DNA of 44,254 nt from a virus. The DNA is taken from IMG/VR virus record IMGVR_UViG_3300009502_000089, positions 1 through 44,254 of that record, one strand, 5' to 3'. Below, in pieces: positions 1 through 44,254 of the stretch. Every line of letters starts with the position of its first letter. The first letter of the stretch is position 1. The translations under genes and the position numbers were made by a program. Under the pieces are notes generated by a model that was not told the DNA's origin, made no database searches, and worked only from the letters and a program-made list of their open reading frames with translations.

Positions 1-2
1 AC

Positions 3-494
3 GGAAAAAACGACAGCGAATTTGAAAGTATTAAATGGGCTTTAAAGGCGCGTTCCACTGATAAAACAAGGCCGGCAATAAATTGCATTAAGATTGACGG
101 AGGATTGCTTATTGCTACCGACGGAGAACGCCTACATTTAACAATGACTGAGCGAGAATTATCCGACGGAGTTTATGAAGTTAAAAGCTGTACAGGAAAA
201 ACTATTGTTCTGCAAAGTACTGAAGAGTTTATATACCCAGCGTATGAGCGCGTTTTTCCGAGGGTAAAAATGGAATATGCGGGAGTATTGAACGGGAAAG
301 CATGGCCGTTATTACATCGAGTCTATAAGTATATTGCTAATGATAAAATCAGCTTCAATGAGCAATTTCTACTTGACGCTTGTATGTCTAATTCAAAATT
401 TTACATTGGCGAGCATGATGGTGAAATTAAACCCTTAATACTTTACAATGGTAATGATCGCGCTGCTTTAATTATGCCTATTAAAAACCAGTAG
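3..494 (+). CDS. Sliding-clamp-like protein, 5' partial
   Basis: The frame is open from the left edge, so the true start lies outside the window; 163 residues remain. The visible N-terminal part contains WALKARSTDKTRP, then a beta segment leading to LLIATDGERLHL. That resembles the first domain of small phage proteins related to the DNA polymerase III beta clamp, where a short helix precedes an 'aTDghrLh' strand. The remainder is beta-rich, with an EFIYPAYERVFP segment typical of the same group. A clamp role would fit the replication genes downstream, but this is inference from weak similarity. The gene ends six bases before a GC-rich stretch leading to the next ribosome site. Confidence 0.5.
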   Translation, partial: GKNDSEFESIKWALKARSTDKTRPAINCIKIDGGLLIATDGERLHLTMTERELSDGVYEVKSCTGKTIVLQSTEEFIYPAYERVFPRVKMEYAGVLNGKAWPLLHRVYKYIANDKISFNEQFLLDACMSNSKFYIGEHDGEIKPLILYNGNDRAALIMPIKNQ

Positions 495-535
495 TTAAAT
501 TGCCCGGAGGCATTGTATCCGGCAAAGGGGAAAAA

Positions 536-712
536 ATGAAACAGTTAAAATCAACAAAAAAATACCAGCTTATTAGAGATGGTGAGCTATTCAATCGAGT
601 CTATGATTATAAATGGGAAGCGGCCTTCGCCGGAATAGAATTGCAAAAAATGGGATTAATTAAGGATTGGAAAATATATCATGCCGTAGCTAATTGGCTG
701 CGAGTTAAATAA
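536..712 (+). CDS. Hypothetical protein, 58 aa
   Basis: Not recognised. The start is set at the ATG that follows AAAGGGG by about five bases, rather than at an earlier in-frame codon at 500 that has no ribosome site. The product is basic, with many Lys, Tyr and Trp residues, and ends WLRVK. It has no membrane segment and no Cys cluster. It lies between the clamp-like fragment and another small gene in a tight early operon. Confidence 0.7.
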   Translation: MKQLKSTKKYQLIRDGELFNRVYDYKWEAAFAGIELQKMGLIKDWKIYHAVANWLRVK

Positions 713-726
713 ATGGAGGTGCATAA

Positions 727-912
727 ATGGATATTAAAAAAGATGACCAGCCTATGGAAGATATAGGCCGATCGGTTTTTGAGACTCTAAAGGCCAATAT
801 TAGGGGAAAACAAGGAATAATCGACATGCACACAGATATCGAAGTTGACCTGCGAGCAGAAATTAGCAGACTGAATAAAATAATAAAAGAAATGGGAGGG
901 AAACAATGCTAA
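727..912 (+). CDS. Hypothetical protein, 61 aa, helical
   Basis: Not recognised. An ATGGAGGTG ribosome site lies about six bases before the ATG. The product is charged and probably helical, with a heptad-like C-terminal half (LRAEISRLNKIIKEM) that could form a short coiled coil. The last codons overlap the start of the next gene at 906, so the two are likely translationally coupled. Confidence 0.75.
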   Translation: MDIKKDDQPMEDIGRSVFETLKANIRGKQGIIDMHTDIEVDLRAEISRLNKIIKEMGGKQC

Positions 913-1049
913 AAAAAATTAATGGTTATTGGTTTGAATTATCTAAAGAGAAAAAGAAAAAGTCATGGCAGGATATAATTGACCTGATTATCGTAATAAT
1001 GGGACTACCGGCGTACTTTGCGATAATTTACATACTATTTTTGAGGTGA
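906..1049 (+). CDS. Small membrane protein, 47 aa
   Basis: The ATG overlaps the end of the preceding gene and follows GGGAGGG. A basic N-terminal half (SKEKKKKSW) is followed by one long hydrophobic helix (roughly residues 24-46, IIDLIIVIMGLPAYFAIIYILF) ending in LR. This predicts one membrane span with the basic part in the cytoplasm. Function is unknown. The stop TGA is followed four bases later by the next ATG. Confidence 0.7.
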   Translation: MLKKINGYWFELSKEKKKKSWQDIIDLIIVIMGLPAYFAIIYILFLR

Positions 1050-1053
1050 TAAA

Positions 1054-1221
1054 ATGATAACAAAAATAAATAAACCTTGTGTTAATTGCGGAGCAGACAA
1101 ACCATCTGATTTTAAAGAATATGATGGAATGTTAGGATATGAAGCGATAATCTGTAAAAAATGCGGCTGGTTATATGATGAAAGTGGAGCATATCCCCCG
1201 GAAGAGGTGAACAATGGATAA
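1054..1221 (+). CDS. Zinc-ribbon protein, 55 aa
   Basis: Two Cys pairs, CVNCG near residue 9 and CKKCGW near residue 34, form a treble-clef or rubredoxin-like zinc ribbon. GAGGTG precedes the ATG. The coding sequence overlaps the following 19-codon ORF. Small zinc ribbons of this kind are common in phage early operons; the partner (nucleic acid or host protein) cannot be read from the sequence. Confidence 0.75.
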   Translation: MITKINKPCVNCGADKPSDFKEYDGMLGYEAIICKKCGWLYDESGAYPPEEVNNG

Positions 1222-1273
1222 ACTCATAATACTAATAATAATTATTGCCGTGGTGGTATTGTTCAAGAGATAA
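1214..1273 (+). CDS. Membrane micropeptide, 19 aa
   Basis: ATG at 1214 follows GAGGTGAACA and overlaps the end of the zinc-ribbon gene. The peptide is MDKLIILIIIIAVVVLFKR: almost entirely hydrophobic with charged ends, as expected for a one-pass membrane micropeptide. The ribosome site, overlap and composition support translation, but the frame is too short to be certain. Confidence 0.5.
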   Translation: MDKLIILIIIIAVVVLFKR

Positions 1274-1286
1274 TATAACATAAAAA

Positions 1287-1300
1287 GCCCAACGTTGGGC
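1287..1300. repeat. Perfect 14-bp palindrome GCCCAACGTTGGGC
   Basis: This is a perfect dyad between two small genes. Its core CCAACGTTGG recurs at 6000, 12908, 17626 and 28939. Read on the minus strand it is followed by TTTTT and so resembles a very short terminator, but there is no minus-strand gene here to terminate. An operator is an alternative reading. Confidence 0.6.
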
Positions 1301-1313
1301 AAGGGGGGGGGAC

Positions 1314-1466
1314 ATGAATAAAGCTCGTAATTTACGGGAGTCGCTGGAAGAAAAACAGGCAGAGTTAGAAAGACTAAAAGACGAAAGAGAAGGCATCGAA
1401 GAAAGAATTGACGATCTGCAAGATGTTATTTCCCGGCTTGAGGCGGAGTTGGAACTTTATCAATAA
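1314..1466 (+). CDS. Coiled-coil protein, 50 aa
   Basis: The product is almost wholly heptad-patterned and highly charged (many Glu, Arg and Lys, with Leu/Ile spacing), so a single coiled coil is predicted. A run of nine G residues just before GACATG serves as the ribosome site. A run that long could slip in replication or sequencing. Function is unknown. Confidence 0.7.
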   Translation: MNKARNLRESLEEKQAELERLKDEREGIEERIDDLQDVISRLEAELELYQ

Positions 1467-1481
1467 AAAGTAAAATAAAAG

Positions 1482-1509
1482 TTGCATTTAATTTTAATTA
1501 GTGTATGAT
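1482..1509 (+). promoter_or_regulatory. Candidate sigma70 promoter for the replication operon
   Basis: TTGCAT at 1482-1487 and TATGAT at 1504-1509 are separated by 16 bases. Transcription would begin near 1516, just before the structured leader and the leader ORF. It sits in one of the few gene-free gaps of the early block. Confidence 0.6.
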
Positions 1510-1521
1510 GTTTTTAACGGA

Positions 1522-1631
1522 GTGAGACCCGATGGGAAAAAACCAAAATCAATTTAATAAAGTCACGTATTTAAGCCCCTTGTTGCCGTATCTCCCGATA
1601 TGGGTCTCACCTTCAAGGGGCTTTTTACGTG
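1522..1631 (+). promoter_or_regulatory. Structured leader with two interleaved inverted repeats
   Basis: Stem 1 pairs GTGAGACCC (1522-1530) with GGGTCTCAC (1602-1610). Stem 2 pairs AAGCCCCTTG (1573-1582) with CAAGGGGCTT (1614-1623), extended by CACGTA (1564-1569) with TACGTG (1626-1631). The order is 1-2-1'-2', so the arms interlock. The 3' arm of stem 1 lies in the loop of stem 2, as in a pseudoknot, or else the stems are alternatives. Stem 2 overlaps a T run (1622-1626), as in an intrinsic terminator. Stem 1 abuts the GGAG ribosome site of the leader ORF. This looks like an attenuator or translational-coupling switch in front of the replication initiator. Confidence 0.7.
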
Positions 1632-1639
1632 GCGAATGA
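1532..1639 (+). CDS. Leader peptide ORF, 35 codons
   Basis: An ATG follows CGGAGTGAG by about nine bases. The frame runs through the interleaved stems and stops at TGA 1637-1639, six bases before the ATG of the replication initiator. The predicted product starts MGKNQNQFNKV and is otherwise rich in Pro and Leu. No domain is visible. Its position suggests that ribosome passage through the leader controls the stems, or re-initiation at 1646, whose own ribosome site is poor. Some plasmid replication genes use leader-peptide and pseudoknot control of this kind. Translation here is inferred, not shown. Confidence 0.45.
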   Translation: MGKNQNQFNKVTYLSPLLPYLPIWVSPSRGFLRGE

Positions 1640-1645
1640 GATAAG

Positions 1646-2335
1646 ATGCACCGTGGTTATATAAAAGTATGGCGTAAAATTGCCGATGCAGATTGGTTAA
1701 AGAACCATAAACTATGTGCATTTTGGTTGTGGTGTCTTATAAAAGCAAGCCACAAAGAATATGATTTAATAGTGGGATCACAACAAGTTCATTTGCTTCC
1801 GGGAGAATTTGTGTTTGGATTAAAATCCGCATCTAAGGAATTAAAGATGTCAATTCAGTCAATACGTACTTTGCTCAACTTTTTAAAAACAAGTTCAAAT
1901 TTAACACTCAAAACAACAAACAAATTTTCTATTATTTCAATAGTAAATTGGAACACTTACCAGATACAAGAAAATGAAATCAACACACAGATCAACAAAC
2001 AACTAACAAACAAACAACAAACAACTAACAACAAACAAGAATGTAAAGAATTAAAGAATGTAAAGAATAATACATACACGAGTGAATTTTTATTATTTTA
2101 TAATTCCTATCCGAAGAAAAAAGCAAAAGATGATGCTTATAAAGCATGGAAACAACAAAATGGAAACAGACCGTCTATTGATATTTTGTTATCGGCTATT
2201 GAAAAACAGAAATATTCAGATGATTGGTTGAAAGAAAATGGAAGGTTTATCCCATATCCGGGAACTTGGTTGAGGTCTGGAAGGTGGGATGATGAAATAG
2301 AAAACGAAGAAAAACTATCTTGCGAGGTTAATTAA
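1646..2335 (+). CDS. Replication initiator / replisome organiser-like protein
   Basis: The 229-residue product has the usual layout of phage lambda-O or DnaD-type initiators. Its N-terminal region resembles a winged helix (WLKNHKLCAFWLWCLIKASHKEY, then a helix-turn-helix-like stretch SASKELKMSIQSIRTLLNFL). A low-complexity Gln/Asn/Lys linker follows at about residues 115-137. The C-terminal domain contains FYNSYPKKKAKDDAYKAW and IPYPGTWLRSGRW. The family's C-terminal part usually loads the helicase, which here is the next gene. The stop and the next start overlap as TAATG. The ribosome site is weak, so coupling to the leader ORF is plausible. The linker-coding DNA contains direct repeats that could be the origin. 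Confidence 0.75.
   Translation: MHRGYIKVWRKIADADWLKNHKLCAFWLWCLIKASHKEYDLIVGSQQVHLLPGEFVFGLKSASKELKMSIQSIRTLLNFLKTSSNLTLKTTNKFSIISIVNWNTYQIQENEINTQINKQLTNKQQTTNNKQECKELKNVKNNTYTSEFLLFYNSYPKKKAKDDAYKAWKQQNGNRPSIDILLSAIEKQKYSDDWLKENGRFIPYPGTWLRSGRWDDEIENEEKLSCEVN
1993..2068 (+). repeat. Tandem direct repeats inside the initiator gene (candidate origin)
   Basis: CAACAAACAACTAACAA occurs at 1993-2009 and again at 2015-2031, a 22-base period. GAATGTAAAGAAT follows at 2039-2051 and 2056-2068, a 17-base period. The surrounding DNA is very AT-rich. In lambda-like phages the iterons lie in exactly this place, in the DNA coding for the linker of the initiator. A low-complexity linker is the alternative explanation. 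Confidence 0.45.
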
Positions 2336-3993
2336 TGCAGATCATAAACTACCTTAATAAAAAGAATATTAAATATCGGCGAAGAGGTGAAGAGCTTATT
2401 TATAATTGCCCTTTTTGCGGTGATAAAGAGTGGAAAGGAAGCATTAACTCAATAACTGGTGCGTTTAATTGTCTTCATCTGAATAATTGCGGCGTAAAGG
2501 GAAGTTTTTACGACTTTCAGAAAAGGCTGGGTGATGAACCAGATAAATTAAATAAGAATAGAGTATTTGCTAATAAAGTAAAAAAAGACTTTGTACGCCC
2601 ACAAAAAGATTGCCCACCCATGAAAGATATTCAAGTTCCTGTTTATAAATACTTAAAAGGAAGAGGCTTTTCAGATGAAACAATAAAGTTTTTTCGTATC
2701 GGCGCAGAAGAAAACACTATTAAATTTCCTTACTTTAAAAATGGCGTTCTAACAAACATTAAATACCGTGATATTGTTAATAAAAAAACAATGCGACAAG
2801 AAAAGGATGCTGAACCGTTACTATTTAACCGGGATAATGTCTTTGATGATATTCTCGTTATTTGCGAAGGTGAATATGACTGCATGGCATTACACGAATT
2901 TGGAATTGAATCGGTATCAGTTCCTAACGGTGCTGGTGGTTTAACATGGGTTGAGCAAGAATGGGAATATCTGGAAACATTCAAACATATAAAAATATGC
3001 TTTGATAACGATAACGCAGGAAAAGAAGGTGCAGCAGAATTAGCGGCAAGACTTGGATTGTGGCGTTGCAGCCTTGTTGAGTTACCATTTAAAGACGCAA
3101 ATGAATGTTTAAAACAAGGTTTGTTTGCTGAAGATATGAAGAAATACTTTGATAATTCTATTGATTTAACACCTGAAACAATAGTTTCACCTGATTATTT
3201 TACTCCTAAAGTTATTAGATTGTTTGAAATGGGTGCAAAGTTATTTGGTATGCCAACAGCATGGGAATCACTAGATAATGTTCTCAAAGGTTGGCGCATG
3301 GGTGAATTAACTATCTGGTCTGGAAGGAATAGTTCGGGTAAGTCAACAATTTTAAATCAAGTTGTTTTGGACATTGCAAAAAAGGGTGCAAAGACATTAA
3401 TTTATTCAGGTGAAATGCCTCCTGATAGATATTTGAGATGGGCAGTTATTCAGCATAAAGAAAAAGAACATCCTGAAGAGTATGAAATAGAAAATTCTTT
3501 AAATTGGATGACCGGAAAACTTTATTTATTAAACGTCACTAATACCATAACACCAGATAAACTTCTTGCCGATTGCGAATATGCTTCCAGAAGATATAAT
3601 TGCACTCACTTCGTTGTTGATAGTTTAATGAAGATAAGTCTTAATGAAAATGACGAATATAATCAACAGAAACAATTTGTTACCAGACTTTTTGACTTTG
3701 CCATGAAGATGAATGTCCATGTTCATTTAGTAGCTCATCCGAGAAAAACAGCATCAGACAATGACGAACCAGGAAAGGTTGATATAAAAGGAAGTTCTCA
3801 TATTACAGACTTGGCTTCTAATGTTATTGTTTTGTATCGGTCGAGTGATGAGCAAAAAGAAAAGATAAGAAAAAAAGGGAAGATTGCTTCTGATATGCAG
3901 TTATATGTTAAGAAAAATCGTGAGTTTGGAATAGAAGGCATGGTTCATATGTGGTTCAATGGAGATACTAAAAAATTCAGATCGGAGGTGTAA
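2335..3993 (+). CDS. Primase-helicase (T7 gp4 / TWINKLE type)
   Basis: The 552-residue product has three parts. First is an N-terminal CHC-type zinc finger (C25-PF-C28, C46, C52). Next is a TOPRIM primase fold with CEGEYD at 177-182 and FDNDNAGK at about 223-230. Last is a DnaB/RecA-like helicase domain with Walker A GRNSSGKST at 330-338, Walker B-like HFVVDSLMK at 425-433 and the HLVAHPRK motif near 464. It should synthesise RNA primers and unwind DNA at the fork as a hexamer. It overlaps the initiator gene by one base, so the two are co-translated. All key motifs appear intact. Confidence 0.93.
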   Translation: MQIINYLNKKNIKYRRRGEELIYNCPFCGDKEWKGSINSITGAFNCLHLNNCGVKGSFYDFQKRLGDEPDKLNKNRVFANKVKKDFVRPQKDCPPMKDIQVPVYKYLKGRGFSDETIKFFRIGAEENTIKFPYFKNGVLTNIKYRDIVNKKTMRQEKDAEPLLFNRDNVFDDILVICEGEYDCMALHEFGIESVSVPNGAGGLTWVEQEWEYLETFKHIKICFDNDNAGKEGAAELAARLGLWRCSLVELPFKDANECLKQGLFAEDMKKYFDNSIDLTPETIVSPDYFTPKVIRLFEMGAKLFGMPTAWESLDNVLKGWRMGELTIWSGRNSSGKSTILNQVVLDIAKKGAKTLIYSGEMPPDRYLRWAVIQHKEKEHPEEYEIENSLNWMTGKLYLLNVTNTITPDKLLADCEYASRRYNCTHFVVDSLMKISLNENDEYNQQKQFVTRLFDFAMKMNVHVHLVAHPRKTASDNDEPGKVDIKGSSHITDLASNVIVLYRSSDEQKEKIRKKGKIASDMQLYVKKNREFGIEGMVHMWFNGDTKKFRSEV

Positions 3994-3994
3994 A

Positions 3995-4288
3995 ATGGGA
4001 AAAGCTCATATTGATTGGAAAAATAAAACAATAGAATTAGATAAAGGTTGGGGTGCTGACTATGATGTCTCTTTATTAAGAGCGCAAACAGCAGAAGATA
4101 TTATTGACTGGATTTTGCATATTAAAGCCAAAAATTGGGGAACACCAGAAGTTATTTATGATTTTATTAACGAGTTAGAAAGAGCATATAAATCTTCTTT
4201 CGGTCACGATATGAGATATTGGTTGTGCCAATCACCAGATAGAAAAGTTGATTGGTCTAAAGCCAAAAGAGGTGATTTAAATGAATAA
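3995..4288 (+). CDS. Hypothetical protein, 97 aa
   Basis: The start chosen is the ATG at 3995, preceded by CGGAGGTGTAAA; an upstream in-frame start lies inside the helicase gene. The product begins MGKAHIDWKNKTIELDKGW and is acidic and Trp-rich, with no Cys cluster or membrane span. Its coding sequence overlaps the next gene by eight bases. The position directly after the primase-helicase suggests a replication accessory, but nothing in the sequence proves it. Confidence 0.8.
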   Translation: MGKAHIDWKNKTIELDKGWGADYDVSLLRAQTAEDIIDWILHIKAKNWGTPEVIYDFINELERAYKSSFGHDMRYWLCQSPDRKVDWSKAKRGDLNE

Positions 4289-4490
4289 TTACGCTTGCAC
4301 ATTCAATTATCACGGTGAAGTTACTGTATTAAAAACAGAAGCTGATACGCATTATCAAGCAATAACAAAATGCTTGAATGTTATGGCAAAAAGATACGGT
4401 GTATCAAAAAGAACTATGATTACACACTTCACGGATGACAAACTAAACCATGAAGTGAAAGAAATAACAGACGAACAAATACCTTTTTAG
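4281..4490 (+). CDS. Hypothetical protein, 69 aa
   Basis: Not recognised. AGAGGTG precedes the ATG, which overlaps the previous gene. The product begins with a beta segment (MNNYACTFNYHGEVTVLKTEA), continues with a helix (HYQAITKCLNVMAKRYG) and ends EQIPF. The acidic, hydrophobic C-terminal tail ending in Phe resembles the tails of some single-strand-binding or clamp-interacting proteins, but that is only a resemblance. Confidence 0.75.
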   Translation: MNNYACTFNYHGEVTVLKTEADTHYQAITKCLNVMAKRYGVSKRTMITHFTDDKLNHEVKEITDEQIPF

Positions 4491-4499
4491 GAGGACTAC

Positions 4500-4772
4500 A
4501 TGAAACCTATTTGTGTTACTCAACCACAACCCCAAAAAAAGTCTTTGCAGTCCTGGCGGGAATTTTACACCAAAAAAGGAATAGAAACAGAAGTTGAAAA
4601 AGGAATCGACAGTAAAGACCGGACTTACTATAACCTGTGGCGTGATTTAAGCATGGTAGAGCAAATAGAATTAAGATCAGGACTTACAGAAATAACCAAA
4701 GCACATACTTTGTGCTATAAAATAAGCGAGAAATCCAAAAAACCTATTATGAAGGAGAGAAGAAAATGCTAA
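4500..4772 (+). CDS. Hypothetical protein, 90 aa
   Basis: Not recognised. An AGGAGG site lies just before the ATG. The product is hydrophilic, with SWREFYTKKGIE in the middle and a Lys/Arg-rich C-terminus ending RRKC. It has no motif or membrane span. Its end overlaps the start of the short gene at 4766. Confidence 0.75.
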   Translation: MKPICVTQPQPQKKSLQSWREFYTKKGIETEVEKGIDSKDRTYYNLWRDLSMVEQIELRSGLTEITKAHTLCYKISEKSKKPIMKERRKC

Positions 4773-4876
4773 AAGTAGATCAATATTCATCAGTTCAGTT
4801 GGAAGAATACAAAGGTAAGTGGAGCTTAATACTTGGATACGAGGACAGAAGCGGCGCATTTAAGCCTAAAAAATAA
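4766..4876 (+). CDS. Short paralogue of the gene at 5768, probably truncated (36 aa)
   Basis: The peptide contains VQLEEYKGKWSLILGYEDR and aligns with the N-terminal half of the 76-residue protein at 5768 (VDIETYNGKYSLVLGWEGR). It then stops after AFKPKK, where the longer copy continues for about 40 residues. The zinc-ribbon/HNH cassette begins four bases after the stop. Duplication followed by truncation next to the inserted cassette is the likeliest history. A GAAGGAGAG ribosome site precedes the ATG. Confidence 0.65.
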   Translation: MLKVDQYSSVQLEEYKGKWSLILGYEDRSGAFKPKK

Positions 4877-4880
4877 ACTC

Positions 4881-4909
4881 TTGACAAACTTACTTATGGG
4901 GTATATAGA
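4881..4909 (+). promoter_or_regulatory. Promoter of zinc-ribbon/HNH cassette 1
   Basis: TTGACA at 4881-4886 and TATAGA at 4904-4909 are spaced 17 bases apart. Transcription would start at about 4916, on or next to the ATG of the zinc-ribbon gene, giving an almost leaderless mRNA. The same promoter-gene order recurs at 7812. Confidence 0.75.
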
Positions 4910-4915
4910 TAAGAC

Positions 4916-5068
4916 ATGAAAATTAAAATATCTAAAATCAAATGCAAGAGGTGTTTTCATGAGTGGGTTGCCAGAAGTGCAGATGTCCGCCGATGTCCAA
5001 AGTGCAAGTCCTTCTATTTTGATAGAGAAAAGATGTACAAAGTGCGGGAAGATAACAAACATATTTAG
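4916..5068 (+). CDS. Small zinc-ribbon protein, cassette 1 (50 aa)
   Basis: The product has two CxxC knuckles, CKRC (residues 10-13) and CPKC (about 27-30). They are embedded in the pattern CKRCxHEW...RxCPKCKSxYxDR that is shared with the second copy at 7861. This is a widespread small zinc-ribbon type in phages and prokaryotes whose role is not settled. No ribosome site precedes the ATG, fitting a leaderless transcript from the promoter at 4881. The DNA coding for CKRC doubles as the ribosome site of the HNH gene that starts in another frame at 4959. Confidence 0.75.
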   Translation: MKIKISKIKCKRCFHEWVARSADVRRCPKCKSFYFDREKMYKVREDNKHI

Positions 5069-5756
5069 ACAGCACAAATGCGGTAAAGATGGGTTGAGTA
5101 GTTGGTGTAAGGAATGTGAGCATGAAGAATATAAAAAGTGGATTAAAAACAATCCAAATAAAAAAAAGGAATATGCTCAAAAATGGTATAAAAAATATTC
5201 AGAGGCAGTAAAAGAACGGAGTAGAAAACAACGGGTTAATAATCCTGAAAAAGTAAAAATATATAAAAAAGAATGGGAATTGAAAAATAAGGAATATGTA
5301 AAAAACTATGGACGATTACGTAGAGAAAAAAATAAGGAAAAAATAAATGAATATAGGAAAAACTGGTATAGAGAAAATCGTATCTCCATTACGGAACATA
5401 GAAACAATAACCCACAAGCTAAACTTTCAAAAGCTATGTCAACAGCTATATGTTTTTCATTAAAAGGGAACAAGAGTGGAAGAAAGTGGGAAACATTAAT
5501 AGGATTCACCATGAAACAACTTCAAAACCATCTTGAAAAAAAGTTTAAGGAAGGAATGACTTGGGAAAATTATGGAAGAAACGGTTGGCACGTTGACCAT
5601 ATAATTCCACTTGTGGTTCATAATTACACAACTCCAGATGATATTGATTTTAAGAAATGTTGGAGTTTAAAAAACTTACAACCATTATGGGAAAAAGAAA
5701 ACATAGCTAAACATGATAAGTTATTTAAACCATTTCAACCGTCACTAACTATTTAA
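4959..5756 (+). CDS. HNH homing-type endonuclease, cassette 1
   Basis: The 265-residue product has a zinc finger (C26, C29, C50, C53 in KRCTKCGK...WCKEC), a long Lys/Arg/Tyr-rich helical region (about 55-150), and a C-terminal HNH fold with HVDHIIPL at 211-218 and NLQPLWEKEN near 239. It should cut DNA and spread its own gene. GAGGTG lies five bases before this ATG, inside the zinc-ribbon gene and in another frame; the first 110 bases overlap that gene. The first 23 residues are thus a by-product of zinc-ribbon codons. A later TTG start is possible. The cassette separates a truncated gene (4766) from its full-length paralogue (5768), as expected of an inserted element. Confidence 0.88.
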   Translation: MSGLPEVQMSADVQSASPSILIEKRCTKCGKITNIFRQHKCGKDGLSSWCKECEHEEYKKWIKNNPNKKKEYAQKWYKKYSEAVKERSRKQRVNNPEKVKIYKKEWELKNKEYVKNYGRLRREKNKEKINEYRKNWYRENRISITEHRNNNPQAKLSKAMSTAICFSLKGNKSGRKWETLIGFTMKQLQNHLEKKFKEGMTWENYGRNGWHVDHIIPLVVHNYTTPDDIDFKKCWSLKNLQPLWEKENIAKHDKLFKPFQPSLTI

Positions 5757-5767
5757 AGGAGATTAAA

Positions 5768-5998
5768 ATGATTAAAACAACAAAATGGGACGCAGTGGAC
5801 ATTGAAACTTACAACGGCAAATATTCACTTGTATTAGGATGGGAAGGCCGGGACGGAAAATTTAACGCAAAGTGGGCGGAGTTCGAGATGGGTAAAGACA
5901 AGATAAAAAAGAAAATGCCAGTAAAGATTCCTCTCGGTGATTCTAAAGAAGAAGCGGCGGCAGTGCTAAAGACTTTATTTCTTGAGATGAGTGAATAG
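5768..5998 (+). CDS. Hypothetical protein, 76 aa (full-length paralogue)
   Basis: Not recognised. AAAGGAG precedes the ATG. The N-terminal half, VDIETYNGKYSLVLGWEGRDG, is probably beta-stranded and matches the short gene at 4766. The C-terminal half is basic and then helical (SKEEAAAVLKTLFLEM). It is the complete copy of a gene pair divided by the cassette at 4881-5756. Confidence 0.75.
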   Translation: MIKTTKWDAVDIETYNGKYSLVLGWEGRDGKFNAKWAEFEMGKDKIKKKMPVKIPLGDSKEEAAAVLKTLFLEMSE

Positions 5999-5999
5999 C

Positions 6000-6009
6000 C
6001 CAACGTTGG
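6000..6009. repeat. Recurrent palindrome CCAACGTTGG
   Basis: The copy lies in AGCCCAACGTTGGAAAGGAG, directly upstream of the ribosome site of the gene at 6026. It shares its flank (GCCC on the left) with the copy at 1287. The 12908 copy carries the same flank read on the other strand. Confidence 0.5.
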
Positions 6010-6025
6010 AAAGGAGAAGTATGCA

Positions 6026-6550
6026 ATGGAAAAATTCAATATTGGCGATAATGTTTATAATGCCAGATGCCAATGGGCAAGCAAAAGAGAATTATGCCCT
6101 ATATGTTTTGGGAAGTTGCAAGTAACTTTAGTGCTTGGAAACAACGATAGTGTTATACTTCCTTGTAATTATTGCGCTCCGGGGTTTGAATACCCCACTG
6201 GGTGTATTAGTATTTATGATTACATTATTGAAGCTGAATTAGTTACAATTACTGATATTAAGGTTGAAATTTCGTCATCTGGTGAAATATATAAATATCA
6301 TTCCGGTTGTTATAGTTATGACACGGAAAATCTATTTACAAATAAAGAAGATGCTTTAAAACGTGCCGTAGAGTTAAAAGAAGTATTAGACAGAGATCAA
6401 GAGAAAAGAATTGATTGGATAAAAAAAGATAAGAAGAAAAGTTTTTCTTGGGACGCTGGCTATCATCTGCGCCACATAAAAGACCTTAAAAAAGAGATTG
6501 AACGGCACGAGCAAAAAGCAGTTCTTTGTAAACAACGAGCAAAGGAGTAA
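6026..6550 (+). CDS. Zinc-finger protein, 174 aa
   Basis: The N-terminal half carries two Cys pairs, CPICFG near residue 24 and CNYCAPG near residue 47, resembling a DnaJ-type zinc ribbon. The middle is beta-rich, with a 'YDYIIEAELVTITDIKVEI' stretch. The C-terminal 50 residues are a charged helix or coiled coil (DLKKEIERHEQKAVLCKQRAKE). Function is unknown. AAAGGAG lies upstream, next to the recurrent palindrome. The next gene starts three bases after the stop. Confidence 0.8.
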   Translation: MEKFNIGDNVYNARCQWASKRELCPICFGKLQVTLVLGNNDSVILPCNYCAPGFEYPTGCISIYDYIIEAELVTITDIKVEISSSGEIYKYHSGCYSYDTENLFTNKEDALKRAVELKEVLDRDQEKRIDWIKKDKKKSFSWDAGYHLRHIKDLKKEIERHEQKAVLCKQRAKE

Positions 6551-6552
6551 GT

Positions 6553-7089
6553 ATGCAAGACTTTATAAAAGTAATAGACGAAAGAATGGACTGGCGCAAG
6601 CGCAAGATGCTAATTCCAAAGATGGTTGAATTAGGAAGCATGGCATACCTTGCCGCCGGGAAGCTCCTAACAGATGCTAAAATGTGTGAAGATTGGAAGT
6701 TTGATGACTCTGGTGCGACTGACTTCTATTCATGGGCAGATTTCACGCTAGGATACCGCAGGACGAACATTCAGCGCATGGTTGATATATGGCTAGCCTT
6801 TGAAAATTCCTATCATACAGACAAGAACCTGATAATGTCGTGTGACTTTTCAAAATTGGCACTCATCGCCCCTATCTGTAAAGATATGGCAGAAGAAGAA
6901 AAGCTGGACTGGATACATAAAGCTCAAGTAAATTCTTGCCGACATCTGGAGCTTTCGGTAAAGGAGCATAAAGGCTTACCAATACCACAAGAGATGTGCC
7001 TTCATAATAAGCAAATTATCTTGATCGAAAAATGTGGTTTATGCTCCAAAATTCTCTCAGTTTCTAAATCAGACGAGGACATAAAATGA
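6553..7089 (+). CDS. Hypothetical protein, 178 aa, HTH-like
   Basis: Not recognised with confidence. The helical product contains YRRTNIQRMVDIWLAFE (about residues 69-85), which could be the recognition helix of a helix-turn-helix fold. A C-terminal CGLC pair stands without a matching second pair. The stop overlaps the NinG start (ATGA). A regulatory or recombination-accessory role would fit its neighbours. Confidence 0.75.
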   Translation: MQDFIKVIDERMDWRKRKMLIPKMVELGSMAYLAAGKLLTDAKMCEDWKFDDSGATDFYSWADFTLGYRRTNIQRMVDIWLAFENSYHTDKNLIMSCDFSKLALIAPICKDMAEEEKLDWIHKAQVNSCRHLELSVKEHKGLPIPQEMCLHNKQIILIEKCGLCSKILSVSKSDEDIK

Positions 7090-7640
7090 TTAATTCTTTT
7101 ATAAAACCAGTCAAGAAAACCAAAGAAGAAAAACTGCAACTGAAATTCGCCAAAATGAAGTTGAAGCAGGAAGAACGCATTGCCAAGCTGAAAGACCGGA
7201 TAAAAAAGAAACCAAAGAAGCAAACTCAAATTCCACTTATTACCTTGCGGAAAAATGCTTGGAAGTTATTTTCAAAGATTGTCCGTGAAGAAGAAAAATA
7301 TGTCTGCTACACCTGCGGCAAGGATATGAGCAACGCCAAGACAACGGCTGATGCCGGTCACTACATACCCCAAAGCAAAGGCAATATACTCCGGTTTGAC
7401 AGAAGGAACGTACACTGCCAATGCACAGCTTGTAACCGATACCTGCACGGAAATTTAAGCACATACGCTTTGAAGCTCGAAGCTCAATACGGACATGGGA
7501 TATTACAGAAATTTGAAGATATAAAAAACCAGCAGAAAAAATTCACAAGAGAAGAACTTGAAGCAATGATTGTTGATTATAAGCAAAGACTACAATCTAT
7601 ATTAGAGGAAATGAAATGCCTAAAACCTATTACACAGTAG
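7086..7640 (+). CDS. ninG: NinG/Rap-like recombination nuclease
   Basis: The 184-residue product starts with a Lys-rich coiled coil (10-50). An HNH-like zinc domain follows, with CYTCGKD at 74-80, DAGHYIPQSKG at 89-99 and VHCQCTACNRYLHGN at 109-123. These are the hallmark motifs of the lambda NinG (Rap) family, which cuts branched DNA in phage recombination. Co-occurrence with a PD-(D/E)XK nuclease and a Rad52-type protein downstream supports a recombination module. Unlike the other HNH genes here it lies inside the operon with no promoter of its own, so I read it as a resident gene. Confidence 0.88.
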   Translation: MINSFIKPVKKTKEEKLQLKFAKMKLKQEERIAKLKDRIKKKPKKQTQIPLITLRKNAWKLFSKIVREEEKYVCYTCGKDMSNAKTTADAGHYIPQSKGNILRFDRRNVHCQCTACNRYLHGNLSTYALKLEAQYGHGILQKFEDIKNQQKKFTREELEAMIVDYKQRLQSILEEMKCLKPITQ

Positions 7641-7801
7641 AGATATTCTTGATTAACGAGGATATGCCAAATGGAAATTGGTGTGTTTCCAGCCGCCACA
7701 AGAACGAAGAAAATGCTCGCATAAACCTTGATATTATTACTAAAAGCCGCAAATGCGAAGGTAGAATAATATTTGGTGGGCAGATAATTGAAAAAAAATA
7801 A
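7616..7801 (+). CDS. Hypothetical protein, 61 aa
   Basis: Not recognised. The ATG lies inside the last 25 bases of ninG and follows AGAGGAAATGAA. The product reads like a small alpha/beta protein (YYTVEIFLINED, then NARINLDIITKSRKCEGRIIFGG). Cassette 2 starts within a few bases of its stop. Confidence 0.7.
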   Translation: MPKTYYTVEIFLINEDMPNGNWCVSSRHKNEENARINLDIITKSRKCEGRIIFGGQIIEKK

Positions 7802-7811
7802 AAGAATTTAC

Positions 7812-7841
7812 TTGACAAACATATACTGCTAGGTATATACT
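7812..7841 (+). promoter_or_regulatory. Promoter of zinc-ribbon/HNH cassette 2
   Basis: TTGACA at 7812-7817 and TATACT at 7836-7841 have an 18-base spacer; TATATA at 7834 gives 16. Both elements match the sigma70 consensus well. The start point would fall near 7848, at the AAAGGAG ribosome site of the zinc-ribbon gene. Confidence 0.75.
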
Positions 7842-7860
7842 AACACTAAAGGAGCAATAA

Positions 7861-8007
7861 ATGACTTTAAAAATTCTTAAATGCAAGAGGTGTGAACATG
7901 AATGGGCAAGCAAAGATGCAAGAAGTGTTAGAGTGTGTCCCAAGTGTAAAAGTCCCTACTGGGACAGAAGTAAAACCACTTCACAAAAACTCACTAAAGG
8001 GGCTTAA
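7861..8007 (+). CDS. Small zinc-ribbon protein, cassette 2 (48 aa)
   Basis: CKRCEHEW (8-15) and CPKCKSPYWDR (26-36) define the same zinc ribbon as the gene at 4916, with closely similar spacing. AAAGGAG is seven bases before the ATG. In both copies 41 codons follow from the first Cys to the stop, and in both an HNH gene starts out of frame at the codon for His in HEW. The two zinc ribbons are clear paralogues although the attached HNH proteins differ. Confidence 0.8.
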   Translation: MTLKILKCKRCEHEWASKDARSVRVCPKCKSPYWDRSKTTSQKLTKGA

Positions 8008-8611
8008 AATTGGATGGGAAAGAAGTTCTGCTCAAAAACTACCACCAAAACCATGCCTTCTATGCGGTAAAGATGTTTTTTATAAAAGAGCAAATGCCGA
8101 TACGAGAAAATTTTGCTCACGGCAATGTAAAAACATATTTCAAACAGGGAAAAACTTAATCAGAAAAATACCAAGAACTGGTAAAACAATAATTTGTACG
8201 GTTTGTGGTAAAGAATTTTATAAATATACAAGTGAAATTGAACAGAGAAAAAGAAGGGGATGTGAAATATTATACTGCTCTATTGAATGCAGAATAAAAG
8301 GTGGATATACACGAGCAAGAGGCGAAGAATGTTCATGGTGGAAAGGTGGTATTCAAAAAGATAGAAAGGGATATTTACGGGAGAGAGTATATACCGACCA
8401 TCCATATAAACAAGTAGGGGGTCATGTAATGCAACATCGGCTAGTTATGGAAAAACATATAGGTAGATTCCTTTTGCCAACCGAATCTGTTCATCACAAA
8501 AATGGAATAAAAGATGACAATAGAATAGAAAATTTAGAGCTAATAGCAACATCACCGCACATTGGTAAGGTTCATTGTCCACATTGTAACAAAGAATTTA
8601 CAATAAGATAA
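7898..8611 (+). CDS. HNH homing-type endonuclease, cassette 2
   Basis: The product is 237 residues from the ATG at 7898, which lies five bases after GAGGTG; a GTG at 7892 is less likely. Two treble-clef zinc knuckles (C53, C56, C73, C77; and C100, C103, C127, C131) precede an HNH-3-type nuclease core with HRLVMEKHIGR near 180 and SVHHKNGIKDDNRIENLELI at about 197-216. A last CPHC knuckle follows near 227. The first 110 bases overlap the zinc-ribbon gene in another frame, the same overlap length as in cassette 1. The domain order differs from cassette 1, so the two endonucleases are not recent duplicates. The usual role would be DNA cleavage that spreads the cassette. Confidence 0.88.
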   Translation: MNGQAKMQEVLECVPSVKVPTGTEVKPLHKNSLKGLKIGWERSSAQKLPPKPCLLCGKDVFYKRANADTRKFCSRQCKNIFQTGKNLIRKIPRTGKTIICTVCGKEFYKYTSEIEQRKRRGCEILYCSIECRIKGGYTRARGEECSWWKGGIQKDRKGYLRERVYTDHPYKQVGGHVMQHRLVMEKHIGRFLLPTESVHHKNGIKDDNRIENLELIATSPHIGKVHCPHCNKEFTIR

Positions 8612-8621
8612 GGAGAAAATT

Positions 8622-9374
8622 ATGACAGAAGAACACGCAAAGGAAAGTGGTCATTTTTACACGAAGGATGGAAAAGCGGCATATACCTACTTGAACAAAA
8701 AAGGTGAAACAAAGAACACAACATTGCGACAAGCTAGAACCATGAATTTAGTTCCAAGCGTAACTCATATCATTGCTTGTGCGGCTCGACCTGGTCTCCA
8801 GAGATGGCTCCAAGAGCAAGTCCTATTATCTGCTTTAACCAGCACCCGCAAAGATGATGAAAGTGAACAAGACTACATCAACCGGATAATTCTGGAAGCT
8901 GGTGAGCAAAGCAAGAAAGCCCGTGAAACCGGAACTGCTATTCATAGCTGGGTACAGGGTGGGTTTGAACGTGAGCAAATTCACAGTGACGGTGTAAGAT
9001 ACTTTGAGTCTGCCAGAGATACTATCTTGAAAGAATGTGGTGAGCAAAAGTGGGTCTGTGAGGAGTCTTTCGCATGGTACGGATACGGCGGGAAAGTTGA
9101 CATTCATTGTGATGATTTCTTGTTGGATTTTAAAACTACTTCAAAGCCACTTGACGGAATTAAGATGTGGGACGAACACTACCAGCAACTCGCAGCTTAC
9201 AAGGCTGGTATCGGACTTGATGACGGAACTAGGTGCGGAATCTGTTGGATAAATACGGATACCGCAGAAAGCAAAATAACGTGGGCAGAACCAAAAGACT
9301 TGGATAAAGGCTGGAATTGCTTTAAGCACCTGAAAGCTTATTGGTATAGCAAAACTCAATTAGGGGAGGAATAA
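8622..9374 (+). CDS. PD-(D/E)XK nuclease (RecB/Cas4-like)
   Basis: The 250-residue product shows the expected motif order. GTAIHSW with H108 comes first, then an acidic stretch CEES near 146. GGKVDIHCDDFLLDFKTT follows with D160 and the D169-F-K171 catalytic pair, then QLAAYKAG with Q189. Nucleases of this type resect double-stranded ends. It sits four bases before the Rad52-type annealing gene, the classic exonuclease plus annealing-protein pair of phage recombination. AAGGAG precedes the ATG. Confidence 0.88.
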   Translation: MTEEHAKESGHFYTKDGKAAYTYLNKKGETKNTTLRQARTMNLVPSVTHIIACAARPGLQRWLQEQVLLSALTSTRKDDESEQDYINRIILEAGEQSKKARETGTAIHSWVQGGFEREQIHSDGVRYFESARDTILKECGEQKWVCEESFAWYGYGGKVDIHCDDFLLDFKTTSKPLDGIKMWDEHYQQLAAYKAGIGLDDGTRCGICWINTDTAESKITWAEPKDLDKGWNCFKHLKAYWYSKTQLGEE

Positions 9375-9377
9375 ATT

Positions 9378-10070
9378 ATGACAGACAAGAAAACGGGATT
9401 AGAATTATTACGAGAGCCGTTTCCGTTAAACCAGATAAGCAAACTACCAAAAGGAACAAAAGCACAGAATGACTGCCCGCCTAATGAAAAGAAGAAATGC
9501 GCCATTTGCGGTGGCTACCATCACCCGCAGGTTATTCACCTTGACTATGTTGGTCACGCCGCTTTAACAGACAGACTTCTTGATGCTGACCCTTTATGGA
9601 CATGGGATCCGCTTGCACTTAAAGACGGACTTCCCGCTTTTGACCAGACTGGTGGCCTGTGGATTAAATTAACTGTTTGTGGACATACAAGAATTGGATA
9701 TGGACACGCTGCCGCTTCAAACTTCAAAGATATTGGAAGCCGTGAAAAAGAAGTTATCGGCGATGCTTTGAGGAACGCTGCAATGAGATTCGGGGCTGCT
9801 TTAGATTTGTGGCATAAGGGTGAGCTTCATATAAACGAAGAAGAAAAAACGCCTGTAGCACCAATTAAACACGAAATAAAGCCAAAAGAAGCTAATGTCC
9901 CAATACACGAACCCACAACGACTAAACTGGTTGAAACTATAAAAGAGCAAGTACCTAGTGCTAAAGTATTTGAAGCTATTGCGGCGGCAACTAAGCCAAC
10001 TGAAAGCGAATTTATCACAGTTCCGCAACAGAAACGTCTTTTTGCACTTGCGGCTCTTTCAAAGATATAA
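9378..10070 (+). CDS. Rad52-type single-strand annealing protein, C-terminally interrupted
   Basis: The 230-residue product has a CAICGGYHH zinc-like motif (about 41-49), then the Rad52 core: HLDYVGHAALTDRLLDADPLWTW, the strand GLWIKLTVCGHTRIGYGHA, and EKEVIGDALRNAAMRFGAALDLW. It should anneal complementary single strands made by the upstream nuclease. The frame ends at TAA 10068-10070 inside a C-terminal domain (VPQQKRLFALAALSKI). The same frame continues without another stop for 45 more residues of well-formed protein. Homologues normally carry this tail, so the TAA looks like a nonsense mutation, a sequence error or a readthrough site. The Rad52 core itself is intact. Confidence 0.85.
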   Translation: MTDKKTGLELLREPFPLNQISKLPKGTKAQNDCPPNEKKKCAICGGYHHPQVIHLDYVGHAALTDRLLDADPLWTWDPLALKDGLPAFDQTGGLWIKLTVCGHTRIGYGHAAASNFKDIGSREKEVIGDALRNAAMRFGAALDLWHKGELHINEEEKTPVAPIKHEIKPKEANVPIHEPTTTKLVETIKEQVPSAKVFEAIAAATKPTESEFITVPQQKRLFALAALSKI

Positions 10071-10208
10071 CCTTTACAAGTTAAAGAATATCTTATGAAG
10101 TATTATAAGACAGAACATTCGGCACAGATTAAAAAATCCGATTATAAGGAAATAAGTAGTATAATAGAAAGTGCTGAGAAGTTTTCACACATGATGAATC
10201 AGGAGTAA
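10071..10208 (+). pseudogene. In-frame C-terminal continuation of the Rad52-type gene
   Basis: After the TAA the same frame runs for 45 codons to a second TAA. It encodes PLQVKEYLMKYYKTEHSAQI and further helical residues ending MMNQE. That resembles the C-terminal helical domain that follows 'QxxRLFALA' in phage recombination and replication proteins. There is no good start codon or ribosome site at its head, so it is best read as the severed tail. Confidence 0.65.
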
Positions 10209-10212
10209 TATC

Positions 10213-10401
10213 ATGGATATAAAAAAACGTGATGAAGGAGAAACAGTAAAATGTTTTATTTGCGGTGAGTTTTTTGTAACATCAAACTGTTGGAAACAAG
10301 ATTATTGTGAAAAGCATGACGACAATAATGGTTACCATTGTACTTCCCGTAAAGATTGGGGAAATATTATGGAATTAAAAGAAAGGGGATATATAGAATG
10401 A
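10213..10401 (+). CDS. Zinc-binding protein, 62 aa
   Basis: CFICG near residue 14 is followed by a Cys/His-rich stretch (DYCEKHDDNNGYHC, residues 30-43), giving a plausible zinc site. CAGGAG lies upstream of the ATG. The stop overlaps the start of the ribbon-helix-helix gene (ATGA). Function is not recognised. Confidence 0.75.
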   Translation: MDIKKRDEGETVKCFICGEFFVTSNCWKQDYCEKHDDNNGYHCTSRKDWGNIMELKERGYIE

Positions 10402-10544
10402 AGAAACCTGGTACAGGTAGCACAGTATTCTCAATTTCTATGACGAATTGCCTTCTCAAGAAGGTACAGGCAGCGGCAGATAAGCTGAAAATCACAAGAA
10501 ATAAGTTCATCGTAAACCTCATAAAGAAGGAGGTAATCAAGTGA
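10398..10544 (+). CDS. Ribbon-helix-helix (Arc/CopG-like) protein, 48 aa
   Basis: The start is the ATG at 10398 that overlaps the previous stop (ATGA), downstream of AAGGGG. The pattern fits a ribbon-helix-helix repressor: a beta strand (STVFSISM), helix 1 (CLLKKVQAAADKL), a turn (KITRNK) and helix 2 (FIVNLIKKEV). Such proteins bind DNA as dimers and often act as phage transcription regulators. It is a reasonable candidate to bind the recurrent palindrome, but nothing here shows that. It overlaps the next gene (GTGA). Confidence 0.75.
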   Translation: MKKPGTGSTVFSISMTNCLLKKVQAAADKLKITRNKFIVNLIKKEVIK

Positions 10545-10669
10545 AGAAATTGATGATCTGGTTATTACGAAGAATGAGTTGGGAAGATATAAGGTTTGTA
10601 ATAGATGAAGTGCTTGACGGTACTGGTTGTCACATCCACCGCAATCCACCTAAAGGGAGGGCAAAATGA
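10541..10669 (+). CDS. Hypothetical protein, 42 aa
   Basis: The GTG start overlaps the stop of the ribbon-helix-helix gene and follows AAGGAGGTAATCAA, a near-perfect ribosome site. The product has an amphipathic N-terminus (KKLMIWLLRRMSWEDI) and a basic end. Its TGA overlaps the next ATG. Not recognised. Confidence 0.65.
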   Translation: MKKLMIWLLRRMSWEDIRFVIDEVLDGTGCHIHRNPPKGRAK

Positions 10670-11082
10670 GCAGACCATTTGGGCAGACGTATAGACTAAG
10701 TTTCCTTCATCCCGGCAAGGTGAAGTGTTGCCATTGCCGCGAGTTTAAAGATAAATCAGAGTTCTATCCCGACAAGCATACAACTCTTGGCATCGGTGGT
10801 TACTGCCGGAAATGCTCGTATCTGGTTCAGAAAGTCGAACCTTCTGTTTGCGAGAGGCCGAAGAAGTTAGAGACAATAGACCGAAATACACTAAAGGGGT
10901 TTATTCGTTACTTCTCACAACGTCCTTATATTTTCTACACGACATTTCACCGGCCATATAGTATTGAGGTAGCCAAAGAAGAATTTACCAAACGCAAGAA
11001 ACTAAAACTTGACGTATCTAATTATAACTTTGGTTACGCCCCAGGGTGCAGTCAGCGATCTGCATATGCACCACATGCTTAA
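10666..11082 (+). CDS. Zinc-finger protein, 138 aa, HNH-like N-terminus
   Basis: VKCCHCREFKDKSEFYPDK...GGYCRKCSY (about residues 18-50) is the zinc knuckle that usually opens phage HNH and EndoVII proteins. No HNH or DHNH motif follows; the rest is basic and aromatic (IRYFSQRPYIFYTTFHRPYS). It is either a DNA-binding protein of its own or an endonuclease that has lost its catalytic part. GGGAGG precedes the ATG. The tail (GYAPGCSQRSAYAPHA) runs into the 174-base stretch without a confident gene. Confidence 0.7.
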   Translation: MSRPFGQTYRLSFLHPGKVKCCHCREFKDKSEFYPDKHTTLGIGGYCRKCSYLVQKVEPSVCERPKKLETIDRNTLKGFIRYFSQRPYIFYTTFHRPYSIEVAKEEFTKRKKLKLDVSNYNFGYAPGCSQRSAYAPHA

Positions 11083-11256
11083 TTCCCTGTTAGAGCCACA
11101 GGACAACAACAGGCTCGGTCGTAAGAGGGTAGCCAAGAGTGGTCGGGATACTGATCTTGGCGCAGACAATAATAGCAGGTGGGGTTGTACCCTGACAATG
11201 TTCTCCATGTGAGTAGTTGTTGCAGACAAACTGCCCTGCTTTAAAAGGAGAGAGGA
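11083..11256 (+). other. Gap of 174 bases with no confident gene
   Basis: Several short frames are open here on both strands, among them a plus frame ending at 11212 (about 45 codons from internal ATGs). None has a convincing ribosome site or recognisable product. The GC content is higher than in the flanking genes. It could be the eroded remnant of an inserted gene. Confidence 0.35.
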
Positions 11257-11421
11257 ATGAAACTAAAAATAGGTAGATATATTTATACAATCAGTAGAAA
11301 CGGTACGCCAGATAATACCTTATGGGACGCTGGCTATACAGTTTGTTTATATGCGAAAATCTTTTGTTTTTATATTCTCAGATATTGGAAACTGGAGGCT
11401 GACAATGGACAAAATAACTAA
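11257..11421 (+). CDS. Hypothetical protein, 54 aa
   Basis: AAGGAGAGAGGA precedes the ATG. The product is aromatic-rich (GRYIYTIS, then VCLYAKIFCFYILRYW), and its second half could be membrane-associated. Its last codons overlap the coiled-coil gene at 11405. Not recognised. Confidence 0.65.
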   Translation: MKLKIGRYIYTISRNGTPDNTLWDAGYTVCLYAKIFCFYILRYWKLEADNGQNN

Positions 11422-12004
11422 TGAGGAATTGGTTGATGAATTTATTCAAGGTGTAACTTATAGTAATCCGGATTGTATGGAAATGAAACATGAACTCCTT
11501 TCCCGCCTCGCAAGAGTGCAGGAGTTGGAAGCCGAAGTGGAGAGCTGGAAAGACACAGCAGTACTTGAAGCAGACGGGCTTGAAAGCTGGAAGAAAGCTT
11601 ATGAGAAGTTAGAGCAGCAGCTCGACCGCTTGAAGAAGGAGAACGAGGAATTTCTCGGTGTGTTAGATATAAATAACGACTTGCGAATAGATATAGCTAC
11701 TCTTCAACAAGAGAACGCCGCACTAAAAGACTCCACGCACCACCAGTTTAAGAACTGCGGCGATGCCCATGTTAAGATTGTGGAGTTAATTGCTGAGGTT
11801 GAACGGTTAAAAGAACAAGTAGATTATGAACGCAACAAAGCCGGACACCTTGAATGGGTAAAAGGCCAGCGAGCCGTTGAGAAGCTGGAGAGGATAAGGG
11901 TATTAGTTTTATGGCTAACAGAAGATACCGAACCACCTTATAGAGTAATGCCAAATGAGTTGATAATTGATAAAATTAGGAATATTCTCGCAGAGGAGGG
12001 ATAG
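11405..12004 (+). CDS. Coiled-coil protein, 199 aa
   Basis: The ATG at 11405 follows GGAGGCTGACA; an upstream in-frame start at 11351 has no ribosome site. The product is heptad-rich from residue 30 to about 150 (RLARVQELEAEVESWK, YEKLEQQLDRLKKENEEFL, ALKDSTHHQFKNCGDAH). The C-terminal part ends RVMPNELIIDKIRNILAEEG. Such 'ELEAEV...' phage proteins are common early-operon hypotheticals. The stretch DSTHHQFKNCGDAH resembles a recurrent segment of that group. Confidence 0.8.
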   Translation: MDKITNEELVDEFIQGVTYSNPDCMEMKHELLSRLARVQELEAEVESWKDTAVLEADGLESWKKAYEKLEQQLDRLKKENEEFLGVLDINNDLRIDIATLQQENAALKDSTHHQFKNCGDAHVKIVELIAEVERLKEQVDYERNKAGHLEWVKGQRAVEKLERIRVLVLWLTEDTEPPYRVMPNELIIDKIRNILAEEG

Positions 12005-12007
12005 GGG

Positions 12008-12163
12008 ATGAGTGATAATTATGTGGCTTACTGTCGGTATAAAAAATCAGTATTTGATAGTCTTATTATAGAAACTTGTAACCAAGACGATTACGGTGCG
12101 TTCAAGGTATACAGAGAAGCAGATGAACTACTCAAGGCAGCGGTAGAATTTATGAGAGGCTAA
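12008..12163 (+). CDS. Hypothetical protein, 51 aa
   Basis: Not recognised. GAGGGATAGGGG provides the ribosome site. The product is acidic and helical (YGAFKVYREADELLKAAVEFMRG). It ends directly against the next ATG (TAAATG). Confidence 0.65.
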   Translation: MSDNYVAYCRYKKSVFDSLIIETCNQDDYGAFKVYREADELLKAAVEFMRG

Positions 12164-12283
12164 ATGAGACAAATACTTGATTGGTTTATCTTGATTATGT
12201 CAGCAGGGGTAGTAGCTTATATCTTGATACTACTGTCTGATCCCTTTATGGGGTGGGTGGTAAATACTTTTGTTCGGAGGTAA
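12164..12283 (+). CDS. Small membrane protein, 39 aa
   Basis: One hydrophobic helix (about residues 6-25, DWFILIMSAGVVAYILILL) ends before SDPFMGW, and the tail is basic (VRR). It starts directly after the preceding stop. Function is unknown; together with the next gene it forms a pair of tiny membrane proteins at the end of the early block. Confidence 0.6.
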   Translation: MRQILDWFILIMSAGVVAYILILLSDPFMGWVVNTFVRR

Positions 12284-12285
12284 AA

Positions 12286-12402
12286 ATGAGGCGCAAAACT
12301 AAATCTTTAATTAACTTATTTTTAATGCTTGGAGTATTGGTAGGAGCTACTTTCTTTGGATTATTCGTGGCTAATCGTCTGTTGTGGTTGATAACTAAAT
12401 AG
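12286..12402 (+). CDS. Small membrane protein, 38 aa
   Basis: CGGAGG precedes the ATG. A basic start (RRKTKS) is followed by a hydrophobic stretch (LINLFLMLGVLVGATFFGLFVANRLLWLI). This is the last plus-strand gene. A regulator of host membrane or lysis functions is conceivable, but nothing shows it. Confidence 0.6.
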   Translation: MRRKTKSLINLFLMLGVLVGATFFGLFVANRLLWLITK

Positions 12403-12507
12403 ACATAATGCGGCATTTTCCCCTGATTGGCTCCGAGATCGCTTTAAGAAGTCAATCATAACTAGGCTAGGTTCATCTTGCGAGATGGGTACTTATAATC
12501 CGAGCTG
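12403..12507. other. Junction between converging gene blocks
   Basis: The early and late blocks meet here. Small inverted repeats are visible (CATCT-TGCG-AGATG; GAGCTG-TTAAGC-CAGCTC), but none has a T run. I cannot claim an intrinsic terminator. Confidence 0.4.
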
Positions 12508-12834
12508 TTAAGCCAGCTCAAGCGGTGTATAGGTGGTTGGACAGAACCATCTTGGGGAGTCGCCTAAACTCCCCAACCGCTTCCTTTCACTTTGTAACAT
12601 CAGGTCTGGGTTGTCAGCCGCAAGACAGCGCCCACATTTTATGTCCGGTGTACTTTCTTCTTCTTCCCGAAGGCGATTAAGCAGAAGTAGGTTAAGGCTC
12701 AATCCTTTAGAAACGACAAAAGCCACACTCAAGTTAATGAATGTGGCTATTGTTGTGAAAAGCAAGTAAGATAGGTTGGTTAGACCCATCGGGAGAACAA
12801 TATTCTGTTGTGTTAGTGAGGTAACCAGCCTCAT
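12508..12834 (-). CDS. Small membrane protein with Cys motif, 108 aa
   Basis: AGGAGG lies seven bases before the ATG, and a consensus-like minus-strand promoter is just upstream. The N-terminal half holds a hydrophobic helix (about 16-42, GLTNLSYLLFTTIATFINLSVAFVV). The C-terminal half holds CGRC and a later Cys (WFC), a possible metal site. It is the last gene of the late strand, beyond the holin, and apparently has its own transcription. Not recognised; a moron-like or lysis-accessory gene is possible. Confidence 0.65.
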   Translation of the reverse strand: MRLVTSLTQQNIVLPMGLTNLSYLLFTTIATFINLSVAFVVSKGLSLNLLLLNRLREEEESTPDIKCGRCLAADNPDLMLQSERKRLGSLGDSPRWFCPTTYTPLELA

Positions 12835-12862
12835 AAATCCTCCTAATTACTTGCTTGTCTTT

Positions 12863-12891
12863 AAAATAAATCTTATTTATATTTTTGTCAA
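12863..12891 (-). promoter_or_regulatory. Minus-strand promoter for the 108-aa gene
   Basis: Read on the minus strand, TTGACA (12886-12891) and TATTTT (12863-12868) are 17 bases apart. This lies about 30 bases before the ribosome site of the gene ending at 12508. The recurrent palindrome is 15 bases upstream of the -35 box. Confidence 0.7.
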
Positions 12892-12906
12892 GATGTTTTT
12901 ATTCTT

Positions 12907-12918
12907 CCCAACGTTGGG
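12907..12918. repeat. Recurrent palindrome CCCAACGTTGGG
   Basis: It lies between the holin stop and the promoter at 12863-12891. An operator for that promoter, or a short hairpin after the holin, are both possible. On the minus strand it reads AGCCCAACGTTGGGAAG, close to the copy at 6000. Confidence 0.55.
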
Positions 12919-12931
12919 CTAAAGCTAACAG

Positions 12932-13465
12932 CTATTTATGCGCTCCCCCAAACCAGAAGTCGAAAACCGTGCTGTATTTAGCAAGGAATATTCCTGTCAT
13001 GTTGCCGATTAAGGTTGCGGAAACTGCATCAAGTAACTTGGCTATTGCCAGATAGGTAGTAATACAGAAAACCCCAACGGCTACAATAATCCCCAGCCAC
13101 GACATCACTGTTAAATTGATATTCCGCTTGCCTGTTGCTTGGGTTTCTTTAACCATTGCATCTCTGGCGCTTTGGACATCGGCAAGTTGTGCCTGTAATT
13201 CCTTTATGTCTTGTTCTCTGGAAGCTAGCTGAAAGGCTTGTTCTGCCTGAACCAACTTAATAGGGTCAGCCGCTTGTGCCGCCGCTAAAATAGTTTCATG
13301 CGTGGCTTCTTCTGGTAATCCAAAGGTCTTTGCCAAAGCTCCTAGAGCTGCTACTGCCGCTGCCGCTGGTGCGCCCACACCTGTTGCCGCAAGTATCCCT
13401 GCTATCCCTGGGGCATACGAACCCACATAACCTGCTATCTTCTGAAAAATATTTTCTTCACTCAT
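12932..13465 (-). CDS. Holin, 3TM gene-transfer-agent type
   Basis: The 177-residue product begins with a Gly/Ala-rich hydrophobic segment (about 12-48). A charged helix follows with PEEATHETILAAAQAADPIKL and REQDIKELQAQLADVQSARDA, the signature stretch of the 3TM holin family. Two membrane helices (about 118-160) complete it. It should permeabilise the inner membrane at lysis so that the M15 peptidase encoded just upstream can reach the wall. The ATG overlaps the stop of the 45-codon gene before it (ATGA) and follows TGGAGG. Confidence 0.85.
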   Translation of the reverse strand: MSEENIFQKIAGYVGSYAPGIAGILAATGVGAPAAAAVAALGALAKTFGLPEEATHETILAAAQAADPIKLVQAEQAFQLASREQDIKELQAQLADVQSARDAMVKETQATGKRNINLTVMSWLGIIVAVGVFCITTYLAIAKLLDAVSATLIGNMTGIFLAKYSTVFDFWFGGAHK

Positions 13466-13599
13466 ACATAACCTCCATATATTATCTTTTCCAGTTTGTC
13501 TATTTTATCCCTGTTTACGTTGTGCAGATTCCGCAAGGACTTTATTTCAAAGATTGTCTCCATCCAGTATTTGTACCAAGCGTAATACAAGTCAAACAT
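13462..13599 (-). CDS. Small protein between endolysin and holin, 45 aa
   Basis: The frame starts MFDLYYAWYKYWMETIFEI and continues as a charged helix (NRDKIDKLEKIIYGG). AAGGT precedes the ATG. It starts two bases after the endolysin stop and overlaps the holin start by four bases, so coupled translation is likely. The aromatic N-terminus could touch the membrane. A lysis-accessory role is inferred from position only. Confidence 0.65.
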   Translation of the reverse strand: MFDLYYAWYKYWMETIFEIKSLRNLHNVNRDKIDKLEKIIYGGYV

Positions 13600-13601
13600 A
13601 A

Positions 13602-14015
13602 TTATACCTTAAAAACATGGATTCTATCAGGAACTTGGAGTAGGTCCCAATGCACCCAATTAACATTCCCTTCAAGCCGCATTATCCGCTTTAGTTTAGG
13701 ATTATCCTTATTCTTTAAAATGAATTGTCGGGCATCCTCGGCAGAATATCCCTTAATGTCGCAGTCAAAAGCATTGCCCTTGGCGTGTTGGGAGTTGGGG
13801 GATCCGAGTTCCTTTGCTTTTTCGGGTGTGCGATAACCTCTCCATTGAAACTCCCCACCGGAGTGCCAAGTGTTTATAACGATAGAGACCCCGAAGAAGT
13901 CCCTCAAGTCATCGAGGGCTTGGAGTGCTTCTGGATTAAACAACGATAGTGCTGTTTCGCCTTTCTCTTTAAAGGTTTTCTCGTCAACGAGTTCATATGC
14001 CTTGAAGTATTTCAC
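13602..14015 (-). CDS. Endolysin, peptidase M15 family
   Basis: The 137-residue protein has the M15A zinc-peptidase signatures: SQHAKGNAFDCDI (S75-x-H77-xx-G80-x-A82-x-D84) and NWVHWD with H122. The three zinc ligands and a plausible catalytic acid are present. It should cleave D-Ala or L-Ala/D-Glu peptide bonds of peptidoglycan. The size fits a single-domain enzyme without a wall-binding module or signal peptide, so it depends on the holin. The start is a GTG after AGGGGGAAATA, overlapping the previous stop by one base. Confidence 0.9.
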   Translation of the reverse strand: MKYFKAYELVDEKTFKEKGETALSLFNPEALQALDDLRDFFGVSIVINTWHSGGEFQWRGYRTPEKAKELGSPNSQHAKGNAFDCDIKGYSAEDARQFILKNKDNPKLKRIMRLEGNVNWVHWDLLQVPDRIHVFKV

Positions 14016-14470
14016 TATTTCCCCCTAAAAAATCTGGTTAAGTCAAGTTGGTGTATCAATACCATCGCCCCAAATACAGATAGAATAAGCCAGAAGATTG
14101 CCTTCGGAAGATTGTTCCTTGCGGAGTTCATCCAATCTCTAAACCATTGAAAATCTTTTAGTTCCTTTACTTGCTCTTCCATTTTTACCATACTAGCCCT
14201 AACATCTGCCACTACTGTGTCGTAATATTTAATAGTCGCGTCTCTTTGTTCGTTCATCTTTTTAATGTCACAGGCAAGGTCTTTTATGTCTCTATCGGCC
14301 TTGTTAAAGCCGCTTTCCATCTTGACAGCCATAGTGGCAATGGCAATTTTTATTTCAGTGAGGATATCCTTTGCTTCGTTGTGCTTGTCGTAGAGGTCTG
14401 TTATTGACCCCCCATGCTCTTTTAGTTTTTCACAGTTTCCTTCGTGAGCGCCGCAGTGATTGTTTTCCAT
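14015..14470 (-). CDS. Coiled-coil protein with C-terminal membrane anchor
   Basis: The chosen start is the ATG at 14470, which has GGGAGAAACA before it; in-frame ATGs at 14488 and 14482 are alternatives. A Cys/His-rich N-terminus (CGAHEGNC) is followed by a long charged helix with heptads (about 30-115). One membrane helix lies near the C-terminus (AIFWLILSVFGAMVLI), then a basic end. The layout resembles phage haemolysin-XhlA-like or spanin-like lysis accessories. The lysis-cassette position supports that, but there is no direct motif. Confidence 0.7.
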   Translation of the reverse strand: MENNHCGAHEGNCEKLKEHGGSITDLYDKHNEAKDILTEIKIAIATMAVKMESGFNKADRDIKDLACDIKKMNEQRDATIKYYDTVVADVRASMVKMEEQVKELKDFQWFRDWMNSARNNLPKAIFWLILSVFGAMVLIHQLDLTRFFRGK

Positions 14471-14496
14471 TGTTTCTCCCATGACCATACCTCAAG

Positions 14497-14877
14497 TTAT
14501 TTTAACTTTGCTCTTTCTGTTACCGCTTCTTCTTCGTACTGCTGAATATACTGCGTATCCCCCGCCCTTATAGCTCTGATGGACTTCTTGTCTATCTCAT
14601 CCAGTTTGGCGTAGATCGGTGCATTAAACTCATCATTCTCTTTTTTCACCCTTCTTGCTTCTACCTGTTCCTTGCTTCCATGTGCGAGGACAACTGCGGT
14701 TACTGCTTCCTTATCCAGTTCTCCGTCAATCGGATAGACGGTGATCTCCACCTCTGCCGTGTCGCATCGGGCATTGAGAGGTTTCAGTTCATCATAAAGA
14801 ATACTTGCATCAAATCCGTAGAAGTCACCTGTTTCTGTTCCTGATATATCTGTTTTCTTTTTATAGAATCTTAACAT
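14497..14877 (-). CDS. Fibre-associated hypothetical protein, 126 aa
   Basis: It lies directly after the long fibre gene, with its first base overlapping the fibre stop; GGAGGTAG precedes the ATG. A short beta N-terminus is followed by an acidic helical C-terminal half (KIDEIDKKSIRAIRAGD-like and QQYEEEAVTERAKLK). Its position and composition suggest a fibre chaperone or assembly protein; the sequence is not diagnostic. Confidence 0.6.
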   Translation of the reverse strand: MLRFYKKKTDISGTETGDFYGFDASILYDELKPLNARCDTAEVEITVYPIDGELDKEAVTAVVLAHGSKEQVEARRVKKENDEFNAPIYAKLDEIDKKSIRAIRAGDTQYIQQYEEEAVTERAKLK

Positions 14878-17837
14878 TATTCTACCTCCAATATGGTGAG
14901 AATCTTCCTCGCTGCGTATACAACTGTTGTGTTTCCTCCAACGCCCATCTTGCCTTCTACTTTGTGCAGACTAAAAGTCTTAGTTGGCAAACCTATGGAA
15001 GTGGCAGTAACATCTTTTGCCGCTACCTGTTGTTGTTCTGAATTATTACTCGATTTATCAACGACTCCATCACATGATATACCTATGTTAGTAACTTGGC
15101 TATTTGTGTCGTTATAAAAACCACTAACAAATTCCACATTAAATTTTTCTCCATAAATAAATCGTTCCATTTCCGAAAGTAAAGCAAGGGATGTTGAGGT
15201 TACGGAATTGCCTATTATCCCCTCCTGTTTCACATTCTGCTTCACCCACTTCACATAATTCTCTGCCACTCCGCAGTACTGCTTAACGCTTATCCGTGTC
15301 CCTGCGTTGTATAGAGGAAGAAGGATAGAGGTCATATTGCCTGACCAGAGAGCAGCTTCACTTAATGCGCCAGAGTTGAACTGAGGGAGAATGGCAGCTG
15401 TTTCATAGTATTTCCAATAATCAGAAACTACTTCTGCGTTAGAACTAGCTGTAGCGTCGCCATCACCGATATATATTTCGGGAGAAGTTGCGTCCGCCGA
15501 CGTCATTAATCCTGTACCATCAACAATTAATTTCCCGTCACAACAAACATAGAAGTCAGAACCTTTCCCAATAAAAGTAAAAATATGTTCTTGCTTTGTA
15601 AGGTCTATTTGCACCTTATTTGCATAAGTGCTTCCACCATCATAAGATACTTCGATATAATATGTATGTAGTATGGCCCTTATATATTTTGCGCCATCAG
15701 AAATTCCAATATATGATTCTATTTCTCCTGTTACATCACTTGCTTTTATCACCTTACTTTTCCAACAAAATGCCCATCCATTAGCATTGTTAAATGTTGG
15801 ATGGATATGCCAACGGCAAGTGTCAGTAGAACCGACTATCTGCTGATATAATTTACCACCACTCACAACAGCATGAGCCGCTTCCGTTGCTGTTCCATCG
15901 TAAGTCCACCCATCTGACGCAGGGAGTGAACCCATCAAGGTTTCTTTCGTCCACGCTGGACATACAGGAAATCCACCCAGCAACCAAGCAGTTCCCAATT
16001 CTCTGAAAGCAACATAGTCAAAGGTCAGAGTTAATGCTGTATGTGAATCATCTGCTGTCCCATTGATATAGAGAGTAGCTACATCTGCCCCATCACCTTT
16101 GGCTCGGACATAGATTCCTATATCAAATGTTCCAGAGGATACATCTGTTGTGCCTTGAATTGTTGTTACTGTTGCATCACCTTCATACACTCTCAGAACT
16201 GCATACCCATTGGAGTCTATTGATAATGATATTCTGTCATGGTCTAAACCGTACATGAACTCTGCAAAGGGTTTGCTCTTGGCAAGGTTTGTGAAAGTCC
16301 CCTTCCAAGTGAACTCATAAGGATTAAAACCAATGTCCTTGAGAGAGGCAGTAAGTCCGTATGATTGGTCAAGAGGAGTACCTTCGCATCCAACGAGTTT
16401 GTAGTTAAATGCACCACCGGATTGGAGGAAACGATAAGTGGAGGTGGGTTCAATGACGAAGCACAAGTCTGTGAAACTCGCATAAGCAGACCAAGCTGGA
16501 ACATTAGACCCCTTCTGCGCATCTCCGTTGGGATATTTTCCAGCTATCATCCCCATCACTTTCCAGTAATTAGTGGAAGATACGGATGAACTTGTCATTA
16601 CTATATGGTATGCTGTGTTAGCCGTTAATGACGGAGGCGTAGCAAATTCAAATCTATACCAAGTTCCATTGGTATCAGATGAATGAAGTGTCCCAGCCTG
16701 TACAGTAGCCGCACCATTGGCTATTGCGGCATTAGGTGAGCCACCTGTGTCTGAATAAATAGACAGGGTAAAGTTGGCAGTAGGATTTCCAACCTTGTAT
16801 AATTTAATCCATACTGCGGCACAAGTTATTGAAGATGCCGTTAAAAACTGTTGTTCAAGGTAATAATTGGTGTTGTCATAACCAACTAATCCGGCGGTGT
16901 CCTGTTCATTATACCCAGTCGCATAATCCATATTCAAGTCGCCATCAAGACCACCAAGGATAGGACTTCCACCCCATTGCTGATTGAAGAAGGCTGGCTT
17001 CCACCCTGCTCGGACTATGTCACGATGACCACCGTTCTCTGCTAGATATAAAAGATTTGTTAAGAATTTTTCATTATTACCACTTCCTCCACCTGCAACA
17101 ATACCCGCAGTTTTTAATTGGTCAGCCGTTATTAGTTTTATTGCCGTGCCTGTGGTTATTTCAGCGGCAGATGCTGTTGACGCTCTTAATTGATCAGGAG
17201 CTATAGCCTTTGCTGGTTCTGTGCCAGTTACTATTTCCGCAGCAGATGCGTATGACACCCCACTTACCGCTGGATTAAGTAACTCCCATCTTGTATTAGC
17301 TAGATTATACTCAAGTATACAAACCGCAAAGGCTGCGGGAATGTCACCAGCCGTTAATGCAGAGCCACCTTTTTTTGTTATCGTATGAGCAGTTAATCCA
17401 TCAGGTGCAAAAGTAGGAGTTGTTGTCGTGTTTGCTCCCGTAGCAACAAATGCACAAAGAATCATATCTGATAGGGTTATATCAGGACTATAGTTTGCCG
17501 TAATAGCGTCTGCCGTCCCTGCGGCTGTTGCTATGGGCATAGCACTTCCCGGATCACCTTTTGCTCCACCTGCACCTACATCACCTCTTGGGATTGTGAA
17601 ATTAAATATAGCATCTGTAGTAGTCCCAACGTTGGTCACGGATGCGCTTGTGCCGGGTGCGCCTGTGGTAGTGCTTCCTGCATCTACAGAAGCTGGTTCT
17701 CCATCATCTCCCTTTGCACCAGTTGACCCCGGAGAACCTTTTATTCCGACCATCCCTATAGATACAACATCTGCCAGCAATTCAACATTGAGATACAGAT
17801 TTTCAGAAGTTCCTATTGATACTACTATATCTTTCAT
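14877..17837 (-). CDS. Tail fibre / receptor-binding protein with collagen-like repeats
   Basis: The 986-residue product opens with a short beta domain. Collagen-like Gly-X-Y stretches follow (about residues 31-45, GIKGSPGSTGAKGDDGEP, and 89-97). Next is a beta-rich domain with a repeated 'ASAAEIxTGTxxxKxIxxDQL' motif, typical of trimeric fibres. The rest has beta-sandwich domains of the choice-of-anchor (about 330-420) and LamG/concanavalin-like kind (about 505-620 and 690-820). A role in recognising host surface sugars is likely. It is the longest fibre gene and sits just before the lysis genes. Confidence 0.8.
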   Translation of the reverse strand: MKDIVVSIGTSENLYLNVELLADVVSIGMVGIKGSPGSTGAKGDDGEPASVDAGSTTTGAPGTSASVTNVGTTTDAIFNFTIPRGDVGAGGAKGDPGSAMPIATAAGTADAITANYSPDITLSDMILCAFVATGANTTTTPTFAPDGLTAHTITKKGGSALTAGDIPAAFAVCILEYNLANTRWELLNPAVSGVSYASAAEIVTGTEPAKAIAPDQLRASTASAAEITTGTAIKLITADQLKTAGIVAGGGSGNNEKFLTNLLYLAENGGHRDIVRAGWKPAFFNQQWGGSPILGGLDGDLNMDYATGYNEQDTAGLVGYDNTNYYLEQQFLTASSITCAAVWIKLYKVGNPTANFTLSIYSDTGGSPNAAIANGAATVQAGTLHSSDTNGTWYRFEFATPPSLTANTAYHIVMTSSSVSSTNYWKVMGMIAGKYPNGDAQKGSNVPAWSAYASFTDLCFVIEPTSTYRFLQSGGAFNYKLVGCEGTPLDQSYGLTASLKDIGFNPYEFTWKGTFTNLAKSKPFAEFMYGLDHDRISLSIDSNGYAVLRVYEGDATVTTIQGTTDVSSGTFDIGIYVRAKGDGADVATLYINGTADDSHTALTLTFDYVAFRELGTAWLLGGFPVCPAWTKETLMGSLPASDGWTYDGTATEAAHAVVSGGKLYQQIVGSTDTCRWHIHPTFNNANGWAFCWKSKVIKASDVTGEIESYIGISDGAKYIRAILHTYYIEVSYDGGSTYANKVQIDLTKQEHIFTFIGKGSDFYVCCDGKLIVDGTGLMTSADATSPEIYIGDGDATASSNAEVVSDYWKYYETAAILPQFNSGALSEAALWSGNMTSILLPLYNAGTRISVKQYCGVAENYVKWVKQNVKQEGIIGNSVTSTSLALLSEMERFIYGEKFNVEFVSGFYNDTNSQVTNIGISCDGVVDKSSNNSEQQQVAAKDVTATSIGLPTKTFSLHKVEGKMGVGGNTTVVYAARKILTILEVE

Positions 17838-18178
17838 GTTTTGGTTACCTCTTGGCTTACAACAACAGTACCTTCAAGAAGTCTGGTAACTGTAGAGCCT
17901 TGTGTTAATTCCAAATCCCAGAAACCACTTGTTATTGTTATTGCAGCAGTATCTGTTGCAGCCATAGTTACTGTAATAACTCCTGTTCCTGTATTAATAG
18001 TACAAGTAAAAGCAAAAGAGGTAACAGAAGATTTGGTTTCTCTTATCTTTGCCGCAGCAGTGGCTCCTGACATATCATAGACCGCACCTGCGCTGTCTGT
18101 TACGGTAATCTCAAGAGTGTATGTCGCTCCTTGTTCTACTCTGTACTGTCCAGTTAGATTAAAAGTTCCTGCTGGCAT
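17834..18178 (-). CDS. Ig-like beta-sandwich virion protein, 114 aa
   Basis: It has alternating Thr/Val-rich strands throughout (YTLEITVTDSAGAVYDMSG, FWDLELTQGSTVTRLLEGTVVV). This is the pattern of the small BppU N-terminal or Ig-like domains that connect fibres to a tail. AGGAGG precedes the ATG. It overlaps the fibre gene by four bases, so it is probably made with it and may be a fibre adaptor. Confidence 0.65.
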   Translation of the reverse strand: MPAGTFNLTGQYRVEQGATYTLEITVTDSAGAVYDMSGATAAAKIRETKSSVTSFAFTCTINTGTGVITVTMAATDTAAITITSGFWDLELTQGSTVTRLLEGTVVVSQEVTKT

Positions 18179-18187
18179 TGTAGCCTC

Positions 18188-18733
18188 CTATGCGTTCAAG
18201 TAATATCCACCAACAACTACTGGTCTCCAATATACCGTTATGTCTGCTACTGCACCTGCACCTGCGGTTGCCCCGCCGATTGTCAGTTGAATTATCTTTG
18301 TGGCGGCCGATACCTGAGAAGATGCGGTGTAAACTGAATAGAAATTGCCTGTCAGTTTTGCCTTCGCTCCGTTTGTGCTAGATAGTATTTCTATAGGCGA
18401 GCCATCATCTGTTGCGACAGATATTCCGGTAAATGAAGCAACTGCTGACAAATTAGCGTGTACTCCAACGATTACCACATCAATAAAGCAATTCTGTGTA
18501 GTTGCTGTCATTACATTGTATGTACTTGCGGCTTGATTCAATGAAATCTGTTTGTAATTCACAATCGTATTGTACCATTGTGAAATTGGGAGCCATGCAA
18601 ATCCGTTCCATTCCCAAGTTCTCCCCGTGTTGGATTCGTAAAACTTAGCTCCTATCCCTACTACTACTGTTGGTTTTGTGTCCGTGGAAAGACCTACATA
18701 ATCCTGCTTGCTTGTTCTCTTTTGGATTGACAT
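18188..18733 (-). CDS. Virion protein, 181 aa, tail appendage
   Basis: The N-terminus KRTSKQDYVGLSTDTKPTVVVGIGAKFYESNTGRTWEWNGFAW carries the 'G..FYE.dTg..w.wnG.aW' motif that is common in phage tail and fibre proteins. A beta-sandwich domain follows. AGGAGG precedes the ATG. Its place between the internal virion proteins and the fibre suggests a tail appendage; no enzymatic motif is visible. Confidence 0.65.
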   Translation of the reverse strand: MSIQKRTSKQDYVGLSTDTKPTVVVGIGAKFYESNTGRTWEWNGFAWLPISQWYNTIVNYKQISLNQAASTYNVMTATTQNCFIDVVIVGVHANLSAVASFTGISVATDDGSPIEILSSTNGAKAKLTGNFYSVYTASSQVSAATKIIQLTIGGATAGAGAVADITVYWRPVVVGGYYLNA

Positions 18734-18742
18734 TGTATCCTC

Positions 18743-20632
18743 CTATCTTCGTTTAAGTGCGTTTCGTAATCCTTTGTCTGAACCTTGTTGCAATTTGGTA
18801 TTTGATACTTTTGACCATAATTCGTCTGTCGTAAATCCCTGACCTTCTAATTGCAATGGTTGATCTATCTTCATCCTGCCTTCAATTACAGATGGTTCTT
18901 TAACACCATAAAGATTGCTTCCTATTTTAGAAGGGTGCAATACTTCACCAGTTGGTTGTCCTTGAAGCGTAAATCCTCTTTCTGGCATAGGTAATGCCAA
19001 TGGAGTGGGATAAGAACCAGAAGTATCACCTGCTAGTTTATCTATAAAAGGTGGTTTAGATGGAACAGGTGCAGTTGCGTAATTCTTCTCACTTAGAGAA
19101 TTTATTATCTTTTTTATTCCATCCACATCTGTTGCGCTTAATAACCCTCTTTCTGCTCCAGTTAATATTTTAATTAATCCATCTCTTATCATTGGAGAGG
19201 TCAACACTGTTTTCCCAACTCTAGCAGTACCATAAGTTGCCAATGCCATAAGTATTAATGGATTTGTCACCGCACTTGCTACTGCACCACCTGCACCTAT
19301 TGCAGCACCACCTACAGCAACTCCGCCTATTTCTGCTGACAACCAAGGGTGTCTAGCAATTAATTCTAATGCTTTTTGGAACTTATTTTTATCAAGAACA
19401 GGAAGATTATTTGCTGCAATTCTTTCAGTTGCACGATAAAGATTAGATTGTTCTTTTAATAATGATTTAAACTCGTTACCTTCTGGTAATACACCCTCTA
19501 CAAATTCATTAGCAGCGTTCCTTACGTCCATTCCAGCTTGCTTAACTATACTTCCTCTTGCATCTGCATTTGCTTTAAAAGCATCAGGGAATTTCTTTTT
19601 CAATAATATATCATATTCTTTTCTTGCTTCAAGAACATTTCCTATTGTGCTGGGTTTGTGAGAAAGTAATTCCATGAATTCATCTATTGCTTTATTATAA
19701 GCACTTTCTAGTGCAGTATCTCCAACAAACCTAATAGAACTTTCTTTTTTTAATCCGTCCAACACTTCTCTTATTTTATTTGTATCTGTAGCACTTTCAA
19801 GCATACCGGGGAGTGTTTCTGTTTTTGTGGCTAATTCACCTATTTTGGTATGTATTCTATCTATATTATCTACCCAAGATTTCTTGGGATCAACAATACC
19901 TTCTACCGATTTTGCTATTTCTTTATCAAAAGAATTAGTTTTAATTTCTGCATCATTAAATATTCCTCTTTCAGTAATTTTCCCCCCTTGTGCTAATTTC
20001 TTTTGTTCATCTGGTGTTAATGAAGATACTTTTCTTTTTACCATATCTAAAGCATCTTCAGAGGTTTTCTTAATTCCATATTCTTCAAGTTTAGTTGCTG
20101 CTTTCCCAGATAAATTACCTACTAATTTAGCAGTAGGAGTAATCAATGAAAGATTACCAGCGGCATCTGCGGCACTCCCAGTAGCATTAAGGACATTTGA
20201 TAATTCAGGATTCTCTCGTTCAAATTTACTATAATCCTTAGATACCATTTCTGGCAATGGTGCAAGTGTTGACGGTGTATAATTATTCCCTTCAAAACTA
20301 GCTTCAGGCGGAGTAAGATCAGCGGTCATAATTGCTTGGACTACTGAACGTAAACCTTTTTTAGCAATGTTTGGTAAAACACTATTTATTCCTTGTCCTA
20401 TAACATCACCAACACCCCCCCAACCGACTTTTGCTCTATTTAACTGTGTGCCTATCCAAGAAGCATTTGGGTTCTCGTTTTCCCATCTGCTTGCTTCACC
20501 TACTCTCCTATTAATGTCTCCAGTAAGACGGGTCATATAACCATCTTCTTTAATAGACTTAGGGGTGTCCCATACAATTTCTTCTTTGGGAGCCTCTACC
20601 GTTCCGTCATCCCATATTATTTCTTCATTCAT
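18743..20632 (-). CDS. Internal virion / ejection protein, 629 aa
   Basis: Largely helical. A hydrophobic Gly/Ala-rich segment lies near the middle (about 410-450, IGGVAVGGAAIGAGGAVASAVT...LMALATYGTARVG). Phage ejection proteins often carry such a segment to span the host membrane. The N-terminus has a repeated acidic motif (EIIWDDGTVEAPKEEIVWDTP). It overlaps the preceding gene by eight bases. The position after adaptor, nozzle and two other internal proteins is that of P22/T7-type ejection proteins. Assignment rests on layout and composition. Confidence 0.65.
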   Translation of the reverse strand: MNEEIIWDDGTVEAPKEEIVWDTPKSIKEDGYMTRLTGDINRRVGEASRWENENPNASWIGTQLNRAKVGWGGVGDVIGQGINSVLPNIAKKGLRSVVQAIMTADLTPPEASFEGNNYTPSTLAPLPEMVSKDYSKFERENPELSNVLNATGSAADAAGNLSLITPTAKLVGNLSGKAATKLEEYGIKKTSEDALDMVKRKVSSLTPDEQKKLAQGGKITERGIFNDAEIKTNSFDKEIAKSVEGIVDPKKSWVDNIDRIHTKIGELATKTETLPGMLESATDTNKIREVLDGLKKESSIRFVGDTALESAYNKAIDEFMELLSHKPSTIGNVLEARKEYDILLKKKFPDAFKANADARGSIVKQAGMDVRNAANEFVEGVLPEGNEFKSLLKEQSNLYRATERIAANNLPVLDKNKFQKALELIARHPWLSAEIGGVAVGGAAIGAGGAVASAVTNPLILMALATYGTARVGKTVLTSPMIRDGLIKILTGAERGLLSATDVDGIKKIINSLSEKNYATAPVPSKPPFIDKLAGDTSGSYPTPLALPMPERGFTLQGQPTGEVLHPSKIGSNLYGVKEPSVIEGRMKIDQPLQLEGQGFTTDELWSKVSNTKLQQGSDKGLRNALKRR

Positions 20633-22025
20633 AAATCATGCTCCCATTTTTTAGCAGGATTACTCGTCTATTCCCTTGTCTTCCAGTTTTTACAACATCG
20701 GCAGGGTTATATTTACTTGGTGTATTTTTATCCTCCATACTATCTGGTATCCCAGATTTTCCAAAGGAAGCCCTTGCCTTTGCCATACGAATCATGGCTT
20801 CTCCATGAGAATTAACAATCCCAGAAAATGCTTCGGGGCTATATGATGGGTCAAGAATGTCTGAAGCAACCTTAAATGCCCATTCACCACCTTGTGATCC
20901 GCCAATAACTCTCATTAGTGAATCTGCAAGGAATTTAGTTTTCTTTTGCAGTAAAGCTGTGTCAGGGTCGTTAGTTTTTGAACCTAACCATTGGTTCAAT
21001 GCACCAATATCTTTAAAACCAGATTCTGGTAATAAACCTTTATCCCTCACTTTTTCTCTCAAATCAATTAACTCAGGAGCTTCCATCTTATACATCTTAA
21101 CAGCGGAAACAACATTAGAAGTAGTTGCTCCACCACGTTGAACTGCTTGTGCCATTGCTTCTTTCTGTTCTGGACTCTGACTAGAAGCAACATATCTTCC
21201 GGGTTCCTTGGAATTAAGTTCGTTAAACTGGTTCATATTTAATGTCATAAGTCTAGAGTCTGGGTCAGGATTCTTTGTATCAACAACTGTTATCGCCCTT
21301 ATATTTCCATAAGCATTAGCCCTGCCTTCACCAGATGCTTTTTGTATATCTATTTTAGCTTTGCGTATATCAGCTAAATTTTGTGCCGCTTCTTTATCTC
21401 CCTTATTTGCCCTTATTTGCAATTCTATCTCATTGGGAGTCTTTGTTTCATTCTGTATTTTCTTCATATCTTCTTGCTGAGCCATTGCCGCCGCTTGATG
21501 AAACATACTCAAGGCATTTGCTTTCATGCTCTGTGTTTCAGTCACAACGTGTTGACCAATATCAAACGCCTGTTTATACATCTCTGGGGAAATCATTCCA
21601 CGATAATCTTTATTTCTACGCAGAAATTCATCGGTTGCGTCTTTACCCGCTTGCAAGGGGTCTATTTTAAGTGGATTTTTAAATCCCTTTATATTCTTCT
21701 CCATATCATCAAGCATTGATTGCATCTTCTGCCCTACTGATAGTTGTTCCAAAGTGGGTTGCTTCGGGATATCAGATGCAGTATTTCCACCTGCCGCCAT
21801 TGCTGTTGGATCTTGAGTTGTCGGAATATTTGGTATCACTGAGGGTTGAGATACGACCTGCTGTCCAATGCTCGTAATGGAGTTATTTATGTCTTGGTTC
21901 TCTTCTGGAGATAATACTTTTCCCTGAAATTGTCCTAACTGCACAAGTCTTGGGTCTTCCTCTATTACAGGAGGTTCTTCTGGAATTATATAATTTGAAT
22001 ATGCTGAATTGGGTGTTCTTCCCAT
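20625..22025 (-). CDS. Internal virion protein, 466 aa
   Basis: Helical and Gln/Lys-rich, with a Pro-rich acidic start (YIIPEEPPVIEEDPR). Helical blocks such as QQEDMKKIQNETKTPNEIELQIR follow. No catalytic motif is visible. GGAGG precedes the ATG. It lies in the group of three consecutive genes (20,632 to 22,982) that resemble ejection proteins of short-tailed phages. Confidence 0.65.
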   Translation of the reverse strand: MGRTPNSAYSNYIIPEEPPVIEEDPRLVQLGQFQGKVLSPEENQDINNSITSIGQQVVSQPSVIPNIPTTQDPTAMAAGGNTASDIPKQPTLEQLSVGQKMQSMLDDMEKNIKGFKNPLKIDPLQAGKDATDEFLRRNKDYRGMISPEMYKQAFDIGQHVVTETQSMKANALSMFHQAAAMAQQEDMKKIQNETKTPNEIELQIRANKGDKEAAQNLADIRKAKIDIQKASGEGRANAYGNIRAITVVDTKNPDPDSRLMTLNMNQFNELNSKEPGRYVASSQSPEQKEAMAQAVQRGGATTSNVVSAVKMYKMEAPELIDLREKVRDKGLLPESGFKDIGALNQWLGSKTNDPDTALLQKKTKFLADSLMRVIGGSQGGEWAFKVASDILDPSYSPEAFSGIVNSHGEAMIRMAKARASFGKSGIPDSMEDKNTPSKYNPADVVKTGRQGNRRVILLKNGSMIYE

Positions 22026-22034
22026 CTTATCCTC

Positions 22035-22982
22035 CTAAACCTTAACAGTTTTCTTTGCGTTTTGTGCCGCTTCTGCCGCTAATTCTGCGCCAGTTCTATA
22101 TCCCAGTATATTAGGATCACTGCTGAATCCACCGCTCCACTCATCTGTCCCAGCGGCACTAGTATAGCGAGTCGCTAACCTATTGCCACTTGGTGCGTCA
22201 CTGTTGTCATTTGTGCTACTATATGAGCCATACTTAGTAGCCCCCGTTCCGTATGTTTGCGCCATATATGCCGCTAAATCAGCATTGTATTTAGCTAGTG
22301 TAGTTTGGACTCCAGTAGTATAATTAAGTTTCTCTGCGTCAAGAGCAGATTGATAATTCTTTTCTGCTTCAGAAGTTGCACCTTGATAATCCTGTTGGGA
22401 TTTAAGTAACGAAGTATTGTAATTGAGTTTACCACCCTCAACTCCTGTGGTGAAGTTGGTTTTAGCAGTATCAGACTCAATGCCGTATTTCATGTTGTAT
22501 TCATTTCTTGCCTCAGTTCCCGCACCTGACATTACGTTTTCAACTGCTTGACCATAACCAGCAAGGGCATCTCTCAATGTCATACGCTTTACATTTGGGT
22601 TTTCATAGTATCCACCAGAAATCTGTTGAAGCGCAGACCTTGCCGCCCTTAATCCAGCGGCTGATTTTCTTTGTGTAAGTGTATCTACTTTACCTTCATC
22701 GTAGGTAGGTGCGTTGTAAGTAGGAGCAACATAAGCATCTGGTGATTTATAGACAGGAGCAACGTATGACTCACTTGGCGTATATGGCGCAATACTTGGC
22801 ATTTTAGGGGAAGAACCTACTGTTCCACCTCCACCAACATCTCCCATCATGTCTCCAGACCCAGTAGTATTTTTGCTTGGATACAGCAAATCATACTGTC
22901 CGCTGTAGTATTTTTGTGCTTGTGGACTTTTGTCTGTCCAAGGGTCTGACATATACATACTTTTTGCAGTCGATGCGTCCAT
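22035..22982 (-). CDS. Internal virion protein with short repeats, 315 aa
   Basis: The N-terminal third is Gly/Pro/Tyr-rich with a tandem motif 'SESYVAPVYKSPDAYVAPTYNAP'-like (about 70-95). The remainder is an Ala/Gln-rich helical region with repeated NYxTG..TxxAKYN-like spacing. GGAGGAG precedes the ATG. First of three likely ejection-type proteins; the family cannot be named. Confidence 0.6.
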   Translation of the reverse strand: MDASTAKSMYMSDPWTDKSPQAQKYYSGQYDLLYPSKNTTGSGDMMGDVGGGGTVGSSPKMPSIAPYTPSESYVAPVYKSPDAYVAPTYNAPTYDEGKVDTLTQRKSAAGLRAARSALQQISGGYYENPNVKRMTLRDALAGYGQAVENVMSGAGTEARNEYNMKYGIESDTAKTNFTTGVEGGKLNYNTSLLKSQQDYQGATSEAEKNYQSALDAEKLNYTTGVQTTLAKYNADLAAYMAQTYGTGATKYGSYSSTNDNSDAPSGNRLATRYTSAAGTDEWSGGFSSDPNILGYRTGAELAAEAAQNAKKTVKV

Positions 22983-22991
22983 TAACTCCTC

Positions 22992-24605
22992 CTATCCTTT
23001 AAACCATACCATGAATTCTAATTCTGCTAATAATTTTCCACCGGAGTTCAACGATATTATGACATATCTATAATTAGATGTCAACGTTGGTGCGGTGTAA
23101 ACTGTTGTTAATCCTATATTGGTGCTGAAAGAACCCCATTCTCCAGTTCCATCTTTTGATCGCCCTGACCATATATATTTATCACCCGTGTATTTAGGCG
23201 AAACAACTGTAAGGGTTGCTTTTGATTTATCGGGGATATGTGTGTCAACGTCACAACCTATTGATTCCACAACTCCTGCAAATCTCAAAGTAGGCACTGG
23301 TTCGCTTTTCCCCATCAATCTGTAGTTTTCTCTGGCGTAAGAATTAAAATTCTCCTTAGACGCAAGTTGCGGGGAGAAATCAAAGAACATATCGTTTTTG
23401 TCTGGAGCAGAACCGATGGCTCTAGGGATTTGAGTTTCTTTAATACTCATTGAAATATCAGAAGGCATATCGTCAAAAGCATAGATCATTGAATTATAGT
23501 CTTTAGAAATATAAGGTCTTTTAAATTCACCGCCACGGAAATCATATCCGATAGACCTGACATATTGTTCTGTTATTTCACCTGAATATTCAAGGTATGA
23601 TTTGTTGTTCCCCATTTGGGGCAATCTTCCGTAATCTGGAGTTGTGTCTTTTGCAATAGATGCTTTCATGGCACTATTATCTACGGGAACTACAGTTACA
23701 GTCAGATAATCATATACTGTTGCGGTAGAGTTCTGCGCAGAAATCGCATAAGAAGTTGTTTCTGTAGGCACTACAGTATAACTACCATCGCTTGAAACCG
23801 TCCCGATCCCTTGATTAATTGATACGGTTGCCGCTCCTGTTGTAGTCCAAGACAAAACAGATAACTTGGAGAACTCAATAGTTTCAGGTGTTGCATCAAA
23901 TGAGTCTATTACAGGTGAATTAAGCGTAGCAGTTACTGTAGCATCGTCACTATTTACTCCATCTGTTACAGTAAGGGTATAAGTAGTTGTGGCAGTAGGA
24001 TACAGGTCTATCGTTCCGTTTACTGTCGTGGAGCCTACTGTGGGAGTTATAGAAGCACTTGTTGCATCTGTGCTAGTCCAAGTAAGAGTTACTTTATCCC
24101 CTAATGTGAATGTCGCAGAATTAACTGTAAATGTGTTTATGGTAGGATTGCTGTATGTTACTACAACATAAAGCTGAGAACATTTCCCGAATTGAAATTT
24201 AAGACCAACGGCAAGTGCATCTATTTCGCTCCATGTCCAAGCTGATGAAGTATTTGGATTTGTGTTCCAAGAATGACTTTTATTACTCCATTCATCTATA
24301 CCAGATATGTTCTCCTCATACGATGTACTATGTGTTTTAATTACTACTTTCTTGATCCAGTCTCCGTTATGGTCTCCATAAACCCTTGCGTAGACTGTAA
24401 CGTTTGATATTATTCCATCTTCTGTAGTGTGGTCTGGCAAACCATATAAATCAGTATATTCAGTGACACCCGCCGGGGTTATGATAACATAATCGTTATC
24501 ATCCGGGCTGGATTCATCAATTAACACATAATGAGTAGACCCAGAACTACAGGCGAACTGTAATGGAGTGCTGTCAGAATTAGGTCTAAGTGTTAAAGTA
24601 CTCAT
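22992..24605 (-). CDS. Tail virion protein with Ig-like domains, 537 aa
   Basis: An N-terminal beta domain (about 1-150) is followed by two Ig-like/PKD-like repeats. They carry the pattern 'INxFTVNSATFTLGDKVTLTWTST' and 'IDSFDATPETIEFSKLSVLSWTT' (about 153-310). A distinct C-terminal domain of about 225 residues contains YIWSGRSKDGTGEW and ends FMVWFKG. Such adhesive repeats usually decorate tails or fibres. It overlaps the nozzle gene by four bases, consistent with assembly at the tail tip. Confidence 0.65.
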   Translation of the reverse strand: MSTLTLRPNSDSTPLQFACSSGSTHYVLIDESSPDDNDYVIITPAGVTEYTDLYGLPDHTTEDGIISNVTVYARVYGDHNGDWIKKVVIKTHSTSYEENISGIDEWSNKSHSWNTNPNTSSAWTWSEIDALAVGLKFQFGKCSQLYVVVTYSNPTINTFTVNSATFTLGDKVTLTWTSTDATSASITPTVGSTTVNGTIDLYPTATTTYTLTVTDGVNSDDATVTATLNSPVIDSFDATPETIEFSKLSVLSWTTTGAATVSINQGIGTVSSDGSYTVVPTETTSYAISAQNSTATVYDYLTVTVVPVDNSAMKASIAKDTTPDYGRLPQMGNNKSYLEYSGEITEQYVRSIGYDFRGGEFKRPYISKDYNSMIYAFDDMPSDISMSIKETQIPRAIGSAPDKNDMFFDFSPQLASKENFNSYARENYRLMGKSEPVPTLRFAGVVESIGCDVDTHIPDKSKATLTVVSPKYTGDKYIWSGRSKDGTGEWGSFSTNIGLTTVYTAPTLTSNYRYVIISLNSGGKLLAELEFMVWFKG

Positions 24606-27016
24606 TGCTGGACGTATTCCTCAATCAGATAACCGAAATCTAATAAATAAAACGACTCATCAAGTTTGTTGTGTTGGAGTTTTATTGTTACCCAGTCACT
24701 TACCATATTTACAGATACTCTGTGTCTGCGGGTTATTTGACCGGGGTTCTCCGCAGTTAAAGGATAGTTGGTTATGTCCGCTGTTTGCTCTAGGCCATTC
24801 AGATAAGGAGTCACTGTCATATCACCAGCAGTTTGGGCTTTGACTCTGTAGATCATTTCGTTGTTTCTTATAATAGCTCCGTTGGATGTCAATTCGTGCA
24901 TTACATAAGAATTAATCGCAGTCGTTACATCGTTTACTCCGCTGTTCATTATATAAATAAATCCATCACCAATACCTCCGCCTAACTGGACGGTAGAAGT
25001 ATTGCCGCTGGCTGCGTCTATTTCAGTCATACTTCCTATGGGAGATGCGTAACTATCCTCAGAGAAAGTCAGGTCTAGTAAATCATAAACCAGCCACACA
25101 TTACAGGTTGTTGCCGTCCCTGTTACCAATCCTATCTTTAATGCGTTATATGCAGAATCGTATTTAATGAACATCTTACTTTCGTAACCAGAACGAATAC
25201 ACGTTGAAGATGACGGGTCAAAGTAGTTCTTTACCGTGTTAAAGTTAGGAACGTGTCTTACTGTCTTTCCGTCAGTATAAAGAACGCCTCTTTTTGAGAG
25301 AATAAACGCCATTGTTATTCTTTCATCCTGACCATACTGGAGTCCGTCAACCACTACCAAAGACTGAGAATTCATTCCGCCATAATAATTTGACAGGGTT
25401 ATTTTACCGAGGTTCGCAGGAGTGCTTCCTTGTAATAGGGATATGCACCCACCTTCCTCTCCACGTTCTTCTTGTACGCAAAGAAGCTCGTTATAAAACT
25501 TCTTCATTGCAATTATCTTATTGGCTCGTCCATCCCCCATCTGATAAATGGCACTATCTTGTCCTGATAGGATTTGAGGGTTATCTGTTGCTGAAAGATA
25601 TATATATGAGGGGTCTTGATCAAATACAAAAACACCCCTGTTTTTCCAAACAGCACTACATATTCCAACTCCAAAATTAGATATATAAAAGTAGGGGATA
25701 ACCTGTATTCCTATATTAACGTCTGTTGAAAGAGTCTTATCTACTTTAAATCTGTACCAATATGAGTCGTAGTTTAACTGATTGAATTGAGTAGGTTTCT
25801 GCGCAACTCTAGGGAATGTAACCCACCCAGATTGACTTAATCCTGCTGTCCCATCTACAAAAGTACCTACTGAAGTCCAAGTTCCTGCTGTAGTTTGATA
25901 TTCAAACGTGCTTATTGTGGTACTCGCAGTAGTATTTGGAGATGTTCCTACGTCCATAAACGCTGCGACAATCGGGTCTATGGAGTTAAAATACACATAA
26001 TCAGACGATGTCATCCCTCCAATTGATATAGAACTCGCACCGTAGCTGTAATAAACAGAAGAATGGTAGAATTGAGCTTCAATAGCGTCTTGGAAGACTC
26101 CATCCCATACATCTTGAACTGATGTAAACCCAGAACCATAAGTACAGGAAGGAACTGATACTGTAGCAGAAAGTGCTGCACTAAATGTAATCTTCAGCCA
26201 GAATCCATTTGTTCCATACATATATACTGGATAAGCATCTGTCGGTTGAGTCCAAGTAACATATCCTGTTTGGCTTAATGTCTTTGTAGCGACTCCGATA
26301 GTTCCGTCTGTAAAACCAGAAACAGCAGTCCATGTACCATTCCAGTATTTTACTGTCATTGTAGATGCGTTTGTGTTTACGCTGGCATTAAGTGTGAATT
26401 TAAGTCTATTTGACTGTACTTGTGAACAGACAACTACTGCATCTGTTGCGTTTGTTCCCAACGCCCCAAGAGAAGCAAATGTGGCTACGTTTGCATCGTT
26501 TACCTGATCTGTGTAATCAGTTCCAGATGTAGGCATTGTAGGAAGAGCCGCTGCGCTGGAATATGTGTAGAATCTTGTTATATAGTCATCAGTCCCTGAA
26601 CATATCTGATGCTGGTCAAGTCCATTTGAAAAGAGCAGTTTATCATTAATAACTGACCACGATCCCGGTTGTGAACCACTTGAACCGCTGAAGACTTCAC
26701 TCCCGAACGCACCAGTAGTTACGCCCGGAGGCGCTGTCGTTGCTTCAAGAATATCGTCATCAGACATTTGTGCGTAGAAGTGTCTTTCTGTCCTCTTTCC
26801 CTTGGAAAACTGGAACATGGACATAACTGAATTAGTTGAGTCAGCAGTCGAGTGCTGTTTTATCATTCCCGGTCTTTGTTTGAAACCCGGATGCAACTGC
26901 CTCATGTTCATTACTTTGGAGTATGTTCCTACCTTTAAAAGAGATGGCTCATTGTAGGAATTCTGGCCTCCAGCAAAAGGGATGGTCTTTAATTGTGTTA
27001 CTGGTCTTGATTGCAT
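24602..27016 (-). CDS. Tail nozzle / tubular protein B-like, 804 aa
   Basis: The N-terminus, FAGGQNSYNEPSLLKVGTY and MRQLHPGFKQRPGM, matches the start of podoviral nozzle proteins (T7 gp12 / P22 gp10 type: 'f.GGln....p.ll......d..N.r......rpG'). A long beta-propeller-like body follows. Length fits the family (about 700-850). It follows the adaptor gene, the canonical order. Together they would form the short tail tube. GAGGATATT precedes the ATG. Confidence 0.75.
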   Translation of the reverse strand: MQSRPVTQLKTIPFAGGQNSYNEPSLLKVGTYSKVMNMRQLHPGFKQRPGMIKQHSTADSTNSVMSMFQFSKGKRTERHFYAQMSDDDILEATTAPPGVTTGAFGSEVFSGSSGSQPGSWSVINDKLLFSNGLDQHQICSGTDDYITRFYTYSSAAALPTMPTSGTDYTDQVNDANVATFASLGALGTNATDAVVVCSQVQSNRLKFTLNASVNTNASTMTVKYWNGTWTAVSGFTDGTIGVATKTLSQTGYVTWTQPTDAYPVYMYGTNGFWLKITFSAALSATVSVPSCTYGSGFTSVQDVWDGVFQDAIEAQFYHSSVYYSYGASSISIGGMTSSDYVYFNSIDPIVAAFMDVGTSPNTTASTTISTFEYQTTAGTWTSVGTFVDGTAGLSQSGWVTFPRVAQKPTQFNQLNYDSYWYRFKVDKTLSTDVNIGIQVIPYFYISNFGVGICSAVWKNRGVFVFDQDPSYIYLSATDNPQILSGQDSAIYQMGDGRANKIIAMKKFYNELLCVQEERGEEGGCISLLQGSTPANLGKITLSNYYGGMNSQSLVVVDGLQYGQDERITMAFILSKRGVLYTDGKTVRHVPNFNTVKNYFDPSSSTCIRSGYESKMFIKYDSAYNALKIGLVTGTATTCNVWLVYDLLDLTFSEDSYASPIGSMTEIDAASGNTSTVQLGGGIGDGFIYIMNSGVNDVTTAINSYVMHELTSNGAIIRNNEMIYRVKAQTAGDMTVTPYLNGLEQTADITNYPLTAENPGQITRRHRVSVNMVSDWVTIKLQHNKLDESFYLLDFGYLIEEYVQQ

Positions 27017-27023
27017 AATATCC

Positions 27024-27869
27024 TCAATACGGACGGAAATCGTAAAATAGATCAGACATAGTTACGTCTGAACCGTAGGTTCCTGTGAATCCTCGCAATG
27101 TTTCAACAAGATCGTCTTTGAAGTCTCCTATTTCGGGGACTCCCGCTCTTTGAGGAGCTACGACTGTATTCTTAAGTTCCAGCCACGCTTTCTTTGTTAT
27201 CAGGTGATGAAACACCTCTGGTAGTTCTGATACTGTGCCATAATACCTGCCTAAAGTAGCCCTATTTGTTACTGTAGCGACTCTGGCAGCGGTATAATCT
27301 GTTATGGTGTCATACCAGTCATCTGATACATTCTCAATGACTATGCCGTTGTAGTAGTCTGCTGTTTTCTTCGCAGTTAACGCAAGAGTTATAGAAGTAG
27401 CAGTCCCACCTTGGGATACTCCTTGAGTCAGTTCTCTTGGTTCTTTGTAGTAGTGGAAAGTAAGAGTATCTGAGCCACCGTCATCTCTGACAATCGTATT
27501 GCCTTGTCTGTAATAGAGATACTTTGACCCTGTATAATTTGTGCGGTGTTTTGTCTGAATTGATATAGGAGCGACTTTATCACCATAGGAATTGACGATG
27601 TCGCAAATGCGATAGAGGTCAACGGGGAGAGTGAATACCCCGCTAACCCCTGTTACATTTTGTGAGGTAAGAAACAAATCGGGAAATCTTGTAAAGAGAA
27701 TATTGAATATATATCTCTGAGATTTGTTAATTTTCTTGACAATATCCGAATTGTCAAAAACCCCTGTTGTTGTTCCTTGTGTTTTGTCTGGAGTGTAATC
27801 ATTTAGTTCCGTCCTGATTTCTTCCAGCATCCCGTAGCAGTTTTCATATCGGTACAGGCTTTGTGTCAT
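27024..27869 (-). CDS. Head-tail adaptor (P22 gp4 / T7 gp11-like)
   Basis: The 281-residue product has a helical N-terminal half beginning YGMLEEIRTELNDY, with SDIVKKINKSQRYIFNILFTRFPDLF. That is the usual start of podoviral connector proteins that dock under the portal. A beta-rich middle follows, then VFHHLITKKAWLELKNT. It comes just before the nozzle gene. Overlap with the previous gene is 26 bases, suggesting coupled expression. Confidence 0.7.
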   Translation of the reverse strand: MTQSLYRYENCYGMLEEIRTELNDYTPDKTQGTTTGVFDNSDIVKKINKSQRYIFNILFTRFPDLFLTSQNVTGVSGVFTLPVDLYRICDIVNSYGDKVAPISIQTKHRTNYTGSKYLYYRQGNTIVRDDGGSDTLTFHYYKEPRELTQGVSQGGTATSITLALTAKKTADYYNGIVIENVSDDWYDTITDYTAARVATVTNRATLGRYYGTVSELPEVFHHLITKKAWLELKNTVVAPQRAGVPEIGDFKDDLVETLRGFTGTYGSDVTMSDLFYDFRPY

Positions 27870-28470
27870 TTTTTACGCCCTTAGTTGGGTTGTGTTTCCA
27901 ATGTATATGGCTTTTCATTCTGTTCCCTGGAATCTTCTCCCCACAAATTTCACAAGTTAATAAATCATTCTTGTTAATTATTGGAGAGGGTGAAGCAACA
28001 GTACCCATTAACTGCTGCATCTGATTCATCAAGGTTGCCATCTGCAATCTCAATTCTTCGTTTTCCTTGCTTAACTTCCCTATCTGTCCTTTTTCTCCGT
28101 CCGACAGGGTATAAGGTTGAAGCAACTCAATCCCTAGTTCTGCGGCATATTGCTTTATCACTTTACTGGGAGTGTCATAAGGTTGATTAGATGCCTTACG
28201 CCTCTCGTTTCTTTCGTTATAAGTTACTATCTGGCGAATCTTAAATTCTCTGTTTCTGTCTAAAGCGTCAAGAGAAATCTTATCCTCATTAACAGAATGA
28301 CCATCTTCGTCAAAATCAAGTCTGGTCATCCCTCTTGCACCTAAATTATTAAGAACGTGTCTTCCCATTGCTTCGTCTACTTTTAATCGTTTGCCTGAAA
28401 GCAGGGTATAACTTAATCCACCATAGGTAAAATCCATATCTTCGTTTGTGCAATTCCATAAGAAAATCAT
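27844..28470 (-). CDS. Coiled-coil protein with C-terminal zinc finger, 208 aa
   Basis: The N-terminus LWNCTNEDMDFTYGGLSYTL is beta-rich, the middle is a short coiled coil (GKLSKENEELRLQMATLMNQM), and the C-terminus is a C2H2-like finger (CEICGEKIPGNRMKSHIHWKH). AGGCAACACA precedes the ATG. It overlaps the glycosyltransferase by four bases and the adaptor by 26. It may be a head-completion or scaffold-like protein; the function is not recognised. Confidence 0.6.
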   Translation of the reverse strand: MIFLWNCTNEDMDFTYGGLSYTLLSGKRLKVDEAMGRHVLNNLGARGMTRLDFDEDGHSVNEDKISLDALDRNREFKIRQIVTYNERNERRKASNQPYDTPSKVIKQYAAELGIELLQPYTLSDGEKGQIGKLSKENEELRLQMATLMNQMQQLMGTVASPSPIINKNDLLTCEICGEKIPGNRMKSHIHWKHNPTKGVKNDTKPVPI

Positions 28471-30095
28471 TGTGTTGCCTCCATTTGTCTGTATGAAGTT
28501 GGGGATTTCTCACAAACTTCATCAAAAGTTACTGCATAGATTACGTCTTCCACTTCAGGTAGGTATTCCATGATGTCGTGTCCTTGAGGGACATTTTTAG
28601 CAATCCATACATCAGTTATATCGCCACCGAAGTAACTATTTTCTTCTTCCATTAACTTCTTATATAATGCTTGCGCCTTATAGTATTTGTTTCCTTTTCT
28701 GTATGGTAACACATTATCTGGATGCTTACAAGTTGGGATTAAAACGATGTTGTGATCAAAAGCTCCACATATGTGGACAGGAGCAGAGTCATTTGTTACG
28801 ACTGTCTTTGCTAAAGAAATAAGCGCCACAAGTCCTTTAAGGCTTAATTTATCTCTGAAATCAACGCAGTTACTAGCGTCTACATTAAGGACTCCGTGCT
28901 TATCGTTTACGTTCTTGCCGATTATTCCTACTTTCTGCCCAACGTTGGTCAATCCATCTATTATGTCCTGCCAGTATTTTAAGGGGAAAGTTTTTGATTC
29001 CCAACCAACACCGGGATGAACCAAGACTAATTCTTCTGGTTCTTCGCAAATGTCATATACTTCTTTCAGGTGCTTTGCTTCAAATGACAGTTTTATCTGT
29101 TTATCATCATCTGGAATTTGTCTTCCCAATGTACAAAGAGATACCCAGTCTACAGGATGAATGAAATGAAACGAAAGAGCTTTCCCGAAGTTCTCCCAAG
29201 GCAACTGATGAGTGTTCATTTCAATAACTGCATCAAAGTATCCTTCGGGGTAGCCTTTGCTCAAGTTAATGCCCGGAATATGGTCGTACAATTCATAGTC
29301 TTTAGACATGAGCCATATTTCAGCATCTCTGTAGGCTTTTTCTCTTATATAACGTATTACTGGTTCAGACGAAACAATATCTCCCACTCCGCCTAATGAC
29401 CAGATAAAGATTTTCTTCTTATGATCGTATTTCTTTTGTTTCCACGCTTCTATGTCTATATCTAGTTTAGTATGCAGATTTTCTCCATCTCCTGCATAAT
29501 GAATCAGATAAGACGATAATCTTGAAACACCTGTTGCCCTGTCCATTATTGACATACGGTTGAAGTTATAATGAAGTGGAAACACTTTCTCTCCTGAAAG
29601 CATTATCTTCATATTTAAGAAGGTCTGCTCGCCAAATGCGTTTCTCAAGGGTTTTATCTCGTCTACTACCTTGAAAATATGCCTGTGTCTTCTTGAAGCG
29701 ACAAAAACACCAGTATTGTAATAAGTGCTTCCGTCATACTTGAATCCTTCTACTGAATAGACCTTCATTACTTCGTATATACAGATTGATCTCTGGGTGA
29801 ACTGTCCTTCGTTAAAGATGCCGAACTGGTCTTCAGGAACTATGTCAAATAACGATGGAGAATCGTCTCTGATGAGTATATCTGCATCAATGAATGCTAC
29901 CCTGTCATATTCCTTTTTTAGAAGCTCATAACACGCAAATTTCAACCAATGGGCAGAAGGAACATTGCTGGGATCGTTAAGAACGATTAAATCAGCGCCT
30001 ATTTTAGCTGAATAAGAAACAAAATACGGTTCTGTTTTTTTCCAGATTTTATCGTATTTGTCTCCGCAAACTATTGTCAGGATGGCTAGTTTCAT
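28467..30095 (-). CDS. Two-domain glycosyltransferase (GT-A + GT9-like fusion)
   Basis: The N-terminal domain (1-220) is a nucleotide-sugar GT-A fold. It has LAILTIVCGDKY, the catalytic D-x-D in FIDADIL (D70, D72), GEQTFLN near 155 and a glycogenin/GT8-like layout. The C-terminal domain (about 226-480) is GT-B, resembling ADP-heptose-type GT9 enzymes. It has IWSLGGVGDIVSS at 231-243, LVHPGVGWESKTFPLKYW at 358-375 and VVTNDSAPVHICGAF at 432-446. Both active regions look complete. The gene lies among capsid-protein genes and overlaps its neighbours by four bases on each side. Likely substrates are virion glycoproteins or host surface glycans; which one cannot be read from the sequence. Confidence 0.85.
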   Translation of the reverse strand: MKLAILTIVCGDKYDKIWKKTEPYFVSYSAKIGADLIVLNDPSNVPSAHWLKFACYELLKKEYDRVAFIDADILIRDDSPSLFDIVPEDQFGIFNEGQFTQRSICIYEVMKVYSVEGFKYDGSTYYNTGVFVASRRHRHIFKVVDEIKPLRNAFGEQTFLNMKIMLSGEKVFPLHYNFNRMSIMDRATGVSRLSSYLIHYAGDGENLHTKLDIDIEAWKQKKYDHKKKIFIWSLGGVGDIVSSEPVIRYIREKAYRDAEIWLMSKDYELYDHIPGINLSKGYPEGYFDAVIEMNTHQLPWENFGKALSFHFIHPVDWVSLCTLGRQIPDDDKQIKLSFEAKHLKEVYDICEEPEELVLVHPGVGWESKTFPLKYWQDIIDGLTNVGQKVGIIGKNVNDKHGVLNVDASNCVDFRDKLSLKGLVALISLAKTVVTNDSAPVHICGAFDHNIVLIPTCKHPDNVLPYRKGNKYYKAQALYKKLMEEENSYFGGDITDVWIAKNVPQGHDIMEYLPEVEDVIYAVTFDEVCEKSPTSYRQMEATQ

Positions 30096-30490
30096 ATTTG
30101 TCTAAATGCCGCCTTTCTTTTCCCACTACCATGAACCTTCTGAAATGCGTCCATTAACTGGATACGGTCTTCTTTTGTTCTTTGACGTATCATATCGTTT
30201 CTGTTTATTACGTCTCTTTCTCTTACTTCCTGCATATATTTGGCGGTGCGTTCTAATTTGTCTTTTACTCTCTGATTGTTTAAATCTCCGTCTGACAGTA
30301 GTTTAATCTCTCTCATATCTGGTTGACGAAACCCACCATCGTCTGTTTTGACAAGAATAAGATTTACTGGCTCTCCGTAACCTCTGTCGTAGGTGATGAC
30401 AAAGTGAGAATGTTCTTTCCGAAATACGCAATCAAGACGTTTGTCCAGATTTTTGAGGGTTTTCATAAAACCTCTTTCGGGTGTAACCAT
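30092..30490 (-). CDS. Basic hypothetical protein, 132 aa
   Basis: Not recognised. AAGGAGAACCACA precedes the ATG. It is rich in Lys and Arg, with a helical C-terminal half (YMQEVRERDVINRNDMIRQR). It overlaps the glycosyltransferase by four bases, so the two are probably co-translated. A partner or head-associated role is inferred from position only. Confidence 0.65.
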   Translation of the reverse strand: MVTPERGFMKTLKNLDKRLDCVFRKEHSHFVITYDRGYGEPVNLILVKTDDGGFRQPDMREIKLLSDGDLNNQRVKDKLERTAKYMQEVRERDVINRNDMIRQRTKEDRIQLMDAFQKVHGSGKRKAAFRQI

Positions 30491-30517
30491 TGTGGTTCTC
30501 CTTTCATTTAAACTTCT

Positions 30518-32023
30518 TTATTCCCAATAACCGTCAACACCGCACACCATCATTAAGTCCTGCGTATTAGCCAGCACATGAGTTACCAACGGTCTGTAAG
30601 TGATGATTACATAAGTTCCAGCCTCACAATATACAGGGGTTACCGGATGCCATGAATGTGTGTTTGTAGTTCCGATGGCAGTATTTATCGGGAAAGATGC
30701 CATACCGACAGTCTGCTTCCTTGTGCCCTTGACAGGAGTGGTGTTAGTTGTAACGTTTTCTGTCGTTGCAGGATCAGCGTTTGTGCAGCCGAAGGAAAGT
30801 TCTATAATATAAGGGATAACTGTAGCATTTGTTCCTGTGGCAACCGTGCTGCACATCAATATATCAAGTCCGCATAACATTAATCCCTTCGCTTGAGTTA
30901 CCGATGGCGCTGGAATTAAGTAAGAAAAATATTGCCATGCGGTTGCTGCTGTAAAAGATAGACCAGCTGCATTGGCGTAATGCTGTATTCCCCCGAGTCC
31001 CGCTGTTGCCGACGTTCCTAATGCTGTTGCAGAGATTGCTGTTCCGACTGCTGGTAATGCGGTCTGCGTATAGGCATTTTGAGTAACACCTGTTGCCGCA
31101 CTTCCTGTCGGTTTACATTGTGCCGACTCGTGCATACCTGCCGCTTTGTGACTCCACGGCTTAGCCGTTTCCATGTCTGCCGATGAAACATTGACAGATG
31201 ATATAAATAGTTTCTGTGCTGTGAGTCCGTTAGCCGCTGTGTTGACACATCTTCCATAGACATTTAACTGCATTGAGGAGAAGGGAGTAATTACGGTTGT
31301 GTTTTTTATGTCCTGTGAAGCAACTAATAAATTGTCAATCCAGAACTCAATCATATCTTCGGACATATATATTGTGTAATGGTGAACTTTGGTAATATCA
31401 AAGGTAGGCCATGTCGTAGCCAATATAGTAGATAATGAGATTGCGTAAATATCAACGGAGTTATTTGTTATCATGGCGTAAAGTCCAGCCACGGTGTATT
31501 TAAAATATGCTCCATCTGTCGGGCCGACTGTGACAGTATTGGCTGTAATTCCCGCACCCCATTCAGAAGTGTTGTTGGTGAAAGTTGTGGAATCGCCGAA
31601 TAAGGACGTTCTCATTTCAAAGTAAGTCCCCGAAGCACCATAAATGGGGAATGTGCGCCATGACTTAAAAATACTGCCCTTGCCAGAAGCGACAGAGGCA
31701 TTGGAGTTTAATATCAGTTGATTCAACTGTGTTACGGTTGCCGTGTCATAGGGAGTTGCCCACTTGGAAGTATTAATAACAGTCCCTGAAAACCACTCAT
31801 TAAATAAGATATTATCTACTCCTACTCTAGTTCTGTAATCCCTTGAAGAATCTGTTTCAATGACTGACCTTGTCCCTACGATTGAACCAGCATCGTGTTC
31901 TGAGGCAGTTGTTACGAATCCTGTAGTAGCTGCTGGCGGTGTGATTATGTTAAGATTATGGTTAGCATCTACCTCTGCCACATAGTTTGATGCACTACCT
32001 GCTATTTTATTTGCGAAACTCAT
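30518..32023 (-). CDS. Lectin-like virion protein, 501 aa
   Basis: After a short N-terminal part the middle (about 80-280) has the concanavalin-A/LamG jelly-roll pattern. Examples are WFSGTVINTSKWATPYD, IFKSWRTFPIYGASGTYFEMRT and HHYTIYMSEDMIEFWIDN. The C-terminal half is Thr/Ala-rich beta structure. AGGAGG precedes the ATG. The place near the capsid genes, not the tail genes, suggests a head fibre or capsid decoration that binds surface sugars. It is close to the glycosyltransferase gene. Confidence 0.65.
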   Translation of the reverse strand: MSFANKIAGSASNYVAEVDANHNLNIITPPAATTGFVTTASEHDAGSIVGTRSVIETDSSRDYRTRVGVDNILFNEWFSGTVINTSKWATPYDTATVTQLNQLILNSNASVASGKGSIFKSWRTFPIYGASGTYFEMRTSLFGDSTTFTNNTSEWGAGITANTVTVGPTDGAYFKYTVAGLYAMITNNSVDIYAISLSTILATTWPTFDITKVHHYTIYMSEDMIEFWIDNLLVASQDIKNTTVITPFSSMQLNVYGRCVNTAANGLTAQKLFISSVNVSSADMETAKPWSHKAAGMHESAQCKPTGSAATGVTQNAYTQTALPAVGTAISATALGTSATAGLGGIQHYANAAGLSFTAATAWQYFSYLIPAPSVTQAKGLMLCGLDILMCSTVATGTNATVIPYIIELSFGCTNADPATTENVTTNTTPVKGTRKQTVGMASFPINTAIGTTNTHSWHPVTPVYCEAGTYVIITYRPLVTHVLANTQDLMMVCGVDGYWE

Positions 32024-32032
32024 TGTTTCCTC

Positions 32033-32398
32033 CTATTTTACAAATATGTAATGTATCTTGAATGTCTTGGAAGCGAATCCCTCTGTTAATACTACGTTGG
32101 CTGTAAATCCTACCCCTGCCGTTCTTGCCGTGACATAACAGGTAGAAAAAGCGGCAAGGTTCTTATGTGCGTCTGCATTGTTGTCTGCCGTTGTATCGTC
32201 ACCCTCGATAAAGACTACGACATGAGAAGTGGTCAGCATATCGGTCAGTCCGGTGATAATCACCGATGCCTCATCGGTAAGCGTTGTTCCGAAATCAATA
32301 GTGGCAGAACCGTAACCGGAAGGTTGGATTCCGCCAGTATCACCTTTTTCACCTTTGATTGTAACGGCATCGAGTAATTTGACTATCTGAACAGGCAT
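32033..32398 (-). CDS. Beta-rich virion protein, 121 aa
   Basis: It carries a short GEKGDTGG collagen-like seed near residue 15, then a Thr/Val-rich beta domain (VTARTAGVGFTANVVLTEGFASKTFKIHYIF). GAGGACAAA precedes the ATG. It is probably a small capsid or tail decoration protein; no family is recognised. Confidence 0.6.
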   Translation of the reverse strand: MPVQIVKLLDAVTIKGEKGDTGGIQPSGYGSATIDFGTTLTDEASVIITGLTDMLTTSHVVVFIEGDDTTADNNADAHKNLAAFSTCYVTARTAGVGFTANVVLTEGFASKTFKIHYIFVK

Positions 32399-32405
32399 TT
32401 TGTCC

Positions 32406-32816
32406 TCACGAATAATTTAATGCTTTAACTGTTGCTAAATCAGTGGCATAATTATCATACAAATCATTACCATCAGCCCATTGAAGAACAATGTTTGTCG
32501 CTGTGTCTAATTTCTGCACTTGCCATTTGGCAGCATTTAAAGCAGTACCTATACTTGCGGTACAGGTATATATTACAGTTCCGTCTATGTATGTAACTTG
32601 TGCAAAATTTGAAGATGCTACTTTTATATTTCCGTCAGAATCGCAAGCAATAGCAACATTTGTAGTCCCTGCATCTCCCACCATCTTTGCGAATAGATGA
32701 CCGTTTTGATCTACATGGAGAATACTATATGTGTCATCATCTGTATTTTTACCGACAACATAAGTGCCAGGTACTTTTCTATATGTAGTTTCAAATCCGT
32801 CTTTATTGGTTGCCAT
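32406..32816 (-). CDS. Virion-associated hypothetical protein, 136 aa
   Basis: It has alternating beta strands with DxxGH and DSDGNIKV turns. It overlaps the upstream gene by 14 bases, and a GGCGGGGCG site precedes its ATG. Not recognised; location among capsid-proximal genes suggests a structural role. Confidence 0.6.
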   Translation of the reverse strand: MATNKDGFETTYRKVPGTYVVGKNTDDDTYSILHVDQNGHLFAKMVGDAGTTNVAIACDSDGNIKVASSNFAQVTYIDGTVIYTCTASIGTALNAAKWQVQKLDTATNIVLQWADGNDLYDNYATDLATVKALNYS

Positions 32817-33078
32817 TCGCCCCGCCTATTATTTTCATCATCATCCGCATTCCTTTGAACATATAATACATTGAATCAGTCATTATTTTATCGGGGTCAT
32901 TCTCTACTGTAGGTTCTTTCTTTTTTGTGGATACTTCAAACATATCCGCAAATCTAAATGCTTGATGTGTTTCTCGTAGCGACTTCGGTTCACCAGCCTT
33001 TAACTCCTCTTCCCTATTAACATCAGGTAAGAGAGAATTATCTTCTTGAATGAAATCTTTTGCAAAACTACGAGGCAT
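32803..33078 (-). CDS. Acidic helical hypothetical protein, 91 aa
   Basis: A Glu/Lys-rich middle (NREEELKAGEPKSLRET) precedes a Met-rich C-terminal helix (DSMYYMFKGMRMMMKIIGG). A hairpin lies upstream and there is no strong ribosome site. It overlaps the next gene by 14 bases. Not recognised. Confidence 0.55.
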   Translation of the reverse strand: MPRSFAKDFIQEDNSLLPDVNREEELKAGEPKSLRETHQAFRFADMFEVSTKKKEPTVENDPDKIMTDSMYYMFKGMRMMMKIIGGANGNQ

Positions 33079-33087
33079 AATAAAGGT

Positions 33088-33107
33088 GGTGGAATATAGC
33101 GTCCACC
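33088..33107 (-). terminator. Hairpin between two virion genes
   Basis: On the minus strand GGTGGA pairs with TCCACC across an eight-base loop, followed a few bases later by TTTATT. It follows the gene ending at 33121. It could weaken or process the transcript; the T run is poor. Confidence 0.3.
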
Positions 33108-33120
33108 TCGCTTTTAAAGG

Positions 33121-34110
33121 TTAAGTAGTAACAATAGCAACGCCGGTCTTTGCTGCTGCTGCACCGCCACCTGATGCCCATGTGCAACTATTACTCGCTG
33201 TACGATAAGCAGTAACATTGATTGCACAACAATCCTTAAACACCATATCATAGGTAGAGGGAACTGCATCTTGGTTAGTGACAACCTGTGCCATCTTGTA
33301 TCCGTGATTTGTTGAAAATGCGTAAAATTCGCAACGGTCAAAAATCCAATCTCTGTCAATACCGTTGGAAGAAATGTAAATCAGAGGTCTAGTCGTGGCA
33401 TCAATCATGGCTCCAATATTACATTCAAAAAATTTACCGTCCGATACCATAGCATCTTGGGCAAAATGAATAACGCAAGCTGTATCTGCGCCAAGAGTTC
33501 CGAAGTCAGTAGAGCCGAAGTTACATTTCTCAGCATAGAAATAGTAACCATTGGCGGCTATCTTCAAAGAACTATTTAGAGCAGTTGCCATCTGTGTTGC
33601 CGCTGCACAACCGATAAACTGACTTCCTATCAGGCGAGTCCCATAGCCAGCATTAAGGAAGGCTGTCACATTTCCAGCCGCAGCACCCTGATTCATTAGA
33701 GTTACATTAATAAATTGGTTATTCACCCCAGTATTATTAATAACCGAGGCAACTCCAGATGTAGAAGTTGTCAAACCTGTACCACTTTCATAGCCTTTTT
33801 GCTGGACTCCACCTAAACCGACTAAATGAGTTCTGTTTTTAGACCATGCAATAGAAGCCGTAACTGTTTCCAGTCCCGGTGTTTTCAAAACAACGTCATT
33901 CCTGTCAGTTTTTGTTACGGCATAAGCCTTTGCCGTAGTTGTATACATCTCGCTTTCTTTTACGCCAAGATAACGCAACCATGCTCTGTACTGGTCACTT
34001 GAGGAGGAATCAGGCACAGCATATACAACCTGACCAATTCCAGGTCCCAAACCTGTTACATTCATCAACCAACCTACTAAACTTGGGTCTAAATTGTATT
34101 TTTTAATCAT
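33121..34110 (-). CDS. Beta-helix-like capsid-associated protein, 329 aa
   Basis: The N-terminal 80 residues include GWLMNVTGLGPGIGQVVYAVPDS and KESEMYTTTAKAYAVTKTDRNDVV. Regular short strands with asparagine and glycine turns follow (NNQFINVTLMNQ, RLIGSQFIGCAAAT, YFYAEKCNFGSTDFG, GKFFECNIGAM, WIFDRCEFYAF), as in right-handed beta-helix proteins. AAGGAG precedes the ATG. Apart from the inserted HNH gene it is next to the major capsid gene, so a head fibre or decoration protein is the likeliest role. Confidence 0.65.
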   Translation of the reverse strand: MIKKYNLDPSLVGWLMNVTGLGPGIGQVVYAVPDSSSSDQYRAWLRYLGVKESEMYTTTAKAYAVTKTDRNDVVLKTPGLETVTASIAWSKNRTHLVGLGGVQQKGYESGTGLTTSTSGVASVINNTGVNNQFINVTLMNQGAAAGNVTAFLNAGYGTRLIGSQFIGCAAATQMATALNSSLKIAANGYYFYAEKCNFGSTDFGTLGADTACVIHFAQDAMVSDGKFFECNIGAMIDATTRPLIYISSNGIDRDWIFDRCEFYAFSTNHGYKMAQVVTNQDAVPSTYDMVFKDCCAINVTAYRTASNSCTWASGGGAAAAKTGVAIVTT

Positions 34111-34151
34111 TTTAATTCTCCTTGATAGTTTACCCTCTTTCGAGATACTTA

Positions 34152-34787
34152 TTAATAACTCTGAATATACTCTGCCGCTTTTAAAAGAAGATCGGGTGAG
34201 TCTTGAAGAAGTCCTATTCCTGTATTACATTGAGTACATAATAAACCTCTTAACTCACCTGTTGTATGATTATGGTCAACCGCAAAATGTCTGTAATTAC
34301 CCTTTGGTTTATCAGAACCACAAATAGCACATTTACCATTTTGTAAATCTAACATTTTTTGATAATCCACAAGAGTAATACCATATTTACTTTTTAAATG
34401 CCATCCATGAGCAACTTTTCTATTATTAAGGTGATAAATTTTTTTCTTTTCACTTTCTCTAGTTGCTATTTTTTTCCAATGTTCTCTTGAATGTGTTTTT
34501 TGGCATTCCTTACATTCATTTCGCATTTTATCTTTCGTCCGTGTTTTACCATAATGAATATTAAAATCATTTATTGGTTTTTTGTTTAAACACTTCCGAC
34601 AAATCTTAAATCCTTCATCTGTTGACCAATCCTTCTTTGGTTTCTGTTTTTTACGATAATTTTCAATCGTAACTTTATTCATGCAAACTTTACATCTATA
34701 ACATTTTTTGTTTTTAGATTGCTTATTTGCATAAAACATATCTAGTGGTTTTATCTCTTTGCATTTAATACATTGTTGTGTGTCCAT
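34152..34787 (-). CDS. EndoVII-type HNH endonuclease with its own promoter
   Basis: The start is the ATG at 34787, eight bases after GGAGG; an upstream in-frame start at 34841 lies on the promoter. The 211 residues hold zinc knuckles (CIKCKEIK...CYRCKVC and ICRKCLNKK...CKEC). The recombination endonuclease VII signature follows: CAICGSDKPKG, FAVDHNHTTGELRGLLCTQCN and GIGLLQDSP. Such enzymes cut branched DNA, or act as homing endonucleases when free-standing. It sits between the capsid gene and the next virion gene and has a strong promoter, so it looks like an insertion in the late operon. An inverted repeat CATGGTG...CACCATG spans the start region. Confidence 0.9.
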   Translation of the reverse strand: MDTQQCIKCKEIKPLDMFYANKQSKNKKCYRCKVCMNKVTIENYRKKQKPKKDWSTDEGFKICRKCLNKKPINDFNIHYGKTRTKDKMRNECKECQKTHSREHWKKIATRESEKKKIYHLNNRKVAHGWHLKSKYGITLVDYQKMLDLQNGKCAICGSDKPKGNYRHFAVDHNHTTGELRGLLCTQCNTGIGLLQDSPDLLLKAAEYIQSY

Positions 34788-34812
34788 GGTGCATACCTCC
34801 GTTTTATTCTTT

Positions 34813-34841
34813 AGCATACACCATGAACACTTTTTTGTCAA
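34813..34841 (-). promoter_or_regulatory. Promoter of the EndoVII-type HNH gene
   Basis: On the minus strand TTGACA (34836-34841) and TATGCT (34813-34818) are 17 bases apart, just after the major capsid gene. CATGGTG at the -10 region is repeated inverted as CACCATG over the start codon, a possible operator. Confidence 0.75.
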
Positions 34842-34886
34842 ACAATTTATTTATTCTTATGCCAAAGAGCCACTAACTACTTAATC

Positions 34887-36215
34887 TCACGTGTAAAGTG
34901 AGGGTTCCACGAGATCGGAAATAAGGGCTAGACAGTTCCTTTGCTCGCACCCGATTTGTGTGTAAATTCGCAGGTATGCATCCCATTCGTCATACCCTGC
35001 TCTCTGATGAAGCTGACTATTATCCAGATTACCCCAGCCAAGAGGACTCATTTCGTATTTCTGGATTACTCCTTCGGGGAAACAGTAAATGAGGTTGGAC
35101 TGGCACATAGGATCAATAATCATTTCCACGGAGCCATCGCCACCAGAGAACGTCAGGGTTTCATATCCGCCCTTCAGAACGCCGGGAGAGAACCGCACAT
35201 CAGGAAGCAGAAGATTTGCATACTTCCGTTTCTGACCCAATCCCATCAACATCTTATCAATCTTCCCACCAGAGGCGGTACGGACAACGTCAATCGCCTG
35301 AAGCATAAGATCAATAGAAAGTTCACGGTTTACGCTGGAATTAGAAAGAACATTTGCAGCCCATTTCGGCTGAGAAGCAACGGTAATGCCTTCATAAACA
35401 GACAGGCGGGTTCCATTGTCAAACATCCCGTAAAGACCAGTTAATTCGACAGGTGTTTCCGTACCTGCGTGTGCCAAATCCCTCGTACCCATTTTCACAA
35501 CTACCATACCATTCGTAGTCGTGCAAGTAACACCGTTTGTCAACGAAGACAAGGTAGGATGATTTGCGGCAAACGTAGTAGCATTGGTTTCAAACGTGAC
35601 AACCTTGGTGGACGGAGCAACTGCTTTTACTCTCTGTGCGTATGCGGCAGAACCCGAAGAACCAAGAACCGTATCGCCGGCAGAGGCGTAGAAGTCAACC
35701 AACTGACCTTCAATGAAATACTTAATACCTAAATCATTGTCAAAGGTTACTGCGTAAGTCGCATTGGCTGCGGCTGAACTTGCAGCAGAAGCACGACCAA
35801 TCTGTCCATAACCATCCCAATGCATCTGACGGTTCATGTCAACAATAATGCTCTGATAGATGTCTTCAATTTCATCAGCCAGACCATCGACAAATGCCGC
35901 TTCGTTGCCTTTTGCAGCTTCAATAGCCACACCAGTAATACGCAGAGAACCATACAAATACGCAGGAGTGATGGTTCCGTTGATCTTGATACCAGTCATC
36001 GGATCAGGCAATTTGCCAGATTCTGCACGACCACCAGTTGACTGATTACGTGCTATACGAAGACCAAAAGTATAACCCTTTCCTTTAGGGGACTTATCCG
36101 ACTTCGGGAAAAGATTGTAGGTTGTTTTTTCATCGTTGAACTGATTTTTCAGTCCATCGCCATAAACGGTTTTTAGCGCATTGGCTAAATTTGTTAAATC
36201 AGCATAACTACCCAT
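34887..36215 (-). CDS. Major capsid protein
   Basis: The 442-residue product matches the general layout of P22/N4-type coat proteins. The N-terminus is SYADLTNLANALKTVYGDGL and FNDEKTTYNLFPKSDKSPKGKGYTFGLRIARN, followed by AFVDGLADEIEDIYQSIIVDMNRQMHWDGYGQ. The middle has immunoglobulin-like beta segments and the end is QRAGYDEWDAYLRIYTQIGCEQRNCLALI. It follows the scaffold gene by three bases with GGAGAG before the ATG. The HK97-fold assignment is by layout and position; no direct motif exists. Confidence 0.8.
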   Translation of the reverse strand: MGSYADLTNLANALKTVYGDGLKNQFNDEKTTYNLFPKSDKSPKGKGYTFGLRIARNQSTGGRAESGKLPDPMTGIKINGTITPAYLYGSLRITGVAIEAAKGNEAAFVDGLADEIEDIYQSIIVDMNRQMHWDGYGQIGRASAASSAAANATYAVTFDNDLGIKYFIEGQLVDFYASAGDTVLGSSGSAAYAQRVKAVAPSTKVVTFETNATTFAANHPTLSSLTNGVTCTTTNGMVVVKMGTRDLAHAGTETPVELTGLYGMFDNGTRLSVYEGITVASQPKWAANVLSNSSVNRELSIDLMLQAIDVVRTASGGKIDKMLMGLGQKRKYANLLLPDVRFSPGVLKGGYETLTFSGGDGSVEMIIDPMCQSNLIYCFPEGVIQKYEMSPLGWGNLDNSQLHQRAGYDEWDAYLRIYTQIGCEQRNCLALISDLVEPSLYT

Positions 36216-36218
36216 TTT

Positions 36219-37052
36219 TTACTCTCCTTTTCTATGTAACGCCTCCGAGAAGGCTGACCGAAGTCCCTTTAATCCTTTTGGAAGTTCGGTCTTTATAGTA
36301 GGAGCCGCACCACTTGAAGCAGGAACATTTGGAACGCTTAACTTGCCAGCTAAATATTCTTTTACTGCTTCCTGTTTGATGCTCTCCTCCAGTTTTTTGA
36401 ATTTACTCACACCAGAATTTAATAGTTTCTTGATTGCTTTCTTATCGGTTATGGCAATTTCATTGCATTCGTTTGCGACTCCCAGCGACCAAGCAATGTA
36501 TTCTTTCTCTGCCTGTTTCAAATCGTCAATCAAATCTAGGGAGTTTTTAACCTCTCCCTCGTAAAAATCTACTGACTGTTTCGCTTCTGAAGCTGCTCTT
36601 TCTGCCTGTTCTCTTGCCGTAACCTTATAAGTTACTTCTTCTTTTTCCCTTTTTAATCTGGCAATCGTTTGTTCTGGTGACTCCGTTACTTCCCGCTGCA
36701 TCTCCTTTTCTCTTGCCCAGTACTCATGGTGACGCTTGTTTTCTTCTGCACGGGCAATTATCTCATCTATATTGTTGAGATCAACTTTTTTACCTTTTAT
36801 CTTGGCTCCAGATTCAACAAGTTCTTTTAACTCGTCTGGATCGTCAAGGCTGTTTGCTTCCATAAGTGCTTTGACGGTCTTTAGTGCCGCAAGATCACTT
36901 TTAAATCTTGGGTCTTTATGCCAAGGAACTTCAGAGTCGGACGACTTCTCTTTTACGTCCTTATCTGCTGTGGATGAATCAGCACCAACATCCTTTTTAG
37001 TTTCTTCTGTTGTGGAGTCCGAGTCCACTTTTACGGTTGTTTCGTCTGCCAT
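36219..37052 (-). CDS. Scaffold protein
   Basis: The 277-residue product starts with a very acidic Ser/Thr/Asp tail (DETTVKVDSDSTTEETKKD). A long charged helix follows with coiled-coil character (about 85-240, ARAEENKRHHEYWAREKEMQREV and REQAERAASEAKQSV), and the C-terminus is basic (LRSAFSEALHRKGE). This is the usual profile of phage scaffolds. It lies directly before the capsid gene with AAGGAGAATTT before the ATG. It should guide procapsid assembly and then leave. Confidence 0.8.
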   Translation of the reverse strand: MADETTVKVDSDSTTEETKKDVGADSSTADKDVKEKSSDSEVPWHKDPRFKSDLAALKTVKALMEANSLDDPDELKELVESGAKIKGKKVDLNNIDEIIARAEENKRHHEYWAREKEMQREVTESPEQTIARLKREKEEVTYKVTAREQAERAASEAKQSVDFYEGEVKNSLDLIDDLKQAEKEYIAWSLGVANECNEIAITDKKAIKKLLNSGVSKFKKLEESIKQEAVKEYLAGKLSVPNVPASSGAAPTIKTELPKGLKGLRSAFSEALHRKGE

Positions 37053-37112
37053 AAATTCTCCTTTGGGGTTTATTTTGCAAGTTGGGGATATCCCAAATTA
37101 CAAATAAGTTAT

Positions 37113-37841
37113 CTATCCGTTCAACTCTTTTGGTATAAATACTACATTAAAAACAAAAGCAGTATTTACTTCTGTATTACATTCTCTTAAATTACCTGTT
37201 AATAGATCATAGCAGTTGTAATTCAGATCATTCATAAATCTTATTACTTCAATGCGACTTGACCCCATTTCTTCAAGTGCCGTATCGTTTATTTCTAAAA
37301 TCACCGCAGGATGATACTTTAATAGTAGATTGTACGCTCCCTTTAAGACCTTAAACTCGCAGCCCTCTACGTCTATTTTAATGAGTTTTACGGGGTCATT
37401 AATAACTGAATCAAGCGTGACCATTTCAGTTTTCTGCATTTTCTTGTTTAACTTGGTTTTTTTATTAAAGGGATGTTTGGAAATATCCCAAAAAGCATTG
37501 CCTCCGTCATTGTCCAAACAGACATAAAGATCAATTTCCCTGTTTTCGTCTCCTACTGCTTTGTTGAAAAGATATGTATTCTCGTATCCATTTATGTGGA
37601 TATTTTGTTTCAATGACTTGAAGTTAGTTTTCTCTGGCTCAAAGGCGTATACTTTTGTTCCTAGTTCAGCGCCTAGAACTGTAAAAAATCCTACATGAGC
37701 GCCACAATCAATAAATGTGTCTCCTTCTTGAAGGAACATACGCATAAACTTACCGATCTCTGCTTCGTATTCTTCTCCATGATCGGCAAATTCAATCATT
37801 ATGCCTTGAGTGGTTTTCTTTTCATCAAGTGCTAGATTCAT
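37113..37841 (-). CDS. FkbM-family SAM-dependent methyltransferase
   Basis: The 242-residue product has the FkbM motifs: FIDCGAHVGFFTVLGAELG (about 43-61, SAM-binding loop), VYAFEPEKTNFKSL (64-77), LFNKAVGD and LIKIDVEGCEFKVLKGAY. It should methylate a sugar or similar hydroxyl group. It lies between portal and scaffold in the virion operon, which is unusual. With the glycosyltransferase at 28467 it may form a surface-glycan modification pathway. Its start overlaps the upstream 49-codon gene by 17 bases. Confidence 0.85.
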   Translation of the reverse strand: MNLALDEKKTTQGIMIEFADHGEEYEAEIGKFMRMFLQEGDTFIDCGAHVGFFTVLGAELGTKVYAFEPEKTNFKSLKQNIHINGYENTYLFNKAVGDENREIDLYVCLDNDGGNAFWDISKHPFNKKTKLNKKMQKTEMVTLDSVINDPVKLIKIDVEGCEFKVLKGAYNLLLKYHPAVILEINDTALEEMGSSRIEVIRFMNDLNYNCYDLLTGNLRECNTEVNTAFVFNVVFIPKELNG

Positions 37842-37974
37842 TCACCGCTCCTTTGAATATTTTACCACTTTTGGACATCACTTTCTTAACCATTCTCAAA
37901 CCTTTTGGCTTGGGAAGTTTTACTTTCTTTTGGACTGCTTTCATTAAATCGCCCAGACTTGTTATTTTATCCAT
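37825..37974 (-). CDS. Small basic protein between portal and methyltransferase, 49 aa
   Basis: The ATG overlaps the portal stop by eight bases, and the end overlaps the methyltransferase start by 17. The product is Lys-rich with a helical amphipathic pattern (ITSLGDLMKAVQKKVKLPK, then MVKKVMSKSGKIFKGAV). Its position inside the portal-scaffold interval and tight overlaps support expression. Function is unknown. Confidence 0.65.
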   Translation of the reverse strand: MDKITSLGDLMKAVQKKVKLPKPKGLRMVKKVMSKSGKIFKGAVNESST

Positions 37975-40627
37975 TTTCATCCTTTCTATAACGTGGCAAA
38001 TAAGGAACTATCGGAGATACAGGAGTGGGAACACTAGGAGTCGTTAAACTTGTATCCGGGTTAATCGCAGTATTTATGTATTGTGTTCCCCCTAATGGGT
38101 TAATAGGTTGTGGTGTCTTTGCCACTTTTTCAGCAATCTTGTTATTAGGGATTATCGTTCCGTCCTGTCTGGGAACAAAAACCTCTTCTCCTCTTACACC
38201 TACAGGTTGGGGAGGTGTTCCATATCCTTGTGGAGTTGGTGTTGGCTGTGAAACTGGTGCAGAACCTGCGGACAGCATCTCCACTTGAGTCAATGGTCTG
38301 TTGGGAGCTTGAACCATCCCTGTAAACGCTTCTACTCCTCTTTCACCAACTATATAAGGTTCTCCTGCATTTACCCTGCCGCCTGTTGCTTTCTTTTCTA
38401 TCTCACCGCCATTGTCTTCGTCCTTTTTAGCATCTACGACCAGCTTCTTTTCGTCTATATCGTTCTTACGTGATTCCTGTTGCTGTTTCATTATGTCTTG
38501 TGCAGAGGGAATCCCCGCTACCTGACCTTCCATGTCGGGTTCAATATGCAGTTCGTTCTTCAAGTAGAACATCTGCTCTTTTCGTGTAAGTAGTGAATAT
38601 AACTTATCCATTTGGACAAATTCTCTAGGATCATGCGGTTCGGGAGGAACATTCTTCTGATCTTCAACCAACTGCATATGATGAGTGTCTGTATGGGAGA
38701 TCATTATCTGTTTTGATTTTTCGTCCCATTCTCCAAATGCTTCGGACATTATACATCTGCGGTGAGTTTCGTAATGTATCTGATGGTTGTCGTATTTAAA
38801 GAACGGATCGTGGACAAGAACTTCACTTTCGGGGCTGATAGTTCCTGTCTTTTGATCTACGTCACAAACCATTATATTTCCGACTTCACCTGACTCTATG
38901 AGGGCATTTTCGTAATCTGCTCTCTTTGTATCGGGGTTTTCCTGTTCGGTGAATCCTGAAAGACCTGCCCGTCTCAAAAGTTCCTGTTTGAGTTCCTGAT
39001 CTTCTGCTACGTTGCCTAAAATCCCACGTTGGGCAAAATCAAGCAATATGTCCATCTTACCTGCGTTTGTTGAAGCAATACCAGAATCAAGTTCCATTCT
39101 CAAATCTGTATTGTCTCTTAAATCAGCCGCCTTGAATTTGGTTATCTTCCACTTATTGCCCCTACCCGCTATTTTCAGAATACGTTCTTCTGTCATCATC
39201 TCTTGGGCAATAAGCATTCTTTTCTTATTAACACGTGTCATTGCTCTTATATAGCGGTCTATATCAGGATAATGACCTTTTTCAGCAGTTTCACGAAGAA
39301 TATCAACCATTATTCCCGAAGCCTTGGAACCGGGAGAATCACCCCTTAATATGTTTTTAGGATCACCAGATACATCCTGAATTACTGTTCTCTGAATACT
39401 TCTTTCTTCAAGCACCATATTGGGAAGCGGAGTGCCGTTTTCTATACTGGGTTTCTGACCTCCAGAAAGAATCGGGTCATACTGAACCATCAAAAGACCT
39501 ACTCCAAGTCCATCTACGTGATCTACACGTTTTAAACCGATTTCGCCCGGACTGAATAATTTAGGTCTTCCCAGTCCTTTTCGGTTGATTGATAAAGCCT
39601 GATCTATTTCGTTGATTGTGTTTTGAGGACTTATTAAGTTATTAACACCAGCGTTTGACCAGAAACAGCCTGGTGAATAATCAAAATGAAAGTCCGTTAG
39701 AGAGTAGTACCATTTGCCATTTTCTGTCTTAATCGGCAATCTGTCGTACTTTTTAAGCAGTTTATCGCCACAACTTATTATATAGCGTCCTAATGGGTAA
39801 GTTCGTGTCGGGGACATCTCTACTTCTCTGAAAAGCACTAAATCGTCATCGTCTGCTGTATATACAGAAGCATCAAGCCCCGCTCCTTTCCAAGGAGATA
39901 CTTGACCCACCATGTGCATTAATCTGCGGTTGTAGTCTATTGTAGCAATGCTTTCACCGCCAGAAATCTTCACTTTAAAGATGTCTTCTACCCATTCTCT
40001 TGATTTTAAAGATTGAATTCCTATCCAGCGTTTCTTATTCAGGCGATCTCCGAGCATATCCACGAATACTTGAAACGGAATAATTGCTTCTGAACCTACC
40101 TCGCCTGTATTAATAGGATTGCCGTCCTTATCAAAAACCCATTGGCTGTCATTCATAAACGGATATGTACGCATGAATCCAGTTCCAAAAAGAGGCAGTT
40201 GGAGTGCTACTTTCTCTTTTTCGTCCTGAAATTCACCTTCATTCAGACCGTCCATCCATTGCATTAATGTTTCGCCGAGTTCTGCTGCCTTAATATCGTC
40301 TTTATCGTTACTGTTTGGTGCGACTTTTAAGACAAGTTTCTGGTTTAGCATCATTGCTTTGACTGATCTGCAATATTCGCATATCTCGTTTGAAACAGGG
40401 GTCGGTATATAATCGGGTAAGATTCTTCTTCTGAAAGACTGAGTTGATTTGATGTATTCTAAGTATTGTTCTCCGAGGTAGTACAGGATGTTCCGAAACC
40501 ATATCTTCTCCATCATCATTCTTGAATAATCACGCTGGGCGGTATCAAAAAGAGTATTTGTAGCACTTAATAGCTCTTTATCATCAATCTTTCCTTTTAC
40601 TTTCTGATAAACTTCGGATAATTTCAT
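37967..40627 (-). CDS. Portal protein, long, with tape-measure-like C-terminal motifs
   Basis: The 886-residue protein has a portal body through about residue 730. It begins YQKVKGKIDDKELL and includes RILPDYIPTPVSNEIC, ETLMQWMDGLN, TRTYPLGRYII and GDPKNILRGDSPGSKASG, the family's wing-stem features. It forms the dodecameric entry pore for DNA. The last 140 residues differ: ATGGRVNAGEPYIVGERGVEAF (747-768) and GVRGEEVFVPRQDGTIIPN (near 811-828) with Pro/Gln-rich linkers. These are motifs usually found near the C-termini of tail tape-measure proteins. Such a tail on a portal is unusual. Upstream is a 79-residue membrane protein gene. Confidence 0.85.
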   Translation of the reverse strand: MKLSEVYQKVKGKIDDKELLSATNTLFDTAQRDYSRMMMEKIWFRNILYYLGEQYLEYIKSTQSFRRRILPDYIPTPVSNEICEYCRSVKAMMLNQKLVLKVAPNSNDKDDIKAAELGETLMQWMDGLNEGEFQDEKEKVALQLPLFGTGFMRTYPFMNDSQWVFDKDGNPINTGEVGSEAIIPFQVFVDMLGDRLNKKRWIGIQSLKSREWVEDIFKVKISGGESIATIDYNRRLMHMVGQVSPWKGAGLDASVYTADDDDLVLFREVEMSPTRTYPLGRYIISCGDKLLKKYDRLPIKTENGKWYYSLTDFHFDYSPGCFWSNAGVNNLISPQNTINEIDQALSINRKGLGRPKLFSPGEIGLKRVDHVDGLGVGLLMVQYDPILSGGQKPSIENGTPLPNMVLEERSIQRTVIQDVSGDPKNILRGDSPGSKASGIMVDILRETAEKGHYPDIDRYIRAMTRVNKKRMLIAQEMMTEERILKIAGRGNKWKITKFKAADLRDNTDLRMELDSGIASTNAGKMDILLDFAQRGILGNVAEDQELKQELLRRAGLSGFTEQENPDTKRADYENALIESGEVGNIMVCDVDQKTGTISPESEVLVHDPFFKYDNHQIHYETHRRCIMSEAFGEWDEKSKQIMISHTDTHHMQLVEDQKNVPPEPHDPREFVQMDKLYSLLTRKEQMFYLKNELHIEPDMEGQVAGIPSAQDIMKQQQESRKNDIDEKKLVVDAKKDEDNGGEIEKKATGGRVNAGEPYIVGERGVEAFTGMVQAPNRPLTQVEMLSAGSAPVSQPTPTPQGYGTPPQPVGVRGEEVFVPRQDGTIIPNNKIAEKVAKTPQPINPLGGTQYINTAINPDTSLTTPSVPTPVSPIVPYLPRYRKDENG

Positions 40628-40867
40628 TTAATCCACCGAAAATACGTCTTGTTCCTCTAAAAGAGGAGTTGTTTTAGTTTCTGGAGGCTTAACTACTTTA
40701 TGTGCTTCCATTTGTGTGTATTCAACATAGTTCTTTGACATAAGTCTATTTAAAAGATCGTTTTGTTGACATTGTAGACGTTTTTTATCAAAAAACAAGC
40801 TAATTATTAATATTCCTAAAATTACATAAGAAAACAACACTAAAATTACTGTAAAATTACCATCCAT
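40628..40867 (-). CDS. Small membrane protein, 79 aa
   Basis: An N-terminal membrane helix (about 6-26, TVILVLFSYVILGILIISLFF) is followed by a basic Gln/Lys-rich segment and an acidic end (EEQDVFSVD). It overlaps the terminase end by 11 bases, and its stop touches the portal start. A membrane-linked packaging or host-membrane role is possible; nothing proves it. Confidence 0.65.
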   Translation of the reverse strand: MDGNFTVILVLFSYVILGILIISLFFDKKRLQCQQNDLLNRLMSKNYVEYTQMEAHKVVKPPETKTTPLLEEQDVFSVD

Positions 40868-43421
40868 AATAAGACTCCTTGTCTTGATTTTCGTAAAATT
40901 CTTCTAATTCCATATGAGCTATCCCAGATATGTCTATTGGTTTTTTAGATTCCTTTTCTGGAAGTGACTTGCTCCATGACTTCATTTGCATTGGTCTTGC
41001 CATACATAATAGGGCAAAAGAATCCGCACAATTATGAACAAGGATTCCCCCTTCGATATAAAAGGAATGTGAAGAATCCTCAACATCTAAACAATAAACA
41101 TCTTGTTTGCCAAATGATTGTATATTAATAGCCTTTACGAGTTTTCCATGTAAGCAAACTTCTACAATGTGGAGAGCAAGTTTTTTGATTTTGATAACCG
41201 TTTGTAAAAAATGGTTTTGAACATATTTCACAAAGTTGTTCTTTTCTTCTACTTTTAATGAGTGTTCCTTTCTGTTGACATTCCCTTGAGCAGTATAAGG
41301 ATAAATGAGTCCCGTTAAATTCTTTTCCACATTGTTCACATATTTTTTTTGTTCTCTTAATAATTGCTTCCCGACAATCATTGTCATAATGTTCTTTATG
41401 CCATTTTCTTCCCGCATCACTTCCATGCCAGATAGATGCAAATTTTCTGGCGTTAAGTAAATTTTGTTTTGCATTTGATAATTTATGTAATATACAATGT
41501 AATTGCATATGTTCTTTAACTGGTTTAATTGTAATGTTATCTGGTTGGTTATTCTCTTTATTTTTATCTTTATGATGGGAATGAAATCCATTAGGAATTT
41601 TCCCATTATGAAATTCATATACTGCTCGATGCAACCTTTTGCCATTGTGTTGGAAGTATTGTCCACATCTATAATATTTTTCTCCATTAAATTCTTGAAT
41701 AGTATCTGAGATAATATTGACTTGCATAATTGCCTCCTAGTATTATTTATACTAATATAGCAATACTTATCAGACAAGTCAAGTGCTTTTATCCATTTTT
41801 TGTTTAATAACATGAATTTATGGTCAGGAGTACAAATAACTGATCTTCCGTTTGAAAAATCTATTTTTATAACATCTGTGTTTTTTTGTGTTTTTCTACA
41901 ATTATAATATTTAGTCCATTTATCATTAATAGTTTTAACAAATCCCTCTGTCCCTACTAAATCAGATATTTTTATTTCACCATTATTTGTTATAACCAAT
42001 GTGTCGCCACTTAAACAGTGATCTTCACCACTTGAATCAATATCTTCAGGATTATTAGGGTTGACTACCAGAGTTGATAAAGTCCTGATAAAATGAATGC
42101 AGTTGTCGTAAATCTGCATCATAGGTACACCAACTACTTTACCATCTTCTATAGGTACATGAAGTCTCTGATGCACTTGTCGCCATTTTAATACACGTGC
42201 AGGATCACCGGGTCTTAAAACAATACCTTTCATTCTAAATTCATCTGCTGTGGAAGCGCCTTGTCCACCACCTCTATAGTCAGGTTTCTTGTTAAAACAC
42301 GTAGGATCGCAAAATCTAGTAATTTGAGGATTAAATACTATTCCGTTATTTGTTTTGTCTGTCGTGTTAAATCCCATAGATTCTTCACGTACTTTAATTC
42401 CTTCTGCTATTTCGCTGTCAGAAAGTCTTAATCCTTGATTTGGGGTTCCATTCCATCCGTACCATTCTGCAAACATATAAAATCTACCGTCTGAATCAAT
42501 CCAGTACCAATTTGCACTAAAAGGCGCTCCAAAGCCCCAGTCAAACGTCATAAACAAGGGCGCATCTTTAGGCACGGGAATTGACTTAATTACATGATGG
42601 TGTCTGTTCCACTCCTGAAAAGCCTGTCCAATGAATGTATCCCATGAACCATCCCTAAAAGCAGCTCTCAAGTGAAGTGGGAGCGTATTGAGCATATTCC
42701 AGTAAGTAGCATCCAGATAGGGGTTGTCTTCTGCTTTGGATTGAATAAATTTGAATTTCTTGGTGTAGTCTGTTGGTTCTTTATATTCAGGAGGGAAGAT
42801 ACCGTCAATCCAAAATGCCTTACAAAAAGCGTGTCCTATCCCACCGGGATTCGTTCCTCCAAAGAAAAGCGTCTCATTATCGTTTAAACCAGACCATCTT
42901 AACCGCATTCTAAGGTCATTAAACGTGTCAAACGGGTTCTTTGTCAGTTCATCTATCCCTATAGCAGCGAATTCGGCAGACTGATACTTACTTGAATCAT
43001 CCAAATTCCTAAAGCAAATAACTCCATTTCCGTACTCGGGAGCAAGTATAAAACACCTGCCATAGTCCTTGTGATCAGAATATCCCTTTCCCAGCCATGC
43101 GGGGAATTCACGGGCAATCTTTGTCAACTGACGATCCTTTAAAGAAGGATAATCTTCACAAGCAAGCATCACCTGCACCCATGTCAATCCCTTTTCAAAG
43201 TACCACGCCATCAACAATCTGACAAGAATCCACCTTAAAAGATACGATTTCCCTCCCCCCAGGCACCCACCATAAAGAAGATATTTATACATACCGCTGT
43301 CTACAGCAGCGCAGACTTCCATCTGCCGTTCAGTAAATTTCGCAATGTCCTTGTCAAAATCTACTTCCTTACGCTTATTGTTTAACTGCTTTTCAAGACG
43401 AGCATCTGACTTCTTACTCAT
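40857..43421 (-). CDS. terL: Large terminase (packaging ATPase/nuclease) containing an intein
   Basis: The 854-codon frame encodes a 525-residue terminase once the 329-residue intein is removed. ATPase motifs are Walker A GGCLGGGKSY (51-60), Walker B IGIDELT (154-160) and GGTNPGG (188-194). The RNase H-like nuclease has FDWG with D294. The last acidic motif EDH...CADSF (residues 465-468 before the intein, 798-802 after it) is split by the intein. Splicing would restore EDHCADS. So packaging depends on protein splicing. GGAAGG lies eight bases before the ATG. The overlap with the small membrane gene at the 3' end suggests translational coupling. Confidence 0.92.
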   Translation of the reverse strand: MSKKSDARLEKQLNNKRKEVDFDKDIAKFTERQMEVCAAVDSGMYKYLLYGGCLGGGKSYLLRWILVRLLMAWYFEKGLTWVQVMLACEDYPSLKDRQLTKIAREFPAWLGKGYSDHKDYGRCFILAPEYGNGVICFRNLDDSSKYQSAEFAAIGIDELTKNPFDTFNDLRMRLRWSGLNDNETLFFGGTNPGGIGHAFCKAFWIDGIFPPEYKEPTDYTKKFKFIQSKAEDNPYLDATYWNMLNTLPLHLRAAFRDGSWDTFIGQAFQEWNRHHHVIKSIPVPKDAPLFMTFDWGFGAPFSANWYWIDSDGRFYMFAEWYGWNGTPNQGLRLSDSEIAEGIKVREESMGFNTTDKTNNGIVFNPQITRFCDPTCFNKKPDYRGGGQGASTADEFRMKGIVLRPGDPARVLKWRQVHQRLHVPIEDGKVVGVPMMQIYDNCIHFIRTLSTLVVNPNNPEDIDSSGEDHCLSGDTLVITNNGEIKISDLVGTEGFVKTINDKWTKYYNCRKTQKNTDVIKIDFSNGRSVICTPDHKFMLLNKKWIKALDLSDKYCYISINNTRRQLCKSILSQILFKNLMEKNIIDVDNTSNTMAKGCIEQYMNFIMGKFLMDFIPIIKIKIKRITNQITLQLNQLKNICNYIVYYINYQMQNKIYLTPENLHLSGMEVMREENGIKNIMTMIVGKQLLREQKKYVNNVEKNLTGLIYPYTAQGNVNRKEHSLKVEEKNNFVKYVQNHFLQTVIKIKKLALHIVEVCLHGKLVKAINIQSFGKQDVYCLDVEDSSHSFYIEGGILVHNCADSFALLCMARPMQMKSWSKSLPEKESKKPIDISGIAHMELEEFYENQDKESYYGW
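41125..41727 (-). CDS. HNH endonuclease nested out of frame in the terminase intein
   Basis: The 200-codon frame differs from the terminase frame. It has an HNH core near its N-terminus (LHRAVYEFHNGKIPNGFHSHHKD with HSHH at about 47-50, then NQPDNITI) and two zinc knuckles: CEQCGKEFNGTHLSLYCSREC and CEICSKPFF...TCSPHC. AGGAGG (41733-41738) lies five bases before the ATG, and a promoter is 27 bases further up. It fills exactly the gap between the N- and C-terminal intein halves. Expression can be independent of the terminase frame. It probably cleaves terminase genes that lack the intein. Whether the protein is made is untested. Confidence 0.88.
   Translation of the reverse strand: MQVNIISDTIQEFNGEKYYRCGQYFQHNGKRLHRAVYEFHNGKIPNGFHSHHKDKNKENNQPDNITIKPVKEHMQLHCILHKLSNAKQNLLNARKFASIWHGSDAGRKWHKEHYDNDCREAIIKRTKKICEQCGKEFNGTHLSLYCSRECQQKGTLIKSRRKEQLCEICSKPFFTNGYQNQKTCSPHCRSLLTWKTRKGY
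41754..41782 (-). promoter_or_regulatory. Promoter inside the intein for the nested HNH gene
   Basis: On the minus strand TTGACT (41777-41782) and TATATT (41754-41759) are 17 bases apart. They are encoded within the intein codons for ALDLSDKYCYI. The predicted start near 41747 gives a leader of about 20 bases to the AGGAGG-ATG of the HNH gene. Confidence 0.75.
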
Positions 43422-43423
43422 AA

Positions 43424-44001
43424 ATCAACCTTCCAAAACAACAACACCAAAACAAGCAACAAACAGCAGCAAATTATCCCATTACTACACCTATGTTAGC
43501 TTTTTTAAAACATCAATAATATCAAACTCCAAATGCCACCTTCCCACAGCACCAGTACAGACTTATCCCCTTGCCAAACGTCTTTGTTCTTTACACATAA
43601 AACTACCCGTTAAATTCAATTAACGAAGTTTACGAGCATGTATCCAGATAACTCTATCATCACACGTTTGTCAGGCAGCTTCCGCTCTACGTCTTTGGCT
43701 CTTATCAACTCCCTTCAATACCGCCACCGCACCAAAGGTAACTCTCATCTCGTATTTACATCTAATTTATAGCCTGTTTTATCCTGCATTCCACGTCTTA
43801 TCCGCCCTGCGTGGACTTTCGGAACGTCGGGTGTATCAACACCATGTGACTTTTCGCTATCTGTCAAAGAACGCTTATTAAAGCGATAAAACGCTTTGTT
43901 TTACAAAGTCTGATTTTGAGTATAGCTGCTGCATAGACAGGGTGAGGGGGGTGTATGGGGGGTACCCTTTCTGTCTATTACGATCTATAAAAAATAAAAT
44001 A
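43424..44001. other. Non-coding stretch of about 580 bases upstream of terL
   Basis: This is the largest gap without a confident gene. On the minus strand three short overlapping frames lie at 43745-43867, 43671-43748 and 43616-43708 (40, 25 and 30 codons). Two of them touch as ATGA, but none has a strong ribosome site; the first and third use TTG. They may be remnants. The gap also holds a G-rich inverted repeat (43934-43977), a dyad AAAGCG-ATAAAA-CGCTTT near 43880 and CGTTAA-ATTCAA-TTAACG near 43609-43626. A packaging site and the late promoter would be expected here, but I can point to neither with certainty. Confidence 0.4.
43934..43977. repeat. G-rich inverted repeat, possible terminator or packaging signal
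   Basis: TAGACA plus GGGT (43934-43943) pairs with ACCC plus TGTCTA (43964-43977), with a small bulge. Between them the plus strand has GGG, GGGGGG and GGGGGG tracts, so the loop might form an unusual G-rich structure. It is 25 bases after the stop of the gene at the right edge. A terminator for that gene, or a cos/pac site next to the terminase, are both possible. Confidence 0.35.
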
Positions 44002-44254
44002 TTATTCATCTTTAACGTCTATAATTTCCCCATTTAAACTCTGTCTAGTGCTGTCATTATTGATCTGTATCCTATTGATTATTACTAATGGTAATACGCT
44101 CTTGTCTGATCCTGTCAACTCCCGCTCCTTATCAAACAATATGCCAGCAGAAACAATACGTTGCTGAAGTGTAGCCTTTTGAATATCTTGCGCGCTTATG
44201 CCTGATAATAACCTAGCCTGTAATCCAGACAATATAGCTGATTGGTTTTCCTTG
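44002..44254 (-). CDS. Possible small terminase subunit, 5' partial
   Basis: The frame is open to the right edge, so its start is outside. The last 83 residues include SAILSGLQARLLSGISAQDIQKATLQQR and IVSAGILFDKERELTG. That 'A.l.q..vslGilfDKe.lltG' pattern is often seen in phage helix-turn-helix and small-terminase proteins. The end is hydrophilic and acidic (LNGEIIDVKDE). Its position directly upstream of the large terminase supports the call, but the family is not certain. Confidence 0.5.
   Translation of the reverse strand, partial: KENQSAILSGLQARLLSGISAQDIQKATLQQRIVSAGILFDKERELTGSDKSVLPLVIINRIQINNDSTRQSLNGEIIDVKDE

Follow-up and report, generated by a model that had tools for sequence, protein, structure and literature searches.

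We found that the gene for the large terminase subunit (terL) in the window, the whole stretch of viral DNA that was analyzed (44,254 nucleotides), most likely contains a mobile intein whose homing endonuclease is encoded by an overlapping gene, and that the overlap is probably kept in a dual-coding state by selection. We put the probability of this reading at roughly 88%, with splicing, internal initiation, cleavage and homing being what we infer from the sequence. In the mechanism that we propose, the DNA between the splicing parts has two readings. In the terL frame, it would encode a long and probably unstructured linker that lets the N- and C-terminal splicing parts form one Hint domain, and this domain should excise itself and restore the DHxxD nuclease motif of TerL. 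In the +2 frame, starting at an internal ATG, the same DNA would encode a free HNH-zinc-finger endonuclease. The most likely target of the endonuclease is the DHxxD motif, or a site close to it, in terL genes that lack the intein, and repair would copy the intein in. The overprinted-HNH TerL intein is apparently a widespread, selected architecture.

terL, its parts and everything nested in them are given here in coordinates of the window and lie on the minus strand. The gene (40857-43421) is open throughout its 854 codons. Its product matches the terminase large subunit family PHROG 979 (1.6e-13), gives a weak match to Pfam Terminase_3 and is 26-30% identical to annotated TerL of Arthrobacter phages. 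The N-extein (42018-43421), the ATPase part ending in ...SGEDH, aligns with intein-less TerL, and the C-extein (40857-41030) starts with Cys+1 (CADSF...). Between them is an intein of 329 amino acids (41031-42017; TerL residues 469-797) that runs from Cys1 to His-Asn. In the joined exteins (SGEDH/CADSF, where the slash marks the junction), EDH/CADS aligns with EDHAPDALRY of Arthrobacter phage Vibaki and EDHIYDECRY of a second intein-less TerL (L109). That is, by alignment with intein-less TerL, the insertion is precise and the joined exteins restore a conserved motif. Vibaki and another Arthrobacter phage, Jinkies, were considered as intein carriers and rejected: neither has an intein, and the extension of the TerL match into the intein was spurious. 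Their terL genes are usable as empty alleles. An ORF of 79 amino acids (40628-40867) with a hydrophobic N-terminus and no confident family lies between terL and the portal gene.

The intein is of class-1 type by sequence and fold, and it is predicted to splice. It matches the profiles Pfam Intein_splicing PF14890 (2.8e-12), TIGR01445 (9.3e-12) and TIGR01443 (1.5e-4). The N-terminal splicing part (intein residues 1-90; 41748-42017) matches the profile of gp41-1 (7.3e-21), which was the nearest solved intein by sequence profile and which we take to be a natural split intein. The C-terminal splicing part (residues 290-329; 41031-41150) gives the TIGR01443 match and ends in ILVHN. All of the class-1 residues are present: Cys1, the block B TxxH (TPDH, residues 63-66) and HN/C. 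AlphaFold predicted the two splicing parts with high confidence (pLDDT 86-98 and 87-98, respectively) and in a Hint fold, which had 36 matches in the PDB at E<=0.001, to inteins, with probability 1.00. There was no Rfam match to an RNA intron in the window, and the host frame is open, so a group I intron does not account for the insertion.

The original prediction placed a 200-codon HNH ORF between the intein halves in a different reading frame. This is what we found. The halves are recognized by the Pfam and TIGR intein profiles, and the ORF (41125-41727, 200 amino acids), which constitutes the dual-coded stretch, is in the +2 frame relative to terL and matches Pfam HNH_3 (8.7e-12) and phrog_15471 (3.7e-36). 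Pfam and PHROG searches with the TerL-frame translation gave no HNH match. The ORF ends, as predicted, where the C-terminal splicing block begins, 32 residues ahead of the end of the intein, and the terminase/intein frame runs across it without a stop. Invariant columns of the HNH family include the HNH histidines and asparagine (HH...N...H) and the first Cys4 zinc ribbon. The window ORF thus combines an HNH motif with DNA-binding modules (the Cys4 ribbons), as expected of an HNH homing endonuclease. Its predicted structure is a confident fold (mean pLDDT 93), and the nearest solved structure, by a weak match, is I-HmuI (1u3e). In contrast, the overlap as read in the intein frame is predicted to be disordered (pLDDT about 40-61). 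The best reading of these models, together with the codon and composition data given below, is that the overlap serves as a linker free of stops in the intein frame and encodes a protein in the HNH frame. Compared to the nearest record, IMGVR_UViG_3300025162_000371, the window is identical over 7349 aligned nucleotides except for 11 differences, all within 376 nucleotides (41371-41746) of the HNH/intein core. We take this confinement as a probable sign of local exchange or of fast change of the HNH.

We looked for related loci by tblastn of the HNH against named phages, by scans of IMG/VR with HNH alignments, by a scan of genome contigs and by a search of plasmids. Homologues of the HNH, whose existence the original prediction had left to be checked, were abundant. 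By tblastn, an out-of-frame HNH was present inside the TerL of Acinetobacter phage Highwayman, Tetrasphaera phage TJE1 and one Rhodobacteraceae phage, in each case with the same frame offset as in the window and with an intact intein. In other phages the relatives were free-standing, and in Vibrio phages the terminase intein was split with the HNH between the halves. Altogether there were 107 nested loci, representing 105 clusters at 90% nucleotide identity, one of them haloarchaeal; the genome-contig scan contributed 8 loci, one of which was nested (L100). In the 105 clusters, the N- and C-terminal splicing parts are in one open frame, the HNH is in the +2 frame, and the intein is at or adjoining the DHxxDALRY motif of TerL. 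The residues at the splice junction were HN/C in 66 of 103 scored loci, the window among them, and SN/C in 21. This recurrence in unrelated contigs excludes a sequencing frameshift as the source of the arrangement. Three further loci had an HNH nested in the other (+1) frame of a TerL intein (L144 3001-3429; L145 3001-3429; L178 3001-3405), and these HNHs resemble that of the window. Split TerL inteins with the same HNH family were found in L008, L013, L025, L029, L030, L047 and others. We saw no in-frame version of the window-type HNH in TerL. An intein of DNA polymerase A (L003, 2411-5323) has an in-frame HNH that is 26% identical to that of the window.

Overprinted nucleases tend to escape annotation because the TerL frame is called instead. 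The Halobacterium sp. GSL-19 plasmid pGSL19_54.9 (L187, 1460-3772) has a TerL-like gene upstream of a portal gene with a nested HNH, and it is annotated merely as 'Hint domain-containing protein'. Two PHROG families, phrog_35162 and phrog_30251, apparently contain translations of the overlap in the intein frame, and the nuclease would thereby be hidden from annotation. A separate HNH relative (L084, 2740-3390) has an open +2 frame and no detectable intein blocks.

For eight free-standing relatives of the HNH, a TerL-sized ORF without interruption has its DHxxDALRY-like motif intact, and the relative lies 86-235 nucleotides downstream of that motif. Their position next to the intact motif fits a nuclease that would target that motif. 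A free-standing HNH beside the TerL motif resembles collaborative homing, which has been described for introns (PMC10448857). It is also conceivable that the HNH is a packaging helper of the terminase, like the HNH proteins that act at cos sites (e.g., in HK97), and that nesting serves co-regulation and not homing. The HNH family is found in or beside terL, and an HNH of the HK97 type does cooperate with terminase (PMC10448857). However, a packaging role does not account for the location of the HNH inside inteins at the active-site motif, for the occurrence of split, free and nested forms in one family, for the I-HmuI-like architecture with C-terminal zinc ribbons, or for the related in-frame HNH in the DNA polymerase intein. 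We consider a packaging function unlikely.

The nested HNH probably has its own translation start. The window has AGGAGG (41733-41738) 5 nucleotides ahead of the HNH ATG, as originally noted. Among 97 nested HNHs with an in-range ATG, 35 had a Shine-Dalgarno match of at least 4 nucleotides ahead of it, compared to 24 of 262 control ATGs in the same frame within the exteins (p=8e-9), a comparison with a mild bias, since the nested set could pick among several ATGs. For matches of at least 5 nucleotides, the counts were 19 of 97 and 5 of 262. The original prediction had also given the HNH its own promoter, TTGACT-17-TATATT. These hexamers exist (41754-41782) and are not above chance; the region has 6 promoter-like sites versus 11.8 in shuffled sequences, and we have dropped the promoter. 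Thus, of the proposal that the HNH is expressed on its own, the translation start is supported by the enrichment of Shine-Dalgarno sequences and the promoter is not.

Instead of internal initiation, ribosomes might shift from the TerL/intein frame into the HNH frame and produce a fused TerL-intein-HNH protein. A programmed frameshift would be consistent with the single +2 offset in 105 clusters and with the 62 of 97 HNHs that have an ATG and no recognizable Shine-Dalgarno sequence within reach, although some hosts may not use one. But in 63 of the 105 loci the HNH frame has a stop no more than 45 nucleotides upstream of the matched start (9 nucleotides in the window), which leaves almost no room for a shift site. 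In addition, there is a 4-fold enrichment of Shine-Dalgarno sequences, three loci have the HNH in the other frame, and the split and free-standing relatives start on their own. We think that there is little chance of a programmed frameshift here, slightly less even than of a packaging role. At its other end, the HNH frame closes mostly on a conserved strand of the C-intein, where codons for Tyr-Asp or Tyr-Asn (TAT GAT, TAT AAT) provide TGA or TAA.

The terL frame is open across the HNH. This could be accidental if the +2 frame of this HNH family is poor in stops, with no selection for splicing. A stop in the intein frame requires T at position 2 of an HNH codon followed by A or G, and stops therefore come from Leu, Ile, Val and Met codons. 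In most members stops are much rarer in the +2 frame than in the +1 frame, and some GC-rich loci have only 0.2-2 expected stops. That the +2 frame is naturally permissive explains the near-constant offset. The original prediction had put the chance of the open frame at about 7 in 100,000, a figure that ignores this permissiveness (the remaining alternative frame of the window HNH holds 26 stops) and does not stand. The conclusion that the frame is open beyond chance does. When the window HNH was recoded with its protein fixed and with host codon usage, 5.3 intein-frame stops were expected, and none of 2000 recodings was stop-free.

Comparisons across loci also argue against accident. With the HNHs recoded in the same way, about 386 intein-frame stops were expected over the 105 nested clusters (188 in the first 54 loci alone) and none was observed, a count that is partly circular because the nested class was defined partly by the lack of stops. 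In that frame each of the split and free-standing relatives has stops, from 1 to 14, and in the first set of loci their numbers are as expected. Intein-bearing loci were bimodal: in one group there were no stops and the two splicing blocks shared a frame, and in the other there were several stops and the blocks were often in different frames. Furthermore, a Met codon directly ahead of one for Lys, Asn, Thr, Ile or Met forces a stop in the intein frame. The count of such dipeptides was 0/167 in nested clusters and 29/95 in split and free relatives, indicating that the HNH protein has been shaped by the need for an open intein frame. In the three loci that use the other, stop-rich frame, 7-12 stops were expected and none is present. 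The argument for dual coding rests on the bimodality, the two blocks in one frame, the dipeptides and the second-frame cases, and we regard an accidentally open frame as extremely improbable.

Both frames were examined for selection, as had been proposed. Between related nested pairs, position 3 of the HNH codons changes fastest, as it does in the free-standing relatives. HNH position 3 coincides with the second codon position of the intein frame, so it is in the HNH frame that the sequence is read as protein. Positions 1 and 2 of the HNH are under purifying selection. The amino acid composition of the linker in the stop-free intein frame differs only minutely from that of synonymous shuffles; we have dropped amino acid selection on it and treat it as a spacer. 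The best reading is that selection would preserve the HNH protein sequence and a stop-free TerL frame. Although a related nuclease does occur in frame within an intein (L003), a decayed element, in which a once in-frame HNH domain was shifted by an indel in a dying intein, is hardly credible given this purifying selection, the HNH's own start and stop, its conserved catalytic and zinc residues, the intact splicing residues and the recurrence in 105 clusters.

In the usual view, an intein either includes its homing endonuclease as an in-frame domain or is divided in two by a separate gene. The overlapping-gene endonuclease, in more than 100 loci, would be a third way of joining splicing and mobility, one in which production of the endonuclease does not depend on the terminase. 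Dual-coding selection would be measurable by the strong mark that it leaves, namely the missing stops and the dipeptides that the nuclease must avoid. Like canonical mobile inteins with an in-frame HNH or LAGLIDADG endonuclease, the window has an intein and a homing endonuclease at a conserved active-site motif. Unlike them, its HNH is outside the intein polypeptide, in the +2 frame. I-HmuI shares the combination of HNH and DNA-binding modules and is intron-encoded. Dassa et al. 2009 reportedly described fractured genes, in which split inteins have a free-standing homing endonuclease between their halves. There, an endonuclease gene has an intein half on either side, as it does in the TerL inteins that are split around a member of this HNH family, but the host ORF is broken (as it is in L008 and L013), whereas in the window the extein/intein frame is unbroken and the endonuclease is overprinted. 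The suggestion that the window has an unsplit, dual-coding relative of that design is supported by the 105 stop-free nested loci, the expected numbers of stops in split and free relatives and the three loci in the other frame.

Out-of-frame HNHs have also been found in phage DNA methylases, as the ShiLan domain and the insertion in Pacc40 gp60 (Arsenault, Gosselin, Gogarten 2025, PMC11855218). The ShiLan type is a zinc-finger HNH of 195 amino acids, encoded in an alternate ('third') frame of a host gene whose own frame is open, with homing-like spread; its authors infer that the insertion stays in the methylase, and they find no ribosome binding site (PMC11855218). In both systems the host gene is uninterrupted and the HNH is read from another of its frames. 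The ShiLan type lacks splicing domains, whereas the window HNH is surrounded by a complete intein; the host here is a terminase and not a methylase, the window has a Shine-Dalgarno sequence, and the class is far larger. In the literature that we consulted, we found no description of an intein with an overprinted endonuclease. A 2025 preprint by Gosselin et al., on non-canonical actinophage inteins, is cited in PMC11855218 for overlapping reading frames and may be prior art.

Natural split inteins are widely used tools in protein engineering, and the nested loci are intermediates, open to experiment, that would link them to mobile inteins and to free-standing nucleases. On a tree of the HNHs, 11 changes were needed to account for the nested state, of which well-supported branches force at least two; resolution around the window HNH was poor. 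It is possible, though we hold this only tentatively and think it somewhat less than even odds, that overprinted endonucleases define a general and large class of inteins, one that forms a bridge in evolution. An HNH that stands free and cuts terL would invade an intein already present at its cut site, where it would survive only in a frame compatible with that of the host; once this constraint was lost, natural split phage inteins of the gp41-1 kind would arise.

The site of the intein varies within the one TerL motif. It follows DH, DHx or DA (for example, in L046, L052 and L082 compared to the window), and this variation suggests that insertions may have been repeated or may have slid. Two TerL ORFs (L075, 673-4323, and L089, 721-4302) seem to contain two inteins each, of which the first has a LAGLIDADG domain in frame and the second, farther downstream, an out-of-frame HNH.
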